Assembly (NCBI GenBank): GCA_031266805.1 | Contig: JAISAH010000111.1 | Location: 1-64,000, forward strand | Source: Gracilibacteraceae bacterium | GTDB taxonomy: Bacteria; Bacillota; Desulfitobacteriia; Desulfitobacteriales; Syntrophobotulaceae | DNA length: 64,000 nucleotides | Direction of reading: 5' to 3' | Part shown: piece by piece, positions 1 through 64,000 of the stretch | Layout: every line of letters starts with the position of its first letter | How positions within the stretch are numbered: the first letter of the stretch is position 1 | The notes under the pieces: model-generated | What the model saw: only the letters and a program-made list of their open reading frames with translations | What the model was told of the DNA's origin: nothing | Databases searched by the model: none | Program-made: the position numbers and the translations under genes

Positions 1-107
1 GTTGGAACATCACCGCCATACATAAGTTGTCACTTTCAGGTGTTCTCATGGCGGTGTGTTCCTGCCGATAGCCGCGCTCCCTGTTTCGCTTTGGCGCGGT
101 CGCGCGT

Positions 108-3100
108 CTATCCGCCGAAAGCGTAGAGCTTGGTCTCCGGGGTGATGGCCCCGAAATCCGCGCCCGCGGGATCGTTCCCCGGCAGGAGGACGATGGCGGC
201 CTTAGTCTGGGCGGCGAGGGCGGAGCCGGTCAGGGCGTCCACCAGAGTATTCCCGTCCGCCGTGTAAATATTCGTGTACTCAAAGTTCAGGGCGTCGCGG
301 ACGGCCTTGTTCGTCTCATAGCGCGTCGCGCCGTAGAGCCTTGTGGCCCCGGCCACGTCACGCACCAGAGTTGGGCCGCCCAGAATATAGACCTCTCCCG
401 TCGGCGCGCCGCTGACGCTGCCATCAGGACTGGCTATTTGGATAGCGTAGCCGTTGGCGGCGGCGAATGAAGCCGCGCTGACGGCGTCGGCGATAGCGTT
501 ATAACCGACGATGAATGTGCCTTTCGGGGCGGTCAGTTTCGCGCCCACCAGTTCCGCCGTCTCAAAACGGCTGGCCCCGCGTAAAGTCTCAACCGTGAGA
601 CCGGGCAGCGCCGCCTGCAGCGCGCCGATCACATCTTGGCTGATGGCGCCGACGGCGTAAACTTTCTTAGCGCCCAGGCGCTGGATCTCCGCGACCACAG
701 CGGGGTCAAGGGTTCCGGTACTGAGGAGGATCGGGGCTTTTTCCTGACCGGCCAGCGGCGCGACGGCCAGCGCGTCGATCAGGTTATTCTGCCCGCCGGG
801 AGCGAGGATTACCGCCTCGGCGCTCGTCCAGCCCTGACGGGAGATGGCGACGGAAGTTTGCACCCGGTCCGCGCCGCTGATATAACTGAGGCTGGCTTTG
901 CTCACCGTGATCGGCGCGGCTGCTTCCGGAATGGCGGTTGTCGCCAAGCCGCCGCCCCCGTTCGGAGAAGGTTTCCCGACCGGCGGGTCTGGCGTGACCG
1001 CCTTTTCCACATAGCCGACCGCGTAATAGGAGAGATGATTGGTATAAAATGTCACTCTGCTAGTGTCCGAGTTGTAATCCACCGCCCCCGGCATGGGTTC
1101 GCTGTCATACCAGACTGTAATCGTGACCCGCGCCGGGTCTATGCTGTCCGGCAGCGCGTATGGCAAAGAGATTGTGAGATTGCCGCCGAAATTCCGTATC
1201 TGTTCTTTGGTGTCGCCCTCCACATAGTAAACGCTCAGGTCAAACACTTGGGCGCCCTTGGCGCTTTCCGGCAGCGCGTCCAGCTCTGCCTGTTCCTGCG
1301 CCTGCGCCGGCTTGCTGATAACGACGTTCACGTCTTTACCCGCACCCGCCTGCGCGCGTGCAGTGCCGAGCGTCTCCCGGTCAAAGCTGATGCTGCCCAC
1401 CGGCGATGTGATGGTAATGGTTTCCAAGGCGCTGTCTTCTTTCTCCAGTTCTTCGAGTAAAACATCGAGCGCCGCCGGCGGCAGGGCCACATAGACCGCG
1501 TCTACAGCCGTCACGCCCTCCGGCAGGGTATCAGGTAAATTCACGCTGATTTCTAGAGTTGTAGTGTTGTTCCCCACGGCCTCTTGCACCGCGTCTGTGA
1601 CAAAATCCTCGTCTACTGTGACCGCGGCGGCCGGAGCGCCGTTATCGCCCGTGATGATATCCTTCGGCGCGACTTCTATCGGGACGCTCGTCGGGGCTTC
1701 ATCGGGAGGCTGAGGCGGAGCGACCGCTGGCAGCAAAGCCTCGATAGCCGCCAGAATCGCCGCCGTCCGTGTGTCGATCATGGTCTGGGTCACGCCCTCC
1801 AGGGTTTTCAGGGTCTGGCCTGCCCGAACGCCGGCTAAGAGAGCGGCGTAAGACTCGGGGCTATAGGCGCTCGCGTTTGCGCTCACGTTCCCGGCCGCCG
1901 TTATCGCCGCGTCCAGAGCGGAGGCGTCAGGCGCCTCGCCGTCCAGGTCGATCCCGCTCCAGTCGATCCACAGCCGGGCCGGCTGGTTAGCCGACGCGCC
2001 CATGATCGGGACGTTCACGTAGACGTCCGTCCACTCCACGCCCGGCGTGACTTCTATCCCGAGTTCTTTCGGGTAAAGCCAATCCTCACCCGTGTTGAAA
2101 CTGTCTTTAGTATCGTAGTGGCTGTAAACCTCAGCCGGGACCAGCTTATAAGTTACAAGGATCCCGCCGTCATCTTTAACAACATTTTCCATTTTGGAAA
2201 ACTCTTTTAAGGAACCCTGCTGTCCCAAAAAGGTTAGGGGTTGGAAGATCAGGCGCAATTCGACTTTCCCATTTTCGACCACGAGCTTAGACTGAGCGTG
2301 GTCGATGGCGTTGTTGCCCATGGAATATTGATTCTGCGTATAGTGCCACAGTTCGGTCTTGTTCGCGAGGGAATATTCGCCGTCGATGAGGCCGACCAGC
2401 AGATCGTCCTCGGCGGCCAGCGCCGTCTGAGCGGCCTCGAGTGCGGCGATCTGCGCCGTGATTTGCTCCGCGCTCAGACCGCCGGCCAACAGCGCCGCCT
2501 TAGCCGCTTCGACGGCGGCGGTCAGCGCCGTGTAAGAACTGGCGATATAGCCTGTGCCCTCTATCGCCTCAGCCGCCGCGACAGCGGCTTCCAGCGCCGC
2601 CTCGTCCGCCGCCGGCCGCGCGGCCTCAGCCTCGGCCAGCGCGGCGGCCACGGCTTCTTTGATGCCGTTACTGGCCAACGTCGCGCCGGTTATGGCGTCC
2701 ACGTCCTCCAGACTCACGCCGCCAGCGGCCTGAGCCGTCATGATCTGAGCGGGCACGGAAGCCGCGGTCTGCCCGCTCACCACACCCGTGCCGCCGTTGG
2801 TAAAGGCCATGGCGAAATAGCCGGGGGTCTGAGCGTGCGTTCCGGCCGTGATGCCGAGGATACGCCTGTCGCTCACTTCTACATTGATTTCGATCGCGGC
2901 GCTGCCGTTGCCGGCATAGCCCCGGCCCACGCCCTTATAGACGCCGGGGCCGTAGATGACCGGCCAGTCGCTGTCGTCGATATCCGTTTCCGTCTCCCGC
3001 GCCAAGGCTATAGCTTCCCGCAGCGCGGTTTTTGCCGTCTGGATCCCGTCTGAATCCAAACCGGTCTTATTATATTGAGTCTGAGCCGCGCTGATCGCCG

Positions 3101-5201
3101 CCCGCAGATCCATGACTTTCTCCAGCGCGACTGTTTCCAGCGCCCGCCGCGCTTCCTTCAAGGCGGCGGCCAAAACGTTCTTGTCATAGCCGGCGAGAGG
3201 GTTCTCCCCATCAAACAGCGTGGCTGAGGTGACGACTAGCCGAGCATAGCGCGAGCCAAATTCCATAATAGGGATGTCCATTAATATACGGTATTCGTCT
3301 CTGGCGCTGGGTGACGCTAGTGGTAGAATTATACGTTTCGGAAATTCAATGTTGTAATTCTCATGGATATTCTGTGATACCCCATCCACATCGTTGGCGA
3401 TGATTTCCTCGTCTGTAAAGTAAGAGAGGTGTTCTGCGGGCACATTGTCATGATATATTTCGCTCAAATAACCCTGAAGCGTTTCTCCCACATAAACAGA
3501 TCTGTTCTGCAAATACAGTAGCGGTGTCTGGCCAGCGACCGTCTCAATGTAGCCCCATTCATTCTCAATGGCGGTGTTGCCCATAGAAGGTTGATCTTCG
3601 TGATCATTCATAATAGCGACGGAAACTCGGTACAGCCCGGAAGGAAGATTATCCGTCCTGATGCCGGGGACCATCTCGCCGATAAAGTATGAAGCGTTCA
3701 ATGCTTTTATATCCTTTGTCGAGACCTCAGCAAAGAGTCCGTCCTCACTAACGGTAAAAGGGACGTTATAGTTGATTTCTTTATCGGCGGTCAGCCATCT
3801 GTGAATTCGGATTTTATTTGTATCCCATTCCGCCGGTATGGGGAAACAGACTGTGACGTCATTCACAGGAGCAAAAGTATGCCCTGCTGTGTTGAGTAGC
3901 CCAAGTGCGTAAACACGGTATCGATCCGTGTCGCTACCGCTGAGGGCAGCCATTGCGGCAAAATCCCCTGGACGCATATTGGGAAGCGCCGGATCGTATT
4001 CGCTGTATTGCTCAGCAGAAAAATCCGCACTAGCTGGAATAGCGGTGCTGAGATAGCGGAGAGCTACGCCTGATTCGGTTTGCTTGACTTCCGCGCTGAT
4101 AGGTACATAACTTAAATGTAGCCAGGCATTAGCAGTTTGTGAGACATCTTTATTATTGTAGAGAGTTTTTGTATGGAGTTTTAAGTATACACCAAAAATC
4201 AGATCGGTGTAGTCCATATCCAATTCAAAAGTGCTCGCGTCTATTATTTCCACATTGGCCCACGCCGCCCCCATCTGCTCATTTAGGTAATATCGAGGGT
4301 TTGCCTCCGAAGCAAGCTTCCTGCCGCTCGCTTTTTGTAGAGTGAACTCATCATCAGACTCTTTGAGCTTGAAAACAGCCTTGAGCTTCCCTGCGTCGTC
4401 CACCGCCACCTCAGCGCCCGCGAGGAAATCCGGCACAGTGTAGGCTGAATTGACTCTAGTCGCTGTATTGTCAGTGCCAGTTCCGGTATATATATTAGGG
4501 TTAGTCCAAAAGCAACTCATTTCGTAAAAGCCTTCATCCAACGATCCATCAGGCAGGGAGATAGCCACGTCGGTATTGAAGACTATACTTTGGTCAACAA
4601 AGCTATAACCTGCTGCAGTAATAGCGTCTGAGTAAGCCCTAGTCCATACCTCGGTCGGTTTGCTACTCAGCGAAAATGTGAGAAGCCCTGTATCCATCGT
4701 TTCATCGTCGATTTCTCGCTGCACACCACTTAGGTAGTATTCATTATTTATCGCGTCTATCGTTCCTTTGTCCGTCAGTTCCACCAGCAAGTCCGCCGGG
4801 CAATCAAGGGTTCCCGGTTTGAGTTTCGCCAAATCAGTATAGGCGCTACCATAACTGTCTTTTATTGCGCTGTGACAGTCCGGGTCAACGATGGATATGA
4901 AGTCAATAACACTGTACGAATTGTATTGCAGTGTGATTGTGTATTCCCCCGCGCCGTCACTATATACAAGCGCGCGCTCATTGAACTGAATACGTTGGCT
5001 GGCTTGGAGCGCCTGTGGGGCGACTACTCTGTATAATTGAATCGGAACAGAATAATACCCCGCGGCCAAATGTTCAGCCACAGGATCGCCACTACCATCG
5101 GCCCAAACAGGTGCAAGGCTGTAACTAAACGGTTGGGCTAGAACTATTACCATCAAAAGCACAGCCATTTTGCGCAACAACGGCAAGTTGCTATTTTTCA
5201 T
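108..5201 (-). CDS. Large secreted surface protein: signal peptide, several NEAT-like domains, FMN_bind domain, C-terminal CWB2 cell-wall-binding repeats
   Basis: 1697-aa ORF; N-terminal signal peptide (LLRKMAVLLMVIVLAQPFSYSLAPVWA); NEAT-like blocks (GLYRVSVAIMNDHEDQPSMGNTAIENEWG; GEYSLANKTELWHYTQNQYSMGNNAIDHAQSKLVVENGKVELRLIFQPL); FMN_bind-like YKGVGRGYAGNGSAAIEINVEVSDRRI...DAITGATLASNGIKEAV; CWB2-like ISGADRVQTSVAISRQGW...RLYGATRYETNKAV. Confidence 0.85.
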   Translation of the reverse strand: MKNSNLPLLRKMAVLLMVIVLAQPFSYSLAPVWADGSGDPVAEHLAAGYYSVPIQLYRVVAPQALQASQRIQFNERALVYSDGAGEYTITLQYNSYSVIDFISIVDPDCHSAIKDSYGSAYTDLAKLKPGTLDCPADLLVELTDKGTIDAINNEYYLSGVQREIDDETMDTGLLTFSLSSKPTEVWTRAYSDAITAAGYSFVDQSIVFNTDVAISLPDGSLDEGFYEMSCFWTNPNIYTGTGTDNTATRVNSAYTVPDFLAGAEVAVDDAGKLKAVFKLKESDDEFTLQKASGRKLASEANPRYYLNEQMGAAWANVEIIDASTFELDMDYTDLIFGVYLKLHTKTLYNNKDVSQTANAWLHLSYVPISAEVKQTESGVALRYLSTAIPASADFSAEQYSEYDPALPNMRPGDFAAMAALSGSDTDRYRVYALGLLNTAGHTFAPVNDVTVCFPIPAEWDTNKIRIHRWLTADKEINYNVPFTVSEDGLFAEVSTKDIKALNASYFIGEMVPGIRTDNLPSGLYRVSVAIMNDHEDQPSMGNTAIENEWGYIETVAGQTPLLYLQNRSVYVGETLQGYLSEIYHDNVPAEHLSYFTDEEIIANDVDGVSQNIHENYNIEFPKRIILPLASPSARDEYRILMDIPIMEFGSRYARLVVTSATLFDGENPLAGYDKNVLAAALKEARRALETVALEKVMDLRAAISAAQTQYNKTGLDSDGIQTAKTALREAIALARETETDIDDSDWPVIYGPGVYKGVGRGYAGNGSAAIEINVEVSDRRILGITAGTHAQTPGYFAMAFTNGGTGVVSGQTAASVPAQIMTAQAAGGVSLEDVDAITGATLASNGIKEAVAAALAEAEAARPAADEAALEAAVAAAEAIEGTGYIASSYTALTAAVEAAKAALLAGGLSAEQITAQIAALEAAQTALAAEDDLLVGLIDGEYSLANKTELWHYTQNQYSMGNNAIDHAQSKLVVENGKVELRLIFQPLTFLGQQGSLKEFSKMENVVKDDGGILVTYKLVPAEVYSHYDTKDSFNTGEDWLYPKELGIEVTPGVEWTDVYVNVPIMGASANQPARLWIDWSGIDLDGEAPDASALDAAITAAGNVSANASAYSPESYAALLAGVRAGQTLKTLEGVTQTMIDTRTAAILAAIEALLPAVAPPQPPDEAPTSVPIEVAPKDIITGDNGAPAAAVTVDEDFVTDAVQEAVGNNTTTLEISVNLPDTLPEGVTAVDAVYVALPPAALDVLLEELEKEDSALETITITSPVGSISFDRETLGTARAQAGAGKDVNVVISKPAQAQEQAELDALPESAKGAQVFDLSVYYVEGDTKEQIRNFGGNLTISLPYALPDSIDPARVTITVWYDSEPMPGAVDYNSDTSRVTFYTNHLSYYAVGYVEKAVTPDPPVGKPSPNGGGGLATTAIPEAAAPITVSKASLSYISGADRVQTSVAISRQGWTSAEAVILAPGGQNNLIDALAVAPLAGQEKAPILLSTGTLDPAVVAEIQRLGAKKVYAVGAISQDVIGALQAALPGLTVETLRGASRFETAELVGAKLTAPKGTFIVGYNAIADAVSAASFAAANGYAIQIASPDGSVSGAPTGEVYILGGPTLVRDVAGATRLYGATRYETNKAVRDALNFEYTNIYTADGNTLVDALTGSALAAQTKAAIVLLPGNDPAGADFGAITPETKLYAFGG

Positions 5202-5227
5202 AAATATTTAATACTCCACAATATAGA

Positions 5228-5321
5228 GTTATGGCGGTATTCATACCATAATCTCCTACAAATTTGTAACCCATCCCTGCGAGGGTTCGCGGCAAAGCGA
5301 TATGGTAAAATACGCCATAAC
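5228..5321 (-). other. Putative structured RNA leader or small foldback element upstream of the 1697-aa NEAT gene
   Basis: Imperfect ~22-bp inverted repeat 5229-5250 (TTATGGCGGTATTCATACCATA) versus 5301-5320 (TATGGTAAAATACGCCATAA), with smaller dyads inside (ACAAATTTGT; AACCC...GGGTT on the minus strand). Confidence 0.5.
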
Positions 5322-5337
5322 TACTTAATTTTTACAC

Positions 5338-5367
5338 GGGAGCGCCGCCATCAAAAGCGGCGCTCCC
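5338..5367. terminator. Strong GC-rich hairpin (possible terminator or processing hairpin, weak U-run)
   Basis: Perfect 11-bp inverted repeat GGGAGCGCCGC-catcaaaa-GCGGCGCTCCC just downstream of the 162-aa gene. Confidence 0.5.
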
Positions 5368-5404
5368 AAATGTCAATTGCAACTGGTGCTATCAAAGCGA
5401 TGAG

Positions 5405-5893
5405 TTACTGCGGATATCTGGCCAAGTAGTAGGTTTGAGCGTTATCATGGTAGAAATTCAGGTAAAAATCAGCTTCGATTGCTGAAATTGAATCTTCGGC
5501 GTCGTCTATTACTACGTCAATAAGTTCAAAATCAGAGAGATTAAAGACAGCTTCTCCATTGCCAGCACCTTCATCTTCCGCATAAACAGACGTGCTATCC
5601 ACTTCAATATCTTCTACATAGGCGTCAGTGTAGTATACTAGCGTGTGCTTGAAATAGAAAGTAACTGTTCCATCTACAGGGTTGTCATAGCCCTTAACAA
5701 CTCCCTGACCATGGGGAACAGGGACAATATCGGTGCCGTTGTCATAGAACAGATAGTATACAGGAGCAGTGTCACTTCCGGCTGTGGGATTGTCGGGGGC
5801 GCCCCAAGTTCCCGCGAAGGCGGGGGCGGCGATCAGGCTGAAAGCCAAGACCGCGGCGACGAGCAAAGTGGTGATTTTGTGGTTTTTCAACAT
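5405..5893 (-). CDS. Small secreted protein of unknown function (162 aa, signal peptide)
   Basis: Complete ORF with clear signal peptide (MLKNHKITTLLVAAVLAFSLIAAPAFA) and AGGAG upstream of ATG; sits between NEAT-protein gene and regulator. Confidence 0.75.
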   Translation of the reverse strand: MLKNHKITTLLVAAVLAFSLIAAPAFAGTWGAPDNPTAGSDTAPVYYLFYDNGTDIVPVPHGQGVVKGYDNPVDGTVTFYFKHTLVYYTDAYVEDIEVDSTSVYAEDEGAGNGEAVFNLSDFELIDVVIDDAEDSISAIEADFYLNFYHDNAQTYYLARYPQ

Positions 5894-6115
5894 TATAAAC
5901 TTCTTTCTCCTAACACTGAGCAGTAGGCAGCTTTGTTCATAATTGCAACTGATGGGTTCTGGTTATTGTGCCGGGCCGCCTGAGTACAAGCGGCGCTTTG
6001 GCTGTTATGTTAACACCTCGACGCGTTACAAATGGCCAATCCGTAACTCCCGGAGCATACCGGTATTTGTGCTTGAACTTGCTCCAGGCTGCCGAATGTG
6101 TAAACACCCTTTCCT

Positions 6116-6320
6116 TGTTACCACGGGCGGGGACCCCTCCGTCCGCAGCAGTAGGGCGGCGCGCCCTCCTGCTGCGGACACCTCCCCTGGAAGGGGAGGC
6201 AAGGGACCGCCGGGTGGCGACTTGGGTCTCGTTGGATTCTGGGACGCGGTTCGGAAGAGAGGGGATGGAGGGGAGTCGCCCCTCCGTGGGAGGGCGGAGG
6301 GGTTCCCTCGATAGGTAACA
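6116..6320. mobile_element. MITE-like foldback repeat element (~205 bp)
   Basis: Outer TGTTACC (6116-6122) / GGTAACA (6314-6320); adjacent imperfect IR GGGGACCCCTCCGTCC / GGGCGGAGGGGTTCCC; internal perfect hairpins GTCCGCAGCAG...CTGCTGCGGAC (6141-6179) and CCTCCCCT...AGGGGAGG (6181-6199); no conserved ORF. Confidence 0.6.
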
Positions 6321-6499
6321 CTAACTTTCGCTCACTGATGATCCTGAAACTTCTCCTTGACTGCGCTCTGCCGTTAGTCGTTGATAACTTGATATTAATT
6401 TACCACAATAGAAAGAGCGTGTCAATACCCTGGGAGAAAATTTTTGATAAAATTTCATTAACCAATATTATTGAGGTTATTCCATTTTTTCTTCACGTT

Positions 6500-6547
6500 A
6501 ATGTTAGCATCTTTGCGCAATGCGCAAAATTAACATATGTTAACATT
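6500..6547. promoter_or_regulatory. Cluster of operator-like dyads
   Basis: TTTGCGC-AAT-GCGCAAA (6512-6528), perfect 14-bp palindrome TTAACATATGTTAA (6530-6543), outer AATGTTA/TAACATT, in an AT-rich intergenic region. Confidence 0.5.
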
Positions 6548-6750
6548 CAAATTTACTTGCTTGGATCCGTCAGGGTTTCAGCGCCGCCGCTCCGCGCGCC
6601 CCTGTCAAAAACGAAAGTTGGCGAAAAAAAGTTAATGTTTTTTCAGAGAGGAATTTTACATATTTCCGGCGTTTATTCATATTTTTTCGCTATTTACCCA
6701 TTTTTTTCCGCAGAAGTGACGAACGGGCCGGGGAACTGGCGTCAAAAAAG

Positions 6751-7173
6751 CTATTTCCCCGGATGTTGACGCTCGCTTCGGTAACGCTCAAGCTCCGCCC
6801 GCGGGATAAACCACTGCCCGCCTGTTTTGAGGGCGCTCAGTCCGCCCCCTTTGAGCAGATTGTAGATCGTTCCCCGGCTGAGGCGCAAATACAGGGCCGT
6901 CTCCGAGACGGTGCACAGATCCGCGAACGCGCCCGTGCTAGGCGAGCCGTCGTCCGCGCCCGCGCTCACGGCGATTTCCGCCGGGACCGCGATGCCTCGT
7001 GCCTGGCAATAATTGACAAACGATACGCGCGTCAGCGCGTTCGGCGTGGAATGTTCTCTTTCCCATCTGTTGACGGTCACATAACTGATCTGCAGATCCG
7101 CCGCCAATTGCCGCTGGGTGACGCCGAGTTCGGCGCGCGCTTTTTTTACAAAATCAGAGAAACTCATGCTCAT
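6751..7173 (-). CDS. XRE-family HTH fused to excisionase-type (HTH_17) DNA-binding domain; transcriptional regulator
   Basis: MSMSFSDFVKKARAELGVTQRQLAADLQISYVTVNRWE (HTH_3) plus CTVSETALYLRLSRGTIYNLLKGGGLSALKTGGQWFIPRAELERY (HTH_17); ATG at 7173 overlaps upstream TGA (ATGA). Confidence 0.8.
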   Translation of the reverse strand: MSMSFSDFVKKARAELGVTQRQLAADLQISYVTVNRWEREHSTPNALTRVSFVNYCQARGIAVPAEIAVSAGADDGSPSTGAFADLCTVSETALYLRLSRGTIYNLLKGGGLSALKTGGQWFIPRAELERYRSERQHPGK

Positions 7174-8813
7174 CCGTTTCCCAGCAGATACACGGTGTCC
7201 GCGACGCCCATCGTCGAGGGGCGGTGAGAGACCAGCGCGACGGCGCGGCCGCTTTTTTCCTCTCGCAGCGCCTTCAGAATAACGCCCTCGTTCAGGCTGT
7301 CCAAATTGCTCGTGGGTTCGTCCAGGAGCAGGAGGGGCGCGTCGTGGAGAAAAGCGCGGGCCAGACCGACTCGCTGCCGCTCCCCGCTCGAAAGCGTGCA
7401 ACCCATCTCGCCCACCGGCGTGTCATAACCCTCCGGCAGCGAGAGGACAAAATCATGCAGCGCGGCTTTTTTCGCGGCGGCGATCATATCGGCCCGTGAC
7501 GCCCCCGGCCGGCCGATCAGGATGTTTTCGCCGATGGTGGAATGGAACAGATAGGTCTCCTGGGTCATAAAACTTTCCAGTTCCCGGAGCCGCCCGGTGT
7601 TGATATGATCGATCTCCGCCCCGGAGATGAACACCGTGTTTGCCGGGGGCTGCCAAAACCGCATCAGCAGCTTCAAAAACGTGGATTTGCCGGAGCCGCT
7701 CCGACCGGTGATGCCGGTGATCACACCTTTTTCCAGCGATATGGAGATATCGCGCAGCACTTCCTCGCCGCCATAGGAAAAACTGAGGTTCCGGCTCTCC
7801 GCTCCGCTGAAATCCGGGCTTTCACCGTTCGTGACCTCCGGGGTTTCCGGCTCTTCCTCCAAGATGGCCAGCACGCGGCGTCCGGCGGCAAGCACGCCGG
7901 GCAAAGAGCTGCCCAACGCGGTCAGAGCCAGCGCCGGCCCAAAAGAGGAAAAAATGAGGACCACCGGCAGGACGGCGGCGGCCGCGATCCTCCCCTGCCC
8001 GTACAGGAGACAGCCGGCGACCAGAGCCAGCAGAGTAAAGGCTGTGACCAAAAGCCCGGCCAAGGCCCCGGTCACGCTTTCCAGCCGGTTCAGCCGCCGG
8101 CGGGCCGCGTCCGCCATGTCCGTCCGCCGCCCCATTTCCCGTTTTCTTGCCTCGGCGCCGCCGTACTGCAGCAATTCGGGCAGCCCGCGCAGACTGTCCA
8201 GATAAAACGCGGCAAAGCGCCCGTTTTCTTCCCTGAGACGCCGCTGTCCCTCCCGGGCAAAACGAGAGGCGACCGCCGGCAGGGCGGCGCCCAGCGCGAT
8301 ATGGGCGGTCAGGGCGATCAGGGCGAACAGCGGGTGACAGATCCAGACCAGACCGGCGACGGCGGCCGCCATGATCAGGGCGATCGCCGCCGGCGAGAGC
8401 GTGTGGGCGTAGAACACTTCCAAGAGTTCGATGTCGCTCGTGAGGACGGCGATGAGATCGCCTTTTTCCTTGCCCTCCAGTTTGGCCGGACATAGGCGGC
8501 GCAGAGCGGCAAACAGTTTTTCCCGGATCAGGGCCAGCAGGCGAAAAGCGATATAATGGTTCGCGGTCTGCTCGCCGTAGCGGAAAACCCCGCGGGAGAG
8601 GCCGGCCAGAAAAGCCAGACCGACGAAAACGGTCGGGGTCCACTCCGGCGGCGCCGGAGTGGCGCCGATCCCCGCCGCTGTGAGCAGGGCCGCGGCCCCG
8701 AGAACGGGGATGGCCGCCGCCGCCAGAGCGCCCAGAGCGCCCAGCAGCACGGCCAGCGCCAGTATGCCTTTCAGGGGGCCGACCAGCAAGATGAGTTTTG
8801 CCATGATCTTCAA
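7170..8813 (-). CDS. CydC-like ABC transporter, fused permease/ATP-binding protein
   Basis: N-terminal TM domain, Walker A GITGRSGSGKS, signature LSSGERQRVGLARA, Walker B LLLLDEPTSNLD; paired with 8810-10552. Confidence 0.8.
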   Translation of the reverse strand: MKIMAKLILLVGPLKGILALAVLLGALGALAAAAIPVLGAAALLTAAGIGATPAPPEWTPTVFVGLAFLAGLSRGVFRYGEQTANHYIAFRLLALIREKLFAALRRLCPAKLEGKEKGDLIAVLTSDIELLEVFYAHTLSPAAIALIMAAAVAGLVWICHPLFALIALTAHIALGAALPAVASRFAREGQRRLREENGRFAAFYLDSLRGLPELLQYGGAEARKREMGRRTDMADAARRRLNRLESVTGALAGLLVTAFTLLALVAGCLLYGQGRIAAAAVLPVVLIFSSFGPALALTALGSSLPGVLAAGRRVLAILEEEPETPEVTNGESPDFSGAESRNLSFSYGGEEVLRDISISLEKGVITGITGRSGSGKSTFLKLLMRFWQPPANTVFISGAEIDHINTGRLRELESFMTQETYLFHSTIGENILIGRPGASRADMIAAAKKAALHDFVLSLPEGYDTPVGEMGCTLSSGERQRVGLARAFLHDAPLLLLDEPTSNLDSLNEGVILKALREEKSGRAVALVSHRPSTMGVADTVYLLGNG

Positions 8814-10552
8814 GGACGAACACCTCTTTTGCCATAATTTTCCAGTAACATCTGCTCGTTATATAGCTGGGCGTACACGCCCTCCCGGGCCAGCAGTTCC
8901 GCGTGCGTTCCCCGTTCGGCGACGCGGCCGTCCGCCAGAAGGTAGATCCGGGCGCACGCCGTCAGGTTGGCCAGCCGGTGGGAGATGAGCAGCACGGTCT
9001 TGGTTTCCGCCAGCCGCCGGGCCACGTTCATGATGGCTTCTTCGCTCTCCGTGTCGATATTGGACGTGGCTTCGTCAAAAATATAGACCGCGCTATCCCT
9101 CAGCAGGGCCCGGGCGATGCACAGCCGCTGCCGCTGCCCGCCGGAGAGATTGGCCCCCCGTTCGCTCAGAGCCGTGGTCAGGCCGCCGGCCTCCTGCAGA
9201 AAATCCCAGAGGCGGACGGCGCGGAGGGCCTCGGTCATCTCCGTTTCCGTCGCTTCCGGCCGGGCGAGACGCAGATTGTCCGCCACCGTGCCGGTAAAAA
9301 CATAAGCGTCGTGGCTGACCAAGGTGACGCGGCGGCGCAGATCGTCTCGCGCGATATGACTCAGCTCCCGGCCGCCGGCGGCGGCGCTGCCGGTATAATC
9401 CCGCCGCTGCCCGCTGAGGAGAGCGGCCAGCGTACTCTTGCCGCAGCCGGAAGGCCCGGCCAGAGCGGTGAGCGTGCCCGCGGGGACGGAAAGATCGGCG
9501 CCGGTCAGGGTATCCCGGTCGCCGCCCGGATAGCGGAAAGAAAGGTCGCGGATCTCGATATCCAGGGGGCCGTCCGGCGGGGCGGCCTCGCCGTCCGGCG
9601 GCGCTTCCCGGCTGAGGAACTGAAACATGCGCTCGCCGGCGGATACTCCGTTCATCGCCACATGGAAATACGAACCCAACTGCCGGAGCGGGATAAAATA
9701 TTCCGCCGCCAGCAGCACCAGCGCCAGAGCGGCGGCCATGGAAACGCGCCCTGCCTCATAAGCCATGGCGGCGGCCGCGACGCCGAGAGCCGCCCCGCCA
9801 AAGGCGACTATATCCATGAGGATGAGAGTGGAGAGCTGCATCCGCAAAAGCCGCATCGTCGAGCGGCGAAAAGATTCCGCCTCGCCGGCCATCTCCTCCT
9901 GCCGCCCGCCGTCCGCGCCGTACACTTTCAGCGTCGTCATGCCCTGAATGTTTTCCAGGAACCGGTCTCCCAGCGAGATATAGGAGTCCCACTGCCGGCC
10001 GGCCATCTTCCCGGCCAGACGGCCGATCAAGGTGAGGACGGCCGGGATCAGCGGGGCGCAGATCAGGAGGACGGCGGCGGCGCGCAGATCGATGGGGGCC
10101 ATGACGCCAAAAAGGGTGAGCGGCGCGGCGATGCTGTAAAAAAACTGCGGCAGATAGCGGCCGAAATAGATTTCGAGCTGGTCGACCCCTTCGGTGGCGA
10201 TCTGCAGGATCTCCGCCGTGCCGATGCTCTCGCCGTAATCGGGGCCGAGCCTGATGAGATGGGCGTAGAGCTTTTCCCGCAGTTGTTTCTTCACGCCGGT
10301 CTGGACGGCAAACGCGGCTTTCTCCGCCCGCAGACCGCAAAACGCCCGCAGGAGGGCGGCCAAGGCGCAGACGGCCAAAGTCAGCGCCAGCTCGTCCGGC
10401 GCGGCGCCGCCCGCGGTCAGGAGACCGAGTAGGCGCGTTACCGCGGCGATGATGATCACATCCGCGAGCAGAGCGCCCCATTTGGCCAGGACCGCGGCCG
10501 CCACCCGGCGTCCGGCCTCCGGGGCGAGAGCTAAGAGCCGCCGGTCAATCAC
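8810..10552 (-). CDS. CydD-like ABC transporter, fused permease/ATP-binding protein
   Basis: Walker A ALAGPSGCGKS, signature LSGGQRQRLCIARALL, Walker B VYIFDEATSNID; overlaps both neighbouring genes. Confidence 0.8.
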   Translation of the reverse strand: MIDRRLLALAPEAGRRVAAAVLAKWGALLADVIIIAAVTRLLGLLTAGGAAPDELALTLAVCALAALLRAFCGLRAEKAAFAVQTGVKKQLREKLYAHLIRLGPDYGESIGTAEILQIATEGVDQLEIYFGRYLPQFFYSIAAPLTLFGVMAPIDLRAAAVLLICAPLIPAVLTLIGRLAGKMAGRQWDSYISLGDRFLENIQGMTTLKVYGADGGRQEEMAGEAESFRRSTMRLLRMQLSTLILMDIVAFGGAALGVAAAAMAYEAGRVSMAAALALVLLAAEYFIPLRQLGSYFHVAMNGVSAGERMFQFLSREAPPDGEAAPPDGPLDIEIRDLSFRYPGGDRDTLTGADLSVPAGTLTALAGPSGCGKSTLAALLSGQRRDYTGSAAAGGRELSHIARDDLRRRVTLVSHDAYVFTGTVADNLRLARPEATETEMTEALRAVRLWDFLQEAGGLTTALSERGANLSGGQRQRLCIARALLRDSAVYIFDEATSNIDTESEEAIMNVARRLAETKTVLLISHRLANLTACARIYLLADGRVAERGTHAELLAREGVYAQLYNEQMLLENYGKRGVRP

Positions 10553-10961
10553 AGGAGGATCCGTCCGTGGTGACGCTGACCGGGCCGGCGGGCGGTTTGG
10601 TCTTCAGGACAAAGAGGAAATAATACCATTTGAAAAGCAGGGCGCCGGCGATCAAGACCCGCGCGGGCCAGACCGGGGTGAAACGGAACGCGGCCAGCAG
10701 CATGACGGTGACGGGAAGGCAGATGACGAGTTTGGTCTTCATGGGCATCGTTTTATCCCGCACCACGCTTTGCAGATATTTTTTGTACAGTTTCGTGCCG
10801 AGAAACCAGCGGTGAAATCGCTCCGAACCGCGGGCGAAGCAGAAAAGGGTCAAGAGGAGAAAAGGGGTCGTCGGCAAAATGGGCATGACGACGCCGACCG
10901 CCGCGACGGTCAGAAAAATGAAGCCGAGCAGGACAAAGAACGGCTTGGTTATTTTAGACAT
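10545..10961 (-). CDS. DUF454/YbaN family small membrane protein
   Basis: MSKITKPFFVLLGFIFLTVAAVGVVMPILPTTPFLLLTLFCFARGSERFHRWF; internal ATG at 10961 chosen by homology to the typical YbaN start. Confidence 0.75.
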   Translation of the reverse strand: MSKITKPFFVLLGFIFLTVAAVGVVMPILPTTPFLLLTLFCFARGSERFHRWFLGTKLYKKYLQSVVRDKTMPMKTKLVICLPVTVMLLAAFRFTPVWPARVLIAGALLFKWYYFLFVLKTKPPAGPVSVTTDGSSCD

Positions 10962-10989
10962 TTTTATCAACTCCTTCCATGAAGACCGA

Positions 10990-11769
10990 TCAGACCGGCA
11001 GCACCCATATCCGCTCACCGTCGGCGCGCACGGGCAGGCGGACGCCGTACATGGCGAAAACCGTCTCATCTGTGACGACCTCACGCGGCGGGCCCTGGGC
11101 CAGCACCACGCCGTCTTTCAGCGCGATCACTTCGTCCGAGTACACGGCGGCCTGATTGATGTCGTGCAGCACCATCAGGATCGTGATGCCATGCTCCGCG
11201 TTCAGCGCGCGGATCAGGCGCAAAGTTTCCACTTGGTAGCGAATATCCAGAAAAGTGGTGGGCTCGTCCAGAAACAGAAGCTTGGGGTCTTGGGCCAGAG
11301 CCATAGCGATAAACGCCCGCTGTCTCTGCCCCCCGGAGAGAGTGCCCATCGGCTGCCGGGCGATGTCCGCTATCCCCGTCGCCGCCATAGCCCAGGCCAC
11401 CCGCGCCCCGTCCTCCGCCGACCGGCTGTGAAACGGGGAAATATGCGGCGTTCGCCCGTAAGTGACCAGCTGTTCCACGCTCAGGTCGTCCGGCGCCGTG
11501 TTTTTCTGATGGACGATGGCGGCGCGTTTGGCAAAATCTCGCAGCCGGAGAGCGGCTATGTCGCGGCCGTCCAGCAAGATCCGCCCGGCGTCCGGTTTCA
11601 GGTTTTTGGTCATGAGCAGGAGCAGCGTGGTTTTGCCGCAGGCGTTCGCTCCCATGAGAGTGGTCACGGCGCCGGGCCGGACCGTGAAACTGACGCCGCG
11701 CAGCACGGCGGTCGCCCCGTAGGCGAAGGAGAGGTTTTCCACTTGCAGTCTATGGCTATGAGCGGCCAA
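10990..11769 (-). CDS. FecE/FhuC-type ABC transporter ATP-binding protein (iron/heme complex uptake)
   Basis: Walker A LMGANACGKTTLL, signature LSGGQRQRAFIAMALAQDPKLLFLDEPTTFLDIRYQVETLRLI. Confidence 0.85.
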   Translation of the reverse strand: MAAHSHRLQVENLSFAYGATAVLRGVSFTVRPGAVTTLMGANACGKTTLLLLMTKNLKPDAGRILLDGRDIAALRLRDFAKRAAIVHQKNTAPDDLSVEQLVTYGRTPHISPFHSRSAEDGARVAWAMAATGIADIARQPMGTLSGGQRQRAFIAMALAQDPKLLFLDEPTTFLDIRYQVETLRLIRALNAEHGITILMVLHDINQAAVYSDEVIALKDGVVLAQGPPREVVTDETVFAMYGVRLPVRADGERIWVLPV

Positions 11770-12751
11770 CGCGGCGCCCCCTTTGCAGCAGGATGATGAA
11801 AAACGGCCCGCCCAGCACGTTCATCAGCACCGCGGCCGATATCTCCGCCGGCGCGGCGAGGACGCGCCCCAAAGTGTCCGCCGCCAGCAGGATAAAGGCC
11901 CCGAGCAAGACGCAGCAGGGGGTGAGGATCCGGTGATCGGAACCCACGAGCCGGCGGGCCATATGCGGGGCGATCAGGGCCAGAAAACCCACCACGCCGA
12001 TGATGGCGGTCGCGGCCGAAACCAGCAGAACGGCGACGGCGGAGATGAGACCGCGCAGGAAATCGGCGTTTACACCCAAACCGCGCACAGTTCTGTCTTC
12101 CAGAGCCAGAAGATTGCAGGCCGGAGCGAGCAGCACGGCGGCCGGCAGACCGCCCGCGGCGTAAAGGGCCAGTTGGCGGACGTCACTCCAGGAGCGCTGA
12201 CTCAGACCGCTGACCGGAGGGGAGACGCCGCCCGAGGTACTCATGCCGAACAAAGCCTCGGACAGTCCCGCGCATACGGCGCTGACCGCCACGCCCACGA
12301 GGATGACGCGCACGGGGTCCAGCGATCCTTTCCACGCCAGCCGGTATATGAGCAGAAAAGCCATAATTCCGCCGATGAAAGCGAAGATGGGTTTGGAGAA
12401 ATAGAGCATGGGGAAAAAAGCGGCGACCACAGCGGCGGTAAAGGCCGCGCCGCCGGCGATGCCGATGATGCCGGGGTCGGCCAGCGGGTTTTTCAGAGCG
12501 GCCTGCAGAAAGAGTCCGGAGGCCGAAAGCATCCCGCCCGCCAAGAGAGCGATGATAACGCGGGGAAAGCGCAGATCGTGAATAGCCGCCACCCGCGGGT
12601 CATAGGCCGTGAACAGGCCGTGCCACAGCTGCGCCCAGGTAACGGAAATGCTGCCTATCTTCAGGGACGCGAAAAAAAGGAGCGCCGTGAGCCCGGCGAG
12701 GACGGCGCAGACCAGCATGCCTGTCAGCAATTGCTTGCCGGCGGCCTTCAC
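11756..12751 (-). CDS. FecCD/BtuC-type ABC permease (iron/heme uptake)
   Basis: Typical FecCD sequence: DPRVAAIHDLRFPRVIIALLAGGMLSASGLFLQAALKNPLADPGIIGIAGGAAFTA; GVVGFLALIAPHMARRLVGSDHR. Confidence 0.9.
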   Translation of the reverse strand: MKAAGKQLLTGMLVCAVLAGLTALLFFASLKIGSISVTWAQLWHGLFTAYDPRVAAIHDLRFPRVIIALLAGGMLSASGLFLQAALKNPLADPGIIGIAGGAAFTAAVVAAFFPMLYFSKPIFAFIGGIMAFLLIYRLAWKGSLDPVRVILVGVAVSAVCAGLSEALFGMSTSGGVSPPVSGLSQRSWSDVRQLALYAAGGLPAAVLLAPACNLLALEDRTVRGLGVNADFLRGLISAVAVLLVSAATAIIGVVGFLALIAPHMARRLVGSDHRILTPCCVLLGAFILLAADTLGRVLAAPAEISAAVLMNVLGGPFFIILLQRGRRVGRS

Positions 12752-13650
12752 GCGGCGCTCTCCTCGTAGAAGAGGTCCTCCAGCTGATCCAGAGCCTCAG
12801 GCCAGAGAAAATTGGCGCTCATGCTAAAGATCTCATAGTCCAGGTCATAGACCCGCCCTTCCTGTACGGCGCGAAAATGTTTCCAGATGTCGTTTTCCAT
12901 AAATTCCCTGGCGAACATCTCTTTGACCAGATCCGGCAGGGCGTGGGCGGCGCACAGTATGATATCCGGGTCGAGCAGCAGCAATTCCTCCGTGTTCCAG
13001 TTTACGAAGCTTTCGGCCGGATCTGTGACCACGTTTACGCCGCCGCACAGTTCGACCAGATCGCCGATGTAGGAATTAGGCGTGCCCTCGATATAAGCGC
13101 CGGGCAGTCCCATGAGGATCAGGACGCGGGGGGCGGGGCGCCCGTCTTGTTTTAGCCGCAGCTGGGCGAGGCGGTCTTCGTATTCCTGCCGCAAGGCCCG
13201 CGCTTCCTCAGCCGCGCCGTATTTGCCGCCCAGGTAGTCGGCGCTTTCGTATAAACCCCGCACGCTGCGCAGATTCAGGAAGGTGGCCGGCAGGCCGGCG
13301 TTTTCGTAGCCGGGGGAGAGGCTTTCCGCCAAGGTGTCCGGCCCGGCTATTTCCGTGGGGGCCAGCAGTTTGATTTGTTCCATGTCGGGGGACATGGAAG
13401 CGCCGATGCGGGGGACGTCCGCGTAACGCGCGGGTAGTCCCGCGAGCGAGGGCACTCCCGCCAGTTCCAGTCCCAGGCGGTCGCAGATCTCCACCGTGGC
13501 GCGCGACGTGGCCATCAGGCGGTAGGCGGCCGCGCCGTCTTCCGCCAGCAGCGGCCCGGCCGGGTTTTGGTCCACGCAGCCGCCGCCCCCCAGCGCGATG
13601 AGCAGGAGCAGGAGCGGGAGCGCGGCCCGCGGCGCGCGCGGGATATTCAT
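12748..13650 (-). CDS. Periplasmic-binding-like lipoprotein of iron/heme ABC transporter (BtuF/FecB-like)
   Basis: Lipobox-like LALGGGGCVDQ; RATVEICDRLGLELAGVPSL, MSPDMEQIKLLAPTEIAGPDTL, DPDIILCAAHALPD; ATGA overlap with neighbours. Confidence 0.85.
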   Translation of the reverse strand: MNIPRAPRAALPLLLLLIALGGGGCVDQNPAGPLLAEDGAAAYRLMATSRATVEICDRLGLELAGVPSLAGLPARYADVPRIGASMSPDMEQIKLLAPTEIAGPDTLAESLSPGYENAGLPATFLNLRSVRGLYESADYLGGKYGAAEEARALRQEYEDRLAQLRLKQDGRPAPRVLILMGLPGAYIEGTPNSYIGDLVELCGGVNVVTDPAESFVNWNTEELLLLDPDIILCAAHALPDLVKEMFAREFMENDIWKHFRAVQEGRVYDLDYEIFSMSANFLWPEALDQLEDLFYEESAA

Positions 13651-14585
13651 GGTTTGCTCCTCCCGGCCCGCCGGGCGATCAGGACGCCGGCCAGCACCGC
13701 CGCGGCGGCGCCCGCCGCCAGAATCGCCCCTCCCGGCGGGTCGGCCGGGGCCGCGGGTTCCTCCGGTCCCTCCGGTTCGGTCAAATCGCCGGTCACATCG
13801 CTCGCTTCCGGCAGCGCGGCGGGGTCGTTCGTACTCGTTTCCGGCGGCGCGGCGACCGAATCATTCGCACTCGGTTCCGCCGGCGTTTCCGTTTCGACCG
13901 CCGACTCGCTTGCTGCCGGCGCCGATCCCGCCGGGGATCCCGTTTCCGCGGCCGGTCCCGCCGGCGCGGTCGTTTCCGCCGGCGGTTCCGGCGATTCCGC
14001 CGGCGGCGCTGCCGTTTCCGCCGGCGGGGCGGGCGGTTCGCTCGCTTCCGCCGGCGCCGCGGCCGGTTTGACGCTGACGATAAAATCCCCGCTCCCTTCC
14101 CGCAGGGCGTCGCTGACATTCATATAAAATTTCACGTCCCGTCCCATCGGCTCCACATACATCGCCCAAGAGATATAGCCGGTGAGCGCGGGGACGGCGA
14201 AGCGGTAATCCGCGGAATCCGCCGCCGCGTCCTCCATCATGATCCGGGGAGTGACGCTCTGGTAAGCGCCGCCCGATCCCTGCTGGACCCAAAGACGCAC
14301 ATCCCGCATGTTGCTCATGAGCAGGAGACGCACGGTCAGGTAGATCTGGCCGTTTTCGATCTCCGCCAGCGCGTCCTTATAGACGACGCTGCGGCACATG
14401 CCTTCGCCGATGGCGGTGTTCTGGCTGCCGCCGTCGTCGGTCAGCCCCGTGTCGGGGTTCAGGTAATAGGTGTTGGTCGCGGCCAGATAGGCCCCGTCCG
14501 CCGCGGCCCAGACAGGCGGGGCGAAGCAGGTCTGCGCCAGGAGCGCCGCCACCGCCAGATTCAAGATGATACGCTTTAACCGCAC
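13647..14585 (-). CDS. NEAT/Shp-like heme-binding surface protein with Pro/Ala-rich stalk and C-terminal TM anchor
   Basis: Signal peptide; NTYYLNPDTGLTDDGGSQNTAIGEGMCRSVVYKDALAEIENGQIYLTVRLLLMSNMRDVRLWVQ; P/A/E stalk; TM GGAILAAGAAAAVLAGVLIARRAGRSKP. Confidence 0.7.
   Translation of the reverse strand: MRLKRIILNLAVAALLAQTCFAPPVWAAADGAYLAATNTYYLNPDTGLTDDGGSQNTAIGEGMCRSVVYKDALAEIENGQIYLTVRLLLMSNMRDVRLWVQQGSGGAYQSVTPRIMMEDAAADSADYRFAVPALTGYISWAMYVEPMGRDVKFYMNVSDALREGSGDFIVSVKPAAAPAEASEPPAPPAETAAPPAESPEPPAETTAPAGPAAETGSPAGSAPAASESAVETETPAEPSANDSVAAPPETSTNDPAALPEASDVTGDLTEPEGPEEPAAPADPPGGAILAAGAAAAVLAGVLIARRAGRSKP
13741..14071. repeat. Degenerate low-complexity tandem repeat encoding Pro/Ala/Glu stalk
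   Basis: Recurring TTCCGCCGGCG / GGTTCC units; encodes EASEPPAPPAETAAPPAESPEPPAETTAPAGPAAETGS... Confidence 0.75.
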
Positions 14586-14625
14586 AGATGAAATCCCCTT
14601 TCTTTTTAGGACATTAGTGCCCGGT

Positions 14626-17070
14626 TCAGGCTCCCGGTTTAGCCCGCCGCCGCCTGATGATAAACCCAGCGGCCACGGCGGCCAGCGCCAAGGCTCCTAT
14701 CGCCGCGGCCTGAAGGCCGGCGCTCTGTTTCGGCGCCTGCTCGTTGACAACCGGCGCAGTCGCCGCGGCTGCGGGTTCCGCCGCTCGCGCCACCACCGGC
14801 GCCGCTTCCGGGACGGTCTCTTCTGCCGCGGCTTCCGTTTCCGTCTGGACCCTGACCGGCTCGGCGGCGGCGGGCGCGTCAGCGCGGACCACAGCCGGCT
14901 CGGGCGCCGCCGCGGCCGCCGGCGCCGTCACAGTCGCCGCCGCGGGCGGCGGTACAGGCGGCGGCGGAACTTTTGCCGCTCCCGCTACGAGAGCGTACAG
15001 GCTCAGATGATTGAGATCCACCTCATAGAAATCTTCGGATATCCGCCCCCTGATCAGCGTGGCCGTGCCGTCCGCGTTGACGCGGTAGCAAAGGACGCTT
15101 TCCGGGTCGTAGCCCGCCGGAATGGGTATGCGCAGCGTGATCAGCCCGTCCGGCTGAATGGCCTCGCCCTCCAGTTCCAAGCTGATGTCAAAGAGGGTGA
15201 ATTTGTCCCCGATCTCCGTAAGCGCTCTTTGCGCCAACTGATAGCCGGTACTCGCGCTTTCCGCGCCGATCTGGGCGACGACAAAGACCGCGCCTTCCGG
15301 CACCACGCCGGCGGGGGCCGTCAGGCGGATATTCGTCGTCTCATCCCTGAGCGCCGCGGTCGGGGCTTTGCTCGGACTCAAAGACGAATTGCCGTAAGCC
15401 ACGTTCTCGGTGGGATTCAGTTCCGCGTCGGCCGGGGCGGTTTTCACACTGGCCCAGTTGATACGGAACCGTGCTTCCAGCCATCCGTCCGTAGCCGCGC
15501 CCACCGCGTCCATCGGCGTGTAGGGGACTTTGATCCGCGTAGGCAGATACTCCGCAGAGACGTCGGGCAGGCTGATTTCAAACACTTTCAGGTAGATTAT
15601 CTCATGCTCCTCGCCGTCAAACTTTGTGTTGGTCGTAAAAGGGGCGCTCACCAATTCACTGGCCCCCTCCACCTCGGTGATGCCCGTGGTGTAGCCGCTC
15701 ACCTCCACGGGGTGGGTGGCGATATGCATAACGGAACTGCCGCCTTCCGTGATCACAAGCGCGGTTTTGTCAAAAGCGACGCTGCCCATGGAGGATTTAT
15801 TAAGTTCCGCGTGCCACAGATCGACATTCACATAATACCGGCCGTCCTGCGCCGGATCGACGGCGCCCGCGCCGCCGCCTGTGCCCGGCGTACCGGGGTT
15901 TACGGGTGTTGCCGCGGCCGGCAGCAGCGCGCTGAGCGCCGCCCGGACCGCCGCCGCCCGCTTGTCCGCCATATCCTGGGTGACGGTCAAAGCCGCGTTA
16001 CGGCTCACCAGCCATTCTCCCGCCGCCGTCGCGGCGCTGAGCGCGGCGCGGGACGCCGCCGTCCAGCCCGCGGCCCCGCTGCCGCCGGCTTCCGCCAGAG
16101 CGGCCTCCAGATCGGCGACGTCGGCGCGCTGGGCGCCGCCGCTCAGGTCAACCCCGCTCCAGTCCAGGCGCAGCCGAGCCAGCTGCGTGCCGGAGCCGGA
16201 GTTGATCTTCTCCATTACCGGCACGAATACTTCCACGATCACTTCTTCCTCGCCCGGGGAAACGGGAATGCCCAGCTCCCGCGGATACCAGAGTCCCTGA
16301 TGTATCGGGCCGTGGGCGTCGGTAAAACCTTCATACGTTTCGTAAACGGCGGCCGGCGTTTTATCGTAATGGCTGATATAGCCGCCGTCGTCATAATATA
16401 TGCGATCCACGCGGGCAAAGGTTTCCAGATACCCGGTCAGCCCGGCGGTGCTCAAAGGCTGGAAAAACAGGCGCAGTTCCGCCTTCCCGTCCGGGCCGGA
16501 AATCACCCGGCTCAGTTCGTGGGCGACGGCGGCGTGCCCCATGGAGGGGTTCGCGGGAACGCTGTAATTCCAGAGGGCGGTCCGCTGGGCAAACGGATGA
16601 TCGCCTGCGGGCAAAGCCTGCCGGTTTTGCAGGTCTTCGCTCAAAACCAGCGCGGCCTGCGCCGCCTTGAGCAGGGCGACCTGAGCGTCCGCCTCTTTCT
16701 GGGTCAGTCCCTCGCTTTGGATCGCCGCCTCGGCGGCGGCGACAGCCGTGCCCAGGGCCGCGAGCGACGTCGCTTCCGCGGAAGCCTCGGCGTCGCCATA
16801 CCGGGCCTGGGCCTCGGTTATAGCCTCCGCCAGCGCGGCCGTGTCCGCTCCGGGCACGTACACACCCGCGGCGGCGGCGCGCATTTCCGCCCGGAATGTG
16901 TCGTCCTCGGTTTCATAAACACCCTCCGGCTGTTCCGGCGCCGCGCCGTCTTCGCCCGGCGTCTGTCCGGCCCAGACGACCGGCAGCGGCATGATCGCCA
17001 GCAGGGCGAGCGCAAGCAGCAAACTCAGGCAGCAGCGCGCGCGGATCCCTTTTCTTGTAAACATACTCAT
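14626..17070 (-). CDS. NEAT-domain surface protein with C-terminal TM anchor (heme uptake)
   Basis: 814 aa, signal peptide; NEAT-like blocks RTALWNYSVPANPSMGHAAVAHELSRVISGPDGKAELRLFFQPL and GRYYVNVDLWHAELNKSSMGSVAFDKTALVI; C-terminal LQAAAIGALALAAVAAGFIIRRRRAKPGA. Confidence 0.85.
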   Translation of the reverse strand: MSMFTRKGIRARCCLSLLLALALLAIMPLPVVWAGQTPGEDGAAPEQPEGVYETEDDTFRAEMRAAAAGVYVPGADTAALAEAITEAQARYGDAEASAEATSLAALGTAVAAAEAAIQSEGLTQKEADAQVALLKAAQAALVLSEDLQNRQALPAGDHPFAQRTALWNYSVPANPSMGHAAVAHELSRVISGPDGKAELRLFFQPLSTAGLTGYLETFARVDRIYYDDGGYISHYDKTPAAVYETYEGFTDAHGPIHQGLWYPRELGIPVSPGEEEVIVEVFVPVMEKINSGSGTQLARLRLDWSGVDLSGGAQRADVADLEAALAEAGGSGAAGWTAASRAALSAATAAGEWLVSRNAALTVTQDMADKRAAAVRAALSALLPAAATPVNPGTPGTGGGAGAVDPAQDGRYYVNVDLWHAELNKSSMGSVAFDKTALVITEGGSSVMHIATHPVEVSGYTTGITEVEGASELVSAPFTTNTKFDGEEHEIIYLKVFEISLPDVSAEYLPTRIKVPYTPMDAVGAATDGWLEARFRINWASVKTAPADAELNPTENVAYGNSSLSPSKAPTAALRDETTNIRLTAPAGVVPEGAVFVVAQIGAESASTGYQLAQRALTEIGDKFTLFDISLELEGEAIQPDGLITLRIPIPAGYDPESVLCYRVNADGTATLIRGRISEDFYEVDLNHLSLYALVAGAAKVPPPPVPPPAAATVTAPAAAAAPEPAVVRADAPAAAEPVRVQTETEAAAEETVPEAAPVVARAAEPAAAATAPVVNEQAPKQSAGLQAAAIGALALAAVAAGFIIRRRRAKPGA

Positions 17071-17180
17071 GTCATCCTTAACTCCTTTGCCTTATAATAA
17101 AATCAATCCGTCGCGGGGAAGCGGAGGGAGGGGGAGGTATGTGACAAATTTCCCGCACACCCGCGGGGGAGTCGCAGTTT

Positions 17181-17198
17181 CGTTAGCATAAGCTAACG
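17181..17198. promoter_or_regulatory. Operator-like dyad upstream of the heme-uptake operon
   Basis: CGTTAGC-ATAA-GCTAACG perfect inverted repeat ~111 bp upstream of the first operon gene; core TTAGCATAAGCTAA matches 11/14 positions of the palindrome at 6530-6543. Confidence 0.5.
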
Positions 17199-17424
17199 AT
17201 AGAGCTTACCACCGCCGTTTTTATGTTCGCTCCGTATCAGCGGAAACAAGCAAGAAGTTTGCCGCTGATAACCCACGGATTTAGTCCAGTCTAATGGATT
17301 CCGCAGAATAAGTCAACACAGGCAAATTTCAAATTATCTCCCCGAAAAATGACAATATATGTATGATATTGTAATATTTTTACAACAACTTTGCCGTCTT
17401 TTCAAGGAGTTTCGGCTTTGCGCC

Positions 17425-17457
17425 CGAAGAAAAACGGTGACAACCTTGGTTGTCACC
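17425..17457 (-). terminator. Rho-independent terminator for the minus-strand operon ending with the 23S rRNA methyltransferase gene
   Basis: GGTGACAACC-TT-GGTTGTCACC (17436-17457); on the minus strand followed by GTTTTTCTTC; located just past the stop at 17499. Confidence 0.8.
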
Positions 17458-17498
17458 AAAGCTGTTTTTTTCCAAAAAAAAATTTTTTGAAACGCCCT

Positions 17499-18680
17499 TC
17501 ATTTTAGCTCGAACAAGCTCACCGTTTCCACGTCGACGCACCAGCAAAACATGTCCACGGGCCGCACGGCGGTCAGCCGGTACTTCCGGCTGAGCAAAGC
17601 GGCGTCGCGCGCCAGAGTCGCCGGGTTGCAGGAGACGTAGACGAGACGATGGGGGAGGGCGGTCAACAACGCTTCCGTCACCTCCGGCGCCAGACCGGCG
17701 CGGGGCGGATCCGCCACGACCGCGTCCGGGCGCTCCGCGGCGAAAGATTTCCGCGAGAGGACGGTTTCCGTTTTACCCGTGAAAAAACGCGCGTTATCTA
17801 TGCCGTTGCGCCTGGCGTTAGCCCAGGCTTCTTGTACCGCGCGGGGATTTTCTTCCACGGCGCTGACCTGAGCGGCGCGCGCGGCCAAAAGCAAAGATAT
17901 CACGCCGGCGCCGCTGTAGAGATCCCAGACTGTTTCCCGGCCGGAGAGCTTTGCCCATTCCAGGACAGTGTTATAGAGAACTTCCGTTTGCGCCGGGTTT
18001 ACCTGTAAAAACGTGGCCAGGCCCACTTGAAAGACGAGGCCGCAGACGCCGGCCGTCAGAGTGTCCGCCCAGCCCGGCAGCGAACAGGCCAGTTCGCCGC
18101 CCGCGCCGCACCGGATAGCGACCGCTCCCGGCGCTTGTCCGGCCAGTTCCTTTTTTACGGTGTCCAGCGCGGCGTTCATAGCCTGCGGCAGGAGGGCGCA
18201 GCTCTCGCAGGGGACGACGGTACGGCTGCGCGGCGCAAAAAAACCCAGATCGCCCCCGTCCCAATGCAGCACCGCCTTATTGCGATAACCCCAGGGCCGC
18301 TCCGCCGCGTATACCGGCAGCACTTCCGCCGTCACGCCGCCGATCCGGCGCAGGGCGTCTTCCACCCAGCGCCGCTTCCAATCAAGGGTGGCGGCATAGG
18401 ATAAATGCTGGAGATGACAACCGCCGCAGCGGCCAAAAAGCGGACAGACCGGGGCCTGCCTTTCCGGGGCCGCGCTGAGCAGCCGCTGTATTTTTCCGCG
18501 GCGATAATTTTTCTTATATTCTGTCAATTCCACCAGAGCCGTTTCGCCCGGCAAAAGCCCCGGAACGAACACAGCCGCGCCGTCAGGGGCCGCGGCCACG
18601 GCGCTGCCGTCCGATGCTAAACGCTCGGGGCTGAGGCGCAGGAGATGATCGTCATGTCCCGCTCTTTTCTCCTCTCTCAC
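17499..18680 (-). CDS. rlmCD: 23S rRNA (uracil-5-)-methyltransferase, TrmA/RlmCD family
   Basis: TRAM-like N-terminus, CPLFGRCGGCHLQHLSYAATLDWKR Cys cluster, VWDLYSGAGVISLLLA, VADPPRAGL, VYVSCNPATLARD. Confidence 0.88.
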   Translation of the reverse strand: MREEKRAGHDDHLLRLSPERLASDGSAVAAAPDGAAVFVPGLLPGETALVELTEYKKNYRRGKIQRLLSAAPERQAPVCPLFGRCGGCHLQHLSYAATLDWKRRWVEDALRRIGGVTAEVLPVYAAERPWGYRNKAVLHWDGGDLGFFAPRSRTVVPCESCALLPQAMNAALDTVKKELAGQAPGAVAIRCGAGGELACSLPGWADTLTAGVCGLVFQVGLATFLQVNPAQTEVLYNTVLEWAKLSGRETVWDLYSGAGVISLLLAARAAQVSAVEENPRAVQEAWANARRNGIDNARFFTGKTETVLSRKSFAAERPDAVVADPPRAGLAPEVTEALLTALPHRLVYVSCNPATLARDAALLSRKYRLTAVRPVDMFCWCVDVETVSLFELK

Positions 18681-20461
18681 AGTTCTCGCAGTCCTTTCCT
18701 CCGAAGCAGGGCATAACGGCCCGCCTGAGACAGCAGCGCGGCATGGGTCCCGCGTTCCGCCACCCGGCCCTCGTCCATCACGATGATCTCATCCATATCT
18801 TCCAGCCCGCTCAAATTATGCGTGACCGTCAGGACCGTCCTCTGCCCGGCCCAGTCGCGGAGCGAGGCGCGGATCTCCTCGCCGGTCAGCGTATCCAGCC
18901 CTTGTTCCGCTTCGTCCAGAATGATAACGGGGGAGTTCTTGAGAAAAACCCTGGCCAGCGCCACTCGCTGCCGCTGACCGCCGGAAAGCTTCAGGCCGTT
19001 TTCGCCCACTTCCGTCTCATACCCGTCCGGCAAAGTCCGGATGAATTCGTCCAGCCGGGCCAGCCGGCACGCCTCCCGCAAGTCGGCCGCCGTGGCTTCC
19101 GGACGCGCCAGCAGGATGTTTTCCCGGATGGTGGCGTGAAATATCCACGGATCCTGACTCAAAACCCCCAGCGCGGCGCGCGCTTCTTCCGCCGCCATGT
19201 CCGTGATCTCCCGGCCGTCCATGGTTATGCTGCCGGCCGTATACGGCCAAAACCGGAGCAGCAAGGAGACGACGGTGCTCTTGCCCGCGCCGGTCGAGCC
19301 GACCAGCGCTTTTTTCGCGCCCGGCGGCAAATGCAAAGAGAAATCCCGAAGCGCGAAAGTTTCTTCTTTCCCGTAACGAAAACACACCTGCCGCCACACG
19401 ATGTCCGGCGGCGCGCTTGTTTTCACCGCCGCCGGTGCCGCTTCATAGCCGGGCGACGGCGGCGGCTCCGGTTCCGCCCGCCGCGGCGCGTCGTCCGGGA
19501 CCAGGGAAAAAAGCCGCTCCGCCGCCGTCAGTCCCTCGTCCAATTGTTCCAGCGCCAAAGGCATCGGCTGCAGCGACTCAAACGCCGCTTGCGCGACCAG
19601 ACCGGTCATGGCGAGAAATATCCCCTCCATACGGCCCTCCGCCACCAGACCGACTCCGGAAAACACTCCGGCGATCAGGGCCAGATGGCTGAAAAACTGA
19701 ATGAGGACAGCGGTCAGGCTGTCCAGAGCGTGGAGCTTATTTCGGCGCCGCCCGATTTCCCGCAAAGCGGCGGCGACGGCCTCCCGTTTAGCCCCGGCCG
19801 CGCCGCAGGCCGTAAGTTCCGCCAAACCGCGAGCGAAATCCGTGACGCCGCCGTAAACTTCGTCCCACAGGCGGGCTGTCATCGCCGCCGCGCCGCGCGT
19901 GACCCGCCGGGCCAGCAGCGGCACGCCCACTCCGCCCGTCAGCGCCAGTATGATCAAAAAAGCGGCGGCCGGCGGGCTGAAAAAACTGAGAAAAACCGCG
20001 CAGGCGGCGACGGAGACAAAGGCGATAAAAGGAGCGGCTAGGACGCGGATGTAAAAAAATTGTAGCGTCTCGATATCAGCGGTGATCCGGCGAAAAAGGG
20101 CGCTTTCCGCCCGGGACTGCAGATTGGCCGGGGCCAGCGGTTCTATCGCCTGGTAAAACCAGACGCGGATCTTTTTCAAGATGCGGAAAGTCACATCGTG
20201 AGTGAAGTATCTTTCCGCGTAGCGCAAAGCGGCCCTGCCGACGCCAAAAAAGCGCACGCCCACGATGAGGAGCGTCAACTCAAACAAAGGCGGCATCAGC
20301 GCCGCCGAGGAGATCAAAACCGCCGAGACGGCTAAGAGTCCGGCGTTAGCCAGCACGGTCAAAGCGCCGCAAGCGGCGGCGCCGATCATCATCAGCCGGT
20401 AAGGCCGCAAGAGAGTTAGCAGCCGCCGCAAAACCGTCATGGAATCAAGCTGTTTTTCCAC
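18677..20461 (-). CDS. cydC: CydC-type ABC exporter subunit (thiol reductant/heme ABC exporter)
   Basis: Fused TM and ABC domains, Walker A ALVGSTGAGKS, signature LSGGQRQRVALARVFL; paired with CydD-like gene upstream. Confidence 0.78.
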   Translation of the reverse strand: MEKQLDSMTVLRRLLTLLRPYRLMMIGAAACGALTVLANAGLLAVSAVLISSAALMPPLFELTLLIVGVRFFGVGRAALRYAERYFTHDVTFRILKKIRVWFYQAIEPLAPANLQSRAESALFRRITADIETLQFFYIRVLAAPFIAFVSVAACAVFLSFFSPPAAAFLIILALTGGVGVPLLARRVTRGAAAMTARLWDEVYGGVTDFARGLAELTACGAAGAKREAVAAALREIGRRRNKLHALDSLTAVLIQFFSHLALIAGVFSGVGLVAEGRMEGIFLAMTGLVAQAAFESLQPMPLALEQLDEGLTAAERLFSLVPDDAPRRAEPEPPPSPGYEAAPAAVKTSAPPDIVWRQVCFRYGKEETFALRDFSLHLPPGAKKALVGSTGAGKSTVVSLLLRFWPYTAGSITMDGREITDMAAEEARAALGVLSQDPWIFHATIRENILLARPEATAADLREACRLARLDEFIRTLPDGYETEVGENGLKLSGGQRQRVALARVFLKNSPVIILDEAEQGLDTLTGEEIRASLRDWAGQRTVLTVTHNLSGLEDMDEIIVMDEGRVAERGTHAALLSQAGRYALLRRKGLREL

Positions 20462-20474
20462 AAGGCCCGCCCGC

Positions 20475-22247
20475 CTATAGCCCGGCGCCGCCGAGTCCGG
20501 CTTGCCGCAGAGCCCGAAACGCTCCGTCCCGGCGCATGAGTTCCGCCGGCGCGCCGCTTTCGCTCACCCGGCCGCGCTGCAGGACGAGGATCCGATCCAT
20601 GCGCATAGTCGTCTGCAGACGATGAGCGGCCGCGACGACGGTTTTATCCCGCATGAGCCGCCACAGAGCGTTTTGGACGGTTTCTTCCCGCGCGAGATCC
20701 AAATTGGCCGTCGCTTCATCCAAAAGGAGCAGCGGCGCTCGGCGCAGAGCCGCCCGACCTATTGCCAATAATTGGATCTGGCCGCCGGAAAGTCCGCGCC
20801 CGCCCTGACCGACGCGGGTCGCATAACCGTCGGGCAGATCGGCCACAAATTCCGCCAGGCCTAGCTCCGAGCAGGTTTGGCGCATGAGTTCTTCTGTCGC
20901 CTCGGTGTTCCCCAGCAGCAAGTTGTCCCGGATGCTCCCGGCAAAAACCCACGGTTTCTGCGGCACCCAGGCGACCAGCCGCCGCCAGGCCTCTATATCC
21001 AGGTCCCGCATATCCGCGCCGTTGATGAGGATCCGCCCGCTGTCCGGCAGGACAAATCCGAGCAGAAGATTGAGCACGCTTGATTTGCCGCCGCCGCTCG
21101 GCCCGACCAGGCCGATTTTTTCGCCGGCCCGCAATTCAAAACTCAGGCCTTCCAGCGCTCTTTCCCGCTCTTCGCCATAGGTCAGCGTCACGTCACAGAA
21201 GGAAACGCTTATTCCCGCCGCCGCGTCTACGCCGAGGCGCGGTTTTAGCCGTCCGGGGTCCGGCGCCGCGCTGCCCTTGTCATCCGTGCTCCCCCCGGCG
21301 GGCGTCCGCAAAAAAGCGTAAACGCGCTCGGCGGCGGCGGCCCCGTTCAAACTGGCGTGGTACTGAGCGCCGAGGGAACGGATGGGCAAATAAAATTCCG
21401 GCGCCAGCAGCAGCAGAAAAAACGCCGTCTGAAAATCAATGCCGCCGCCCACCAGGCGCAATCCCAGCGCCACCGCCACGATCGCGATGCTCAGCGTGCT
21501 GAAAAGCTCCAGCGTCAAAGCGGATAAAAAAGCGATCCGCAAAACGCCCAGACTGACGCGGCGGAAATCCTCGCTGATCTCCTCGACTTTTTCAGCTTGT
21601 TTCGCGCTTTGCCCCAAGATTTTCAGCGTGGTCATCCCTTGCAGCACATCCTGCAGATATCCCGTCATCCGCGCCAAAACGCGCCACCGTTTTTTCGTTT
21701 CGCTGCCGGCCCATTTTCCGATCATCATCATGAACATGGGGAGCAGGGGAGCGGTGACCAGCAAAATCAGCCCCGTCGTCCAGTCCCGGGGGAATATCAC
21801 CCCCAGAAAGAGGATGGGCAATATGCCGGTCTTAAAAAGCTGCGGCAGATATTTGCCGAAATAAGCGTGCAGGACTTCGAGGCCTTCCGTGACCAAATGC
21901 AACAATTCCCCGGTCTGTTCTTCCCGCAGCCGGAGAGGGCCTATTTTCTCCATATGGGCCAGCACGGCTTCCCGCAAGCGAAACTGCACGCCCCGCGCCA
22001 GACGCAGCGCGAACCATTCTTCCAGCCAGCCGGTCAAAGCGCGCAGAGTGACTAAAGCGAGAAGGGCGGCAAAGAAAGATCGCGTGCCGAGGGGCGCCGC
22101 GCCGTCCAGAAAAACCGCCCGCACGACGCAGGCCAAGACCCAGGCCTGGGCCAGCACGGCGACGCCGCTGAGCAGACCGCAAAGCACTATGCCCGCGAGA
22201 TACAGTTTGTCACGGCCGGCTTCCCGCCACAGGTTTTTGTCGATCAT
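20475..22247 (-). CDS. cydD: CydD-type ABC exporter subunit
   Basis: MIDKNLWREAGRDKLYLAGIVLCGLLSGVAVLAQAWVLA; Walker A GLVGPSGGGKSS, signature LSGGQIQLLAIGRA, Walker B LLLLDEATANLD. Confidence 0.78.
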   Translation of the reverse strand: MIDKNLWREAGRDKLYLAGIVLCGLLSGVAVLAQAWVLACVVRAVFLDGAAPLGTRSFFAALLALVTLRALTGWLEEWFALRLARGVQFRLREAVLAHMEKIGPLRLREEQTGELLHLVTEGLEVLHAYFGKYLPQLFKTGILPILFLGVIFPRDWTTGLILLVTAPLLPMFMMMIGKWAGSETKKRWRVLARMTGYLQDVLQGMTTLKILGQSAKQAEKVEEISEDFRRVSLGVLRIAFLSALTLELFSTLSIAIVAVALGLRLVGGGIDFQTAFFLLLLAPEFYLPIRSLGAQYHASLNGAAAAERVYAFLRTPAGGSTDDKGSAAPDPGRLKPRLGVDAAAGISVSFCDVTLTYGEERERALEGLSFELRAGEKIGLVGPSGGGKSSVLNLLLGFVLPDSGRILINGADMRDLDIEAWRRLVAWVPQKPWVFAGSIRDNLLLGNTEATEELMRQTCSELGLAEFVADLPDGYATRVGQGGRGLSGGQIQLLAIGRAALRRAPLLLLDEATANLDLAREETVQNALWRLMRDKTVVAAAHRLQTTMRMDRILVLQRGRVSESGAPAELMRRDGAFRALRQAGLGGAGL

Positions 22248-22263
22248 TCAGCTGACCGCCTTT

Positions 22264-22578
22264 TCACCAATGTTTGCTGGAGCCGACGAAAAAACCCCCG
22301 GTCTCGATGAGCAATTCCCTCGTGATTATATCCCCGCGCAAAGAGCCGCTGGCAGTGATTTCCAGCAGGTTGCCCGCTGTGACGCCGCCTTTCACCTTAC
22401 CGCCGACACTGACGTTGCGGGCTTTTATGCTCCCCTCCACTTCGGCGGAAACGCCCAAAGTCAGATCTCCTTTTACTTCAATGTCCCCGTCGAATTTGCC
22501 CTCGATCCGCGCGTCGCTTTTCGAAACGATTTTGCCCGTCACATGCGCGTCCGCCGGAAGAATAAAAAGACTGTGCAA
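22264..22578 (-). CDS. Bactofilin family polymer-forming protein
   Basis: Right-handed beta-helix-like repeats: GKIVSKSDARIEGKFDGDIEVKGDLTLGVSAEVEGSIKARNVSVGGKVKGGVTAGNLLEITASGSLRGDI. Confidence 0.88.
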   Translation of the reverse strand: MHSLFILPADAHVTGKIVSKSDARIEGKFDGDIEVKGDLTLGVSAEVEGSIKARNVSVGGKVKGGVTAGNLLEITASGSLRGDIITRELLIETGGFFVGSSKHW

Positions 22579-22600
22579 TTTCTATTACCCCGCAAGAACC

Positions 22601-24094
22601 TTAATTCAACAACAGACGCTGTTCGATCACCCGGCCGATTTCCGCTCCCAGCAGGTTCTGACTGTCCTCCCGCAGCAGCCATTCGTATTCGTCCGGATTG
22701 GACATAAAAGCGTTTTCGATCAGCACGGCCGGGCAGTTGGTCAGCCTGGTCAGCGCCAAATTGCTGTCATATAACCCCGAACCGCTCTGCGGCCGGCCGG
22801 TCGCCGCGCTCAGAGCGTCGGCGAAAAACCGGGCGTCCGCCATCTGGGCCGGCAGCGAATAGCAGATCAGCAGTCCTTTGGTCGTCGTCTGGTCCGTGGT
22901 GCTGGCCACGGAATTGTTGTGGATCGAAACCGCTATATCCGGATTGTTTTTCTTTATCATGGCCACGCGGTCGTCGAGGGAAACGAAGACGTCTTCAGTG
23001 CGGGTCATAATAACGGTGGCGCCGCGGCCGCGCAGATAGTCCGCCGCGCGGAGCGTGATGGCGAGGTTGATGTCCTTTTCCGCCGGGGAGGCCGTGAGCG
23101 CCGCGCCCAGCGCTCCGTTTTCACTGCCGCCGTGACCGGCGTCAAGCAGCACCTTCATGCCGGCCAAACTGCCGTCCGCCGCCGGAGAGGGCGGATGCCG
23201 GAAACCTATGACCAGCCCGCCGTCCGCAAAAGTTACATAATAAGCGGCCGGTTTCACCCCGGCTTGGAAACGGAAAGCGTAGCGCGTATGGGTCGCCCCC
23301 GGCTCACTCAAAAGGACGGCGTCGCGGATCATGGCGTTTTCCTTCAATTCCGGCGGCCAGGCAAACGCCGTATTATATAAAGTCAACACCGCATGTTCGT
23401 TTTGCATTTCCACGTTATAATACGCCTGCACCGGCATTTTCAGCCTGATCTCCGTGGAACGGCTCTCCGTTAAAGGCGTCGTCTTAAAGGCCTGGACCTG
23501 ATTGCGCGCCAAAGCGGCGCCGCTGTAATTCACGGCGCTTTGGAAAATATAACTGCCGTCCGCCAGCCGGTAATACGAACCGCTCTGCCCCGTGATCACA
23601 CAGGCCGTGCCGCGGACGACCGGCTCCAGCAGAGGATAGGAGGCGCCCGGTCCCTGCCGGTGCGTGATATTATCCAAGCGCACGACGCCGTGACCGCCTA
23701 ACGGGGAATAGCCGGTCGGATCAGGGGTCGCCGGTTTTTTCGCCTCGCGGGTGATGACCACGGTTTTTATCACGCCGTTGTTTTCCAAAGTATAACGGTT
23801 TTCACCCATTTGCAAAGATAAATATTGGGCAAAAAACCCGTGTTCCGTATAGGGAATGACCGTGCCGTTCAAATAAAGAGGGTAATCGTAGTCACAGGCC
23901 CCATACAGGCTGATATGCTCGCCGGTGGTCGTCGCTTTTTCCCCCGGCGCGGCGATAATGATCGTGCGGGGGTTTTCATAAGCGGCGGTCTGAAAAGAGG
24001 CCGCCGCGACCGGCGCCGATTGCCCGGCGAGCGGCGCGGCGCAGCCAAGCAAGACCCCCAGACCCAATAATATCCATATTTTTCCACGCGTCAC
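22601..24094 (-). CDS. N-acetylmuramoyl-L-alanine amidase (Amidase_3) with SH3-like domain
   Basis: VLLDAGHGGSENGALG, IMTRTEDVFVSLDDRVAMIKKNNPDIAVSIHNNS, CPAVLIENAFMSNPDEY. Confidence 0.88.
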   Translation of the reverse strand: MTRGKIWILLGLGVLLGCAAPLAGQSAPVAAASFQTAAYENPRTIIIAAPGEKATTTGEHISLYGACDYDYPLYLNGTVIPYTEHGFFAQYLSLQMGENRYTLENNGVIKTVVITREAKKPATPDPTGYSPLGGHGVVRLDNITHRQGPGASYPLLEPVVRGTACVITGQSGSYYRLADGSYIFQSAVNYSGAALARNQVQAFKTTPLTESRSTEIRLKMPVQAYYNVEMQNEHAVLTLYNTAFAWPPELKENAMIRDAVLLSEPGATHTRYAFRFQAGVKPAAYYVTFADGGLVIGFRHPPSPAADGSLAGMKVLLDAGHGGSENGALGAALTASPAEKDINLAITLRAADYLRGRGATVIMTRTEDVFVSLDDRVAMIKKNNPDIAVSIHNNSVASTTDQTTTKGLLICYSLPAQMADARFFADALSAATGRPQSGSGLYDSNLALTRLTNCPAVLIENAFMSNPDEYEWLLREDSQNLLGAEIGRVIEQRLLLN

Positions 24095-24152
24095 TGTCTG
24101 TGCCCGCCTTTCTCATCAGTTTTCGGCGCCGAGAAGCCGCCTCAGAATTAAA

Positions 24153-25169
24153 TCAGTACTTCCTTAGCACCCCCGGCAGTTCCTCCCGTTCATGTTTGCG
24201 CCCGCGCCGCATGAGCGTCTTCAGGGCGTCTTCCGTCGCCAGCCTTTCAAACAGCACCCGGTAAGCCTGTTCGGTTATCGGCATTTCCACGCCTTGTATA
24301 CGGCTCAGTTCATAAGCCACTTTCGTATTGCGCACGCCCTCGACCACCATGCCGACCTCGGCCAGGGCCTGCTCCAGCGGGATGCCCGCTCCCAGCAGAC
24401 GTCCGGCGCGCAAATTGCGGCTGTGTTTGCTCATACAGGTGACGATCAGATCGCCGATGCCGGCCAAACCGAAAAAAGTAGCCTGCTCCGCGCCCAGCGC
24501 CGTGCCGAGACGGGCCATCTCCGCCGCGCCGCGGGTGATGAGGGCGGCTTTGGTATTGTCACGCGAGGCCATGCCCTCTATCATGCCGCTGCAAAGCGCG
24601 ATGATGTTTTTCAGCGCTCCGCCCAATTCTACCCCAATTATATCCATATTTGTGTATACACGGAAACTATCGGTCATGAGCATATCCTGCACAAACTCGG
24701 CCACTTCCGCTGTCGCCGCCGCCGACACCACAGTCGTCGGCACTTCCCGCCCCACTTCCTCCGCGTGGCTGGGGCCGGAGAGCACGGCTGCCGGATGACC
24801 GGGCAATTCGGATTTGATCACTTCGCTCAAACGCAAATGAGTGTTTTCTTCCATTCCTTTGGCCGTATTGACGACGACGCAGCCGGGGGGCAGCAGTCCG
24901 CGCAAAGATCTGCTGGCTTCGCGCACCGCGTGGGAAGGGACGGAAAGGATGACCGCTTCGCAGCGAAAAAGGAATTCCTCATCCGCCACCGGAGTGATCG
25001 CCGCCGGCAGGATGACGCCCGGCAAATAGCGCCGGTTTTCCCGCGAGCGCGCCATTTCCGCCATATCCTCCCCCCGGCGTCCGTGAAGGAACACTTCATG
25101 GCCGCCGCGCGCCAGTACAAAAGCCAGCGCCGTTCCCCAACTGCCGGCCCCATAGACCATAACCCGCAT
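24153..25169 (-). CDS. gpsA: Glycerol-3-phosphate dehydrogenase [NAD(P)+]
   Basis: MRVMVYGAGSWGTALAFVLARGGHEVFLHGR; LSGPSHAEEVGREVPTTVV; GGALKNIIALCSGMIEGM; GIGDLIVTCMSKHSRN. Confidence 0.95.
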   Translation of the reverse strand: MRVMVYGAGSWGTALAFVLARGGHEVFLHGRRGEDMAEMARSRENRRYLPGVILPAAITPVADEEFLFRCEAVILSVPSHAVREASRSLRGLLPPGCVVVNTAKGMEENTHLRLSEVIKSELPGHPAAVLSGPSHAEEVGREVPTTVVSAAATAEVAEFVQDMLMTDSFRVYTNMDIIGVELGGALKNIIALCSGMIEGMASRDNTKAALITRGAAEMARLGTALGAEQATFFGLAGIGDLIVTCMSKHSRNLRAGRLLGAGIPLEQALAEVGMVVEGVRNTKVAYELSRIQGVEMPITEQAYRVLFERLATEDALKTLMRRGRKHEREELPGVLRKY

Positions 25170-25190
25170 AGCGTCTCCTTCCGACTGCCG

Positions 25191-26339
25191 TCAAACTCGC
25201 TCCAACATGCCGATGCCCCGGCCGGCCGCCAATTCTTTCGCCTTGTCTTCCGCCAGAAACGAGAGAGCCATCTCCACTTTCTTGCCGGCTCGGCGCAGTT
25301 CGCGGCACCGCTTGATCACCTTGAGCGGCGACTGGCCGTAGACGAGAAAATCCGCGCCCGCTATCTCGATTTCCTCCAGCTGTTCCGTGATCAAGCCCAG
25401 ATGCAGGGCAAAGCCGGTGGCCGGCTGCGGAAAATCAAAGTCGCCGTACAAACCGTCATAACGGCCGCCGTCCAGGACCGGCGCGCCTACGCCCGGCAAA
25501 TAGCCCTCAAAGACCGCGCCCGTATAATAGGAAAAACCCTGCAAGATCCCCAGATCAAGCGTCACGTCTTTTTGCGCCCCGAATTCACCCAAGTAGCTGT
25601 AGATAGTGCGCAGAGCTTCCGCCGCCCGCCGGACAGACGGCATCCAGCCCCATTCATCCAGAGCGTCAAGCACTTCTTCCCGTCCGGTCAAAGTCGGCAG
25701 CGCCGTCAGCAGTTTCGCCGCTTCCGGCGGCAGACCGCGCGCCTGGATCAATTCTTCCAGTTTCACGATGTCCTTGCGGGCGATCCCGTCTTCCAGCTCC
25801 CGCCGCAGCTCGCCCTGCAGGCCGAATTCCTGCATGAACCCGCTTAAAATCCCGTTATGTCCCAGACTAAGGTGAAAACCGCGCGCTTCCAGCGCTTTCA
25901 TCACTTCGACCGCCAGGGCCAGCACCTCCGCGTCCGCCAGATGGGATTCCGCCCCGACGAGTTCCGCCCCGGCCTGATAAAACTCCCGCTGACGCTCCGC
26001 GCCATAGCGGTACACCGGACCGGCGTAGCAAAACCGCAGCGGCGGCGTTTCCTCCCGGCAGCAAGACGCCGCCATGCGGGCGATCGGGGTGGTGAATTCC
26101 GGTCGGAGCGCCAGGATATTGCCGTCCCGGTCAAAAAACTTGTATAATTTATCGTCCTGATCCGCTCCCGGCTCGACGCAATCGCGGAATTCCAAGCCGG
26201 GAGTCCGCACCCGGCGGTAGGTCCACGCCTGCATGACCTCGAGCGCTTTTCGCTGAACGGCTTCCAGCGCGGCCAGCTGTCCCGGCAGAAGATCCATCAT
26301 GCCGTCCGGCTGTTTCAGGCCAAGAGAGCCCCGCTTCAT
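25191..26339 (-). CDS. hisZ: ATP phosphoribosyltransferase regulatory subunit HisZ
   Basis: HisRS-like fold with HisZ-type RPEFTTPIARMAAS, FCYAGPVYRYGAERQREFYQAGAELVG, LDGGRYDGLYGDF; no anticodon-binding domain. Confidence 0.85.
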   Translation of the reverse strand: MKRGSLGLKQPDGMMDLLPGQLAALEAVQRKALEVMQAWTYRRVRTPGLEFRDCVEPGADQDDKLYKFFDRDGNILALRPEFTTPIARMAASCCREETPPLRFCYAGPVYRYGAERQREFYQAGAELVGAESHLADAEVLALAVEVMKALEARGFHLSLGHNGILSGFMQEFGLQGELRRELEDGIARKDIVKLEELIQARGLPPEAAKLLTALPTLTGREEVLDALDEWGWMPSVRRAAEALRTIYSYLGEFGAQKDVTLDLGILQGFSYYTGAVFEGYLPGVGAPVLDGGRYDGLYGDFDFPQPATGFALHLGLITEQLEEIEIAGADFLVYGQSPLKVIKRCRELRRAGKKVEMALSFLAEDKAKELAAGRGIGMLERV

Positions 26340-26962
26340 CGTCTCCGCCGGCCGGGCAGCCCAAGACGGCGGTGACCCGGCGGTTCCGCCAGCACGATCC
26401 CCCAGACTACGCCGCGCATGACTTCAGGCGGGCTGATTTCCAGTCTGACAGAGGACGGGGGCGGGGATTCCTCTTTCGCGGTTTCCGCCAGCCAATTGCT
26501 GCGGTAATGTTCGCTGTGCCCCTCGTCGCCCCAGACGCCTTCCTGCCCCCGCACGCTCTCGTTGACCCGGTCGGGGAGGGCGTCGCCCAGCGGATTGCGG
26601 ATCTGCTGGGTATAGTGATGCTGGTGCGGCGGCGGGTAAGCGGCTTCCCGGCCGTCGGGCTCCGCCGCCTCGGGCAGCCAAAGGCCGTCCTCCCGCGGCG
26701 GCGCCGGGGGGTGATTTTGAGGTTGAGGGTGAGTTCGGGTATAGGTTCGGGGAGGAGCGGGACGCGGCGACGCGCGCCCGGCCGGAGTTTGCGCGGCCCG
26801 GCCCGGGGTCCCCACATACTCCCGCAGCCGCTGCTCCGCTTCCGCCGCTTTTTCCGGGTCCGCCATATTTTGCGCGATTTGTTTGCGGGCTTTGCGGTTA
26901 GCCGAAATAAAGAAGACGGCGAGGACCGCTATCATGATCACTTGAACAATTAATTTGTCCAT
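26336..26962 (-). CDS. Membrane-anchored protein of unknown function next to floA
   Basis: N-terminal TM helix IVQVIMIAVLAVFFISANRKARKQIAQ, Pro-rich linker, C-terminal SPPEVMRGVVWGIVLAEPPG; overlaps hisZ start. Confidence 0.65.
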   Translation of the reverse strand: MDKLIVQVIMIAVLAVFFISANRKARKQIAQNMADPEKAAEAEQRLREYVGTPGRAAQTPAGRASPRPAPPRTYTRTHPQPQNHPPAPPREDGLWLPEAAEPDGREAAYPPPHQHHYTQQIRNPLGDALPDRVNESVRGQEGVWGDEGHSEHYRSNWLAETAKEESPPPSSVRLEISPPEVMRGVVWGIVLAEPPGHRRLGLPGRRRR

Positions 26963-26990
26963 GCTTTAGCCTCCGTCCGGCAGCGCCCGG

Positions 26991-28004
26991 TTATTTTTTC
27001 GGCTCGCTATCAGGAATGTGGGCTTTGGGCGGCTGCGTAGACGTGCTGATCGTGTCCCGCATTTTTGTGTCGGCGACGATGTTCTGTAAATTATAATAAT
27101 CCATGACGCCCATATTGCCTTCCCTTAAAGCGGCGGCCATCGCCTTCGGCACTTCGGCTTCCGCCTCCACTACCTTGGCTTTCATCTCCTCCACAGCCGC
27201 CTTCATCTCCTGCTCGCGCGCCACAGCCATCGCCCGTCTTTCCTCCGCCTTGGCCTGCGCGATCCGTTTATCCGCCTCGGCCTGATCGGTTTGCAGCGTC
27301 GCGCCGATGTTTTTGCCGACGTCGACGTCGGCGATGTCGATGGACAGTATCTCGAAAGCCGTGCCGGAATCCAGTCCTTTGTTCAGGACCGCCTTGGAGA
27401 TCACATCCGGGTTTTCCAGCACGTCCTTATGCGATTCGGAGCCGCCGATACTGGTGACGATACCCTCGCCGACGCGGGCTAGGATCGTTTCTTCCCCGGC
27501 GCCGCCGACCAGCCGGTCGATATTGGCCCGCACCGTGACGCGCGCCTTGACCCTGAGTTCAATACCGTTGGCCGCCACGGCGGAAACAGTAGGCGTCTCA
27601 ATGACCTTGGGATTGACGGACATCTGCACGGCCTGCAGCACGTCGCGCCCGGCCAGATCGATAGCCGCCGCCCGCTCAAACGGCAACGGGATCGCCGCTC
27701 GCTCCGCGGCGATAAGGGCGTTGACCACGCGGTCCACATTGCCGCCGGCCAGATAATGAGCTTCCAATTGGGAGGAATTGAGACCCAGCCCGGCTTTATG
27801 CGCTTTGATCAGCGGGTTGACGATACGGCTCGGCACGACGCGCCGCAGACGCATCCCGACAAGGTTGAAAATCCCCACGTTCACCCCGGCGGCCATGGCC
27901 GAGATCCAGAGCCCCACCGGGATGAAGCTGAACAGGACCATTAAAAAAATAAGGACGACGATGCCAATGATCACAACAGAAACCACCGGAGCGGTAAGCG
28001 GCAT
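26991..28004 (-). CDS. floA: Flotillin-like protein FloA (SPFH)
   Basis: [116 protein letters not shown]. Confidence 0.93.
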
Positions 28005-28037
28005 ATTATTGACCTCCTTTAATTTTGAGCGTACAGC

Positions 28038-28535
28038 TCAGTCGTTGTTGGCGCGCACGATAATGCGCGTCCCTTCCACAGCGATCACTTTAACCGGCGC
28101 GCCCTGCGGGATATAGTCTCCCTGTGAGACGACGTCCACACGCTCTCCCTCGATCTCGGCTGTTCCGGACGGGCGGAGCAAAGTCAGCGCCGTGCCCGTG
28201 CGGTGCAAATAGCGGGCATAGTCCTGCTTGGGGGCCACATACCCGTCCCGGTTATCCTGTTTGGCCCCAAGGGAGATCCGGTTCCATAACCGTTCCAAAT
28301 TGCCTGTTTTCCACGCCAGAAGCAACACGATCACGATGAACAGCAGCAGGATACACATATACAGGATGCCCTGCGCGACGGTATCGGCCATGAAAAACAA
28401 GCCGGCCATCATCATGACGACGCCGATCAGACCGGCGATACCGCCCGGCAGGATGAATATCTCCAGAGCCACAAGAATCAGGCCCAGCACGATCAACGCC
28501 GGCGTCGTCGCCTCAATAAACATATTCTTTCTCAC
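28038..28535 (-). CDS. NfeD family membrane protein
   Basis: Four TM helices then OB-fold: GTALTLLRPSGTAEIEGERVDVVSQGDYIPQGAPVKVIAVEGTRIIVR; adjacent to floA. Confidence 0.88.
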   Translation of the reverse strand: MRKNMFIEATTPALIVLGLILVALEIFILPGGIAGLIGVVMMMAGLFFMADTVAQGILYMCILLLFIVIVLLLAWKTGNLERLWNRISLGAKQDNRDGYVAPKQDYARYLHRTGTALTLLRPSGTAEIEGERVDVVSQGDYIPQGAPVKVIAVEGTRIIVRANND

Positions 28536-28622
28536 CTCCCCTTGCTAATATTACCACAGTAAAAGGCAAAATAAAAGAGCGTTTCGCAATATTCAAGGCA
28601 AGGGCTCGTTGAACGTTGAATC

Positions 28623-29774
28623 CTAGACCCGCCGCATTATGACCTTAAAATTGTTGCCCTCGCGGTCGTCAATAAATTCAATATTAGGATACGCTTCTAT
28701 CGCCCTGAGGATGCCGGAACCGTAGCCTCGGTAGGGGATGATGTGATAAGCAAACGAAGCAAGCGCCGGATTTCTTGTACAGGAATTCCCCAACTTGATA
28801 TTTTCGACCTGTAAATTGTTTGGGAGACGACCCGGGCTGATGATCTCTACTCTGTCACGGAAAACAAATACGCGTACAGGCGCGGAAATAAAATAGTCTC
28901 TATGCACCAAGGCATTGGAAATTATTTCCTCTATCGCGCCGCGGGGTATTTCGGGTATTCCTGCGCTGTTAAATCCTTGATCGCCTTGAACATGGCGGAG
29001 GTTGGCGATGATGAAATCGACGGTCCTCGCGAATATTTCTTCAAGTTTTCCGCTAAATTCTCTTTCATCCGCATAGGTGTTTGTGCTGATTTTCGTATCA
29101 TTGAACGCTCCCGCTTTGACAATAAAAGCGGGCAGGAACGAACCTGTATTCTTGCCAAAAACAATCGCGCACGTCAAGTTCAGGCAGCCGCCGTTCAGCA
29201 AATTCAAGTTGCGCAACAACTGCGGCAGAGGAAGGTTCTGGCTTTCCAGTGTTTTCCCGTAGCGGCGGCGGAAAAACGACTGAAAATAATCTAAATCCAG
29301 ATCTGCGGCCGTCATGCTGGAAACACGCGCCTCATCAGCGTGAATGAAATCGGATTCCTGAAACATGCGCTGCAATTCTTCTCTGGAAGTCGCCTTGCGT
29401 TTGTCGGCGCCGCTTTTGACCCAGAATACGCCGTCTTTATCCTGATACGGACGGTTGGATCCGGCGGAGACCGTCACAATCAGCACAACGCCATTCCCGG
29501 TGACGATGTTTTCGGTGATTGGATTGATCGCCGGGCGCACATTTTGACTGGCGACGTTTGAAATCATCGTGTTCAGCCGCCGCACTCCGGCGTCGTCCAG
29601 ACCGGAAATCAAGCCGGTCTTGTCGTCGACGCCGATGAATATGCGACCGCCGCCGCCGTTAGCAAAAGCGACCATCTCCGCGGCGAGCTGATCTGAATTG
29701 TAAAAATCCGATTTAAACTGGTGCTTGCTGTCCTCTCCGGCGGCGAGAATTTGAGCCAGTTCTAAGAGTTCCAT
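28623..29774 (-). CDS. AlbA_2 (Schlafen-type) domain protein with C-terminal ATPase-like (COG2865-type) region
   Basis: EDSKHQFKSDFYNSDQLAAEMVAFANGGGGRIFIGVDDKTGLISGLDDAGV (AlbA_2); GAIEEIISNALVHRDYFISAPVRVFVFRDRVEIISPGRLP (HATPase_c_4-like). Confidence 0.85.
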   Translation of the reverse strand: MELLELAQILAAGEDSKHQFKSDFYNSDQLAAEMVAFANGGGGRIFIGVDDKTGLISGLDDAGVRRLNTMISNVASQNVRPAINPITENIVTGNGVVLIVTVSAGSNRPYQDKDGVFWVKSGADKRKATSREELQRMFQESDFIHADEARVSSMTAADLDLDYFQSFFRRRYGKTLESQNLPLPQLLRNLNLLNGGCLNLTCAIVFGKNTGSFLPAFIVKAGAFNDTKISTNTYADEREFSGKLEEIFARTVDFIIANLRHVQGDQGFNSAGIPEIPRGAIEEIISNALVHRDYFISAPVRVFVFRDRVEIISPGRLPNNLQVENIKLGNSCTRNPALASFAYHIIPYRGYGSGILRAIEAYPNIEFIDDREGNNFKVIMRRV

Positions 29775-32368
29775 GACTGATAGATCTCCTTGCGCTTATT
29801 GAATGCCTCTCTGCCGCCTTCCATGACGTTCACGACGGTCTGTTGCTGCTGCGGATCGTCTAAGCCGCCGGACTGAATAGTAACGGCGTTTTCCGCGAAT
29901 GAGCAGGCAATGATTTGTTCGGCGTCGCCCAGAACAGGGATGTTGGGATTATGGGTCGCCAAAATAAATTGGGTTTTAGGTTTCAGCGCGCGGATCAGTT
30001 TGATCACGTCCTCGTAGATGGTTTGATTGTCCAAATCGTCTTCGGGCTGGTCGATGAGGATAAGGTCGTTGTCGTTCTGACTGAGGATAAACAGGATCAG
30101 GGCGGAGGCGCGTTGTCCCAGGGAATGCCGCTGGAGTTCCTTGCCATGGTATTGGATAACGAAACGGTTGGGGACTTGAAAAATCAAAAATTCCGCCAGA
30201 TCGCGGTTGAAGCAATTCGTGAAAAGTTCGGGGTTGCTGCCGAGGAGGCCCTTTTTTCTGGCTTCCGCGTAATTTTGGAAGAGTTCGGCGAAGTCGGCGT
30301 AATAGTCAACGATTCCCTTCAACGTGGATTCACGAATACCGGATCCCCGGAACATGTTCTTCGCAAAGTCAAGAAACGCCGCTTTGTCGCCCTTGTATTC
30401 GCAAGAAAGCTTCAGCGCGCCGCTCCGCGCTCCAATAGCGTCAAATTCGCGCTGGATCAAAGCAAACTCCTCATGGCGCAGATTTCCAAGTTCGGCAAGC
30501 CGCGAAAGAAGGAGTTGACTCGCGTTGGCGTTTCGTTCTCTTGATCGGAAAAGTAAAGACAGCTCTTGCTCCACTTGGGCCTGCCGTTGTTTCAGTTGCA
30601 GAAAATCATCCGAACTCACGCGCAAATTCTCGGCCGCCAGCTCTCGCGCCAGATTGCGCTCAATTTCCGCAAACTCTTCGGCAAGAGCAAGTTTATTTTG
30701 AAAGAGTTCCTGCAGCAATGTCTCCATCGCGGCGATTGCTCTGTTGATATGGGGTAATTGCTCACCGGCTTTCTCAAACCCGGATTTCACTTTCTCGTAT
30801 TCGGCCATGAATTTGTTCAGAAACTCCGCGTTATGCTTGGATACATATCCGCCGAGATCAGGCAAAGCGGAATTCGCCAGAAAAGCCGCCAATCCCTGCA
30901 CCACGTTTCTCACACCGGCGACAGCGTCTCGCGTAAACCGAATATCGGCGTCATAATCCAGGCGCTTCTGCAGCCTTGCCTCAATGCCGTGCTGCGCGTA
31001 AACCGTCAAACGATGCAAGACGTCCTGTTTCTCTTTGCCAAGTTCCTCGATCCGCGCGACTGCGGCGCCGGCGTCACGCAATTGAGCGACGCTCTGGCGG
31101 ACGCTTTCCTGCTGCGCCGCTATGCGGCGGCGAACATCCGCCAACTTTGCCGCGACCAATTTCTCGACCAGACCCCGCTCGAATCCTTCGCCGGAGTTTG
31201 ACAAATCTTTCTGCCCAAAATATAAGGGTTTATTGATGACCGTCCCAACGACCGAAATGCCCGGAACGATTTTATCATCAATATATACAACAGGGGATTC
31301 GTTCAGAATGCGTTCAACGCGATACGGCTGCCCGAAACGGTTGACCGCTTGCAGCACGACCTTCCCGCCGCTGTTGAGCGCGTATCTGACAAGTTCGCTT
31401 TTGTATTTTTGCTCGCCGGCGTTCTCGCCAACAGGGATATTCAGCGCGTAGCGAAGCATTTCGATAACGGCGGATTTCCCGCTTCCGCGAATGCCGATCA
31501 GCGTATTGAGTTCCGGCGAAAACGAGATACTCTTCCCGTCCAGAATACCGCCGACGAATTGGGCGCCGCGGACATGAGAATGGGAAGTTTTAGGCGGTTC
31601 CGCGTTTACTCTGTTTTCATGATCAAGCAGCGCAAACTTGACGGCTTCAAAGGTAGGCGCGCCGAGCTTGATAAAGCAAGTCTTACCCCGGCCTATCTCC
31701 TCTATCGATTTAGGGTCGCTGCCTTCAACTTCGGCGGGATACCAGCCCCCAAGCCATTGTTTGACTTTCCCTCTGTCGTCGCGGGTGCGAACTTTTTGAA
31801 ATCCAAGCGCGCGGCGTTTGAAAAACTCATTTTGCCCAATCTCCTGCAAGCGCCCGCCATTCAATTCCTTCCATAGCCCGCCGGACTGTTCTACATGGGC
31901 AAACAAGATAAAGAAGTCCTTTTGGTATCCTTCGAGTTTTTTGATAGTATCAATCAAACCAAGGGAATTCCTGCCATTTTCGCTTTCATATTGCGCCGGT
32001 GTCCGGCCCTCAAACGCTACATTCAGAAATTGATTAATATAATCATGAGAGTATTGCAGCCATTCATCTGAAAAGACGACAAGCGTATGAACGCCGCCGG
32101 CGCCGTCATTTACCGAAAGCTCCACGCCGGGAAGCAGAAAAATCCCCTGATTCTTCGCGGCTGTTCGCAAGGCTTTGAACTCGCCAAAGTCGAATTTATT
32201 ATGGTTGGTAATAATTCCGACAGCGATACCGGCGACCTTTAAGGCATCAACGTAAGAAGACAGATAATAGTCATCGTCTCCGGAATATTCAAAACATTTG
32301 TCAACCCTGGTGTGCAGGTGGAAGTCTGCCCTAAGCCAAGTTGCTCCATGAATAAACAAATTTTCCAT
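29762..32368 (-). CDS. PHP-domain phosphoesterase fused to SMC/ABC-type ATPase with coiled coil (TrlF-like AAA ATPase)
   Basis: PHP motifs DFHLHT, ITNHNKFD, LLPGVELSV, LFAHVEQSGG; Walker A LIGIRGSGKSAVIEML; long coiled coil; signature-like SLGQRASALILFILSQ; Walker B DLILIDQPEDDLDNQ; H-loop FILATHNPNIPVLGDAE. Confidence 0.85.
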   Translation of the reverse strand: MENLFIHGATWLRADFHLHTRVDKCFEYSGDDDYYLSSYVDALKVAGIAVGIITNHNKFDFGEFKALRTAAKNQGIFLLPGVELSVNDGAGGVHTLVVFSDEWLQYSHDYINQFLNVAFEGRTPAQYESENGRNSLGLIDTIKKLEGYQKDFFILFAHVEQSGGLWKELNGGRLQEIGQNEFFKRRALGFQKVRTRDDRGKVKQWLGGWYPAEVEGSDPKSIEEIGRGKTCFIKLGAPTFEAVKFALLDHENRVNAEPPKTSHSHVRGAQFVGGILDGKSISFSPELNTLIGIRGSGKSAVIEMLRYALNIPVGENAGEQKYKSELVRYALNSGGKVVLQAVNRFGQPYRVERILNESPVVYIDDKIVPGISVVGTVINKPLYFGQKDLSNSGEGFERGLVEKLVAAKLADVRRRIAAQQESVRQSVAQLRDAGAAVARIEELGKEKQDVLHRLTVYAQHGIEARLQKRLDYDADIRFTRDAVAGVRNVVQGLAAFLANSALPDLGGYVSKHNAEFLNKFMAEYEKVKSGFEKAGEQLPHINRAIAAMETLLQELFQNKLALAEEFAEIERNLARELAAENLRVSSDDFLQLKQRQAQVEQELSLLFRSRERNANASQLLLSRLAELGNLRHEEFALIQREFDAIGARSGALKLSCEYKGDKAAFLDFAKNMFRGSGIRESTLKGIVDYYADFAELFQNYAEARKKGLLGSNPELFTNCFNRDLAEFLIFQVPNRFVIQYHGKELQRHSLGQRASALILFILSQNDNDLILIDQPEDDLDNQTIYEDVIKLIRALKPKTQFILATHNPNIPVLGDAEQIIACSFAENAVTIQSGGLDDPQQQQTVVNVMEGGREAFNKRKEIYQSWNS

Positions 32369-32448
32369 TTTATGCCTTCATTCTGTACCGCTGTTCAGAC
32401 GTCCCTAAAATCACCGGCATGCTTCGTCACTTCGTTCCTCATCAATTT

Positions 32449-32481
32449 AGTATATCATATTTGACTGTAATATGATATACT
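32449..32481. promoter_or_regulatory. Perfect 12-bp inverted repeat between the PHP-ATPase module and the aldo/keto reductase gene
   Basis: AGTATATCATAT-TTGACTGTA-ATATGATATACT in the divergent intergenic region. Confidence 0.6.
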
Positions 32482-32559
32482 CCAAGAAAATCCACTCTAT
32501 TTTCAAGCAGTCAGTGTTTCACGCTATCGATGTGTGAACAGTCAGTGAAAGGTTGGCGG

Positions 32560-33720
32560 ATGATGCAATACCGTGCTTATGGAAAACTCGGTTATGAGGT
32601 GTCGGCCCTGGGACTGGGCTGTATGCGGCTGCCGCGGCTCTACGACGGGAGCGCTCAGGCTCGGGTGGACAGGGAAAAAGCTTATGAACTAATCCGCTGC
32701 GCGGCGGATCACGGCGTCAATTATTTTGACACGGCCTTCAGCTACCATAACGGAGACAGCGAGAGCGTTCTGGGCGAAGCGCTGGCGGCGGACGGACGGC
32801 GCGCGCGGGTCAAAATAGCGACGAAACAGCCTCTCCGGGCCATGCATACTCAATCTGACATCCGGCGCAACCTGGAGGCGACTTTGCGCAAACTGCGCAC
32901 CGATTATCTGGACGTTTACCTGATCCATTTCATCTCGGCCGGGAATTGGGGAGAGATAAAGGAAAGAAAGATCATCGCCGAATTCGAGCGGTTCCGCGCC
33001 GAAGGACTTATTCGCGCTATCGGCTTTTCTTATCACGGGAGCCTGCCCGCTTTTCGCGATATTCTCGCCTATTATCCCTGGGACATGTGTCAGGTGCAGC
33101 AAAACCTGCTGGACGTCGACAAAGAAGTGACGGCGGAAGCCATTCGGCTGGCCGGCGACAAAGGCTGCGCCCTTGTGATCATGGAGCCTCTGCGCGGGGG
33201 AGGGCTGGCGGTCGCGCCGCCGCCCGTGCTGGAAATATATGAGAAGGCGGCGGCGGGGCGCGGCGCGGTCGAGTGGGCATTCCGCCACGTCCTCGACTAT
33301 CCGGCGGTCAGCACGGTTCTGAGCGGCATGACCACGCCGGAGCAGCTGCGGGAAAACATCGCCGTCTTTTCGCGGCCGGATATCGGACCGAATTGCCTCA
33401 GCGCCGCGGAAAAAGACGCCCTGCGCCGCGTGAAAGAGGTATATGAATCGCTGACGGCCGTGCCCTGCACGAACTGTGAATATTGTCTTCCCTGTCCGCA
33501 AAACGTGAATATCCCCGACGTTTTTGACATGTATAACGAAGGGGTGATGTTCGGCGCCTTTGACCAACCCAAACGGAAGTATATGTTTACGGTGGCGGCC
33601 GGGCAGGACGCTTCGCGCTGCGCCGCCTGCGGCGAATGCGCCCCGAAATGTCCGCAGTCGATCCCGATCAGTCAAACTCTGGCCACCGCGCATGAGGCGC
33701 TGCGCGGCTGGATCGAATAG
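32560..33720 (+). CDS. Aldo/keto reductase with C-terminal 4Fe-4S ferredoxin-like domain
   Basis: MQYRAYGKLGYEVSALGLGCMRLPR; NYFDTAFSYHNGDSESVLGEAL; C-terminal CTNCEYCLPCP and CAACGECAPKCPQSIPI; start at 32560 preceded by AAAGG. Confidence 0.9.
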   Translation: MMQYRAYGKLGYEVSALGLGCMRLPRLYDGSAQARVDREKAYELIRCAADHGVNYFDTAFSYHNGDSESVLGEALAADGRRARVKIATKQPLRAMHTQSDIRRNLEATLRKLRTDYLDVYLIHFISAGNWGEIKERKIIAEFERFRAEGLIRAIGFSYHGSLPAFRDILAYYPWDMCQVQQNLLDVDKEVTAEAIRLAGDKGCALVIMEPLRGGGLAVAPPPVLEIYEKAAAGRGAVEWAFRHVLDYPAVSTVLSGMTTPEQLRENIAVFSRPDIGPNCLSAAEKDALRRVKEVYESLTAVPCTNCEYCLPCPQNVNIPDVFDMYNEGVMFGAFDQPKRKYMFTVAAGQDASRCAACGECAPKCPQSIPISQTLATAHEALRGWIE

Positions 33721-33755
33721 GAAACAGCCGAGACAGGCGGAGAGGACAGACATAA

Positions 33756-34934
33756 ATGGATTATTTTTTCAGTGACAAAATTTCCGCGCTACAGCCTTCG
33801 GCTATCCGCGAGATCCTGAAAGCGGCCTCCGATCCGGGCGTCATATCGCTGGCGGCCGGGAATCCGGCCCCGGAAGCTTTTCCCCGGGCGGCCATCGCCG
33901 CCATAACGGCGGAGATTCTGGAACGCGACCCGGTCAGCGCCCTCCAGTACGGGATCAGCGAGGGTCATGAACCCTTGCGTCTCGCCGTGGAAGCGATGTT
34001 AAAACAAAGATACGGCATCGGGCGCGGATTTGATCAGGTGCTCATAACCTCCGGCGCCCAGCAGGGGATCGATCTGGCGACAAAAGTGCTGTGCAACGAG
34101 GGCGATGTGGTATTGTGCGAAAACCCCAGCTTCATCGGCGCTCTGAACACTTTCCGCTCGCATGGCGTCCGGCTGCGCGGCATCGATCTGGAGGACGACG
34201 GCCTGGATCTTGGGCAGCTGGAGGAAGCCCTGCGCACGGAAAAAAACGCGCGTTTTCTCTATCTGATCGCCAATTTTAACAATCCGACCGGCCTGTGCAC
34301 GAGCCTGGAAAAACGCCGGGCGATTTACGCGCTGGCCCGGCGGCGCGATGTACTGATTTTGGAAGACAACCCTTACGGCGATTTGCGTTTTGCCGGAGAA
34401 GACATCCCCAGCCTCAAATCGTTTGATGAAGACGGTTTGGTCATTTACGCCGGCAGTTTTTCCAAGATCATCGCCCCGGGCCTGCGTGTCGGTTTCGTCT
34501 GCCTGCCGGCGGCGATAGCCTCTAAAATGACCGTGGCCAAACAAGGGGCGGACGTTCACACCAGCGCTTTGGCTCAGATGATTTGCGAGCGTTTTCTGGC
34601 CTCCGCCGATCTGGATGAGCATTTTCGCCGCCTGCGGGATATTTACCGCCGGAAAAGCTCCCTGATGCTGGAGGCCATGAGCGCTTCCTTCCCGCCCTCC
34701 GTCACTTGGACCCGGCCGGAAGGCGGCCTTTTCCTCTGGTGCAGCTTGCCGCCGGGCGCGGACATGCCGGAGTTCTGCCGCTTAGCCGCCGCGGCTGGGG
34801 TGGCGGTCGTTCCGGGCGGCGCTTTTTTGACCCGGCCGGAAGATCATTGCCGCTCGTTTCGCCTGAACTTTTCCACGCCGCCGGACGAGAGCATCATACG
34901 GGGTATCGCGCTCTTGGCCGGGCTTTTGCGTTAA
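33756..34934 (+). CDS. PLP-dependent aminotransferase, class I/II (2-aminoadipate/MocR-type)
   Basis: GNPAPEAFPRAAIAAI, YGISEGHEPLRLAV, ITSGAQQGIDLATKVL, NFNNPTGLCTSLEKR, YAGSFSKIIAPGLRVGF. Confidence 0.9.
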   Translation: MDYFFSDKISALQPSAIREILKAASDPGVISLAAGNPAPEAFPRAAIAAITAEILERDPVSALQYGISEGHEPLRLAVEAMLKQRYGIGRGFDQVLITSGAQQGIDLATKVLCNEGDVVLCENPSFIGALNTFRSHGVRLRGIDLEDDGLDLGQLEEALRTEKNARFLYLIANFNNPTGLCTSLEKRRAIYALARRRDVLILEDNPYGDLRFAGEDIPSLKSFDEDGLVIYAGSFSKIIAPGLRVGFVCLPAAIASKMTVAKQGADVHTSALAQMICERFLASADLDEHFRRLRDIYRRKSSLMLEAMSASFPPSVTWTRPEGGLFLWCSLPPGADMPEFCRLAAAAGVAVVPGGAFLTRPEDHCRSFRLNFSTPPDESIIRGIALLAGLLR

Positions 34935-34935
34935 A

Positions 34936-36132
34936 ATGCCGCCCCTGGCTCTGGCCCTAGAAGGGGGCGGCGCGCGCGGCGCTTACCATTTGGGCGCTTA
35001 TAAAGCTCTGCGCGAACTCGGCCTGGAGTTCGAGTGCGTGGCCGGCACTTCCATCGGCGCCATCAACGGAGCGGCCATAGCCCAAGGCGATTGGGAGCCC
35101 CTTTACGATCTGTGGTGGAATATCACCCCGTCCCAAATATTGGATATTGAGGACGACCGTTTCAGCGAACTGAGACAATTGCGTTTTTCGCCGGAGAATA
35201 CCGCTTATTTTGCGCAAAAGGCCTGGGATATCCTGACAAAGGCGGGGATTGACACCGGCGCCTTGCGGAAGATCATCCGCCAGTTCGTCGATGAGGAAAA
35301 ACTGCGGCGCTCGCCGACGGGATTCGGTCTGGTCACTTTTTCCCTTTCGGATATGAAAGCTTTGGAACTGTTTATCGAGGACATCCCCGCCGGTCAGCTG
35401 GTGGATTATCTGCTGGCCAGCGCGCGTCTGCCCGGTTTTCGTCAGGAAAAACTGGACGGCAAATATTTTGTAGACGGCGGTTTTTATGACAATCTGCCGC
35501 TCCGCCTGCTGGAGAGCAAGGGCTACCGCGATATCGTCGCCATCCGCACAAAAGCGGTCGGACGCGTGCGCGGCGCCAGCAGGGGAACCCGGGTGACGAC
35601 GATATTCTCGCCGGAAAACACGGGCATGGTGCTGGATTTTGACCGGGATGCGGCGCGCAACTGTATGCGGCTGGGTTATTTTGACGCCTGGCGGGCTTTT
35701 CGGCCGACAGGCGGCAGCCGCTATTATATAAATTTGCCGCCCGATGCGGACGCCTGGGCGCTGGATTTTTTTCTCCAGCTGCCGGAAGCCGCCGTTATCG
35801 CGACGGGAAAACAGCTGGGCCTTCCCGATATGCCCTGGCGCCGTTTGCTGCTGGAAAAACTGCTGCCTCGCGCCGCCGCCCTGCTGGAGCTGAAAAAAAC
35901 GGCGGATCATTGCGCCCTGCTGTTGGCGATGCTGGAAGTCATGGCCTCCGACCTCGGACTGGAACGCTTCCGTTTCTACACGGCGGAGGAATTCACGGCC
36001 GCGCTGCGGGAAGCCGGGGCGAGGGGATCCGGGCCGCCGCCGGTCGGGCAGGGCGATATCCCGCGCCGGCCGGTGAAGGGCAAAGCGGCGCGAGAACTCA
36101 TTTACACTCTGTTCGGGGATTTTTTCGCCTGA
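34936..36132 (+). CDS. Patatin-like phospholipase
   Basis: LALEGGGARGAYHLGAYKALRELGLEFECVAGTSIGAINGA (GXSXG); YFVDGGFYDNLPLRLL (DGG). Confidence 0.92.
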   Translation: MPPLALALEGGGARGAYHLGAYKALRELGLEFECVAGTSIGAINGAAIAQGDWEPLYDLWWNITPSQILDIEDDRFSELRQLRFSPENTAYFAQKAWDILTKAGIDTGALRKIIRQFVDEEKLRRSPTGFGLVTFSLSDMKALELFIEDIPAGQLVDYLLASARLPGFRQEKLDGKYFVDGGFYDNLPLRLLESKGYRDIVAIRTKAVGRVRGASRGTRVTTIFSPENTGMVLDFDRDAARNCMRLGYFDAWRAFRPTGGSRYYINLPPDADAWALDFFLQLPEAAVIATGKQLGLPDMPWRRLLLEKLLPRAAALLELKKTADHCALLLAMLEVMASDLGLERFRFYTAEEFTAALREAGARGSGPPPVGQGDIPRRPVKGKAARELIYTLFGDFFA

Positions 36133-36367
36133 CTCCCGTCATTTATGGAAAATTTTGTCACGACTTATCGCCTCAATGCTGAAATCCGGCGCGATCATGA
36201 AAGTCGGCGCGGCTTGCGGCACGAAGTATATCAGACGATAGAACTTATCCAAAAGTTTTCCCGGGCTTTTCCCCTTAGGTCCCTTCACTTTTTCCGCAAT
36301 TGGCCCGATATAAAAATTAGGTGATAATATATGAGAATGTCAGGGGAAACCCCCGGGAGGCGATATT

Positions 36368-38389
36368 ATGTTTTCAAGCGTATCCGGCACGAGCAACTCC
36401 ACCGTCAGTAAAGGGATCAGCGGTCTGGCCAGCGGCATGGACACGGACGAACTGGTAACTCAGCTGACCAGCGGCACTACCAGCCGTATCGACAAGCAGT
36501 TGCAGGAAAAGCAAAAGGTGGTCTGGAAACAAGAGATCTACCGCAACATCACGACGGCGCTGCAGGAATTCAACAGCAAGTATTTTTCCAGTTCCTCGGC
36601 GCTGGATATCACGAGCGCGAAATTTTTTGAGCAGTACGCCCTGCAATCCTCCTCAAATAAGGTAGCGCTGTCCGGCGATCTGTCCGTGGCGAACAACGTC
36701 CAAATCGAGTCCATCAGTCAGCTGGCCGCGAAAGCGCAAGCTTCCTTCTCGGTGTCGAAAGAGATCACTTCTGCTATTGATGATAGTAAGCTAACTAACA
36801 TTGCATCTGCTGATGCCCTTAACGGGGCAAAAATCACTCTTTATCTTGACGGAACGTATAAGACTTTAGAGCTTGATACATCAAGTTATAATACTGACAC
36901 GATTTTAGCTGATTTTAGAGATAAGCTGAAAGACGCTTTCGGCGAGGTCGCGGTGAAAGACTCTTCAGGCGTCGTCTCGATGGAGCAAGCTGTTGACGTT
37001 AAGGTTACTGGTTCGACCGGGAACTGGAAACTCGAGGTTGTTGTAGCTGACAAGTCTTCAAATTTCGCCGTCTATGAAGCAGACAGAGATGGCGTGTTGG
37101 GGACAAACGGAGTGTTTAAAGATATCTTTCCCCGCATGTTGAACAAGCACACCCTTGACAGCACTCTCGGTGAGTTAGGCGTTTCTCAAGGAACTCACAC
37201 GATGAAAATCAACGGGGTAGATATCACCGCTAAAGACACTGATACACTCGGCGATTTAATCAGAAATGTGAACGCGAACGTCACCGACGTGACTATGAGT
37301 TATTCCACGACGACAGGGCTTATCACCCTCACTTCCAACAACAGCGGCGCCACGGAGTCCATAAAGATAGAAGGTTCCGCTACGACAGCGGCTCTATTCG
37401 GCAAGAAGGCTGACGGCTCCTCTGGCGTGACAATTACACCAACTGCACAAGAAATGGCGCGCGGGCAGAACGCCCGAGCCACGGTCACTGTAAACGGGGC
37501 GACAATGCAAGTAGAGCGCGCGACGAACTCCATCAGCATTGACGGCTTAAACATCGAACTCAAAGACACAACCGCCTCCTCCGGCGAAAGGATCACCTTC
37601 AGCGCCACCTTGGACACGGAAAAAGTCACCTCCCAGATGAAGGAATTCATAGATCAGTACAACGCGATCGTCAAACAGATCAACGACCAGATCCTGACGC
37701 GCCCGGACCGCGACTTCCAGCCCCTGACCTCCACCCAAAAAAAGGATATGAGCGACAGGGAGATCGAGCAGTGGGAGACGAACGCCAGAGCGGGCCTGCT
37801 CTACGGCGACTCCACTCTGAGCGGCATCCTCAGCTCCATGCGCACGGCGCTCTACTCCGTGACAGAGGGCGTCAGCGGCGTGATGGGGGATATCGGCATC
37901 CAGACCGGCGATTACATCCTGAGCGGCACCGGCAGTTTGAGCAAAAACAACAATTCGCCGGGGCAGCTCTCTTTTGACGAAACCAAATTCCGCACGGCGC
38001 TGGCCGCCAACCCGGAAAAGGTGAAAAGCCTTTTTACCGCGCAGTCTGACAAGAATTATAACCCGGAAGCCTCCGCCGCCGACGTGGCGGAACGTTTTCG
38101 CGAATCCGGCTTCGCGGCGCGCCTGTCGGATATCCTGCGGCGGGCGGTCACCACGAGCAACCCCAAGGGTTCTCTTCTGGAAATCGCCGGACTCAAGGAT
38201 GACCGCACGGACACGAGCAATAAACTGACGACGCAGATCCAGTCGATCGACGCGCGTATCCTTGAGTTGCAGAAAAAACTGGCGACCGAGCGCAAGCGCT
38301 ATTTGAATCAGTTCACGGCTCTGGAAAAATATATCCAGCAAATGAATATGCAGAGTTCCATGCTGTTCAGCGACTCCGGCCAATCCTAA
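36368..38389 (+). CDS. fliD: Flagellar hook-associated protein 2 (filament cap)
   Basis: GISGLASGMDTDELVTQLTSGTTSRIDKQLQEKQKVVWKQEIYRNITTALQEFNSKYF; C-terminal MKEFIDQYNAIVKQINDQI and RYLNQFTALEKYIQQMNMQSSML. Confidence 0.93.
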   Translation: MFSSVSGTSNSTVSKGISGLASGMDTDELVTQLTSGTTSRIDKQLQEKQKVVWKQEIYRNITTALQEFNSKYFSSSSALDITSAKFFEQYALQSSSNKVALSGDLSVANNVQIESISQLAAKAQASFSVSKEITSAIDDSKLTNIASADALNGAKITLYLDGTYKTLELDTSSYNTDTILADFRDKLKDAFGEVAVKDSSGVVSMEQAVDVKVTGSTGNWKLEVVVADKSSNFAVYEADRDGVLGTNGVFKDIFPRMLNKHTLDSTLGELGVSQGTHTMKINGVDITAKDTDTLGDLIRNVNANVTDVTMSYSTTTGLITLTSNNSGATESIKIEGSATTAALFGKKADGSSGVTITPTAQEMARGQNARATVTVNGATMQVERATNSISIDGLNIELKDTTASSGERITFSATLDTEKVTSQMKEFIDQYNAIVKQINDQILTRPDRDFQPLTSTQKKDMSDREIEQWETNARAGLLYGDSTLSGILSSMRTALYSVTEGVSGVMGDIGIQTGDYILSGTGSLSKNNNSPGQLSFDETKFRTALAANPEKVKSLFTAQSDKNYNPEASAADVAERFRESGFAARLSDILRRAVTTSNPKGSLLEIAGLKDDRTDTSNKLTTQIQSIDARILELQKKLATERKRYLNQFTALEKYIQQMNMQSSMLFSDSGQS

Positions 38390-38422
38390 GCAAAAATATA
38401 CGCGACGAGGTGAAAAAAATCT

Positions 38423-38797
38423 ATGGCCATGCCCAATCCTTACCAAAATTACAAACAACAGGCGATATATAATATGACGCCGCCGGAACTGCTGATTTTG
38501 GTCTATGACGAACTGGTGAAACGCGTGCATCTCAGCGTGACCGCCTTGGAAACCGGCGGGATCGACGCGGCGCACAAACATCTTCTGCGCGCGCAGGATA
38601 TCGTCCGTTATTTGTCCGTGACGCTGAAAGACGGGTATGAAATCTCCGAAACGCTGGACAATCTTTATGATTTTTTCCTGCAGCAACTCGTTCAGGCCAA
38701 CGTGCATAAGGACCCGGCCATATTGGCGGAAATTTTGCCGATGATCGAAGAATTGCGCGACGCCTGGCGGCAGGCGGAAAAAACCTACCGGGAATGA
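38423..38797 (+). CDS. fliS: Flagellar export chaperone FliS
   Basis: MPNPYQNYKQQAIYNMTPPELLILVYDELVKRVHLSVTALE; downstream of fliD. Confidence 0.93.
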   Translation: MAMPNPYQNYKQQAIYNMTPPELLILVYDELVKRVHLSVTALETGGIDAAHKHLLRAQDIVRYLSVTLKDGYEISETLDNLYDFFLQQLVQANVHKDPAILAEILPMIEELRDAWRQAEKTYRE

Positions 38798-39237
38798 GCG
38801 GTATGAGCATCAAAGAAAAACTGGCCTTGCGCCGTGAACAATACGGGAAACTCTACAGCGCCGGCGAGGAGTTTCTGACCATGAAGGAACCGTCGATGGA
38901 CGACGTGGAAAACCTGATCCTGACGAGGGAGCGTTGCGTACTCGTCTTAGCGGAAGAACCGCTCCTGCGGACGGAACACAGCCACTGGCGGGATATCCTC
39001 AGCGGCGGCGCGGACCCGGCCGACCCGGAGGAAGAGGAAACAGCCCGTTCCTACGCCGAGTTCAAAGCGATGAACCGGAAAGTGTACCGGCAGGACCAAG
39101 CCGTACTCATGCGCCTGCGCTGGCTGGAGCGGGAATACGCCGGGACCCCGGATCCGCCGCCGCCGCGCCGCAGGGCCGAGGGGTACGCGGAGACACCGGA
39201 AGATCAGAAGGGGCGGATCTACGACCGGCTGCGCTGA
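38794..39237 (+). CDS. Hypothetical flagellar-cluster protein (FliT-like by position only)
   Basis: ATGA overlap with fliS stop; helical protein between fliS and flgM. Confidence 0.55.
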   Translation: MSGMSIKEKLALRREQYGKLYSAGEEFLTMKEPSMDDVENLILTRERCVLVLAEEPLLRTEHSHWRDILSGGADPADPEEEETARSYAEFKAMNRKVYRQDQAVLMRLRWLEREYAGTPDPPPPRRRAEGYAETPEDQKGRIYDRLR

Positions 39238-39285
39238 CGGCCGGCGCGGAATGCGAGTTGAATATAAAGATAGGGTGAGGATGAT

Positions 39286-39564
39286 ATGAAGGTCGAAGGT
39301 TTGGGGAGCCTGTATTATCAGCGAAAACTGGCGGAGCCGAAGAGCGCGCCGCCGGACGGCCGGAGCGCCGGGCGCCAGGATCAGCTGACGCTTTCATTAA
39401 GCGCCCAGAAAGCCGCCGAAGACACGAGGCTGGAAACCGTGAAAAAACAGGAACGCCTGGACGGCATCAAAGCGCGGGTGGAAAACGGCACTTACGCCGT
39501 ACCCGGCGAATACGTGGTGGACGCTATCCTGCGCCGCGCCGGCATCGGTTCCGGCAGGATATGA
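39286..39564 (+). CDS. flgM: Anti-sigma-28 factor FlgM
   Basis: DQLTLSLSAQKAAEDTRLETVKKQERLDGIKARVENGTYAVPGEYVVDAIL typical FlgM C-terminus. Confidence 0.85.
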   Translation: MKVEGLGSLYYQRKLAEPKSAPPDGRSAGRQDQLTLSLSAQKAAEDTRLETVKKQERLDGIKARVENGTYAVPGEYVVDAILRRAGIGSGRI

Positions 39565-39992
39565 TCATGCCGAAGGATTATCTGAATTTTTTAGAAGAAT
39601 ATTGTGATTTTTACGATGGACTGGTGCTTCTCGAAGAAGAGAAAATGAAGGTCATCGCGGAAAATAAACCTTTTTTACTGGAAAAGATCATCAAAAAGGA
39701 AGAAGCCGCCGTCATGAAAGCGCAGGGTCTGGAGAACAAACGCCAGGAGATGCAGGAGACGTGGGCGCCGGGGAAAACCTTGCGGGAGATCGTCGATTCG
39801 CTGCCGGGAGAGGACGCGCCCCGGGCACGGCAGCTGCGCGACCGTTTAGGCGGAGCGGTGGAAACCTTGCGGGTCATGAACCAGACGAGCGCGGATGTGG
39901 TGGTGCGGCGGCTGAAGCAGATCGAGGGCGTTATCAGGGAACTGGGCGAACAATCCGGGCAGGGGCGTTCTCTCGTGAACCGTTCCGTATAA
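39561..39992 (+). CDS. flgN: Flagellar chaperone FlgN
   Basis: FlgN-like helical protein between flgM and flgK; overlaps flgM stop. Confidence 0.8.
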   Translation: MIMPKDYLNFLEEYCDFYDGLVLLEEEKMKVIAENKPFLLEKIIKKEEAAVMKAQGLENKRQEMQETWAPGKTLREIVDSLPGEDAPRARQLRDRLGGAVETLRVMNQTSADVVVRRLKQIEGVIRELGEQSGQGRSLVNRSV

Positions 39993-40014
39993 ATAAAAAC
40001 CGGAGGATAGGATC

Positions 40015-41727
40015 ATGGTCAGGGCGACATTTCAGGGTATGTACACTTCACTTAGCGGCATCATTGCCAGCCAGGCCAATCTCGACGTTACGGCGCAAAA
40101 CTTAACGAATATTCTGACAAAAGGCTACACGCGTCAGCGCGCCGATCTTTTAGCCATCGGCGACGCCGGCCTTTATTCCCATATCGCGAACCCGCAGGCT
40201 ATTCATATCGGGCAGGGCGTGAACGTTTTCAACACCAGCCAGCTGCGCAACGCCGGTTATGATATCCGCTACCGCGAAGAAAACAGCAAATACGGCTATT
40301 ATGAGACCAAATTATCCGGGCTGGACGATCTGGAGCGGATACTGGACGAGATAAAACGCTCGGAATCGGGCGGCGGCGTCCAGGATCAGCTGCTCCTTTT
40401 TCTCGACAGCCTGCAGGGCATCACCGACAAGGCCAGCGACAAGGATTACAGCCTTATCGCCCGCAACGAGGCCGCGAAGATAACGCAGCTCCTCAACGAG
40501 CAAAGCCGCGAACTGCAGAAAATTTATGACCAGCAGTCTGAGGATCTCAGCGTCACGGTCGGCAAGATCAACACTTTGATCAAGAGCATTTCCGAATTGG
40601 ACAAAATGATCCACAAGGATGAAACATACGGCAATCCTTCGCATGAGCTAAAGGATACCCGCAACTTCCTTCTGGACGAACTGGCGGGTTATCTGCCCAT
40701 AGAATACACGCCGACCTCCTATTCGGATGATATGGTAAAACTCATGCGCGACTCGCTGCCGCATGAGAACGACCCTTACCCGAACGCCGCGGATAATATC
40801 GAGTATTCCGTCACCATCGTGAGCTATGACGCGACCGGCAATAAAGTGCTCATACCGATGGTGCAGAACAACGGACATTATGTGACGCTGGATCTGAATT
40901 CATTCACGCCTTACGGAGACTCCGTGCCGATGCTGACTGTCACTTATCCGAGCGGCAGTGGCATGTACGAGCCGGGTTCCAGTCCACCTGTTTCTCTGGA
41001 TGGTATGACATACAATCTGACAGCGGATCAACTCTCATCGACTCCTACAAACGGCGTGGGCCTAAAGAGCGGTTCGGTGGGCGCTTACCTTGACATGCTT
41101 TCCGGAGACGGGATTTTCGGCACGGCGGAATCCGATAACTACGGGATCCGCTACTACCAGAAAATGCTTGATGTTTTCGCCGCCACATTCGCCGAACAGT
41201 TGAACACCATCAACAATCCTCTTGGTACAGGTGATGATTTATTTGAAACCAATGATGGTACGACGATAATCACCGCCGGCAATATCGCGGTGTCCGCCGC
41301 CTGGTACGCCGACGCCGGCACACTTAAGACCTCGTCAACGGGGTCGCTTGGCGAGGAAAATGACAATATCCTCGCCATGATTCAACTGTTTAACGACAAA
41401 AATATTACGTTTAACGGCAGGGATGTCTTAGGTAATTATCCAATGACTCCTCCGCCTTATACGGGGAGTATCCTCTCTTTTCACACCAGCCTCGGCGTCA
41501 CGCTGGGCATAGACAAGAGCACCGTTTCCAATCTGTCCGCCACTTACAAACTCAATGTGGAAAACCTCGATTCTTACCGGCAGTCGGTCTCCGGCGTCGA
41601 TGAGAATGAAGAAGCCGCCAATATGCTGATGTATCAGAAGGCTTATTCCGCCGCCGCCCGTATTCTGACGGCCATGGATGAGATGCTGGATCTCCTGGTC
41701 AACAGGTTGGGCATCGTCGGCAGGTAA
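40015..41727 (+). CDS. flgK: Flagellar hook-associated protein 1
   Basis: TFQGMYTSLSGIIASQANLDVTAQNLTNILTKGYTRQRADL; C-terminal SGVDENEEAANMLMYQKAYSAAARILTAMDEMLDLLVNRLGIVGR. Confidence 0.95.
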   Translation: MVRATFQGMYTSLSGIIASQANLDVTAQNLTNILTKGYTRQRADLLAIGDAGLYSHIANPQAIHIGQGVNVFNTSQLRNAGYDIRYREENSKYGYYETKLSGLDDLERILDEIKRSESGGGVQDQLLLFLDSLQGITDKASDKDYSLIARNEAAKITQLLNEQSRELQKIYDQQSEDLSVTVGKINTLIKSISELDKMIHKDETYGNPSHELKDTRNFLLDELAGYLPIEYTPTSYSDDMVKLMRDSLPHENDPYPNAADNIEYSVTIVSYDATGNKVLIPMVQNNGHYVTLDLNSFTPYGDSVPMLTVTYPSGSGMYEPGSSPPVSLDGMTYNLTADQLSSTPTNGVGLKSGSVGAYLDMLSGDGIFGTAESDNYGIRYYQKMLDVFAATFAEQLNTINNPLGTGDDLFETNDGTTIITAGNIAVSAAWYADAGTLKTSSTGSLGEENDNILAMIQLFNDKNITFNGRDVLGNYPMTPPPYTGSILSFHTSLGVTLGIDKSTVSNLSATYKLNVENLDSYRQSVSGVDENEEAANMLMYQKAYSAAARILTAMDEMLDLLVNRLGIVGR

Positions 41728-41766
41728 ATACAGGTATTATTACTATTTTTAAGGAGGTATAACCTG

Positions 41767-42777
41767 ATGCGGGTAACATCGGTCATGATGGGGCAAGCTT
41801 ATAAAATCAATTTGAATAAGGCCCAGTCGGCCCTGAATGACACGGCTCAGTCCATTTATACCGAAAGAAAATTCCAGAAGATCTCCGACGACCCGGCCGC
41901 CGCTTCACGAGCTTTTCAGTTGCGGCAGGAATACAGCAAGCTGGAGAGTTACGAGAAAAACGCGAAAAACGCTCAGGGGCGTCTGGACACGGCGGACAGC
42001 GCTTTGCAGGATATCCTGAGCATGCTGAATACGGTGAAGGACCGGATCGTCACCGCGGCAAACGGGACCTGGGGGTCGGACGAGCGGGCCATCATGGCCG
42101 AGGAGATCAAGGCCACCCAGAGGGCGATCGTGCAGAACATGAACCTCTCGTTCACCGGGCAGTATGTCTTCGGAGGCACTCAGGCCGGAACGCCACCTTT
42201 GACCATCGACTCCAATGGCAAAATCTTATTTCAAGGATGGCCGCTGGAAGACGATCCGGCATACTACATCAATCCACCCACTTTTGCTGGCACCATGAGT
42301 GATTTGATGGATCAGGAAATACTGGTGGATTTTGGCTATGGCATTGTCCCGGGTGTTTCATCTTCCGGGTTTGACGTCAGTCTGTCGGCGGCCCGTTTCC
42401 TCGGCTACGGCGATGACGGCGGCACGCCTCCCAAGTCAAATAATTTGTACAACGCACTGACAGAGATGACGGTTCTGCTGGAGACTGTGCCTTTTGACCA
42501 GTCCACATTTGGGTCTTATCTGGATAAATTCAATGAGGTGCATCAGAATTTTTTGACCAATGTGACGAATATGGCCGCCAAGTCGCAGACTGTGGAATAT
42601 ACCCTCAACCGGATAGGCGACAGCATGCTCGCGACGGTGGAAAAACAGAACTATGTGGAATTCTTGGATCCGGCGGAGGCGATCACGGACTGGAAATGGC
42701 AGGAATTTGCCTACCGTTCCGCGCTGGCTATTGGCCAGCAGATCCTGCAGCCTTCTTTGCTTGATTATCTGAGTTAA
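41767..42777 (+). CDS. flgL: Flagellar hook-associated protein 3
   Basis: MRVTSVMMGQAYKINLNKAQSALNDTAQSIYTERKFQKISDDPAAASRAFQLR. Confidence 0.92.
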   Translation: MRVTSVMMGQAYKINLNKAQSALNDTAQSIYTERKFQKISDDPAAASRAFQLRQEYSKLESYEKNAKNAQGRLDTADSALQDILSMLNTVKDRIVTAANGTWGSDERAIMAEEIKATQRAIVQNMNLSFTGQYVFGGTQAGTPPLTIDSNGKILFQGWPLEDDPAYYINPPTFAGTMSDLMDQEILVDFGYGIVPGVSSSGFDVSLSAARFLGYGDDGGTPPKSNNLYNALTEMTVLLETVPFDQSTFGSYLDKFNEVHQNFLTNVTNMAAKSQTVEYTLNRIGDSMLATVEKQNYVEFLDPAEAITDWKWQEFAYRSALAIGQQILQPSLLDYLS

Positions 42778-42802
42778 TTAAAGTAAACAGGGGGGGATTG
42801 GT

Positions 42803-43411
42803 ATGCAACCGCTGCTGAAAATACAGACCATACCGGTGACATTGGCAGTCAATGTCCAGCGAGCGAAATTGGAGGTTTCACAGGCGGAAGCCAGCGTAGA
42901 TATCACGCGCGACAGAGGCGGCTTTACCGTCACGAGTGAACCGATCCAATTGCATATTGACAGTTCCGAATCCAGAGCCAGCACCGGTTTAAAAACAGTA
43001 TACCGGGCGCTTTCCGAGGCGGCGCGGCGCGGAGTCCGTCTCGGCTATGAAGGGGTCGCCCGCATCGCGGACGACGGTAATTTTTTGATGGACATCCAGA
43101 TAAAAGAAAACACTATTCCAGCTTTGGCCGCGCGCAGCATTGACAACAGTTTGCCGAACATGCAAATGGCTTTTATTCCGGCTACCGGGCCTGACATTTC
43201 CTGGGATCCGCCTGAACTGTCAATGTCTTACGAAATGGACAAACTGAATTTCGACTGGCGCACGCAAAACCGGCCGGAATTGCAATTTATTCCGGGAGAT
43301 ATCGAAATTGAAGTGGAGCAATACAGCAAAGTGGTGATCGAATATTTGGGCGAGCCGCTGTACGTGCCGCCCAGCGCGGCGCCGGGCGGCACCGTGGAGA
43401 CTTGGGCGTGA
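42803..43411 (+). CDS. DUF6470 family protein (flagellar cluster)
   Basis: LLKIQTIPVTLAVNVQRAKLEVSQAEASVDITRDRGGFTVTSEPIQLHIDSSESRAS; between flgL and fliW. Confidence 0.8.
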   Translation: MQPLLKIQTIPVTLAVNVQRAKLEVSQAEASVDITRDRGGFTVTSEPIQLHIDSSESRASTGLKTVYRALSEAARRGVRLGYEGVARIADDGNFLMDIQIKENTIPALAARSIDNSLPNMQMAFIPATGPDISWDPPELSMSYEMDKLNFDWRTQNRPELQFIPGDIEIEVEQYSKVVIEYLGEPLYVPPSAAPGGTVETWA

Positions 43412-43884
43412 GTGCAGCGGAAACAGGGGAGGACGCGGCTTTACGGATCAAAACGGCGGATCACGGTGAAATTGAAGTACGGCGGGACAGCATCCTCCGT
43501 TTTGTGAACGGTTTGTTTGCCTTTGAACATGAACGCGAGTTCGTGATCATCAACTATGATTTTGCCGCTCCGGACAGCCCGGTCAAATGTCTGCAAAGCG
43601 TGTCGGGCGCCGTGAGTTTTACGATAATGGACCCGTTTTATTTTTTGCCCGGCTATGACCCCGTTTTGCCGGAGCAGGAGAAAAAAGAGCTGGAATGCGC
43701 GGACGAGACCGATTTGCGATATTTTGTCGTCGCGGTGGTGTCGCGCCCCATCCAGGATACGGTCGCCAATCTGCTTTGTCCGATAGTGGTCAATATCAAA
43801 AACCGGCGCGCCGCGCAGGTCATTCTGGATAACACGCAATATCCGATGCAATATCGGATATTTGCTTCCGGGGAAGTGACATAG
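43408..43884 (+). CDS. fliW: Flagellar assembly factor FliW
   Basis: GLFAFEHEREFVIINYDFAAPDSPVKCLQSV, FTIMDPFYFLPGYDP; GTG at 43408 overlaps previous stop (GTGA); precedes csrA. Confidence 0.92.
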   Translation: MSAAETGEDAALRIKTADHGEIEVRRDSILRFVNGLFAFEHEREFVIINYDFAAPDSPVKCLQSVSGAVSFTIMDPFYFLPGYDPVLPEQEKKELECADETDLRYFVVAVVSRPIQDTVANLLCPIVVNIKNRRAAQVILDNTQYPMQYRIFASGEVT

Positions 43885-44121
43885 ATGCTGGTTATCGGCA
43901 GGAAGAAAAACGAGGCTCTGATAATCAACGGCGATATCGAGATCATCGTGGCGGAAATATCAGGCGAACGGGTCCGTCTGGTAATCAACGCGCCAAAAGA
44001 CGTGGTGGTTTTGCGCCGGGAACTTCATGAAGCCGGAGAATTGAACCTGCTGGCCAGCAAACAGGCGGAAACGGCGACTCTACAGGATTTAGCCGCGGCT
44101 ATCACCCGGAAGATCTTATAA
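43885..44121 (+). CDS. csrA: Carbon storage regulator CsrA
   Basis: MLVIGRKKNEALIINGDIEIIVAEISGERVRLVINAPKDVVVLRRELHE. Confidence 0.95.
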   Translation: MLVIGRKKNEALIINGDIEIIVAEISGERVRLVINAPKDVVVLRRELHEAGELNLLASKQAETATLQDLAAAITRKIL

Positions 44122-44129
44122 TTGAGGAT

Positions 44130-45119
44130 ATGATGATACAGGAAATAGTACCGGGTATCTTTATGATACACATACCGCTGCCGCGCACACCTTTGCGGGA
44201 GCTGAACGCGTATCTCTTGCGCGGGCGGGCGGGGGAAAAAGACATACTGGTCGACCTGGGTTTTGATCTGGATGTTTGCGAAGACGCCTTGCGTTCGGCG
44301 ATAGAGACGGTCGGCGCCGAGGCCGGTTTTGATATTCTGCTCACGCATTTTCATCCCGATCACGCCGGCTTATTGCCGCGGGTGGCGGCAGAGGAGACAA
44401 AAATCTACTGCGGCAAGATCCCCCAAGGCATGATACGCCAATGGGAACAGATGCGCGATCCGCTCATCGGGCAGAAATTTCTGCGGCAAAACGGCTTTGA
44501 CATGGATCTATCCCAATTTAAGTACGTCCCGCGCGAGTTCCGGATCGACCGGCAAAAATTGCTTTCCTCGCCCCGGTTTCAGGAACTGCGGGAGGGGGAT
44601 GTTCTGACAGTCGGGGATTATCAGTGGCGCTGTCTGGAAACGGACGGGCATTGCGACGGCCATATTTGCCTGTATGAACCAAGCGCCAAATTGCTGATCG
44701 CCGGCGATCATATATTAGGTCATATTTCTCCTAATATCACCTGCTATAATATGGGATCCGCGAGTTCGCTCAACAAATATCTGCGCAGTCTGGACAAGGT
44801 CGCGGCGCTGGACGTCAAGCTGGTTTTGCCCGCCCATCGCGAACCTTTGACCGATTGCCTGACCCGGATAAAAGAACTCCAGGCGCATCACGCGAAACGC
44901 CTGGAGGAAATAAAAACGATCCTGGCCGCCGGTTGGCAGAACGGCATGGAAATTACTGGAAAAATGCATTGGGCCATGCATCCCACCAACGCGGATGAGC
45001 AGATGCGGCTGTATGTTTTCGCTTTAGGGGAAACGCTGGCCCACATCAATTATCTGCTGGAACTCGGCTGTGTGGAAATGTCCGATTCAGACGGCTGCCG
45101 GTTCTACAGACTGAAATAA
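44130..45119 (+). CDS. MBL-fold metallo-hydrolase
   Basis: ILLTHFHPDHAGLLPRVA (HxHxDH), ETDGHCDGHICLYEP, LIAGDHILG. Confidence 0.9.
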   Translation: MMIQEIVPGIFMIHIPLPRTPLRELNAYLLRGRAGEKDILVDLGFDLDVCEDALRSAIETVGAEAGFDILLTHFHPDHAGLLPRVAAEETKIYCGKIPQGMIRQWEQMRDPLIGQKFLRQNGFDMDLSQFKYVPREFRIDRQKLLSSPRFQELREGDVLTVGDYQWRCLETDGHCDGHICLYEPSAKLLIAGDHILGHISPNITCYNMGSASSLNKYLRSLDKVAALDVKLVLPAHREPLTDCLTRIKELQAHHAKRLEEIKTILAAGWQNGMEITGKMHWAMHPTNADEQMRLYVFALGETLAHINYLLELGCVEMSDSDGCRFYRLK

Positions 45120-45131
45120 ACGCCGCGCCGC

Positions 45132-46103
45132 TTATTTATGCAGCGCTCGCCGGAGGGCTGTGGTAGAGGTTTCAACGGCTTGCCGGCTGATGACCGCGTC
45201 CGGGTTTTCCAGATCGAAGCCGTGCAAACCGCCGGCAAAGAGGGAAAAGCCCGCTGAGACGCCGGCTTGGACGAGATTGCTGATATAGGCGATCGTCTCG
45301 TCGCGATGGGGGTCCAGACCGCCGACAAAAGCGTAACAGGGGGGCAGGCCGCTGTAATCCTTGCAGCGGGCCGGAGCGGCATAGATAGATATATCGTCCC
45401 GTTTTTCGTGACCGGCGCCGAGGTATTGGTTCCAGATGTTGCGGCAGGACTCATAGTTCAGGCCGTGTTTATCCGTGAAGTCCACCGTGGATTTTGTTTG
45501 CAGGCGGTCGTCCATGGTCGGGGCGAGCGGCATTTGAAAAGCGATGGCCGGCCCGCCGCGGTCCCGCGCCAAAAGAACGGTGGCTACGGTGAGACCGCCG
45601 CCGGCGCTGAATCCCGTGACCGCGATCCGGGCCGTGTCCACGCCGAGTTCCTGCGCGTGAGCGGCGAACCAGACCAAGGCGGCGTAGCAGTCCTCATAAG
45701 CGGCCGGAGCCGGGTTTTCCGGCGCGAGACGGTAATCGACCGATACGACCACGCATTTGACTTCTTTGACATAACGAATGCAGTTCAGATCCTCATGTTC
45801 CGGAGTCCCGATGGAATAACCGCCATAATGCAGATAGAGTACGCCGGGCAGCGTCCCGGATTTGGCTTTGGGCTCATAGACGCGCACGCGCACTTCCGGC
45901 GCGCCGGCCGGGCCGGGGATCATCCGGTTGTAAAAATTGACGTCCGGATCGGGGGGCGTGGGGGGCGCCGGCGGGAAAGTGATGTCGCGCGGCGTTTTCT
46001 TCGAAACGTTTTCATCGGTCCAAGCAGCCAGATAAGAAGGCGGGGTCGTCAATACGCCGGAGAGCTCGGGATCCAAAGCCAGTTCGAAATAGTTTTTCGC
46101 CAT
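45132..46103 (-). CDS. Alpha/beta hydrolase (HSL-type esterase)
   Basis: VLYLHYGGYSIG (HGG-like), VSVDYRLAPENPAPAAYEDCYAAL, VTGFSAGGGLTVA; start 46103 preceded by AGGAGG. Confidence 0.88.
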   Translation of the reverse strand: MAKNYFELALDPELSGVLTTPPSYLAAWTDENVSKKTPRDITFPPAPPTPPDPDVNFYNRMIPGPAGAPEVRVRVYEPKAKSGTLPGVLYLHYGGYSIGTPEHEDLNCIRYVKEVKCVVVSVDYRLAPENPAPAAYEDCYAALVWFAAHAQELGVDTARIAVTGFSAGGGLTVATVLLARDRGGPAIAFQMPLAPTMDDRLQTKSTVDFTDKHGLNYESCRNIWNQYLGAGHEKRDDISIYAAPARCKDYSGLPPCYAFVGGLDPHRDETIAYISNLVQAGVSAGFSLFAGGLHGFDLENPDAVISRQAVETSTTALRRALHK

Positions 46104-46196
46104 GAGAATCCTCCTTACATACTGAATTACAGTCAGACGCCTCGGCACATGGAACTGTCTGAAAATATTGTAACTGATTTGAAGTGATACGTCAAT

Positions 46197-46232
46197 AAGG
46201 GACTGTTTGGAAAACCAGCCAACAGTCCCTAA
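46197..46232. terminator. Hairpin downstream of mazG (possible terminator)
   Basis: AGGGACTGTTTGG-AAAA-CCAGCCAACAGTCCCT imperfect inverted repeat; no strong U-run on either strand. Confidence 0.4.
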
Positions 46233-46329
46233 TTCCTAATTAATGTTGGTTAACATAATATTTATTATCGGCCATTGATGAAAACCGAGCTAAATACATA
46301 AAATCCCATTTCAATAAATATAATAGCCT

Positions 46330-47073
46330 TCAATTTAAACCGTCAACTTTTTCCCGCTGCTTGACCGCCGCCCATATCTCCTTGACCTCCGCGCTGGTCG
46401 CGGCGTATCCTTCGCCGAAAACATGCGGATGACGGCGGATCATCTTGGCTTCAAGCCCCTGCAGCACGTCCTGCCAGGAAAAACTGTTATTCTCGGCGGC
46501 TATTTGCGCATGAAACACTATTTGAAACAGCACGTCGCCCAATTCCTCGGTTAAATGCCTTAAATCCTTCTCCTCAATTGCCTCCGCCGCTTCCCGCGCT
46601 TCCTCGAGCAAATATTTCCCCAGCGTCTCGTGGGTCTGCTCTTTGTCCCAGGGACAGCCCCAGGGCGAGCGCAGTTCCGCCATCAGCGCCTTGAGCGCGG
46701 CCAGAGACGGGCCGGGCACATAAGGCCAAAGCCCGCCAGAGTCATGGCCGCCGCTCGTCAGGGCGGCCGCCAACGCCCGCGTGATACGGCCCTGCGGCAA
46801 AACCGTCTCCGGCAAAAGCAGGAGCCCCTCCCCTGTTTCCGCAGCGGCGCTCAGGCACACGGCCCGCGTCAGCGCTTCGATATCCGCCTCGCGCGCGGGC
46901 GGCGCGTTCAGATATCCTTCGTGGCGGACGCGGACTCCGGCCGGCAATTCCGCCAGCCACAGAGGCGTCTTTTCTCCGAGCAGGATAAAATCCAGCCCGC
47001 GCATACGGCGCAGCGCTTCATAAGGGATATATTCCCATTCGCCGGCGGGCCAGCCCCATAAATACAGCCGCAT
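46330..47073 (-). CDS. mazG: MazG-family nucleoside triphosphate pyrophosphohydrolase with short N-terminal extension
   Basis: LMAELRSPWGCPWDKEQTHETLGKYLLEEAREAAEAIEEKDLRHLTEELGDVLFQIVFHAQIA. Confidence 0.9.
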   Translation of the reverse strand: MRLYLWGWPAGEWEYIPYEALRRMRGLDFILLGEKTPLWLAELPAGVRVRHEGYLNAPPAREADIEALTRAVCLSAAAETGEGLLLLPETVLPQGRITRALAAALTSGGHDSGGLWPYVPGPSLAALKALMAELRSPWGCPWDKEQTHETLGKYLLEEAREAAEAIEEKDLRHLTEELGDVLFQIVFHAQIAAENNSFSWQDVLQGLEAKMIRRHPHVFGEGYAATSAEVKEIWAAVKQREKVDGLN

Positions 47074-47093
47074 AAACCTCTCCTGTTTTCAAA

Positions 47094-47558
47094 TCAAAAC
47101 ACGGCGGCGATGACCATGCCGAGAATAGCGCCGCCAAACACCTCAAAAGGCGTATGCCCCATTATTTCTTTCAGTTTCTCATTGGGGATCTCCTGCCCGA
47201 ACCATTGCGTACTCGCGTTCGATTCAAGCAGCATATCAAGCAAATGGTTGATGGCGCGCGCCTGTTCTCCGGCCGCCCAGCGCACATTGGCCGCGTCATA
47301 CATGACGATGACCGCGAGAACGACGGCGACGGCAAAAATCGGGCTGGACCAGCCAGAGGCTTTGCCGATCTCACCGGCCAAAGCGCAAACTATGGCCGTA
47401 TGCGAACTGGGAAAACCGCCCGACGATTTAAGACAGCTGAAATCCAGGCGCCGTTCCACAAGAAAATGAAAAATCAGCTTGCAAAATTGAGCCACCAGCC
47501 ATGCCAGCAACGCGATCCACATGATCCGATTAGCCATAATACCGTTGAAAAAATCCAT
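47094..47558 (-). CDS. Divergent PAP2 family protein (YuiD/DUF212)
   Basis: GGFPSSHTAIVCALAGEIG, VIVMYDAANVRWAAGEQARAIN, IMGHTPFEVFGGAILGMV. Confidence 0.88.
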   Translation of the reverse strand: MDFFNGIMANRIMWIALLAWLVAQFCKLIFHFLVERRLDFSCLKSSGGFPSSHTAIVCALAGEIGKASGWSSPIFAVAVVLAVIVMYDAANVRWAAGEQARAINHLLDMLLESNASTQWFGQEIPNEKLKEIMGHTPFEVFGGAILGMVIAAVF

Positions 47559-47570
47559 TTGTCGCGCCGT

Positions 47571-48446
47571 TTATTTTTCCCGGTCGGCGGCCTTTAACGC
47601 CAACTCGCGTAAAAACGCGGCTTCCTCCCCCCAGACATTCAAAGCGCTCACGGCTTCTTCCGTTTTTTGCCGCAGGACGGCCGTCGCCTTCTCCGGCCCC
47701 AATATGGCGGGGTAAGTCAATTTAGAGTGTTTGAGGTCGCTGCCCGCCGGTTTGCCAAGGGTTGCACTCTCCCCTTCCAGGTCAAGCATATCATCCTTGA
47801 TCTGAAACGCGGCCCCCAGCGCTCCGGCATAAACACGCAGGCCCATAAGTTCGCCCTCCGCCGCGCCTGTGAGTATGCCGCCCAACTCGGCCGCGGCGAC
47901 AAAAAGCGCCCCCGTTTTCATCTGTTGCATATGTTCCAGCCAGACGAGATCCGGCTTTTCCGGCGGACCGTCCATATCCAGCATCTGACCGCCGGCCATT
48001 CCGCGCCAGCCGGCGGCGGCGGCCACGGCGGCCACGGCCCGCAAACTGCGCTCAGGCGGTATTCCCGGCAAGGGGCTGGCGACGAGTTCCAGCCCCAGCG
48101 TCAGCAGCGCGTCTCCGGCCAGAACCGCCGCCGCTTCCCCGAAAGCGATATGGCTGGCGGGCAGGCCGCGGCGCGTGTCGTCGTCGTCCATACAGGGCAA
48201 ATCGTCGTGGATAAGGGAATAAGTGTGGATCAGCTCCAGTCCGCAGGCCGGCGAAATGATCTCCGCCGGGTCGCCGCCCATCAGCGCGGCGGCGGCCAGA
48301 ACGATCACGGGACGCAGGCGCTTACCCCCGCCTAAGAGAGAATAGGCCATGCAACGGCTTAGGCGGCCTTTTTCCCAGGGCAGCGCGGCGAGCGCCCTAT
48401 CAACCGATTGTTTGTAATTTTCGTATTGCTCCTGAAAACTTATCAT
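47571..48446 (-). CDS. ispA: Polyprenyl (farnesyl) diphosphate synthase
   Basis: GGGKRLRPVIVLAAA, HTYSLIHDDLPCMDDDDTRRGLPASH (DDxxD-type), FQIKDDMLDLEGESATLGKPAGSDLKHSKLTYPAILG; internal ATG 48446 with GGGGGAG. Confidence 0.9.
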   Translation of the reverse strand: MISFQEQYENYKQSVDRALAALPWEKGRLSRCMAYSLLGGGKRLRPVIVLAAAALMGGDPAEIISPACGLELIHTYSLIHDDLPCMDDDDTRRGLPASHIAFGEAAAVLAGDALLTLGLELVASPLPGIPPERSLRAVAAVAAAAGWRGMAGGQMLDMDGPPEKPDLVWLEHMQQMKTGALFVAAAELGGILTGAAEGELMGLRVYAGALGAAFQIKDDMLDLEGESATLGKPAGSDLKHSKLTYPAILGPEKATAVLRQKTEEAVSALNVWGEEAAFLRELALKAADREK

Positions 48447-48472
48447 TGCTCTCCCCCGGATCCGGCCGCGAA

Positions 48473-48721
48473 TCACAGATCAGTCAAATGAAAAACGCCG
48501 TCTGTCTCCGTCAGGATTTTGACCTGTTCTTCCGCTCGCTCCAATTCCGCGCGGCAAGAGCGCAAAAGGCCCACTCCTTCTTCAAAGAGACTCAGCGCCT
48601 GTGCCAGCGGGATCTGGTTATCCTCTAAAAGCGCTACGACCGCTTGCAGGCGCTCCAGCCCGGCTTCAAAGGACTCCGCTCTTTTATTGTCTTCCACTCG
48701 CTTGTCTCCCGTCATACTCAA
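48473..48721 (-). CDS. xseB: Exodeoxyribonuclease VII small subunit
   Basis: SFEAGLERLQAVVALLEDNQIPLAQALSLFEEGVGLLRSCRAELERAEEQVKIL. Confidence 0.92.
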   Translation of the reverse strand: MSMTGDKRVEDNKRAESFEAGLERLQAVVALLEDNQIPLAQALSLFEEGVGLLRSCRAELERAEEQVKILTETDGVFHLTDL

Positions 48722-49988
48722 GTTTTCGCGCCGCTTCCACCCGGCAGTCGAGCCGCCCGTCTTTCAGCCGCACCTGTATGGCCTGCCCGGCTCTGGCCGC
48801 CTTCGTTTCGGTGATAAGAGCGCCGGATTCGCCATACACAAGACCGTAACCCCGCCCGAGAACGGCCAAAGGACTGAGAGCCTGCAGCCGGGCGCCCAAA
48901 AGAGCCGTCTCCCGTTCGCGGACGGCCAGAATCTCGCCGCTTACCGCCTTTATCCGCGCGGCGCCGGCGGCCAGCGCCTGAAACCCCGCTTTTATCCGCC
49001 GGCGGCCGGCGGCCGGCAATCGCTCCGCCAGAAAATCCAGTTCCTGTCGCCGGGCGCCGTATATTTCCCGCGGGTGACGCAGGACGCGCGCCGCCTGATA
49101 TACCGCCAGCGCCTGCCGTTTGCCCGCGATCTGGCGCTCCAGGCGGGCGACAAGCAGTTTTTCCCAATCCGCGCAGCGCTTGCGCAACGTTTCCCGGGCC
49201 GGGATAACGAGTTCCGCCGCGGCGGAAGGCGTGGGGGCGCGCAGATCGGCGACAAAATCCATGATCGTCACATCCGTCTCATGCCCGACGGCGGCGATTA
49301 TGGGGATAGGCGAAGCGGCGGCGGCGCGGGCTACGATCTCCGTGTTGAAAGGCTGCAGATCTTCCAGCGAACCGCCACCGCGGCCGACGATGAGGACGTC
49401 CGGCCCTCCCCAGCGAGCGGCCTGAGAGATCGCCGCGGCAATCGCCGCTGGCGCCGCCGCCCCCTGCACGGCGACCGGCAGCAACACCAGCTGTACCGCC
49501 GGATCACGGCGGCGGGCGACGCGGATAATGTCGTGCAGGGCCGCCCCCGCGGGACTGGTGATAACGCCGACCAGACGGGGGCGGAGGGGCAGTTTTTGCT
49601 TGCGTTCCGGCCGAAAAAGCCCTTCCGCCCCCAGTTTTTGCCGCAACTGTTCAAAAGCCAGCCAATGAGCGCCCTCCCCCGCCAGGCTCAGTTCGCTCAC
49701 ATAGACCTGGATATATCCCTCCCGCTCGTAAAAGCGCGTATTGCCGCGCGCCAGAACGCGCAGCCCGTCCTGCGGCAAAAAAGGAACGCCGGCGGCGTCC
49801 TCCCGGAACATGACGACGCGAATCAAGGCCCCGGCGTCTTTCAGCGTAAAATACCAATGACCGGAAGCGCGGTGATTTTTGAAATTGGAGATCTCACCCT
49901 CAAAGCGGATATCCCGCAAATGGGCGTCCTGCCGCAGGACCCGGGCGATTTCCCGGTTCAGGCGCGTGATGCTCCAAATCTCCATCAA
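48684..49988 (-). CDS. xseA: Exodeoxyribonuclease VII large subunit
   Basis: FEGEISNFKNHRASGHWYFTLKDAGALIRVVMF; LVGVITSPAGAALHDIIRVARRRDP; ADLRAPTPSAAAELVIP. Confidence 0.93.
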   Translation of the reverse strand: MMEIWSITRLNREIARVLRQDAHLRDIRFEGEISNFKNHRASGHWYFTLKDAGALIRVVMFREDAAGVPFLPQDGLRVLARGNTRFYEREGYIQVYVSELSLAGEGAHWLAFEQLRQKLGAEGLFRPERKQKLPLRPRLVGVITSPAGAALHDIIRVARRRDPAVQLVLLPVAVQGAAAPAAIAAAISQAARWGGPDVLIVGRGGGSLEDLQPFNTEIVARAAAASPIPIIAAVGHETDVTIMDFVADLRAPTPSAAAELVIPARETLRKRCADWEKLLVARLERQIAGKRQALAVYQAARVLRHPREIYGARRQELDFLAERLPAAGRRRIKAGFQALAAGAARIKAVSGEILAVRERETALLGARLQALSPLAVLGRGYGLVYGESGALITETKAARAGQAIQVRLKDGRLDCRVEAARKLEYDGRQASGRQ

Positions 49989-49998
49989 GGCCGTCCTC

Positions 49999-50991
49999 CT
50001 ACAAGATTTTGCGGCGTATGAGATAAAACGCGGTTATCCCCGTCAGGAAGACGCAAATGCCGATGACGATCAAAAACCCGTAAGGAGTGCGTTCGCCAAA
50101 AGGCACGATGACGTTCATGCCCCAAAAACTGGCAATCATCGTCGGGATGGCCAGGATAATGGTCATGGCGGTGAGAAATTTCATCACCATGTTCAAATTG
50201 TTCGAGATAATGGAAGCGAAGGTTTCCATCATCGCGGCGAGGATGCGGCTGTACATTTCCACCATCTGAGTCGCCTGACTGTTTTCGATGATGACGTCCT
50301 CCAGCAAATCCTCGTCCTCCTCATAAACGGGCAGAATATGCGCCGTATGGGCGCTGCTGCGGAGACGGAGCAGCCGGTCGAGCACGACGCCGTTGGAGCG
50401 CACGGAAGCGGAAAAATAAGTCAAGGATTGCTGCAGATCCATGAGCTCAAAAATGCCCTTGTTGTGCATAAAACGGCGCAGATCTTTTTCAATGCGCTCA
50501 TTGGCCCGGCTGATCTGACGGATATAACGCAAGTAAAAAGTCGCCGCTTTAAGCAAAATTTGGAATAAAAAACGGGTCCGCTTCGCCGTATTAAAACTGC
50601 GTCGCGTATAATCGTTAAACTCCGTGAACACGGGGTTTTCTTCCAGGCAGACGGTTATGATCAGATCCGGGGTTATGACGATGCCGAGCGGCAGCGTGTC
50701 ATAATTGGTCTCGTTGGTCATGAGCGGAATGTTGACGAGAACCAGAGCGAAATCGTCTTCGACTTCGATGCGCGAACGTTCTTCCTCGTCGAGCGCAGCG
50801 CGGAAAAAATCCATGGGCGCGCCGGTCAAATCAGCCACTCGCGCCAATTCCTGCTCCGTGGGCCTGACCAGACTGATCCAGCAGTTGCGGTCCAGGTCTT
50901 CGATTTCCAGCGTCTGAAATACGGATCTGTCGTTCTTGAATACATTGAGCAGCGCTCTCACCTCTTCTCCGCGTGGCCGGCAAAACGTCAC
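49999..50991 (-). CDS. corA: CorA-family magnesium/divalent cation transporter
   Basis: C-terminal AIPTMIASFWGMNVIVPF (GMN motif) and two TM helices. Confidence 0.9.
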   Translation of the reverse strand: MTFCRPRGEEVRALLNVFKNDRSVFQTLEIEDLDRNCWISLVRPTEQELARVADLTGAPMDFFRAALDEEERSRIEVEDDFALVLVNIPLMTNETNYDTLPLGIVITPDLIITVCLEENPVFTEFNDYTRRSFNTAKRTRFLFQILLKAATFYLRYIRQISRANERIEKDLRRFMHNKGIFELMDLQQSLTYFSASVRSNGVVLDRLLRLRSSAHTAHILPVYEEDEDLLEDVIIENSQATQMVEMYSRILAAMMETFASIISNNLNMVMKFLTAMTIILAIPTMIASFWGMNVIVPFGERTPYGFLIVIGICVFLTGITAFYLIRRKIL

Positions 50992-51012
50992 GCTTTTATT
51001 GTACGCCGGATG

Positions 51013-51642
51013 TCATTGGGAAATTACGGCCAGCACCCCGGCGCGCAAAGCCGCGCTTTCGCGCCGGAGTTCCTCTCGCTCCAAGCGGACGGGCTCCGTA
51101 AACTCCGGGGCGTCGATCTGAGACAGATTAATATCCACGCTGAGGAGAGCGGATTCCAGCGCCCCGTCCAGGAGACAGGCGGCGACGCCGACGTCGCTTA
51201 TAGCGCCCTTGTTGCCAATGGGCGCTAAAGCGACGGCGAGACGCAGGCCGGCCGCGCAGACCCGCGCCAAAGCCAGCGGCGTCAGCGCGGCCGCCCGCGT
51301 GGCGGCGGCAAGAGACAGCCGCCGCCGCGTCGCCGCCGCCGGGGTGTCTTGCGCCGCCTTATACGCGCGCATATAATCCTCAAAAACGCGTATATCCGCG
51401 CCTACGCCTTCCCGCGCTTTTTCCGTCCCGGCGGCGGCTTCCCGCAAAATCCGGCGAGCCTCGTCCTCCACGGCGCGATATTTTTCCTTGCCGATCGTCA
51501 AATTGGCGACCATACTCAGCATGGCAAAGCCCATCGCCGCCGTATAGGCCGCGATACTGCCGCCGCCGGGCGTCGGGGCGCCGGCGGCGGCCCGGGTCAA
51601 AAATTCATCCAAGGTCCAATCCAAAGAAAAATCTCCGGTCAT
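51013..51642 (-). CDS. Cyclodeaminase/cyclohydrolase family protein (FchA-like)
   Basis: LDEFLTRAAAGAPTPGGGSIAAYTAAMGFAMLSMVANLTIGKEKY; start 51642 with GGGGAG; adjacent to folD. Confidence 0.88.
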   Translation of the reverse strand: MTGDFSLDWTLDEFLTRAAAGAPTPGGGSIAAYTAAMGFAMLSMVANLTIGKEKYRAVEDEARRILREAAAGTEKAREGVGADIRVFEDYMRAYKAAQDTPAAATRRRLSLAAATRAAALTPLALARVCAAGLRLAVALAPIGNKGAISDVGVAACLLDGALESALLSVDINLSQIDAPEFTEPVRLEREELRRESAALRAGVLAVISQ

Positions 51643-51667
51643 AAACGCGCTCCCCGCTCTTTCTATT

Positions 51668-52516
51668 TCAAAGGAGAGTCTTTTTCGCCGCTTGCAGCAC
51701 ATTGGCCAAGAGCAGCGCCGTGGTCAGAGCGCCTACTCCCCCCGGCGTCGGGGAGATCCAGCCCGCGGTTTCGCCGACCCCGGCAAAGTCCACATCGCCG
51801 CGCATACCTTTTTCCGTCTGGCTGAGACCGGCGTCGACCACCGCGGCGCCGGGGCGCACCATCTCCCGCGTCACCAGACCGGCCCGTCCCGCCGCCGCGA
51901 CTAAAATATCCGCTTGCCGCGTCAGGCGCGGAAGGTCGGGAGTTTGCGAATGACAAACCGTCACGGTCGCGTTTTCGCGTAGCAGGAGAAATATCAGCGG
52001 TTTGCCCACCGTGTCGCCGCGGCCGATAATAACGGCGTGGCGGCCGGCCAGCGGCACGCCGCTCCGTTTGAGCAAAGTGACGCAGCTGCGCGGCGTCGCC
52101 GGATACAGTCCGTCCTCGCCGCTCATCAGACGCCCGCGGTTCACCGGGTGGACGCCGTCCGCGTCTTTATCCGGATCAATGGCCGCGGCGACAGCCCGGG
52201 CGCCGATCTGCGGCGGCAAAGGCAGTTCCGCCATTATACCGTGCGTCCGCACATCGGCGTTCAGGCGCTGGATCAGGGCCAGCACTTCCCTCTCCGGCGC
52301 CGCGGCGGCAAAATGAAACAACTCGAACTCAATGCCGATATTTTCCGCTTGCTTTTTTTTCGCTTGCGCGTAAGTCAAAGAAGCCGGGTCGTCGCCGGCC
52401 ATTATAACCGCCAGTTTAGGCCTGACGCCGCGCGCCGCCGCGCGGTCCGTCTCCGACCGCAGTTCTTTTTTTATCTCGGCGGCAATGGTTTTGCCGTCTA
52501 ATATGTCCGCTTTCAC
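51668..52516 (-). CDS. folD: Methylenetetrahydrofolate dehydrogenase/cyclohydrolase
   Basis: LAVIMAGDDPASLTYAQAKKKQAENIGIEFELF; ATPRSCVTLLKRSG; VIIGRGDTVGKPLIFLLLRENATVTVCHSQT; STPGGVGALTTALLLANV-like ISPTPGGVGALTTALLLANV. Confidence 0.95.
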   Translation of the reverse strand: MKADILDGKTIAAEIKKELRSETDRAAARGVRPKLAVIMAGDDPASLTYAQAKKKQAENIGIEFELFHFAAAAPEREVLALIQRLNADVRTHGIMAELPLPPQIGARAVAAAIDPDKDADGVHPVNRGRLMSGEDGLYPATPRSCVTLLKRSGVPLAGRHAVIIGRGDTVGKPLIFLLLRENATVTVCHSQTPDLPRLTRQADILVAAAGRAGLVTREMVRPGAAVVDAGLSQTEKGMRGDVDFAGVGETAGWISPTPGGVGALTTALLLANVLQAAKKTLL

Positions 52517-52587
52517 CCGCCGTACCTCCCGCGATCGATCGTGTCATTATATCACGGATCCATTCAATGTGCAAGCCTCCCAAAGCC

Positions 52588-53670
52588 TTAAAATTCAATG
52601 GTTCCGGCACTTCGCGCCCTGCTAAAACTCAGCGGGACGACCGCGGCGGCGGTTAGCCCCGCCAGCAGGCAGAGCCACGCCCAGCCTCCGCCTTGGACAG
52701 CCTGGATCGCGCCGAGAGGCAGCAGCGGCAGAAGCAGCGGCGACGGGAGCGGCAGATTCCATAAACCGCCGCCTAATGTCATGTTGAGCAGAAACCAGGG
52801 AATAAAAATCCATACGGCCCAAGCTCTTTTTCCGGTCAGCGCGAGCAAGGATCCGAGCGCGGCGGCGTAAAAAGCCAGAAGGAGCAGCGCCGCCGTTACC
52901 GGAAGCGGGACGGCGATCCGGTAAAACAAGCGCAATCCGCATATATACAAAATAGTCAGCAGTCCCCATCCCGTCCACACCGCCAGTGCAAAAGCCGCCC
53001 GGGCGCGCGCCGCCGCCCGGCGGTCACGCAGCAGCAGCCGGCGGTTATCCGGGCCGGGCGCCGCCACGGCCGCCTGTAAAAAAGCGAGCAATAAGAACAG
53101 CGCCGGCAGACCAAAAGCCGGCGGAGAGGAAAAAGCCTGCGGCGCGGCGGCCGGGCCTTCGTAGGCTATGGTCAGGATGGGTTCGGCCGTCGCGGTCGGC
53201 GGCATTTCCGCGACGGGGGCCCGGACCGCCTGCAATTGATTCCGCCGGATGACGTCAGCCCGCAGCATCACCGCCTCCACCGCCAGGAATTCTTTTATCA
53301 TGGAGACGTCGCTGACGCCGGGAGCGGGATACAGCAAAACCGCGCCGCCCTGCCCGCCCGCGATCAAGGCGTCAAATTGCGGTGATATAACGGCCAGCCC
53401 TTGCACGGCGTGGGCGGCAAAAATTTTTTCCCGCTCGACCGGCGGTTCAGCCCGGATTATCCGCAGTTCCGGCGTTTGCTCCAGCGCCCGGATATAACGC
53501 CGGGCCAGAGGACCGTCGCTTTCCACGGCAAGGGCTATGCTCAGTTCCGGTTTTTTTTCGCTCAAAGCCGCGGAACTCATCTCTCCCAGCACAAGCTGAC
53601 AGGTTATCAGCAAAATAAACAGCGGCCATTGCCGGCCGACGACGCGCAGATATATCGCAAACAGGCTCAT
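52588..53670 (-). CDS. ABC-2 type transporter permease
   Basis: Multiple TM helices and extracytoplasmic domain after TM1; ATG at 53670 overlaps upstream stop (ATGA). Confidence 0.7.
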   Translation of the reverse strand: MSLFAIYLRVVGRQWPLFILLITCQLVLGEMSSAALSEKKPELSIALAVESDGPLARRYIRALEQTPELRIIRAEPPVEREKIFAAHAVQGLAVISPQFDALIAGGQGGAVLLYPAPGVSDVSMIKEFLAVEAVMLRADVIRRNQLQAVRAPVAEMPPTATAEPILTIAYEGPAAAPQAFSSPPAFGLPALFLLLAFLQAAVAAPGPDNRRLLLRDRRAAARARAAFALAVWTGWGLLTILYICGLRLFYRIAVPLPVTAALLLLAFYAAALGSLLALTGKRAWAVWIFIPWFLLNMTLGGGLWNLPLPSPLLLPLLPLGAIQAVQGGGWAWLCLLAGLTAAAVVPLSFSRARSAGTIEF

Positions 53671-54833
53671 GCTTTCCTCCAGCCGATCCCGGCGACGAAA
53701 CCGCCGGCGGCGGCCGGGGCGGCGAAATACAAGAGCGACGGCAGGAATGGCGCCTGCCCGCCCAAGGTCCATTCGGCCAGCAAATGAGCGAGCCAAGCCG
53801 GGTTAAAGACGCGGAAACTGGCGTCCATCAAGTACACGGGATAAAAGCCGCCTCCGGCAAAGAGCATGAACAGAAGCAGGGTAAAGGCGCCAAGGGCCGT
53901 GCGGGCCGCGGCGGCGTCAGCGGACGTTTCCGCCCGCCGGAAAGCGGCAAAGGCCATGCAGATAAACAGCATGATCAAAGTCAGCAAAGAAGCGGAGAGG
54001 AACAACCGCGGCGCCGAACAGGGAATATCCCAGGCGGCTAACAGCGGCGTCAGCGCCAGAGAAAAAACCAGCGCCATGCTCAGAGCCAGCAAAGCCTTCG
54101 CGGCGCAGATATGGACGGCGCGGACCCGGCGCGCGGCCAAACGGCGAAAATACCCGGAAGCGAACTGGCGCGCGCTCAGAGCCGCCGCGGTGATCGCCGC
54201 GAGCGCGGCGGTCAGGAACAGCAGCAGCGCCAGCAGCTGGAGATGATAAGGCGCGACAGCCGGGATCACGCTGACATTGCGGGCGCGGCCGATGGCTTCC
54301 TGCAGCAGCGATAGGTTAAAAACCCGTTCCGCCCGGTAAAGCGATTGCCGGTCGCCGTAAAACGGCCGGATGTCGTCATAAAAAGAGAGCGCCGTTTGCT
54401 GCACCCGGTTCATGGTTTTTACATAGGCGGAGGCCACATCCAAGCTGATAGGACCCGTGAAAGGATCGCGCGCCTCCAGCGTGATTTCCGCCCGTCCGCT
54501 GAAAATCAGGGCGTCGATCATCCCGGCCGGCATGGTCACGCACACGTCGACGTCGCCGGCGTCCAGCAGCGTCTCCGCTTCCTGTTCGTCGACGACGAGC
54601 AATTTGTCCACCATTTCCAGCCCGGACACCATACCGGCCAGCATTTGGGCCATATCAGCACTGTCGTGATTGACCAAGGCGATGGATATTTTTGGCATAT
54701 CGCCGCTGCGCGCGAGTTCCGGCGGCAAGGAAAAGAAAAAAGCGGCGGCGCAAACGAGCAGCCCTCCCGCCAGCAAAGGCAGCCCACGAGCGAGCAGCCG
54801 CGCGTCCGTAAGAAAAACCAGCAGGATCTTCAA
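53667..54833 (-). CDS. ABC-2 type transporter permease
   Basis: Multiple TM helices; extracytoplasmic domain after TM1 (ISIALVNHDSADMAQMLAGMVSGLEMVDKLLVVDEQEAETLLDAGDVDVCVTMPAGM); paralog-like neighbour. Confidence 0.72.
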   Translation of the reverse strand: MKILLVFLTDARLLARGLPLLAGGLLVCAAAFFFSLPPELARSGDMPKISIALVNHDSADMAQMLAGMVSGLEMVDKLLVVDEQEAETLLDAGDVDVCVTMPAGMIDALIFSGRAEITLEARDPFTGPISLDVASAYVKTMNRVQQTALSFYDDIRPFYGDRQSLYRAERVFNLSLLQEAIGRARNVSVIPAVAPYHLQLLALLLFLTAALAAITAAALSARQFASGYFRRLAARRVRAVHICAAKALLALSMALVFSLALTPLLAAWDIPCSAPRLFLSASLLTLIMLFICMAFAAFRRAETSADAAAARTALGAFTLLLFMLFAGGGFYPVYLMDASFRVFNPAWLAHLLAEWTLGGQAPFLPSLLYFAAPAAAGGFVAGIGWRKA

Positions 54834-55441
54834 ATTGGCCTCCGGTCCGCGTCAGGCAAAGTGAGGATGTTTTCACATAATTCCGCAAAATCATCCCGAT
54901 TATGAGACACCAGGATCATGGCCGTGCCGGCCTGTTTTTTCTCTAGGAGCAGCTTCCTGACCGAATCGTAGGATTCCCGGTCCAAGCCGCTGAAAGCCTC
55001 ATCCAATAGCAGTAATTCCGGCGCGGGCAGCAAAGCCGCCGCAATGGACAAACGGGCGCGCATACCGACGCTGCAGCGCGAGAGAGGCTTATGCCAGAAA
55101 GCCAGAAGATCGCACCGCTCGGCGCATTCCTGCACGCGCTCCCGCGCCGTTTTTCCTGTCAAAGCGCACAAAGCGGCTTCCAGCCGCAAATTATCGCGGC
55201 AGGAAAGCGCCTCCTGGAATCCGTCTTGCTGCATGACATAGCCCAGCGACCCGGCGCGGCTGAATTCACCCGCGTCAGCCTTGACGACGCCGGCGATGAT
55301 ATCCAGTAAAGTAGTTTTACCGCAGCCGTTGCGGCCGTAAACCCCCAGACCTTCGCCCGGGGCCAGTGCAAAAGAAACCGGTTCAAACAGAGGTGTCCGG
55401 CGTATTTTCTGGAGACGGCTGACCGTTAAAATCTCATTCAT
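54830..55441 (-). CDS. ABC transporter ATP-binding protein
   Basis: GLGVYGRNGCGKTTLLDIIAG (Walker A), LSRCSVGMRARLSIAAALLPAPELLLLDEAFSGLD; internal ATG at 55441. Confidence 0.88.
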   Translation of the reverse strand: MNEILTVSRLQKIRRTPLFEPVSFALAPGEGLGVYGRNGCGKTTLLDIIAGVVKADAGEFSRAGSLGYVMQQDGFQEALSCRDNLRLEAALCALTGKTARERVQECAERCDLLAFWHKPLSRCSVGMRARLSIAAALLPAPELLLLDEAFSGLDRESYDSVRKLLLEKKQAGTAMILVSHNRDDFAELCENILTLPDADRRPI

Positions 55442-55449
55442 GTACTCGC

Positions 55450-56169
55450 CTAATAAATAAAATACCACCAGACGCCAAACGTAGCCGCCGCCAAGGCGAG
55501 CATCAGCCCCACCAGCTTTGCCCCCCGCCAAATCGAAGAAGGAAGATCGGTTGTTTCTTCCGTCAGTATTTGTTTCATCTCGTTAGCCTGAAAATAAACG
55601 GATTGCGGTTCGGCCTTTTCGGCTTTCATCCAGTCCGGAAAACCGGATTCCGGCAGCGGCCAGAGGATCTCCCGTTCTTCCGGCGTACATTCCCAGGGGT
55701 TTTTCCCCATTTCGGCTCTGTCCGCCGCCGGCGCATCCGCCGTCCCTATCGCTTCCGCCGTGTCAGCCGCCGTCCCCGTCGCCGCGTCAGCCGCCGCTGT
55801 TTCCGCTGTATCATCCGCCGCCATCGTCGCGTCGTCCACCATCGCGGCAGTGCCGTCCGCCGCCCCGGCCACGCCCCGCTCCGCCGGCGCCAGCGCGTCG
55901 TCAACAGGATCATACTCCGCTGTCCCAACCGCCATCCCCGCCGTCCCATAGACGGCAGCGGCGGGCGGGGTCTCCGGCCCGGCTTGTTCCACTGTTGTTT
56001 CCCTGGCTGAGTACTCCGCTGCCAAAGCTTCCGCCCTGACCCGCGCTTCGGCTCGCGCCCGGTCCGCTTCAACTTCGTGCCAGAGTATGTCGCCCCGCAG
56101 AAGCTTATTTACTTCTTCCCCGGTCAGCCATATCTCGCCTACCGAACCGAACTCTTGTTCTTCCGCCAT
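55450..56169 (-). CDS. Tail-anchored protein of unknown function with Ala/Asp/Thr-rich low-complexity centre
   Basis: Low-complexity ADGTAAMVDDATMAADDTAETAAADAATGTAADTAEAIGTADAPAAD; C-terminal TM LVGLMLALAAATFGVWWYFIY. Confidence 0.6.
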   Translation of the reverse strand: MAEEQEFGSVGEIWLTGEEVNKLLRGDILWHEVEADRARAEARVRAEALAAEYSARETTVEQAGPETPPAAAVYGTAGMAVGTAEYDPVDDALAPAERGVAGAADGTAAMVDDATMAADDTAETAAADAATGTAADTAEAIGTADAPAADRAEMGKNPWECTPEEREILWPLPESGFPDWMKAEKAEPQSVYFQANEMKQILTEETTDLPSSIWRGAKLVGLMLALAAATFGVWWYFIY

Positions 56170-56206
56170 AGTAACCTCTTTGTCCGGCGCTTGACGCCCG
56201 AGCAGC

Positions 56207-57277
56207 TTACTGCTTCATCTTTTTCTGCAATGTATCCGCGTTAGAGGCGAAGGCCAGCGCGTCGCGCTCACTGACGACTCCCGCCTTGAACAGTTTCAGG
56301 ATACTCGCGTCCATGGCCAGCATCCCTTCTCCCGCCGAAGAATAAATCACCGTGTCCAGCTGGTGGACTTTAGACTCGCGGATCATATTGCGCACGGCGC
56401 TGTTGACCAGCATGATCTCGAAAACAACGGCCATTTTGTCGTCAACCGTCGGGATCAGCTGCTGGGAAATGACCGCCTGCAGCACCATCGAAAGCTGGAT
56501 GCGTATTTGCTGCTGCTGACTCGGCGGGAAAGCGTCGATCACCCGGTCGATCGTATTCGCCGCCCCGATGGTATGAAGGGTGGAAATGATCAGATGGCCT
56601 GTTTCCGCCGCCGTCATCGCTACGGTGATGGTTTCGTGATCACGCATTTCCCCGAGCAGGATCACGTCCGGCGCCTGACGCAGCGCCGCCCGCAGAGCGT
56701 GGACATAACTGTTGGTGTCGGTAAAGACCTCTCGCTGGCTCACAATGCTCTGCTTGTGACTGTGCAGATATTCCAGCGGATCCTCCAGGGTGATCACATG
56801 TTTATGGCTGGTCTTATTGATTTCATCGATCATACAGGCCAGCGTCGTAGACTTGCCGCTGCCGGCCGGCCCGGTGACCAGCACCAGCCCTTTGGGCCGG
56901 TGAGCCAGCTGCAGCACCGTCGGCGGAATCCCCAGCTCTCCCGGATCGGGCAGATCAAAAGTCACAACGCGAATGACCGCCGCCAGCGATCCTCTCTGTT
57001 TGTAAGTACTGACGCGAAAACGGGACACTCCGGCCAGAGCGAAGGAAAAATCATCGTCGCCCGCCTTCAAAAACTGCCCGATCTCGCGCCCTCCCGCCAT
57101 ATCGTAAATCTCGCGCAGAAGAACTTCGGTGTCGCTCGGAGACAGCCGGCCCCCCTCCTGAGTTTCGATGACGCCGCTGAGTTTATAGGCGATCGGCATG
57201 CCGGATATGAGAAAAATATCCGAAGCGTTCAGATCCACCGCGTTTTGCAGCAATTGGCGGGCGCTCATCCCGTTCAT
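56207..57277 (-). CDS. pilT: PilT-family type IV pilus retraction-like ATPase
   Basis: GLVLVTGPAGSGKSTTLACMIDEIN, HVITLEDPLEYLHSHKQSIVSQREV, LRQAPDVILLGEMRDHETITVAMTAAETGHLIISTLHT. Confidence 0.9.
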   Translation of the reverse strand: MNGMSARQLLQNAVDLNASDIFLISGMPIAYKLSGVIETQEGGRLSPSDTEVLLREIYDMAGGREIGQFLKAGDDDFSFALAGVSRFRVSTYKQRGSLAAVIRVVTFDLPDPGELGIPPTVLQLAHRPKGLVLVTGPAGSGKSTTLACMIDEINKTSHKHVITLEDPLEYLHSHKQSIVSQREVFTDTNSYVHALRAALRQAPDVILLGEMRDHETITVAMTAAETGHLIISTLHTIGAANTIDRVIDAFPPSQQQQIRIQLSMVLQAVISQQLIPTVDDKMAVVFEIMLVNSAVRNMIRESKVHQLDTVIYSSAGEGMLAMDASILKLFKAGVVSERDALAFASNADTLQKKMKQ

Positions 57278-57702
57278 TCCGCTCCCTCACCGGCTGGGGC
57301 TTGTCCGGAAGCGCCGGCTCCCGCGTTACTCTGATCCGGGCCGCAAAGCGTGTCTTCAGCGACGTCCATACCGAAATTAAAGGCGGCCGACAGGACCCCG
57401 TCCACATTGGACAACAGTTCGCTGAACGCTTTATGGGCGTCAATATACTCCAGCATCAGCGGATGATTTTCCACCTTGGCCTCGATGAACTCCACCGCCC
57501 TAGCGTCCGCTTCCGGCAAATCATCGCCGGCGGCCAAGATCTCGCTGACCCGGTTATAGACCTTATGCCATCTTTGGGCCAGATTGCGCGCCACCCCGTC
57601 ACTTTTTACCGCGGCTTCCGCTTCGCGAAACCGCAGCCCTTCCTTGCTTTCCGCGATGGCGCTCGCCAGTTCGCTCGCTTTCAGATAAATACCAGCGTCC
57701 AT
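57274..57702 (-). CDS. YlbF/YmcA family regulator
   Basis: YLKASELASAIAESKEGLRFREAEAAVKSDGVARNLAQRWHKVYNRVSE; immediately downstream of miaB. Confidence 0.82.
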   Translation of the reverse strand: MDAGIYLKASELASAIAESKEGLRFREAEAAVKSDGVARNLAQRWHKVYNRVSEILAAGDDLPEADARAVEFIEAKVENHPLMLEYIDAHKAFSELLSNVDGVLSAAFNFGMDVAEDTLCGPDQSNAGAGASGQAPAGEGAE

Positions 57703-57712
57703 GTTAAGCCTC

Positions 57713-59047
57713 CTAATTTCTGGTAATTTCGCCGAACATCGTCCAGGAGTTGACTTCTTTGATCAGCACCGGGGCCAATGTGCCCACATCCGCCGGCCCG
57801 CCCGGAAAAACCGTGATTTCCCGTCCGGCGGTCTGCCCGCTTAACAAAGCGGCGTCGCTTTTGCTGGGTCCGGTCACAAGCACTTCCTGACGGGAGCCCA
57901 CCAGAGAGCGCCGCCAGGCCAGACTCATTTCCGCCTGCAAGGCCATCAGGCGCCGCAGACGTTCCCGCTTCACTTCCCGCGGCACCTGTCCCGGCAGCGC
58001 CGCCGCCGCCGTGCCGGACCGCCGCGAATACATGAAGGTAAAAGCCTGAGAAAAGCAAATTTCCCGCGTGAGATCCATCGTCGCGGCAAAGTCTTCCTCC
58101 GTCTCGCCCGGGAAACCGACGATGATGTCAGTGGAGATCCGCGCTTCCGGCAAAGCCCGCCGTATCGCCCGCGCCTGCTCCAGATAATAAGCCGCCGTAT
58201 ATCCCCGGTTCATAGCCCGCAGTATCCGGTCGGAACCGGCTTGCAGCGGCAGATGAAAATGCGGGCAAACCGCCGGCTCCTCCGCTGCCGCCGCGATGAG
58301 AGCGTCCGTCATATCCCGCGGATGAGAGGTGGTGAAACGCACCCTCCATAAACCGGGCGTCCGCGCCACTTCCCTGAGCAACCAGGCAAAATCTTCCCGC
58401 CACCCTTCCGCTTTCCCGTAAGAATTGACGTTCTGGCCCAGCAGCACCACTTCCCTGACGCCGGAGTCCGCCAAACGCCGCGTTTCCTCCAGCACGTCCC
58501 GCGGCGGCCGGCTGCGCTCCGGCCCGCGCACCAGCGGTACGACGCAGTAAGCGCAATGATTATCACAGCCGTAGATGATATTCACGTTGGCGCTGAGTTT
58601 CCCCCGTTCGGCCAGCGGCGCCGGCTCGACCGGCGGGCCGGCGGGCGGCGCCGCGGCGACGGCGGCGCCCGGTTTTCCCTCCCGCAGCAAATCGGTAAAC
58701 CGTTCCTGTTCAAAGGCGCCCAGCCAAATATCCACATGGGGCGCCCGGCGGCGAAGCCGCTCCAGCGCGCCCTCCTGCTGTACCAAACATCCCGCCACCG
58801 CTAATATCCGCCCCGGTTTTTGCCTTTTCCAGCGACTGAGATGGCCGATATTGCCCATGATGCGATTTTCCGCGCTTTCCCGCACACAGCAGGTGGTGAC
58901 CACCACCAAATCCGCGTCTTCGCGTTCCGTGGTCGTCACATAACCGCAACCTTCCGCCATGGCGCGAAATGTTGCGCCGTCCCGCTCCGACATCTGACAG
59001 CCGTATATCTGAATGTAGACTTTTTTGTTCATCTTCCGTATGGGCAC
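57713..59047 (-). CDS. miaB: tRNA-2-methylthio-N6-dimethylallyladenosine synthase
   Basis: KVYIQIYGCQMSERDGATFRAMAEGCGYVTT; VNIIYGCDNHCAYCVVPLVRGPERSR (radical SAM CxxxCxxC); ISTDIIVGFPGETEEDF. Confidence 0.94.
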   Translation of the reverse strand: MPIRKMNKKVYIQIYGCQMSERDGATFRAMAEGCGYVTTTEREDADLVVVTTCCVRESAENRIMGNIGHLSRWKRQKPGRILAVAGCLVQQEGALERLRRRAPHVDIWLGAFEQERFTDLLREGKPGAAVAAAPPAGPPVEPAPLAERGKLSANVNIIYGCDNHCAYCVVPLVRGPERSRPPRDVLEETRRLADSGVREVVLLGQNVNSYGKAEGWREDFAWLLREVARTPGLWRVRFTTSHPRDMTDALIAAAAEEPAVCPHFHLPLQAGSDRILRAMNRGYTAAYYLEQARAIRRALPEARISTDIIVGFPGETEEDFAATMDLTREICFSQAFTFMYSRRSGTAAAALPGQVPREVKRERLRRLMALQAEMSLAWRRSLVGSRQEVLVTGPSKSDAALLSGQTAGREITVFPGGPADVGTLAPVLIKEVNSWTMFGEITRN

Positions 59048-59054
59048 GGGTATA

Positions 59055-60461
59055 TTACAGATAATTCAGCGGGTTGACCGCGTTACCGTTGATGATGATT
59101 TCAAAATGCAGATGCGAGCCGGTCGAGCGGCCGGTGGAACCCACCAGACCGATATTCTGTCCCTTCGTCACCTTGTCGCCGGCTTTTACCAGCAACTGGG
59201 AAGCGTGGGCGTAACGGGTCGTCACCCCGTCGCCGTGATCGACCAAAATGCAGTAGCCGTATGAACCCATCCAACCGGCGGAGGAAACCGTTCCCGTTCC
59301 CGCGGCGTAGAAGGGCTGTCCCGTGACGCCGTCGATATCAATGCCCGTATGCCGGCGGCCTCCGCCGAAATAAGACGTTATATTACCGGAAAGCGGCCAG
59401 CCGATGCCGGTGACATTGCCGCTGCCTCTGGAGGCCGCGACTGATACGGCTATGGCCGCCGGCCCTCTGGCTACGATCTGGTCCACCGGTTCGGAAACGA
59501 TGTTTTCCTCGATCACTTCTTTTTCCACGGTGCGGCCGTTCTTTTCCACGAACGAATACGTCACATTCTTCACGCCGGTAACTCCGGCCTGCCGGATAAC
59601 GCTGGAACCGGGCGTCACGGTGTTGTCCTCTTTAGTCACCACCGTGTAAGGAATGACTTCTTCCTGGACGCTCACGCCCGTGGCCACCACTGTCAGGAAC
59701 GGGCGCTCCTCGTTCAGATACAGCTCCTGACCCGGGTGGATCATGGAATCTTCCGTTAAACCGTCGTTCGACTTCAGAATATCCTCGACGGTCATATCAT
59801 TTTTCCGCGCTATGATCCACAGCGATTCCCCAGCTTGCACCGTATGCCGGCTCACTTCGCCGCCGCCCAGCAAAAGGCGGTTCAGCGCCTCGTCTTTCGG
59901 CGCCACTTCCTGAGGATGAAGTTCCATCGCCAGCTTGGCGAAACTGTCCTGTATCTCCGCCGACTCGACTACTTTGCTCGCGCCGGGCTGAACATAATGA
60001 TCCACATAAGTTTGCAGCACATCATCCAGGATTTCTTCTGACGCGACTTTGAAAAGCACCTGCTCGCCTATCGCCAGCGCGTAGCCGTTAACATACGGCG
60101 TTATCGCCGCCGTCACGTTTTCCTGCGTGAGCGGCGTGCGGTCCTCGATGCGTATGCGCAAGGACTCGTAAGAAACCTCGTCTTTACTCAGGACCGGAAA
60201 GCCGTACTCCGCGCTGTAATGGCGCAAAGCGACCCTCACCATGGCCTCCGCTTCCGTCTGCTCCGCTACGACGCCCATCACCTGACCGTTAATGCTCACG
60301 CGCACGGTCTGCTCGGTCGTCCCGTAATAAACCGCGGTATAGCATAAAATGAAAAAAGCGACAGCCGTAACAATAAGCGGCAAAAACCCTCGCCGCGACG
60401 CCCCTCTTTTTTTCAGCAACGACCTCTGGCTTGCGGCAAAAGCCTCAAAAGCGGATATCAC
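59055..60461 (-). CDS. M23 family peptidoglycan endopeptidase with TM, LysM and G5 domains
   Basis: LysM HTVQAGESLWIIARKNDMTVEDILKSN; G5-like EEVIPYTVVTKEDNTVTPGSSVIRQAGVTGVKNVTYSFVEKNGRTV; M23 GGRRHTGIDIDGVTG...DHGDGVTTRYAHASQLLV...GSTGRSTGSHLHFEI; GTG start. Confidence 0.92.
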   Translation of the reverse strand: MISAFEAFAASQRSLLKKRGASRRGFLPLIVTAVAFFILCYTAVYYGTTEQTVRVSINGQVMGVVAEQTEAEAMVRVALRHYSAEYGFPVLSKDEVSYESLRIRIEDRTPLTQENVTAAITPYVNGYALAIGEQVLFKVASEEILDDVLQTYVDHYVQPGASKVVESAEIQDSFAKLAMELHPQEVAPKDEALNRLLLGGGEVSRHTVQAGESLWIIARKNDMTVEDILKSNDGLTEDSMIHPGQELYLNEERPFLTVVATGVSVQEEVIPYTVVTKEDNTVTPGSSVIRQAGVTGVKNVTYSFVEKNGRTVEKEVIEENIVSEPVDQIVARGPAAIAVSVAASRGSGNVTGIGWPLSGNITSYFGGGRRHTGIDIDGVTGQPFYAAGTGTVSSAGWMGSYGYCILVDHGDGVTTRYAHASQLLVKAGDKVTKGQNIGLVGSTGRSTGSHLHFEIIINGNAVNPLNYL

Positions 60462-60647
60462 CTTAAAGTTTTCATTGTTTTTATGTTCCTCCAGAAAGCG
60501 TCATTCCTCCCTCCGCGTCACCCTTCAGAGTGCCTGAGACCGGCAGCCCCGCATCGGTAATATACGTTTCCGCAAAAGACCATCTCTCAGATTGTAGCAC
60601 ATTTCATCATTGAATTCCAGTGATTTTGAAAAAAAATTGTCCGGATA

Positions 60648-61784
60648 TCAGCGCAAACCCCTCTTTATGCGCTGCAAAAAGGCGACGATGCCTGACGGTT
60701 TCGCGGCGGCGGCCGCTGTCGCAGCCGGCGGCGCCGTTATCGACTGACCCGTGAGACGGCCGGCTATTTCCAGCACCCGGCGCGCGTATTCCCCGTCCGG
60801 TTCGCACAGGAGCAGCGGATTCTGGTTTTTCAGCGATTGGGTCACTTTTTTATCTTCATATATCCAGCCCAGCATTTCCGGATTGATCCGGCCCTGCATT
60901 TCCGGGTTGGCCTGGAAGAACTGTCCCGTGGCCCGATGGATCTTTTCCAGGCATCGCCGGGCTTCGTCTTCGGAATCACAGCGATTGAAGACCATGAGCG
61001 GATTGAGCGGGCTGCCGCGCAAAGCGAGGGCTTTGGCCGCGGAATAAGTATCCATCAGGGCGTGCGGTTCCGGCGTGGTGGTGAGGATGAGCGAGTCCGC
61101 CGCTTCCAGGAATTTGAGCACGAGTTCGGAAATACCGGCGCCTGTGTCGACCACAAAGATATCAAAATCATCCTCCACGTCGGCGAACCCGGAAATAATA
61201 CGGTTAAACCGCAGCAGATCCCAGGAAGTCAAAGAGGATATCCCGCTGGATCCCGGGATTATCTTCAGACCGCCGGGCGCTTCCGTAATCACGTCCCGCA
61301 GACTGCATTCCCCATTCAGCACATCGGTCAGGTTGCGCGGCGCGTTAAGCTTCAACAGCACTTCCACGTTGGCCATGCCGATATCGGCGTCCAGCAGCAG
61401 CACTCTTTTGCCCAGACGGCAGAGCGCCAGACTCAGATTGATGCTGAGAGTGGTTTTGCCGACGCCGCCTTTGCCGCTGCCGATAGCTATGACCTGAGTC
61501 CGGTGTTCCCGCCGCTCCAAGCGCGGCACACTGACGCTCCAAATCTTTTCCGCCGTCCGCCGGGCGACGACTTGAGCGGTCAGCGTATGCGCGCCGCTGG
61601 GGTGGAGGATGCGCAGCGCGGCGCCGACGGGGATTAGCAGTAAATAACCCTTGTGCAAAGGGATTTTTAAGTCGAGACGATCTGGAAAAACGCCGGCGAT
61701 CCGCGTTCTGTAGATATCGCGATATTGCTCGCAGTCTGTTGTAAAAACCAGCTTCCGTCCGGCTTGCAACCAATCTTCCCGCAT
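60648..61784 (-). CDS. MinD/FlhG-like P-loop ATPase with N-terminal YcgR/PilZN-like domain
   Basis: N-terminal DWLQAGRKLVFTTDCEQYRDIYRTRIAGVFPDRLDLKIPLHKGYLLLIPVGAALRILH; ATPase VIAIGSGKGGVGKTTLSINLSLALCRLGKRVLLLDADIGMANVEVLL. Confidence 0.87.
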   Translation of the reverse strand: MREDWLQAGRKLVFTTDCEQYRDIYRTRIAGVFPDRLDLKIPLHKGYLLLIPVGAALRILHPSGAHTLTAQVVARRTAEKIWSVSVPRLERREHRTQVIAIGSGKGGVGKTTLSINLSLALCRLGKRVLLLDADIGMANVEVLLKLNAPRNLTDVLNGECSLRDVITEAPGGLKIIPGSSGISSLTSWDLLRFNRIISGFADVEDDFDIFVVDTGAGISELVLKFLEAADSLILTTTPEPHALMDTYSAAKALALRGSPLNPLMVFNRCDSEDEARRCLEKIHRATGQFFQANPEMQGRINPEMLGWIYEDKKVTQSLKNQNPLLLCEPDGEYARRVLEIAGRLTGQSITAPPAATAAAAAKPSGIVAFLQRIKRGLR

Positions 61785-61794
61785 GGCTCCTCGC

Positions 61795-63525
61795 TTAAAT
61801 CATCATGACCGCGCCCTCGTATACCACGCCGGTCAAAGCGTCAACCGTGAGCGTAGCGCCGTTTTTCATATTGAGTACCGCGTCCTGGACGCCGACGATC
61901 GTCGGGATCCCGAATTGCAGAGCGGCGATGGCGGCGTGCGACGTCAGCCCGCCTGTTTCCACCACGACCGCGCCGGCTTTGGACATGACGGAAATATGCT
62001 CCATATCCGTGTAAGGGACGACGAGGATATCGCCGGCCTGAAATTCATCCGGGTCCAGCGAAGTGTTGACGGCGCCGGTATAACGCTCGCGGCCGATGCC
62101 AAGCCCCCGACCCAGAACATTGCCGACCACCTGCACCTTGATCAGATTGGTGGCGCCCACTCTGCCTACGGGCACCCCCGCCGTCAAAACCACGACGTCG
62201 CCCGTTTTGACATATTTCTTCGCCAGGGCCTCGTTGACGGACACGGAAAGCAGTTCGTCCGTTTCGTGGATCTCCGGGATCAATACGGTAAAAACACCCC
62301 AATTGATGCTGAGACTGCGAGCCGTAGCCGCCAGCGGCGTCGCCGCCACCACCGGCGCTTTGCTGCGGAATTTGGAGATCATGCGGGCCGTGATGCCGCT
62401 CTGGGTCGGGGTGATGATGGCGGAAGCGTTGAGATCCCGCGCTATGGTATTGCTGGCGTGACCGATGGCTTCGGCGACATTCGGATGATAAGACACCCGC
62501 GGCGTCTCTTTCTGAAACATGATCTCCTCTGTCCGGCAGGCTATCTTGGCCATGGTTTCCAGCGACTTGAGCGGATACATGCCGGCCGCCGTTTCCCCCG
62601 AAAGCATGATCGCGTCGGTCCCGTCGATGATGGCGTTCGCGACGTCGCTGGTTTCCGCTCTGGTCGGCCGCGGATTGCGCATCATGGAATCAAGCATCTG
62701 CGTGGCGACGACGACCGGTTTTCCGGCGTCATTGCATTTGCGGATGATTTCTTTTTGAAAAATCGGCACTTCCTCGACGGGTATCTCCACGCCGAGATCT
62801 CCGCGCGCCACCATGACGCCGTCGGACACCTCTATGATCTGGTCGATATTGGCGATCCCCTCGCGGTTTTCTATCTTAGCGATTATCTTGATGTTGGCGC
62901 CGCGCTGTTCCACCACCGTGCGCACTTCCAGTATATCGGCCGCCTTGCGGGTAAAAGAGGCGGCGATGAAGTCCACCTGCTGCTCGATACCGAAGATTAT
63001 ATCCGCCCGGTCTTTTTCTGTCAGCGCCGGCAGCTGAATGGCTACATTTGGCACGTTCACGCCTTTACGCGATTTTAGTCTCCCGCCGTTCAGCACTTCG
63101 GTCAGTATTTCCCCGTCCCGGGCGGAGAGGACCACGAGTTCGATCAGACCGTCGTCCAGCAGGATACTGTCGCCTTCTTTCACATCCCGCCACAGATCGA
63201 CATAAGTGACGGATACCCTGGAGACGGAGCCGATCTCATCCGTCAGATCCAAGGTGAACTCCTGTCCGGCCGCGAGATCGACTCCGTCGTCTGTCATCAG
63301 GCCGGTGCGGATCTCCGGCCCTTTCGTGTCCAGCAGGATACCGAGGTCGCAGTCGGCCTTCAGCGCTTCCATGCGGAGCGTGTGTATCCGCTTCGCGTGC
63401 TCCTCATGGCTGCCGTGGGAAAAATTCAGCCGGGCGATATTCATGCCTGCTTCTATCATTTTGCCAACAATTTCCGGCGAGTCGGAAGCGGGTCCCATCG
63501 TGCAGATGATTTTTGTCCGGCGCAT
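61795..63525 (-). CDS. pyk: Pyruvate kinase with C-terminal PEP-utilizing domain
   Basis: MRRTKIICTMGPASDSPEIVGKMIEAGMNIARLNFSHGSHEEH; MVARGDLGVEIP; C-terminal GGLTSHAAIAALQFGIPTIVGV. Confidence 0.96.
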   Translation of the reverse strand: MRRTKIICTMGPASDSPEIVGKMIEAGMNIARLNFSHGSHEEHAKRIHTLRMEALKADCDLGILLDTKGPEIRTGLMTDDGVDLAAGQEFTLDLTDEIGSVSRVSVTYVDLWRDVKEGDSILLDDGLIELVVLSARDGEILTEVLNGGRLKSRKGVNVPNVAIQLPALTEKDRADIIFGIEQQVDFIAASFTRKAADILEVRTVVEQRGANIKIIAKIENREGIANIDQIIEVSDGVMVARGDLGVEIPVEEVPIFQKEIIRKCNDAGKPVVVATQMLDSMMRNPRPTRAETSDVANAIIDGTDAIMLSGETAAGMYPLKSLETMAKIACRTEEIMFQKETPRVSYHPNVAEAIGHASNTIARDLNASAIITPTQSGITARMISKFRSKAPVVAATPLAATARSLSINWGVFTVLIPEIHETDELLSVSVNEALAKKYVKTGDVVVLTAGVPVGRVGATNLIKVQVVGNVLGRGLGIGRERYTGAVNTSLDPDEFQAGDILVVPYTDMEHISVMSKAGAVVVETGGLTSHAAIAALQFGIPTIVGVQDAVLNMKNGATLTVDALTGVVYEGAVMMI

Positions 63526-63565
63526 TTTTTCCTCCTTAAAAACCAGAGAATGGCCGTTTTCTCTG

Positions 63566-64000
63566 TTAATAGCCTTTGGCGGCGCAGTACTTCACGAGAT
63601 CGATCACCCGGTTGGAATATCCCCACTCGTTATCGTACCAGGCAAATACTTTCAGCATGTCGCCGCCGAGCACCATCGTGGAAAGACCGTCCACAATGGA
63701 ACTGTGCGCGTCGCCGTTAAAATCACGGGAAACCAGCGGCAGTTCCGTATAGGCTAAAATACCCCGGAGCGGTCCGGCGGCCGCGGCTTGTAATTTGGCG
63801 TTTACTTCTTCTTTCGTCACTTTGCCGCTCGTGACGACGACCAGATCCACCAGCGAAACATTCGGGGTCGGCACTCGCACCGACAGCCCGTTCATTTTGC
63901 CTTGCAGCTCCGGCAGGACAAGAGACACGGCCTTGGCCGCGCCCGTCGTCGTCGGCACCATCGACTGAAAAGCTCCGCGCGCCCGCCGCCAGTCCTTGTG
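63566..64000 (-). CDS. gap: Glyceraldehyde-3-phosphate dehydrogenase, C-terminal part (5' end beyond window)
   Basis: Frame continues to the window edge: [55 protein letters not shown]...[18 protein letters not shown]. Confidence 0.93.

Follow-up and report, generated by a model that had tools for sequence, protein, structure and literature searches.

A wall-anchored clostridial protein joining Shr-type NEAT domains to a predicted flavinylated FMN_bind domain: a candidate for flavin-assisted heme capture

In the 64,000-nucleotide stretch of DNA analysed here (the window), which comes from an uncultured clostridia-like anaerobe (genome of 3.38 Mb, 95% complete with 1.5% contamination), we identified a gene for a predicted secreted, wall-anchored protein of 1697 amino acids in which Shr-type NEAT domains are combined with an FMN_bind domain (108..5201, minus strand; ORF list, Pfam and sequence). 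The reading we favor, tentatively and with a little less than even confidence, is that this is a Shr-type heme-capture protein of the cell wall whose covalent FMN would reduce heme held in bis-methionine pockets. The original prediction had proposed such redox-coupled heme capture, and its heme side held up in the bis-methionine Shr-type pockets, the heme relay encoded nearby and the recurrence of FMN_bind at NEAT heme operons; the reduction step we infer.

Domain architecture of the 1697-residue protein

The ORF at 108-5201 had been predicted to encode 1697 residues, and it does so on the minus strand, running from an ATG at 5201 down to 108; the plus-strand reading is full of stops. In order along the chain (all features on the minus strand), the protein has a signal peptide, recognized by inspection of the sequence (amino acids 1-34; 5100..5201), followed by a probable NEAT fold that does not carry the Ser-Met/Met signature (about amino acids 46-195; 4617..5066), a Shr-type NEAT domain with candidate ligands Met540 and Met646 (amino acids 515-668; 3198..3659), the FMN_bind domain (amino acids 748-860; 2622..2960), a FIVAR-like helical linker recognized by inspection and by similarity to an 814-residue protein described below (amino acids 862-934; 2400..2618), a second Shr-type NEAT domain with candidate ligands Met961 and Met1067 (amino acids 935-1092; 1926..2399), and three CWB2 cell-wall-binding repeats (amino acids 1438-1697; 111..890). 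The two Shr-type NEAT domains flank the FMN_bind domain. Pfam supported the FMN_bind domain (42.3 bits over amino acids 769-855, against a cut-off of 22) and CWB2 (PF04122; 82.9 bits in three stretches, cut-off 24.9), and these C-terminal repeats, together with the signal peptide seen by inspection, bear out the wall anchoring by CWB2 that had been anticipated.

NEAT-like domains had also been predicted, and Pfam NEAT (PF05031) scored below its cut-off (22.3 bits at amino acids 939-987; cut-off 32.8). We built a profile (A1) from 14 domains, two of them from the 1697-residue protein and the others from its ortholog, from the counterparts of the 814-residue protein and from further relatives; most were 20-48% identical to the first domain, with one ortholog at 83%. 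Across the 14 there were five invariant columns (G, S, M, M and A), and S26, M27 and M133 (A1 numbering) were unchanged in every one. Profile A1 matched the streptococcal Shr NEAT2 structure 9w5y with an E-value of 4.2e-22 over positions 2-147 of 153, and both invariant methionines aligned to chain positions 110 apart, like Met997 and Met1107, the heme ligands in the published structure (PDB 9w5y, PMC12796733). Because of this match and the aligned methionine ligands, amino acids 515-668 and 935-1092 classify by profile as NEAT domains of the Shr type, the bis-methionine kind, and not of the tyrosine type, and both very probably bind heme. A NEAT fold at the N terminus (about amino acids 46-195) is likely, as suggested by a low-confidence model from a three-sequence alignment (pLDDT 52, a hint of fold only) whose top matches included the IsdX2, Hbp2 and IsdX1 NEAT structures (probability 1.00, TM by target 0.66-0.75). 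Assignment of amino acids 215-510 as NEAT found no support in this analysis.

The flavinylation motif DAITGAT was exactly where it had been placed, at amino acids 835-841 (2679..2699, minus strand, read from 2699 down to 2679). By the published [S/T]GA[S/T] rule, FMN would be attached to Thr841, and the sequence makes flavinylation of the protein at this predicted site highly probable.

The gene stops 107 bases short of the contig end, and 119 bases there are identical to contig C102, which places an assembly break inside a CWB2 repeat; the last few hundred bases of the gene could be misjoined. The window (1-393) and C102 (L016:1-393) open with the same CWB2 3' end, 97.5% identical over 393 bases; assembly breaks occur at repeats common to paralogous wall proteins. 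A fragment of the sister-species ortholog is 88% identical and has the same FMN_bind-NEAT-CWB2 order.

Heme relay, flavin supply and a shared palindrome

On the minus strand at 10990-17070, the window encodes a complete Shr-Shp-HtsABC-type heme relay. It consists of a Shr-like 814-residue protein with two bis-methionine NEAT domains (14626..17070; Pfam and profile), a Shp-type cell-surface heme-binding protein (13647..14585; Pfam, and PDB 2q7a at an E-value of 1.7e-20), and, by Pfam, a heme-type substrate-binding lipoprotein of the Peripla_BP_2 family (12748..13650), a FecCD permease (11756..12751) and an importer ABC ATPase (10990..11769). The 814-residue protein belongs to the shp-htsABC operon. 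The 1697-residue gene does not: it is separated from the last relay gene by 5.8 kb that contain other genes. Relay gene order is identical in the sister genome G017; G018 and G016 have this order too, except that one additional gene separates the Shr-like gene from that for Shp. Upstream of the 1697-residue gene is one for a small secreted protein of 162 amino acids (5405..5893, minus strand; ORF list and comparison).

The genome has ten FMN_bind domains. Of apbE, whose absence had been named in advance as counting against the proposal, two genes were found (273.9 and 249.3 bits). One is the last gene of an operon on contig C97 with the order EcfA-EcfA'-CbiQ-PF07456-ApbE. PF07456 is the EetB family; in Listeria, EetB, FmnA and the Ecf ATPases together move FAD out of the cell to serve flavinylation (PMC9973259). 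The C97 operon holds the combination of an EetB-type FAD exporter with ApbE that is characteristic of Gram-positive, flavin-based extracellular electron transfer (EET). The second ApbE is encoded near a double-FMN_bind, FAD-binding, fumarate-reductase-like protein. A search for Rnf/FLEET genes had been proposed along with one for apbE; the EetB-type FAD-export module was found and RnfD, searched for in the genome, was absent. Just downstream of the FAD-export and ApbE genes, C97 encodes a 1776-residue protein with N-terminal CWB2 repeats (L020:2792-8122), in which Pfam gave no other domain.

Two FMN_bind/4Fe-4S membrane proteins are also encoded (L017:1284-4414 on C81 and L018:5798-7855 on C113). 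One is preceded by a twin-arginine iron-sulfur protein and a 99-residue gene, an order that recalls the RdhABC genes of reductive dehalogenases, and the other by a CRP-type regulator. These membrane proteins could pass electrons outward.

A motif scan found the palindrome GTTAGCATAAGCTAAC (17182..17197) 112 bp upstream of the Shr-like gene. Its 16-bp pattern, RTTAGCN4GCTAAY, occurs 15 times, against 0.25 expected, in 747 kb of loci that were chosen around such genes. In the whole genome there are four exact copies, and the reversed control gave none: besides the copy before the Shr-like gene, one lies 29 bp upstream of the EcfA...ApbE run, one 57 bp upstream of an FTR1 iron operon, and the fourth (C13:12697) beside purine-synthesis-like ORFs; those beyond the window are at C97:13161, C108:6558 and C13:12697. 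G017 has the FTR1-operon site without a mismatch. In G018 this site differs at one position, and two genes that combine NEAT and FMN_bind have exact copies in front of them, at distances of 305 and 260 bp. Several other clostridia likewise have the palindrome upstream of NEAT genes (L154, L157, L158, L161 and L202). One-mismatch copies, found 47 and 31 bp upstream of the NEAT and FMN_bind genes of C93 and C102, carry less weight since they are common genome-wide (24, against 15 for the control). The 1697-residue gene was itself considered as a bearer of the palindrome and rejected, having no convincing site. Scans of the window for Fur and DtxR boxes gave nothing convincing; a weak DtxR-like match at 17178 is what pointed to the palindrome. 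Candidates for its binder are a DtxR-type iron repressor and a winged-helix/NEAT protein.

The latter belongs to a family of about 280 amino acids, without a signal peptide, that has a winged-helix (MarR-like) N terminus and a C-terminal NEAT-like domain in which Ser-Met and Met-Pro are invariant. Members are found at L018:11522-12355 (contig C113 of the same genome), L043:12789-13649, L045:928-1854, L142:7980-8816 and L144:7031-7900, and further ones at L152, L153, L154, L157, L158, L159, L165, L166 and L167; all except the own-genome copy are near Shr, Shp or NEAT genes. The C-terminal profile had its best PDB matches in the NEAT domains of IsdX2 and IsdX1 (E-values from 4e-5 to 7e-4), and a structure model from two sequences was set aside (pLDDT 41). 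Its sequence suggests that this putative regulator is possibly a cytosolic NEAT heme sensor, of which we found no report in the literature.

The flavin-supply genes bear on an alternative in which the protein is a surface iron reductase or EET component; a link to flavin-based EET had also been raised in the original prediction. Here the FMN would deliver electrons to ferric iron or to some other acceptor, such as minerals or humics, to feed FTR1-type uptake or respiration, with the NEAT hemes serving as relay cofactors or being incidental. The palindrome is common to the ApbE operon and the FTR1 iron operon, the latter with an FMN_bind gene of its own, the PF07456-ECF-ApbE module is the one that serves EET flavinylation in Listeria, and several FMN_bind giants of this genome are wall-bound. 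We nevertheless consider this explanation unlikely, given the absent RnfD, the conserved NEAT heme ligands and the placement in Shr-Shp-Hts operons of G380 and G475 (see below), which indicate a heme substrate.

Recurrence of FMN_bind with NEAT in other proteins and genomes

The genome encodes three giant surface proteins in which NEAT is joined to FMN_bind: the 1697-residue protein, a paralog on C93 (NEAT at 43.7 bits and two FMN_bind domains) and a paralog on C102 (FMN_bind with NEAT-type domains). Of the four wall giants with FMN_bind, only the one on C140 has no NEAT. Several further NEAT and FMN_bind proteins occur in sister species. In one NEAT protein of G018 (C46; L041:1-4549), the FMN_bind domain at amino acids 882-973 has lost the flavinylation motif and reads INSAIGTS instead, a natural comparison lacking the flavin site.

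Among 83 genomes of the class, Shr-type NEAT domains were confined to the genus of the window and one other. The collection was scanned for homologs with sequences closer than profile A1, which was too divergent. Homologs from two metagenome-assembled genomes, one of Family XIII and one of Peptococcaceae (L074 and L075), share the NEAT scaffold and have no FMN_bind, which marks the flavin domain as an addition. The small gene before the L075 homolog weakly resembles the 162-residue protein (27% over 142 amino acids, E-value 1e-10), and L074 has a small secreted gene at the same place that is unlike it.

NEAT was present in 19 of 391 other clostridial genomes, and in five of these 19 an FMN_bind gene lay within 5 kb of a NEAT gene, against 0.58 expected (Poisson tail 3e-4, or 0.003 without G142, neither corrected for kinship); G142 was excluded from the second figure because its NEAT and FMN_bind proteins are similar to ones from the window's genus, which could be the result of transfer or of misbinning. 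In G380, the genes for a Shr-type protein, Shp, a binding protein, a permease and an ATPase come after that for an FMN_bind and NEAT protein (motif DVVSGAT). In G475, the position of Shr is filled by an FMN_bind and NEAT protein with an atypical motif (DAISNAT), and in G385 two NEAT genes and an importer are followed by a membrane-anchored FMN_bind protein as a separate member of the operon. These arrangements place flavin domains within heme operons, and FMN_bind was found in or beside NEAT heme operons in other genomes as well.

This recurrence also speaks to uncoupled module shuffling, by which FMN_bind would be common in the giant wall proteins of the lineage and functionally unrelated to the NEAT domains of the same chain. 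The C140 protein, the L074 and L075 scaffolds and the L041 domain without the motif are what such shuffling would leave. We rate it as rather unlikely, because independent lineages have FMN_bind inside or next to NEAT heme operons more often than expected by chance, as a separate operon protein in G385, and because NEAT accompanies it in most of the wall giants. It is very improbable that the 1697-residue protein is unflavinylated, fails to bind heme or owes part of its sequence to a chimeric assembly: its whole-protein NEAT score is under the Pfam cut-off and its gene ends at a repeat-broken contig edge, but the sister ortholog has the same domain order, the ligand and motif residues are intact, and the broken edge touches only the last part of CWB2.

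Proposed function and relation to known systems

Under the reductive heme-capture reading, the ECF-type exporter would supply FAD, and ApbE would attach FMN to Thr841. Electrons would come to the FMN from the membrane, with the FMN_bind/4Fe-4S membrane proteins as candidate donors, and the FMN, which the domain order suggests is tethered between two bis-methionine pockets and well placed to reduce captured heme, would reduce heme gripped by two methionines in the adjoining NEAT domains. The relay encoded 5.8 kb away, with its Shr-like protein, Shp and HtsABC-type importer, could then take over the heme. Heme can sit in methionine pockets in the ferric or the ferrous state, and isolated Shr has both forms; heme reduction could aid in pulling heme from its source or set its state for transfer to Shp. 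Counting against this explanation are the homologs without FMN_bind (L074 and L075), the lost and atypical motifs (L041 and G475), the C140 protein, which has FMN_bind without NEAT, and the lack of a convincing palindrome before the 1697-residue gene. We also counted against it that heme uptake by streptococcal Shr needs no flavin domain. To our knowledge, few studies have addressed how anaerobes deal with heme's redox state while capturing it at the wall.

Neither the domain families nor the Shr pathway is new. The protein is like Shr of the Shr-Shp-HtsABC system (PDB 9w5y, PMC12796733) in its bis-methionine NEAT domains, its surface location and the nearby Shp and HtsABC-type importer genes; it differs in having FMN_bind, FIVAR-like linkers and CWB2 wall anchoring, and Pfam (E 0.1) gave no match in it to the DUF1533-type hemoglobin-interacting domain of Shr. 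It shares an extracellular FMN_bind domain with [S/T]GA[S/T], and ApbE and an FAD exporter in the genome, with ApbE-flavinylated proteins (PplA, RnfG and multi-flavinylated proteins; PMC8238504), whereas here FMN_bind is fused to predicted heme-binding NEAT domains. The NEAT fold is common to Hal and IsdX1/IsdX2 of Bacillus, tyrosine-type structures that the N-terminal NEAT domains of the C93 and C102 proteins match, whereas the Shr-type domains of the 1697-residue protein have two invariant methionines in place of the tyrosine signature. Two major flavinylation surveys (PMC8238504 and PMC10979944) do not mention NEAT. In a 2014 NEAT survey (PMC4143258), the legend of Table S1 names FMN among additional features, which indicates that some NEAT proteins with an FMN domain are already listed there; that legend is its sole mention, and no functional conclusion is drawn from it in the main text. 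We found no paper in the open-access literature linking flavinylation to heme capture.

A broader claim, which we regard as possible though doubtful, is that flavin-powered reductive heme capture is a recurring clostridial add-on in or beside NEAT/Shr-Shp-Hts receptors, with one iron- or heme-responsive operator controlling FAD export and ApbE as well as the heme and iron importers. The putative winged-helix/NEAT regulator may be of importance equal to that of the main finding. With a flavin predicted to be tethered between two heme pockets of a single chain, electron-assisted heme capture is directly testable with purified parts and, if true, ApbE flavinylation would gain a role in heme nutrition.

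What the first reader, a model, noticed from the sequence alone, without database searches (positions are those of the whole stretch)
28623..32481. Two-gene PHP-ATPase + AlbA_2/Schlafen module: best candidate for an under-described defence-like system
The upstream gene fuses an N-terminal PHP phosphoesterase (DFHLHT, ITNHNKFD, LLPGVELS, LFAHVE) to an SMC/Rad50-like ATPase with long coiled coil (GIRGSGKS ... SLGQRASA ... LILIDQPEDDLDN ... ATHNP). It overlaps by 13 bp the start of an AlbA_2 (Schlafen-like) + HATPase-like protein. The pair is flanked by housekeeping operons, looks less GC-rich than its neighbours, and has a perfect 12-bp dyad upstream. PHP phosphoesterases, SMC-like ATPases and AlbA_2/Schlafen domains each recur in conflict and nucleic-acid-sensing systems. 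A plausible model is a nucleic-acid or tRNA sensor/nuclease pair. That function is inference, not shown by the sequence.
Basis: partly seen in the sequence, partly recalled or inferred. Interest (0 to 1): 0.75.

Follow-up and report, generated by a model that had tools for sequence, protein, structure and literature searches.

The report
Mobile TrlF–TrlG growth-arrest gene pair
The two overlapping genes are a horizontally acquired copy of an already described pair (trlF–trlG, the core of the Photorhabdus temperature-restricting operon) that travels between phyla, often inside restriction-modification gene clusters, and probably stops cell growth when a trigger is sensed; whether that trigger is a phage is untested.

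Summary
29762-32368(-) encodes a full-length TrlF-family ATPase (NF045780, 551 bits, cut-off 350); it overlaps by 13 bp a gene with AlbA_2 and HATPase_c_4 domains. This is trlF-trlG, published in 2020 as the core of the Photorhabdus temperature-restricting locus; trlR is missing here. TrlG is the growth-arrest factor there, and 10 of 11 published loss-of-function missense positions keep the wild-type residue at the same number in the window protein. Among 80 relatives from many phyla, TrlG lies directly downstream in all but two where the contig allows a check. Several copies sit inside type I R-M operons or beside BREX genes. In the window the pair is a 3,864-bp insert absent from a ~95%-identical sister genome; the dyad lies outside it. 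New here: both presumed catalytic centres are altered throughout the pair's clade (PHP DxK; Schlafen second Glu to Gln), so a simple two-nuclease model is doubtful. Best model: TrlF gates or senses, TrlG executes arrest. A new member of a known kind; phage defence is likely but unshown.

The parts
28580..32443 (.). Inserted segment (3,864 bp) that holds the whole module; replaced by 26 bp in the sister genome
   Evidence: Alignment with L154 = G399:C149: about 95% identity on both flanks, insert absent
29762..32368 (-). trlF: PHP domain plus SMC/Rad50-like ATPase with coiled coil, 868 aa
   Evidence: NF045780 551 bits against cut-off 350, whole model; AlphaFold model pLDDT 84.7 with SMC/Rad50/RecF/Wadjet head matches
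28623..29774 (-). trlG: AlbA_2/Schlafen-fold domain plus GHKL (HATPase_c_4) domain, 383 aa
   Evidence: PF04326 14-128 and PF13749 298-363; AlphaFold model pLDDT 87.5 with Schlafen, SAMD9 tRNase-domain and GHKL-kinase matches
29762..29774 (-). 13-bp trlF/trlG overlap; likely translational coupling
   Evidence: relatives overlap by 13, 19 or 22 nt in nearly all loci, always in the same relative frame
29785..29790 (-). Shine-Dalgarno-like AGGAGA inside trlF, 10 nt before the trlG ATG
   Evidence: Sequence read directly
32449..32481 (.). Perfect 13-bp inverted repeat with 7-bp spacer; host NfeD/aldo-keto reductase intergenic element, NOT part of the module
   Evidence: present in the empty site of the sister genome

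Best explanation
This is a mobile TrlF-TrlG module (trlF-trlG of the TRL operon) whose most likely job is conditional growth arrest in the context of defence against foreign DNA. Shown here: the family assignment, the conserved overlapping pair, co-divergence, insertion, frequent placement in R-M/BREX clusters, and intact ATPase motifs. Shown in the literature, in Photorhabdus: TrlG is the factor that stops growth. Inferred: TrlF, an SMC/Rad50-like ATPase with a PHP head, binds a nucleic-acid or nucleotide signal and controls TrlG. TrlG, a GHKL-type protein with a Schlafen-fold domain, acts when released or activated and blocks a central process, probably by binding or cleaving RNA such as tRNA. 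I favour TrlF as restrainer/gate rather than obligate activator, as AriA is for AriB and as a type I R-M complex is for PrrC (established knowledge).
For: Family and domains. TrlG matches the published TrlG domain layout to within two residues (AlbA_2 14-128, HATPase_c_4 298-365; PMC7554251) and keeps 10 of 11 published loss-of-function missense residues at identical numbers. Pairing: TrlG downstream at all loci with room except L107 and L112, overlaps 13/19/22 nt. Co-divergence r 0.94, best of 999 permutations 0.29. Defence and mobile context: inside hsdR-trlF-trlG-hsdS-ATPase-hsdM on an IncC plasmid with Tn7-like genes upstream and on E. coli chromosomes (38 of 5,426 genomes); hsdR directly upstream in 11 of 80 loci; REase_I 9, PglX 6, PrrC 6, BrxH 5, DrmD 4 among the nearest neighbours. 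Insertion with empty sister site and cross-phylum tree. Gate rather than activator: 16 distinct lesions in trlG and none in the larger trlF in the published screen; if loss of either gene sufficed, a length-only model gives about (383/1251)^16, near 6e-9 (my arithmetic, window gene lengths as proxy). PDB names the related ATPase AriA an 'antitoxin'.
Against: No anti-phage assay exists for this pair in the papers I could search; the only published phenotype is temperature-dependent arrest. TrlF without TrlG is common on F-type and Listeria plasmids, so TrlF must do something alone. One intact-looking TrlG without TrlF exists (L174), which sits badly with a strict toxin-antitoxin rule. In the window itself the neighbours are housekeeping genes, none of ten matching a PADLOC model. 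The neighbour census has no matched random-gene control beyond those ten.
Confidence: 0.5

Rival explanations
1. Two-nuclease defence system: TrlF is a Ppl-like PHP 3'-5' exonuclease gated by its NTPase, and TrlG is a Schlafen-type tRNase; both cut nucleic acid during infection.
For: TrlF is related to the anti-phage exonuclease Ppl (178 bits; Ppl biochemistry summarised in PMC12904381). TrlG folds like Schlafens and the SAMD9 tRNase domain. Most presumed PHP metal ligands (H17, H19, H56, E83, H94, H158, D218) are invariant or nearly so. E14 is kept in 69 of 70 TrlG.
Against: K220 stands where PHP proteins usually have the His of DxH, in 78 of 78, and N55 replaces the Asp of TDHN; of 13 distant TrlF-family proteins, 13 keep that Asp and 9 keep DxH. 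Q19 replaces the second Schlafen Glu in 70 of 70, while 20 of 20 other AlbA_2 proteins in relatives that the motif scan caught have Glu or Asp. In SLFN13, Ala at the matching Glu is inactive (PMC5862951).
Confidence: 0.22
2. A dedicated temperature or stress growth-control switch, not a defence system.
For: Published: the Photorhabdus operon is induced on temperature up-shift and TrlG then limits growth (PMC7554251).
Against: Patchy cross-phylum spread, conjugative plasmids, residence inside hsd and beside BREX genes, and an empty site in the sister genome fit a mobile conflict module better. Arrest at high temperature could be accidental triggering.
Confidence: 0.1
3. A mobile-element retention or superinfection module: plasmid addiction, or protection of the carrier against competing elements.
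For: TrlF relatives are found on 246 plasmid records, 174 of them conjugative; solo TrlF on F plasmids is next to the toxin-antitoxin genes ccdAB and vapB; MobA/L and resolvase genes are common neighbours.
Against: The window copy and many others are chromosomal and unlinked to plasmid genes; in Photorhabdus the whole operon could be deleted, so it is not addictive there.
Confidence: 0.13

Closest known systems
TRL operon trlR-trlF-trlG of Photorhabdus laumondii (PMC7554251)
   Same: Same two genes in the same order; same domain positions in TrlG; conserved functional residues
   Different: No trlR-like small HTH gene next to it here; different host and insertion site; temperature phenotype unknown here
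NCBIfam NF045780 TrlF family AAA-like ATPase
   Same: Full-length match well above cut-off
   Different: Belongs to the TNHN/SDxK subclade that pairs with TrlG; most TrlF-family genes sampled in the same phylum have no TrlG match within the ~1.5 kb flanks held
Ppl (single-gene anti-phage PHP-NTPase, NF042955)
   Same: PHP plus ATPase architecture, detectable homology
   Different: Far below the family cut-off (178 against 1000 bits); not a single gene; PHP motif altered
Bacterial Schlafen/AlbA_2 effectors, including those reported in BREX loci (PMC12839542)
   Same: AlbA_2 plus GHKL-type domain, placed in defence loci
   Different: Second catalytic Glu is invariantly Gln; coupled to TrlF; no C-terminal wHTH detected by Pfam in the window protein
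PARIS (AriA/AriB) and PrrC in type I R-M operons
   Same: ABC/SMC-type ATPase controlling or accompanying an effector; TrlF-TrlG sits in hsd operons like PrrC, in some beside a PrrC-family ATPase
   Different: Effector fold is Schlafen/GHKL, not TOPRIM or the PrrC nuclease; the ATPase carries a PHP domain

Membership tests
TRL operon (trlR-trlF-trlG) | TrlF-family ATPase | tested here: met
   NF045780 551 bits, cut-off 350
TRL operon (trlR-trlF-trlG) | TrlG with AlbA_2 near 14-128 and HATPase_c_4 near 298-365, directly downstream | tested here: met
   14-128 and 298-363, 13-bp overlap
TRL operon (trlR-trlF-trlG) | Residues needed for TrlG activity conserved | tested here: met
   10 of 11 published missense positions identical
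TRL operon (trlR-trlF-trlG) | Small upstream regulator trlR | tested here: not met
   Only 75 bp of insert precede trlF; the paper itself shows trlF-trlG as separable from trlR in Yersinia ruckeri pYR3
TRL operon (trlR-trlF-trlG) | Growth arrest on temperature up-shift | not testable with these tools
   Needs an experiment
Ppl anti-phage system | Match above the Ppl family cut-off | tested here: not met
   178 bits against 1000
Ppl anti-phage system | Canonical PHP DxH motif | tested here: not met
   SDPK in the window; K220 in 78 of 78 relatives. Ppl itself was not at hand for comparison
Ppl anti-phage system | Stand-alone single gene | tested here: not met
   TrlG adjacent in nearly all close relatives
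Schlafen-type ribonuclease | AlbA_2/Schlafen fold | tested here: met
   PF04326; Foldseek matches to SLFN and SAMD9
Schlafen-type ribonuclease | Glu-Glu-Asp catalytic triad | tested here: not met
   E14 kept, Q19 in 70 of 70, D51 in 53 of 70; register rests on the E-x4-[EDQ]-F-K motif, not on a residue-level structural superposition
PARIS/PrrC-like guarded effector | ATPase or R-M complex restrains the effector until triggered | tested here: inconclusive
   Only indirect: location in hsd operons and the published mutant spectrum
PADLOC-named defence system | Dedicated model for the pair | tested here: not met
   Best PADLOC matches are partial: Ppl and PDC-M49A for TrlF, pAgo and PDC-S50 for TrlG

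The most novel reading that the evidence does not exclude
TrlF-TrlG is a separate class of defence module in which a PHP phosphoesterase and a Schlafen domain have both lost their canonical catalytic set and work as an ATP-gated sensor and a binding-type (or re-wired) growth-arrest effector, guarding type I R-M and BREX systems much as PrrC does.
Probability: 0.25. Interest if true: 0.7.

Novelty: new member of a known kind. Interest (0 to 1): 0.45.

Why it matters
It ties a locus published as a temperature-restriction factor to the defence repertoire: the same pair is mobile across phyla and sits inside R-M operons. That makes a testable claim, that 'temperature restriction' may be mis-triggered defence. 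It also flags that the AlbA_2 and PHP labels should not be read as active nucleases in this clade, because the catalytic residues differ in every member examined.

Tried and rejected
PHP assignment by PDB sequence search: no PHP hit even with a clade profile, so it rests on motifs and on NCBIfam/PADLOC relatives. An apparent trlF-trlG gene fusion in L064 was rejected: it is a run of N at a scaffold gap. The dyad as module operator was rejected. I looked for Ppl proper in the phylum to compare active sites: none above cut-off in 200 genomes, so distant TrlF-family members served instead. The primary Ppl paper was not found in the library and the 'Bacterial Schlafens' preprint is not held there. 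The promoter/terminator scan gave nothing clearly above shuffles. No paper held uses the name 'TrlF family'.

Full report
OBSERVATION. The window holds two overlapping genes on the minus strand. The first, 29762-32368, matches NCBIfam NF045780 'TrlF family AAA-like ATPase' over the whole model at 551 bits, well above the cut-off of 350. The second, 28623-29774, holds AlbA_2 (PF04326, residues 14-128) and HATPase_c_4 (PF13749, 298-363). They overlap by 13 bp, and the trlG start is preceded by AGGAGA inside trlF. The GC dip is real: 0.511 for the insert, 0.608 to the left and 0.566 to the right.

IDENTITY. The pair corresponds to trlF-trlG of the temperature-restricting locus of Photorhabdus laumondii, published in 2020 (PMC7554251). 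That paper gives AlbA_2 at 14-128 and HATPase_c_4 at 298-365 for TrlG. It reports that mutations relieving growth arrest fall in trlG and none in trlF. Of the 11 missense positions listed there, 10 carry the wild-type residue at the same number in the window protein. The small trlR gene of that operon is absent here: only 75 bp of the insert precede trlF.

THE PAIR IS A UNIT. A scan of one genome per species with a TrlF profile found 470 relatives; the best 80 come from many phyla. TrlG lies directly downstream at every locus with enough contig except L107 and L112; it is truncated at L076. Overlaps are 13, 19 or 22 nt in almost all, always in the same relative frame. Protein distances correlate at r = 0.94 (best of 999 permutations 0.29). 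The TrlF tree mixes phyla; the window copy groups with a Clostridiales and then a Desulfovibrio copy. An apparent fusion in L064 is a scaffold gap.

MOBILITY AND CONTEXT. In a sister genome of the same genus, both flanks are about 95% identical but window 28580-32443 is replaced by 26 bp. The four other genomes of the genus and nearly all searched genomes of the family lack any TrlF-family match at 1e-60. Elsewhere the pair occurs on conjugative plasmids. On an IncC plasmid it lies inside a type I operon, in the order hsdR-trlF-trlG-hsdS-ATPase-hsdM, downstream of Tn7-like transposition genes; hsdR and hsdS also flank the pair on E. coli chromosomes. hsdR is directly upstream in 11 of 80 loci. 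Among the nearest two genes on each side, PADLOC finds type I R subunits (9), PglX (6), PrrC-family ATPases (6), specificity subunits (7), BrxH (5) and DrmD (4); Pfam adds resolvases and MobA/L. As a small control, ten flanking genes in the window gave no PADLOC match. TrlF without TrlG exists on F-type and Listeria plasmids, and one TrlG without TrlF was seen.

STRUCTURE AND ACTIVE SITES. AlphaFold models are good by confidence (pLDDT 87.5 and 84.7). TrlG matches Schlafens, the SAMD9 tRNase domain and GHKL kinases. TrlF matches SMC, Rad50, RecF and Wadjet heads. ATPase motifs are invariant in 78 TrlF, and the GHKL motif E-x3-N-A and glycine boxes are nearly invariant in 70 TrlG. The presumed catalytic centres are different. 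In TrlF, motif II reads NHN where the family at large has D before the His (13 of 13 distant members keep that Asp), and motif V reads DxK in all 78, while 9 of 13 distant members keep DxH; the other four have Lys, Asp, Glu or Gln. In TrlG, the second glutamate of the Schlafen triad is glutamine in 70 of 70, but Glu or Asp in all 20 other AlbA_2 proteins of relatives caught by the motif scan. The one distant TrlF with an AlbA_2 partner outside the TrlG clade, L015, keeps Glu there. In SLFN13, alanine at the matching glutamate is inactive (PMC5862951). The register rests on the E-x4-[EDQ]-F-K motif, not on residue-level superposition.

MECHANISM. The safest statement is a mobile, ATP-dependent, two-protein growth-arrest module. 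TrlG as executioner is shown in Photorhabdus by others. TrlF as gate is inference: 16 distinct published lesions hit trlG and none the larger trlF, which a length-only model makes very unlikely if loss of either gene sufficed (about 6e-9; my arithmetic). That fits TrlF being dispensable for arrest, or a restrainer. The placement in hsd operons recalls PrrC (established knowledge). What TrlF senses, and whether TrlG cuts, binds or modifies RNA, is unknown. The related single-gene system Ppl responds to nucleotide depletion and DNA 3' ends (PMC12904381), which makes those the first signals to test.

STANDING. Known kind: trlF-trlG is published and TrlF is a curated family. The window copy is a new member. 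What seems new is the link of this pair to R-M and BREX loci with numbers, the clean empty site, and the clade-wide substitutions in both presumed catalytic centres. PMC12839542 reports Schlafen-family RNases with a minimal kinase domain across BREX loci, so the association of AlbA_2 proteins with BREX is not new. A preprint on bacterial Schlafens in anti-phage defence is cited there but could not be read.

Noticed in passing
window 32449-32481: Perfect 13-bp inverted repeat with 7-bp spacer between NfeD and the divergent aldo/keto reductase; kept in the sister genome without the insert, so probably a host operator or promoter element. The insert now lies between it and NfeD, so trlF-trlG may be read from the NfeD promoter.
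   Followed up: partly
G000, ten loci: The genome holds ten AlbA_2 proteins, more than any of the relatives searched.
   Followed up: no
L174:4611-5774: A TrlG orthologue (57% identity, with the Gln19 change) without any TrlF beside it, among housekeeping-like genes, in a genome of the same order.
   Followed up: partly
L029, L030, L031 (plasmids): TrlF of the same subclade without TrlG: next to ccdAB and vapB on F-type plasmids (125 E. coli genomes, plasmid only), and on Sulfitobacter and Listeria plasmids.
   Followed up: partly
L035, L036, L037, L060: The window's nearest TrlF-TrlG copies lie in MAGs of different phyla whose isolate names look like one metagenome series, which suggests exchange within one habitat (inference from titles only).
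   Followed up: no
window 108-5201 (-): Very large ORF (1,697 aa) with cell-wall-binding 2 repeats and an FMN-binding domain, with a GC drop to about 0.46 near its start.
   Followed up: no
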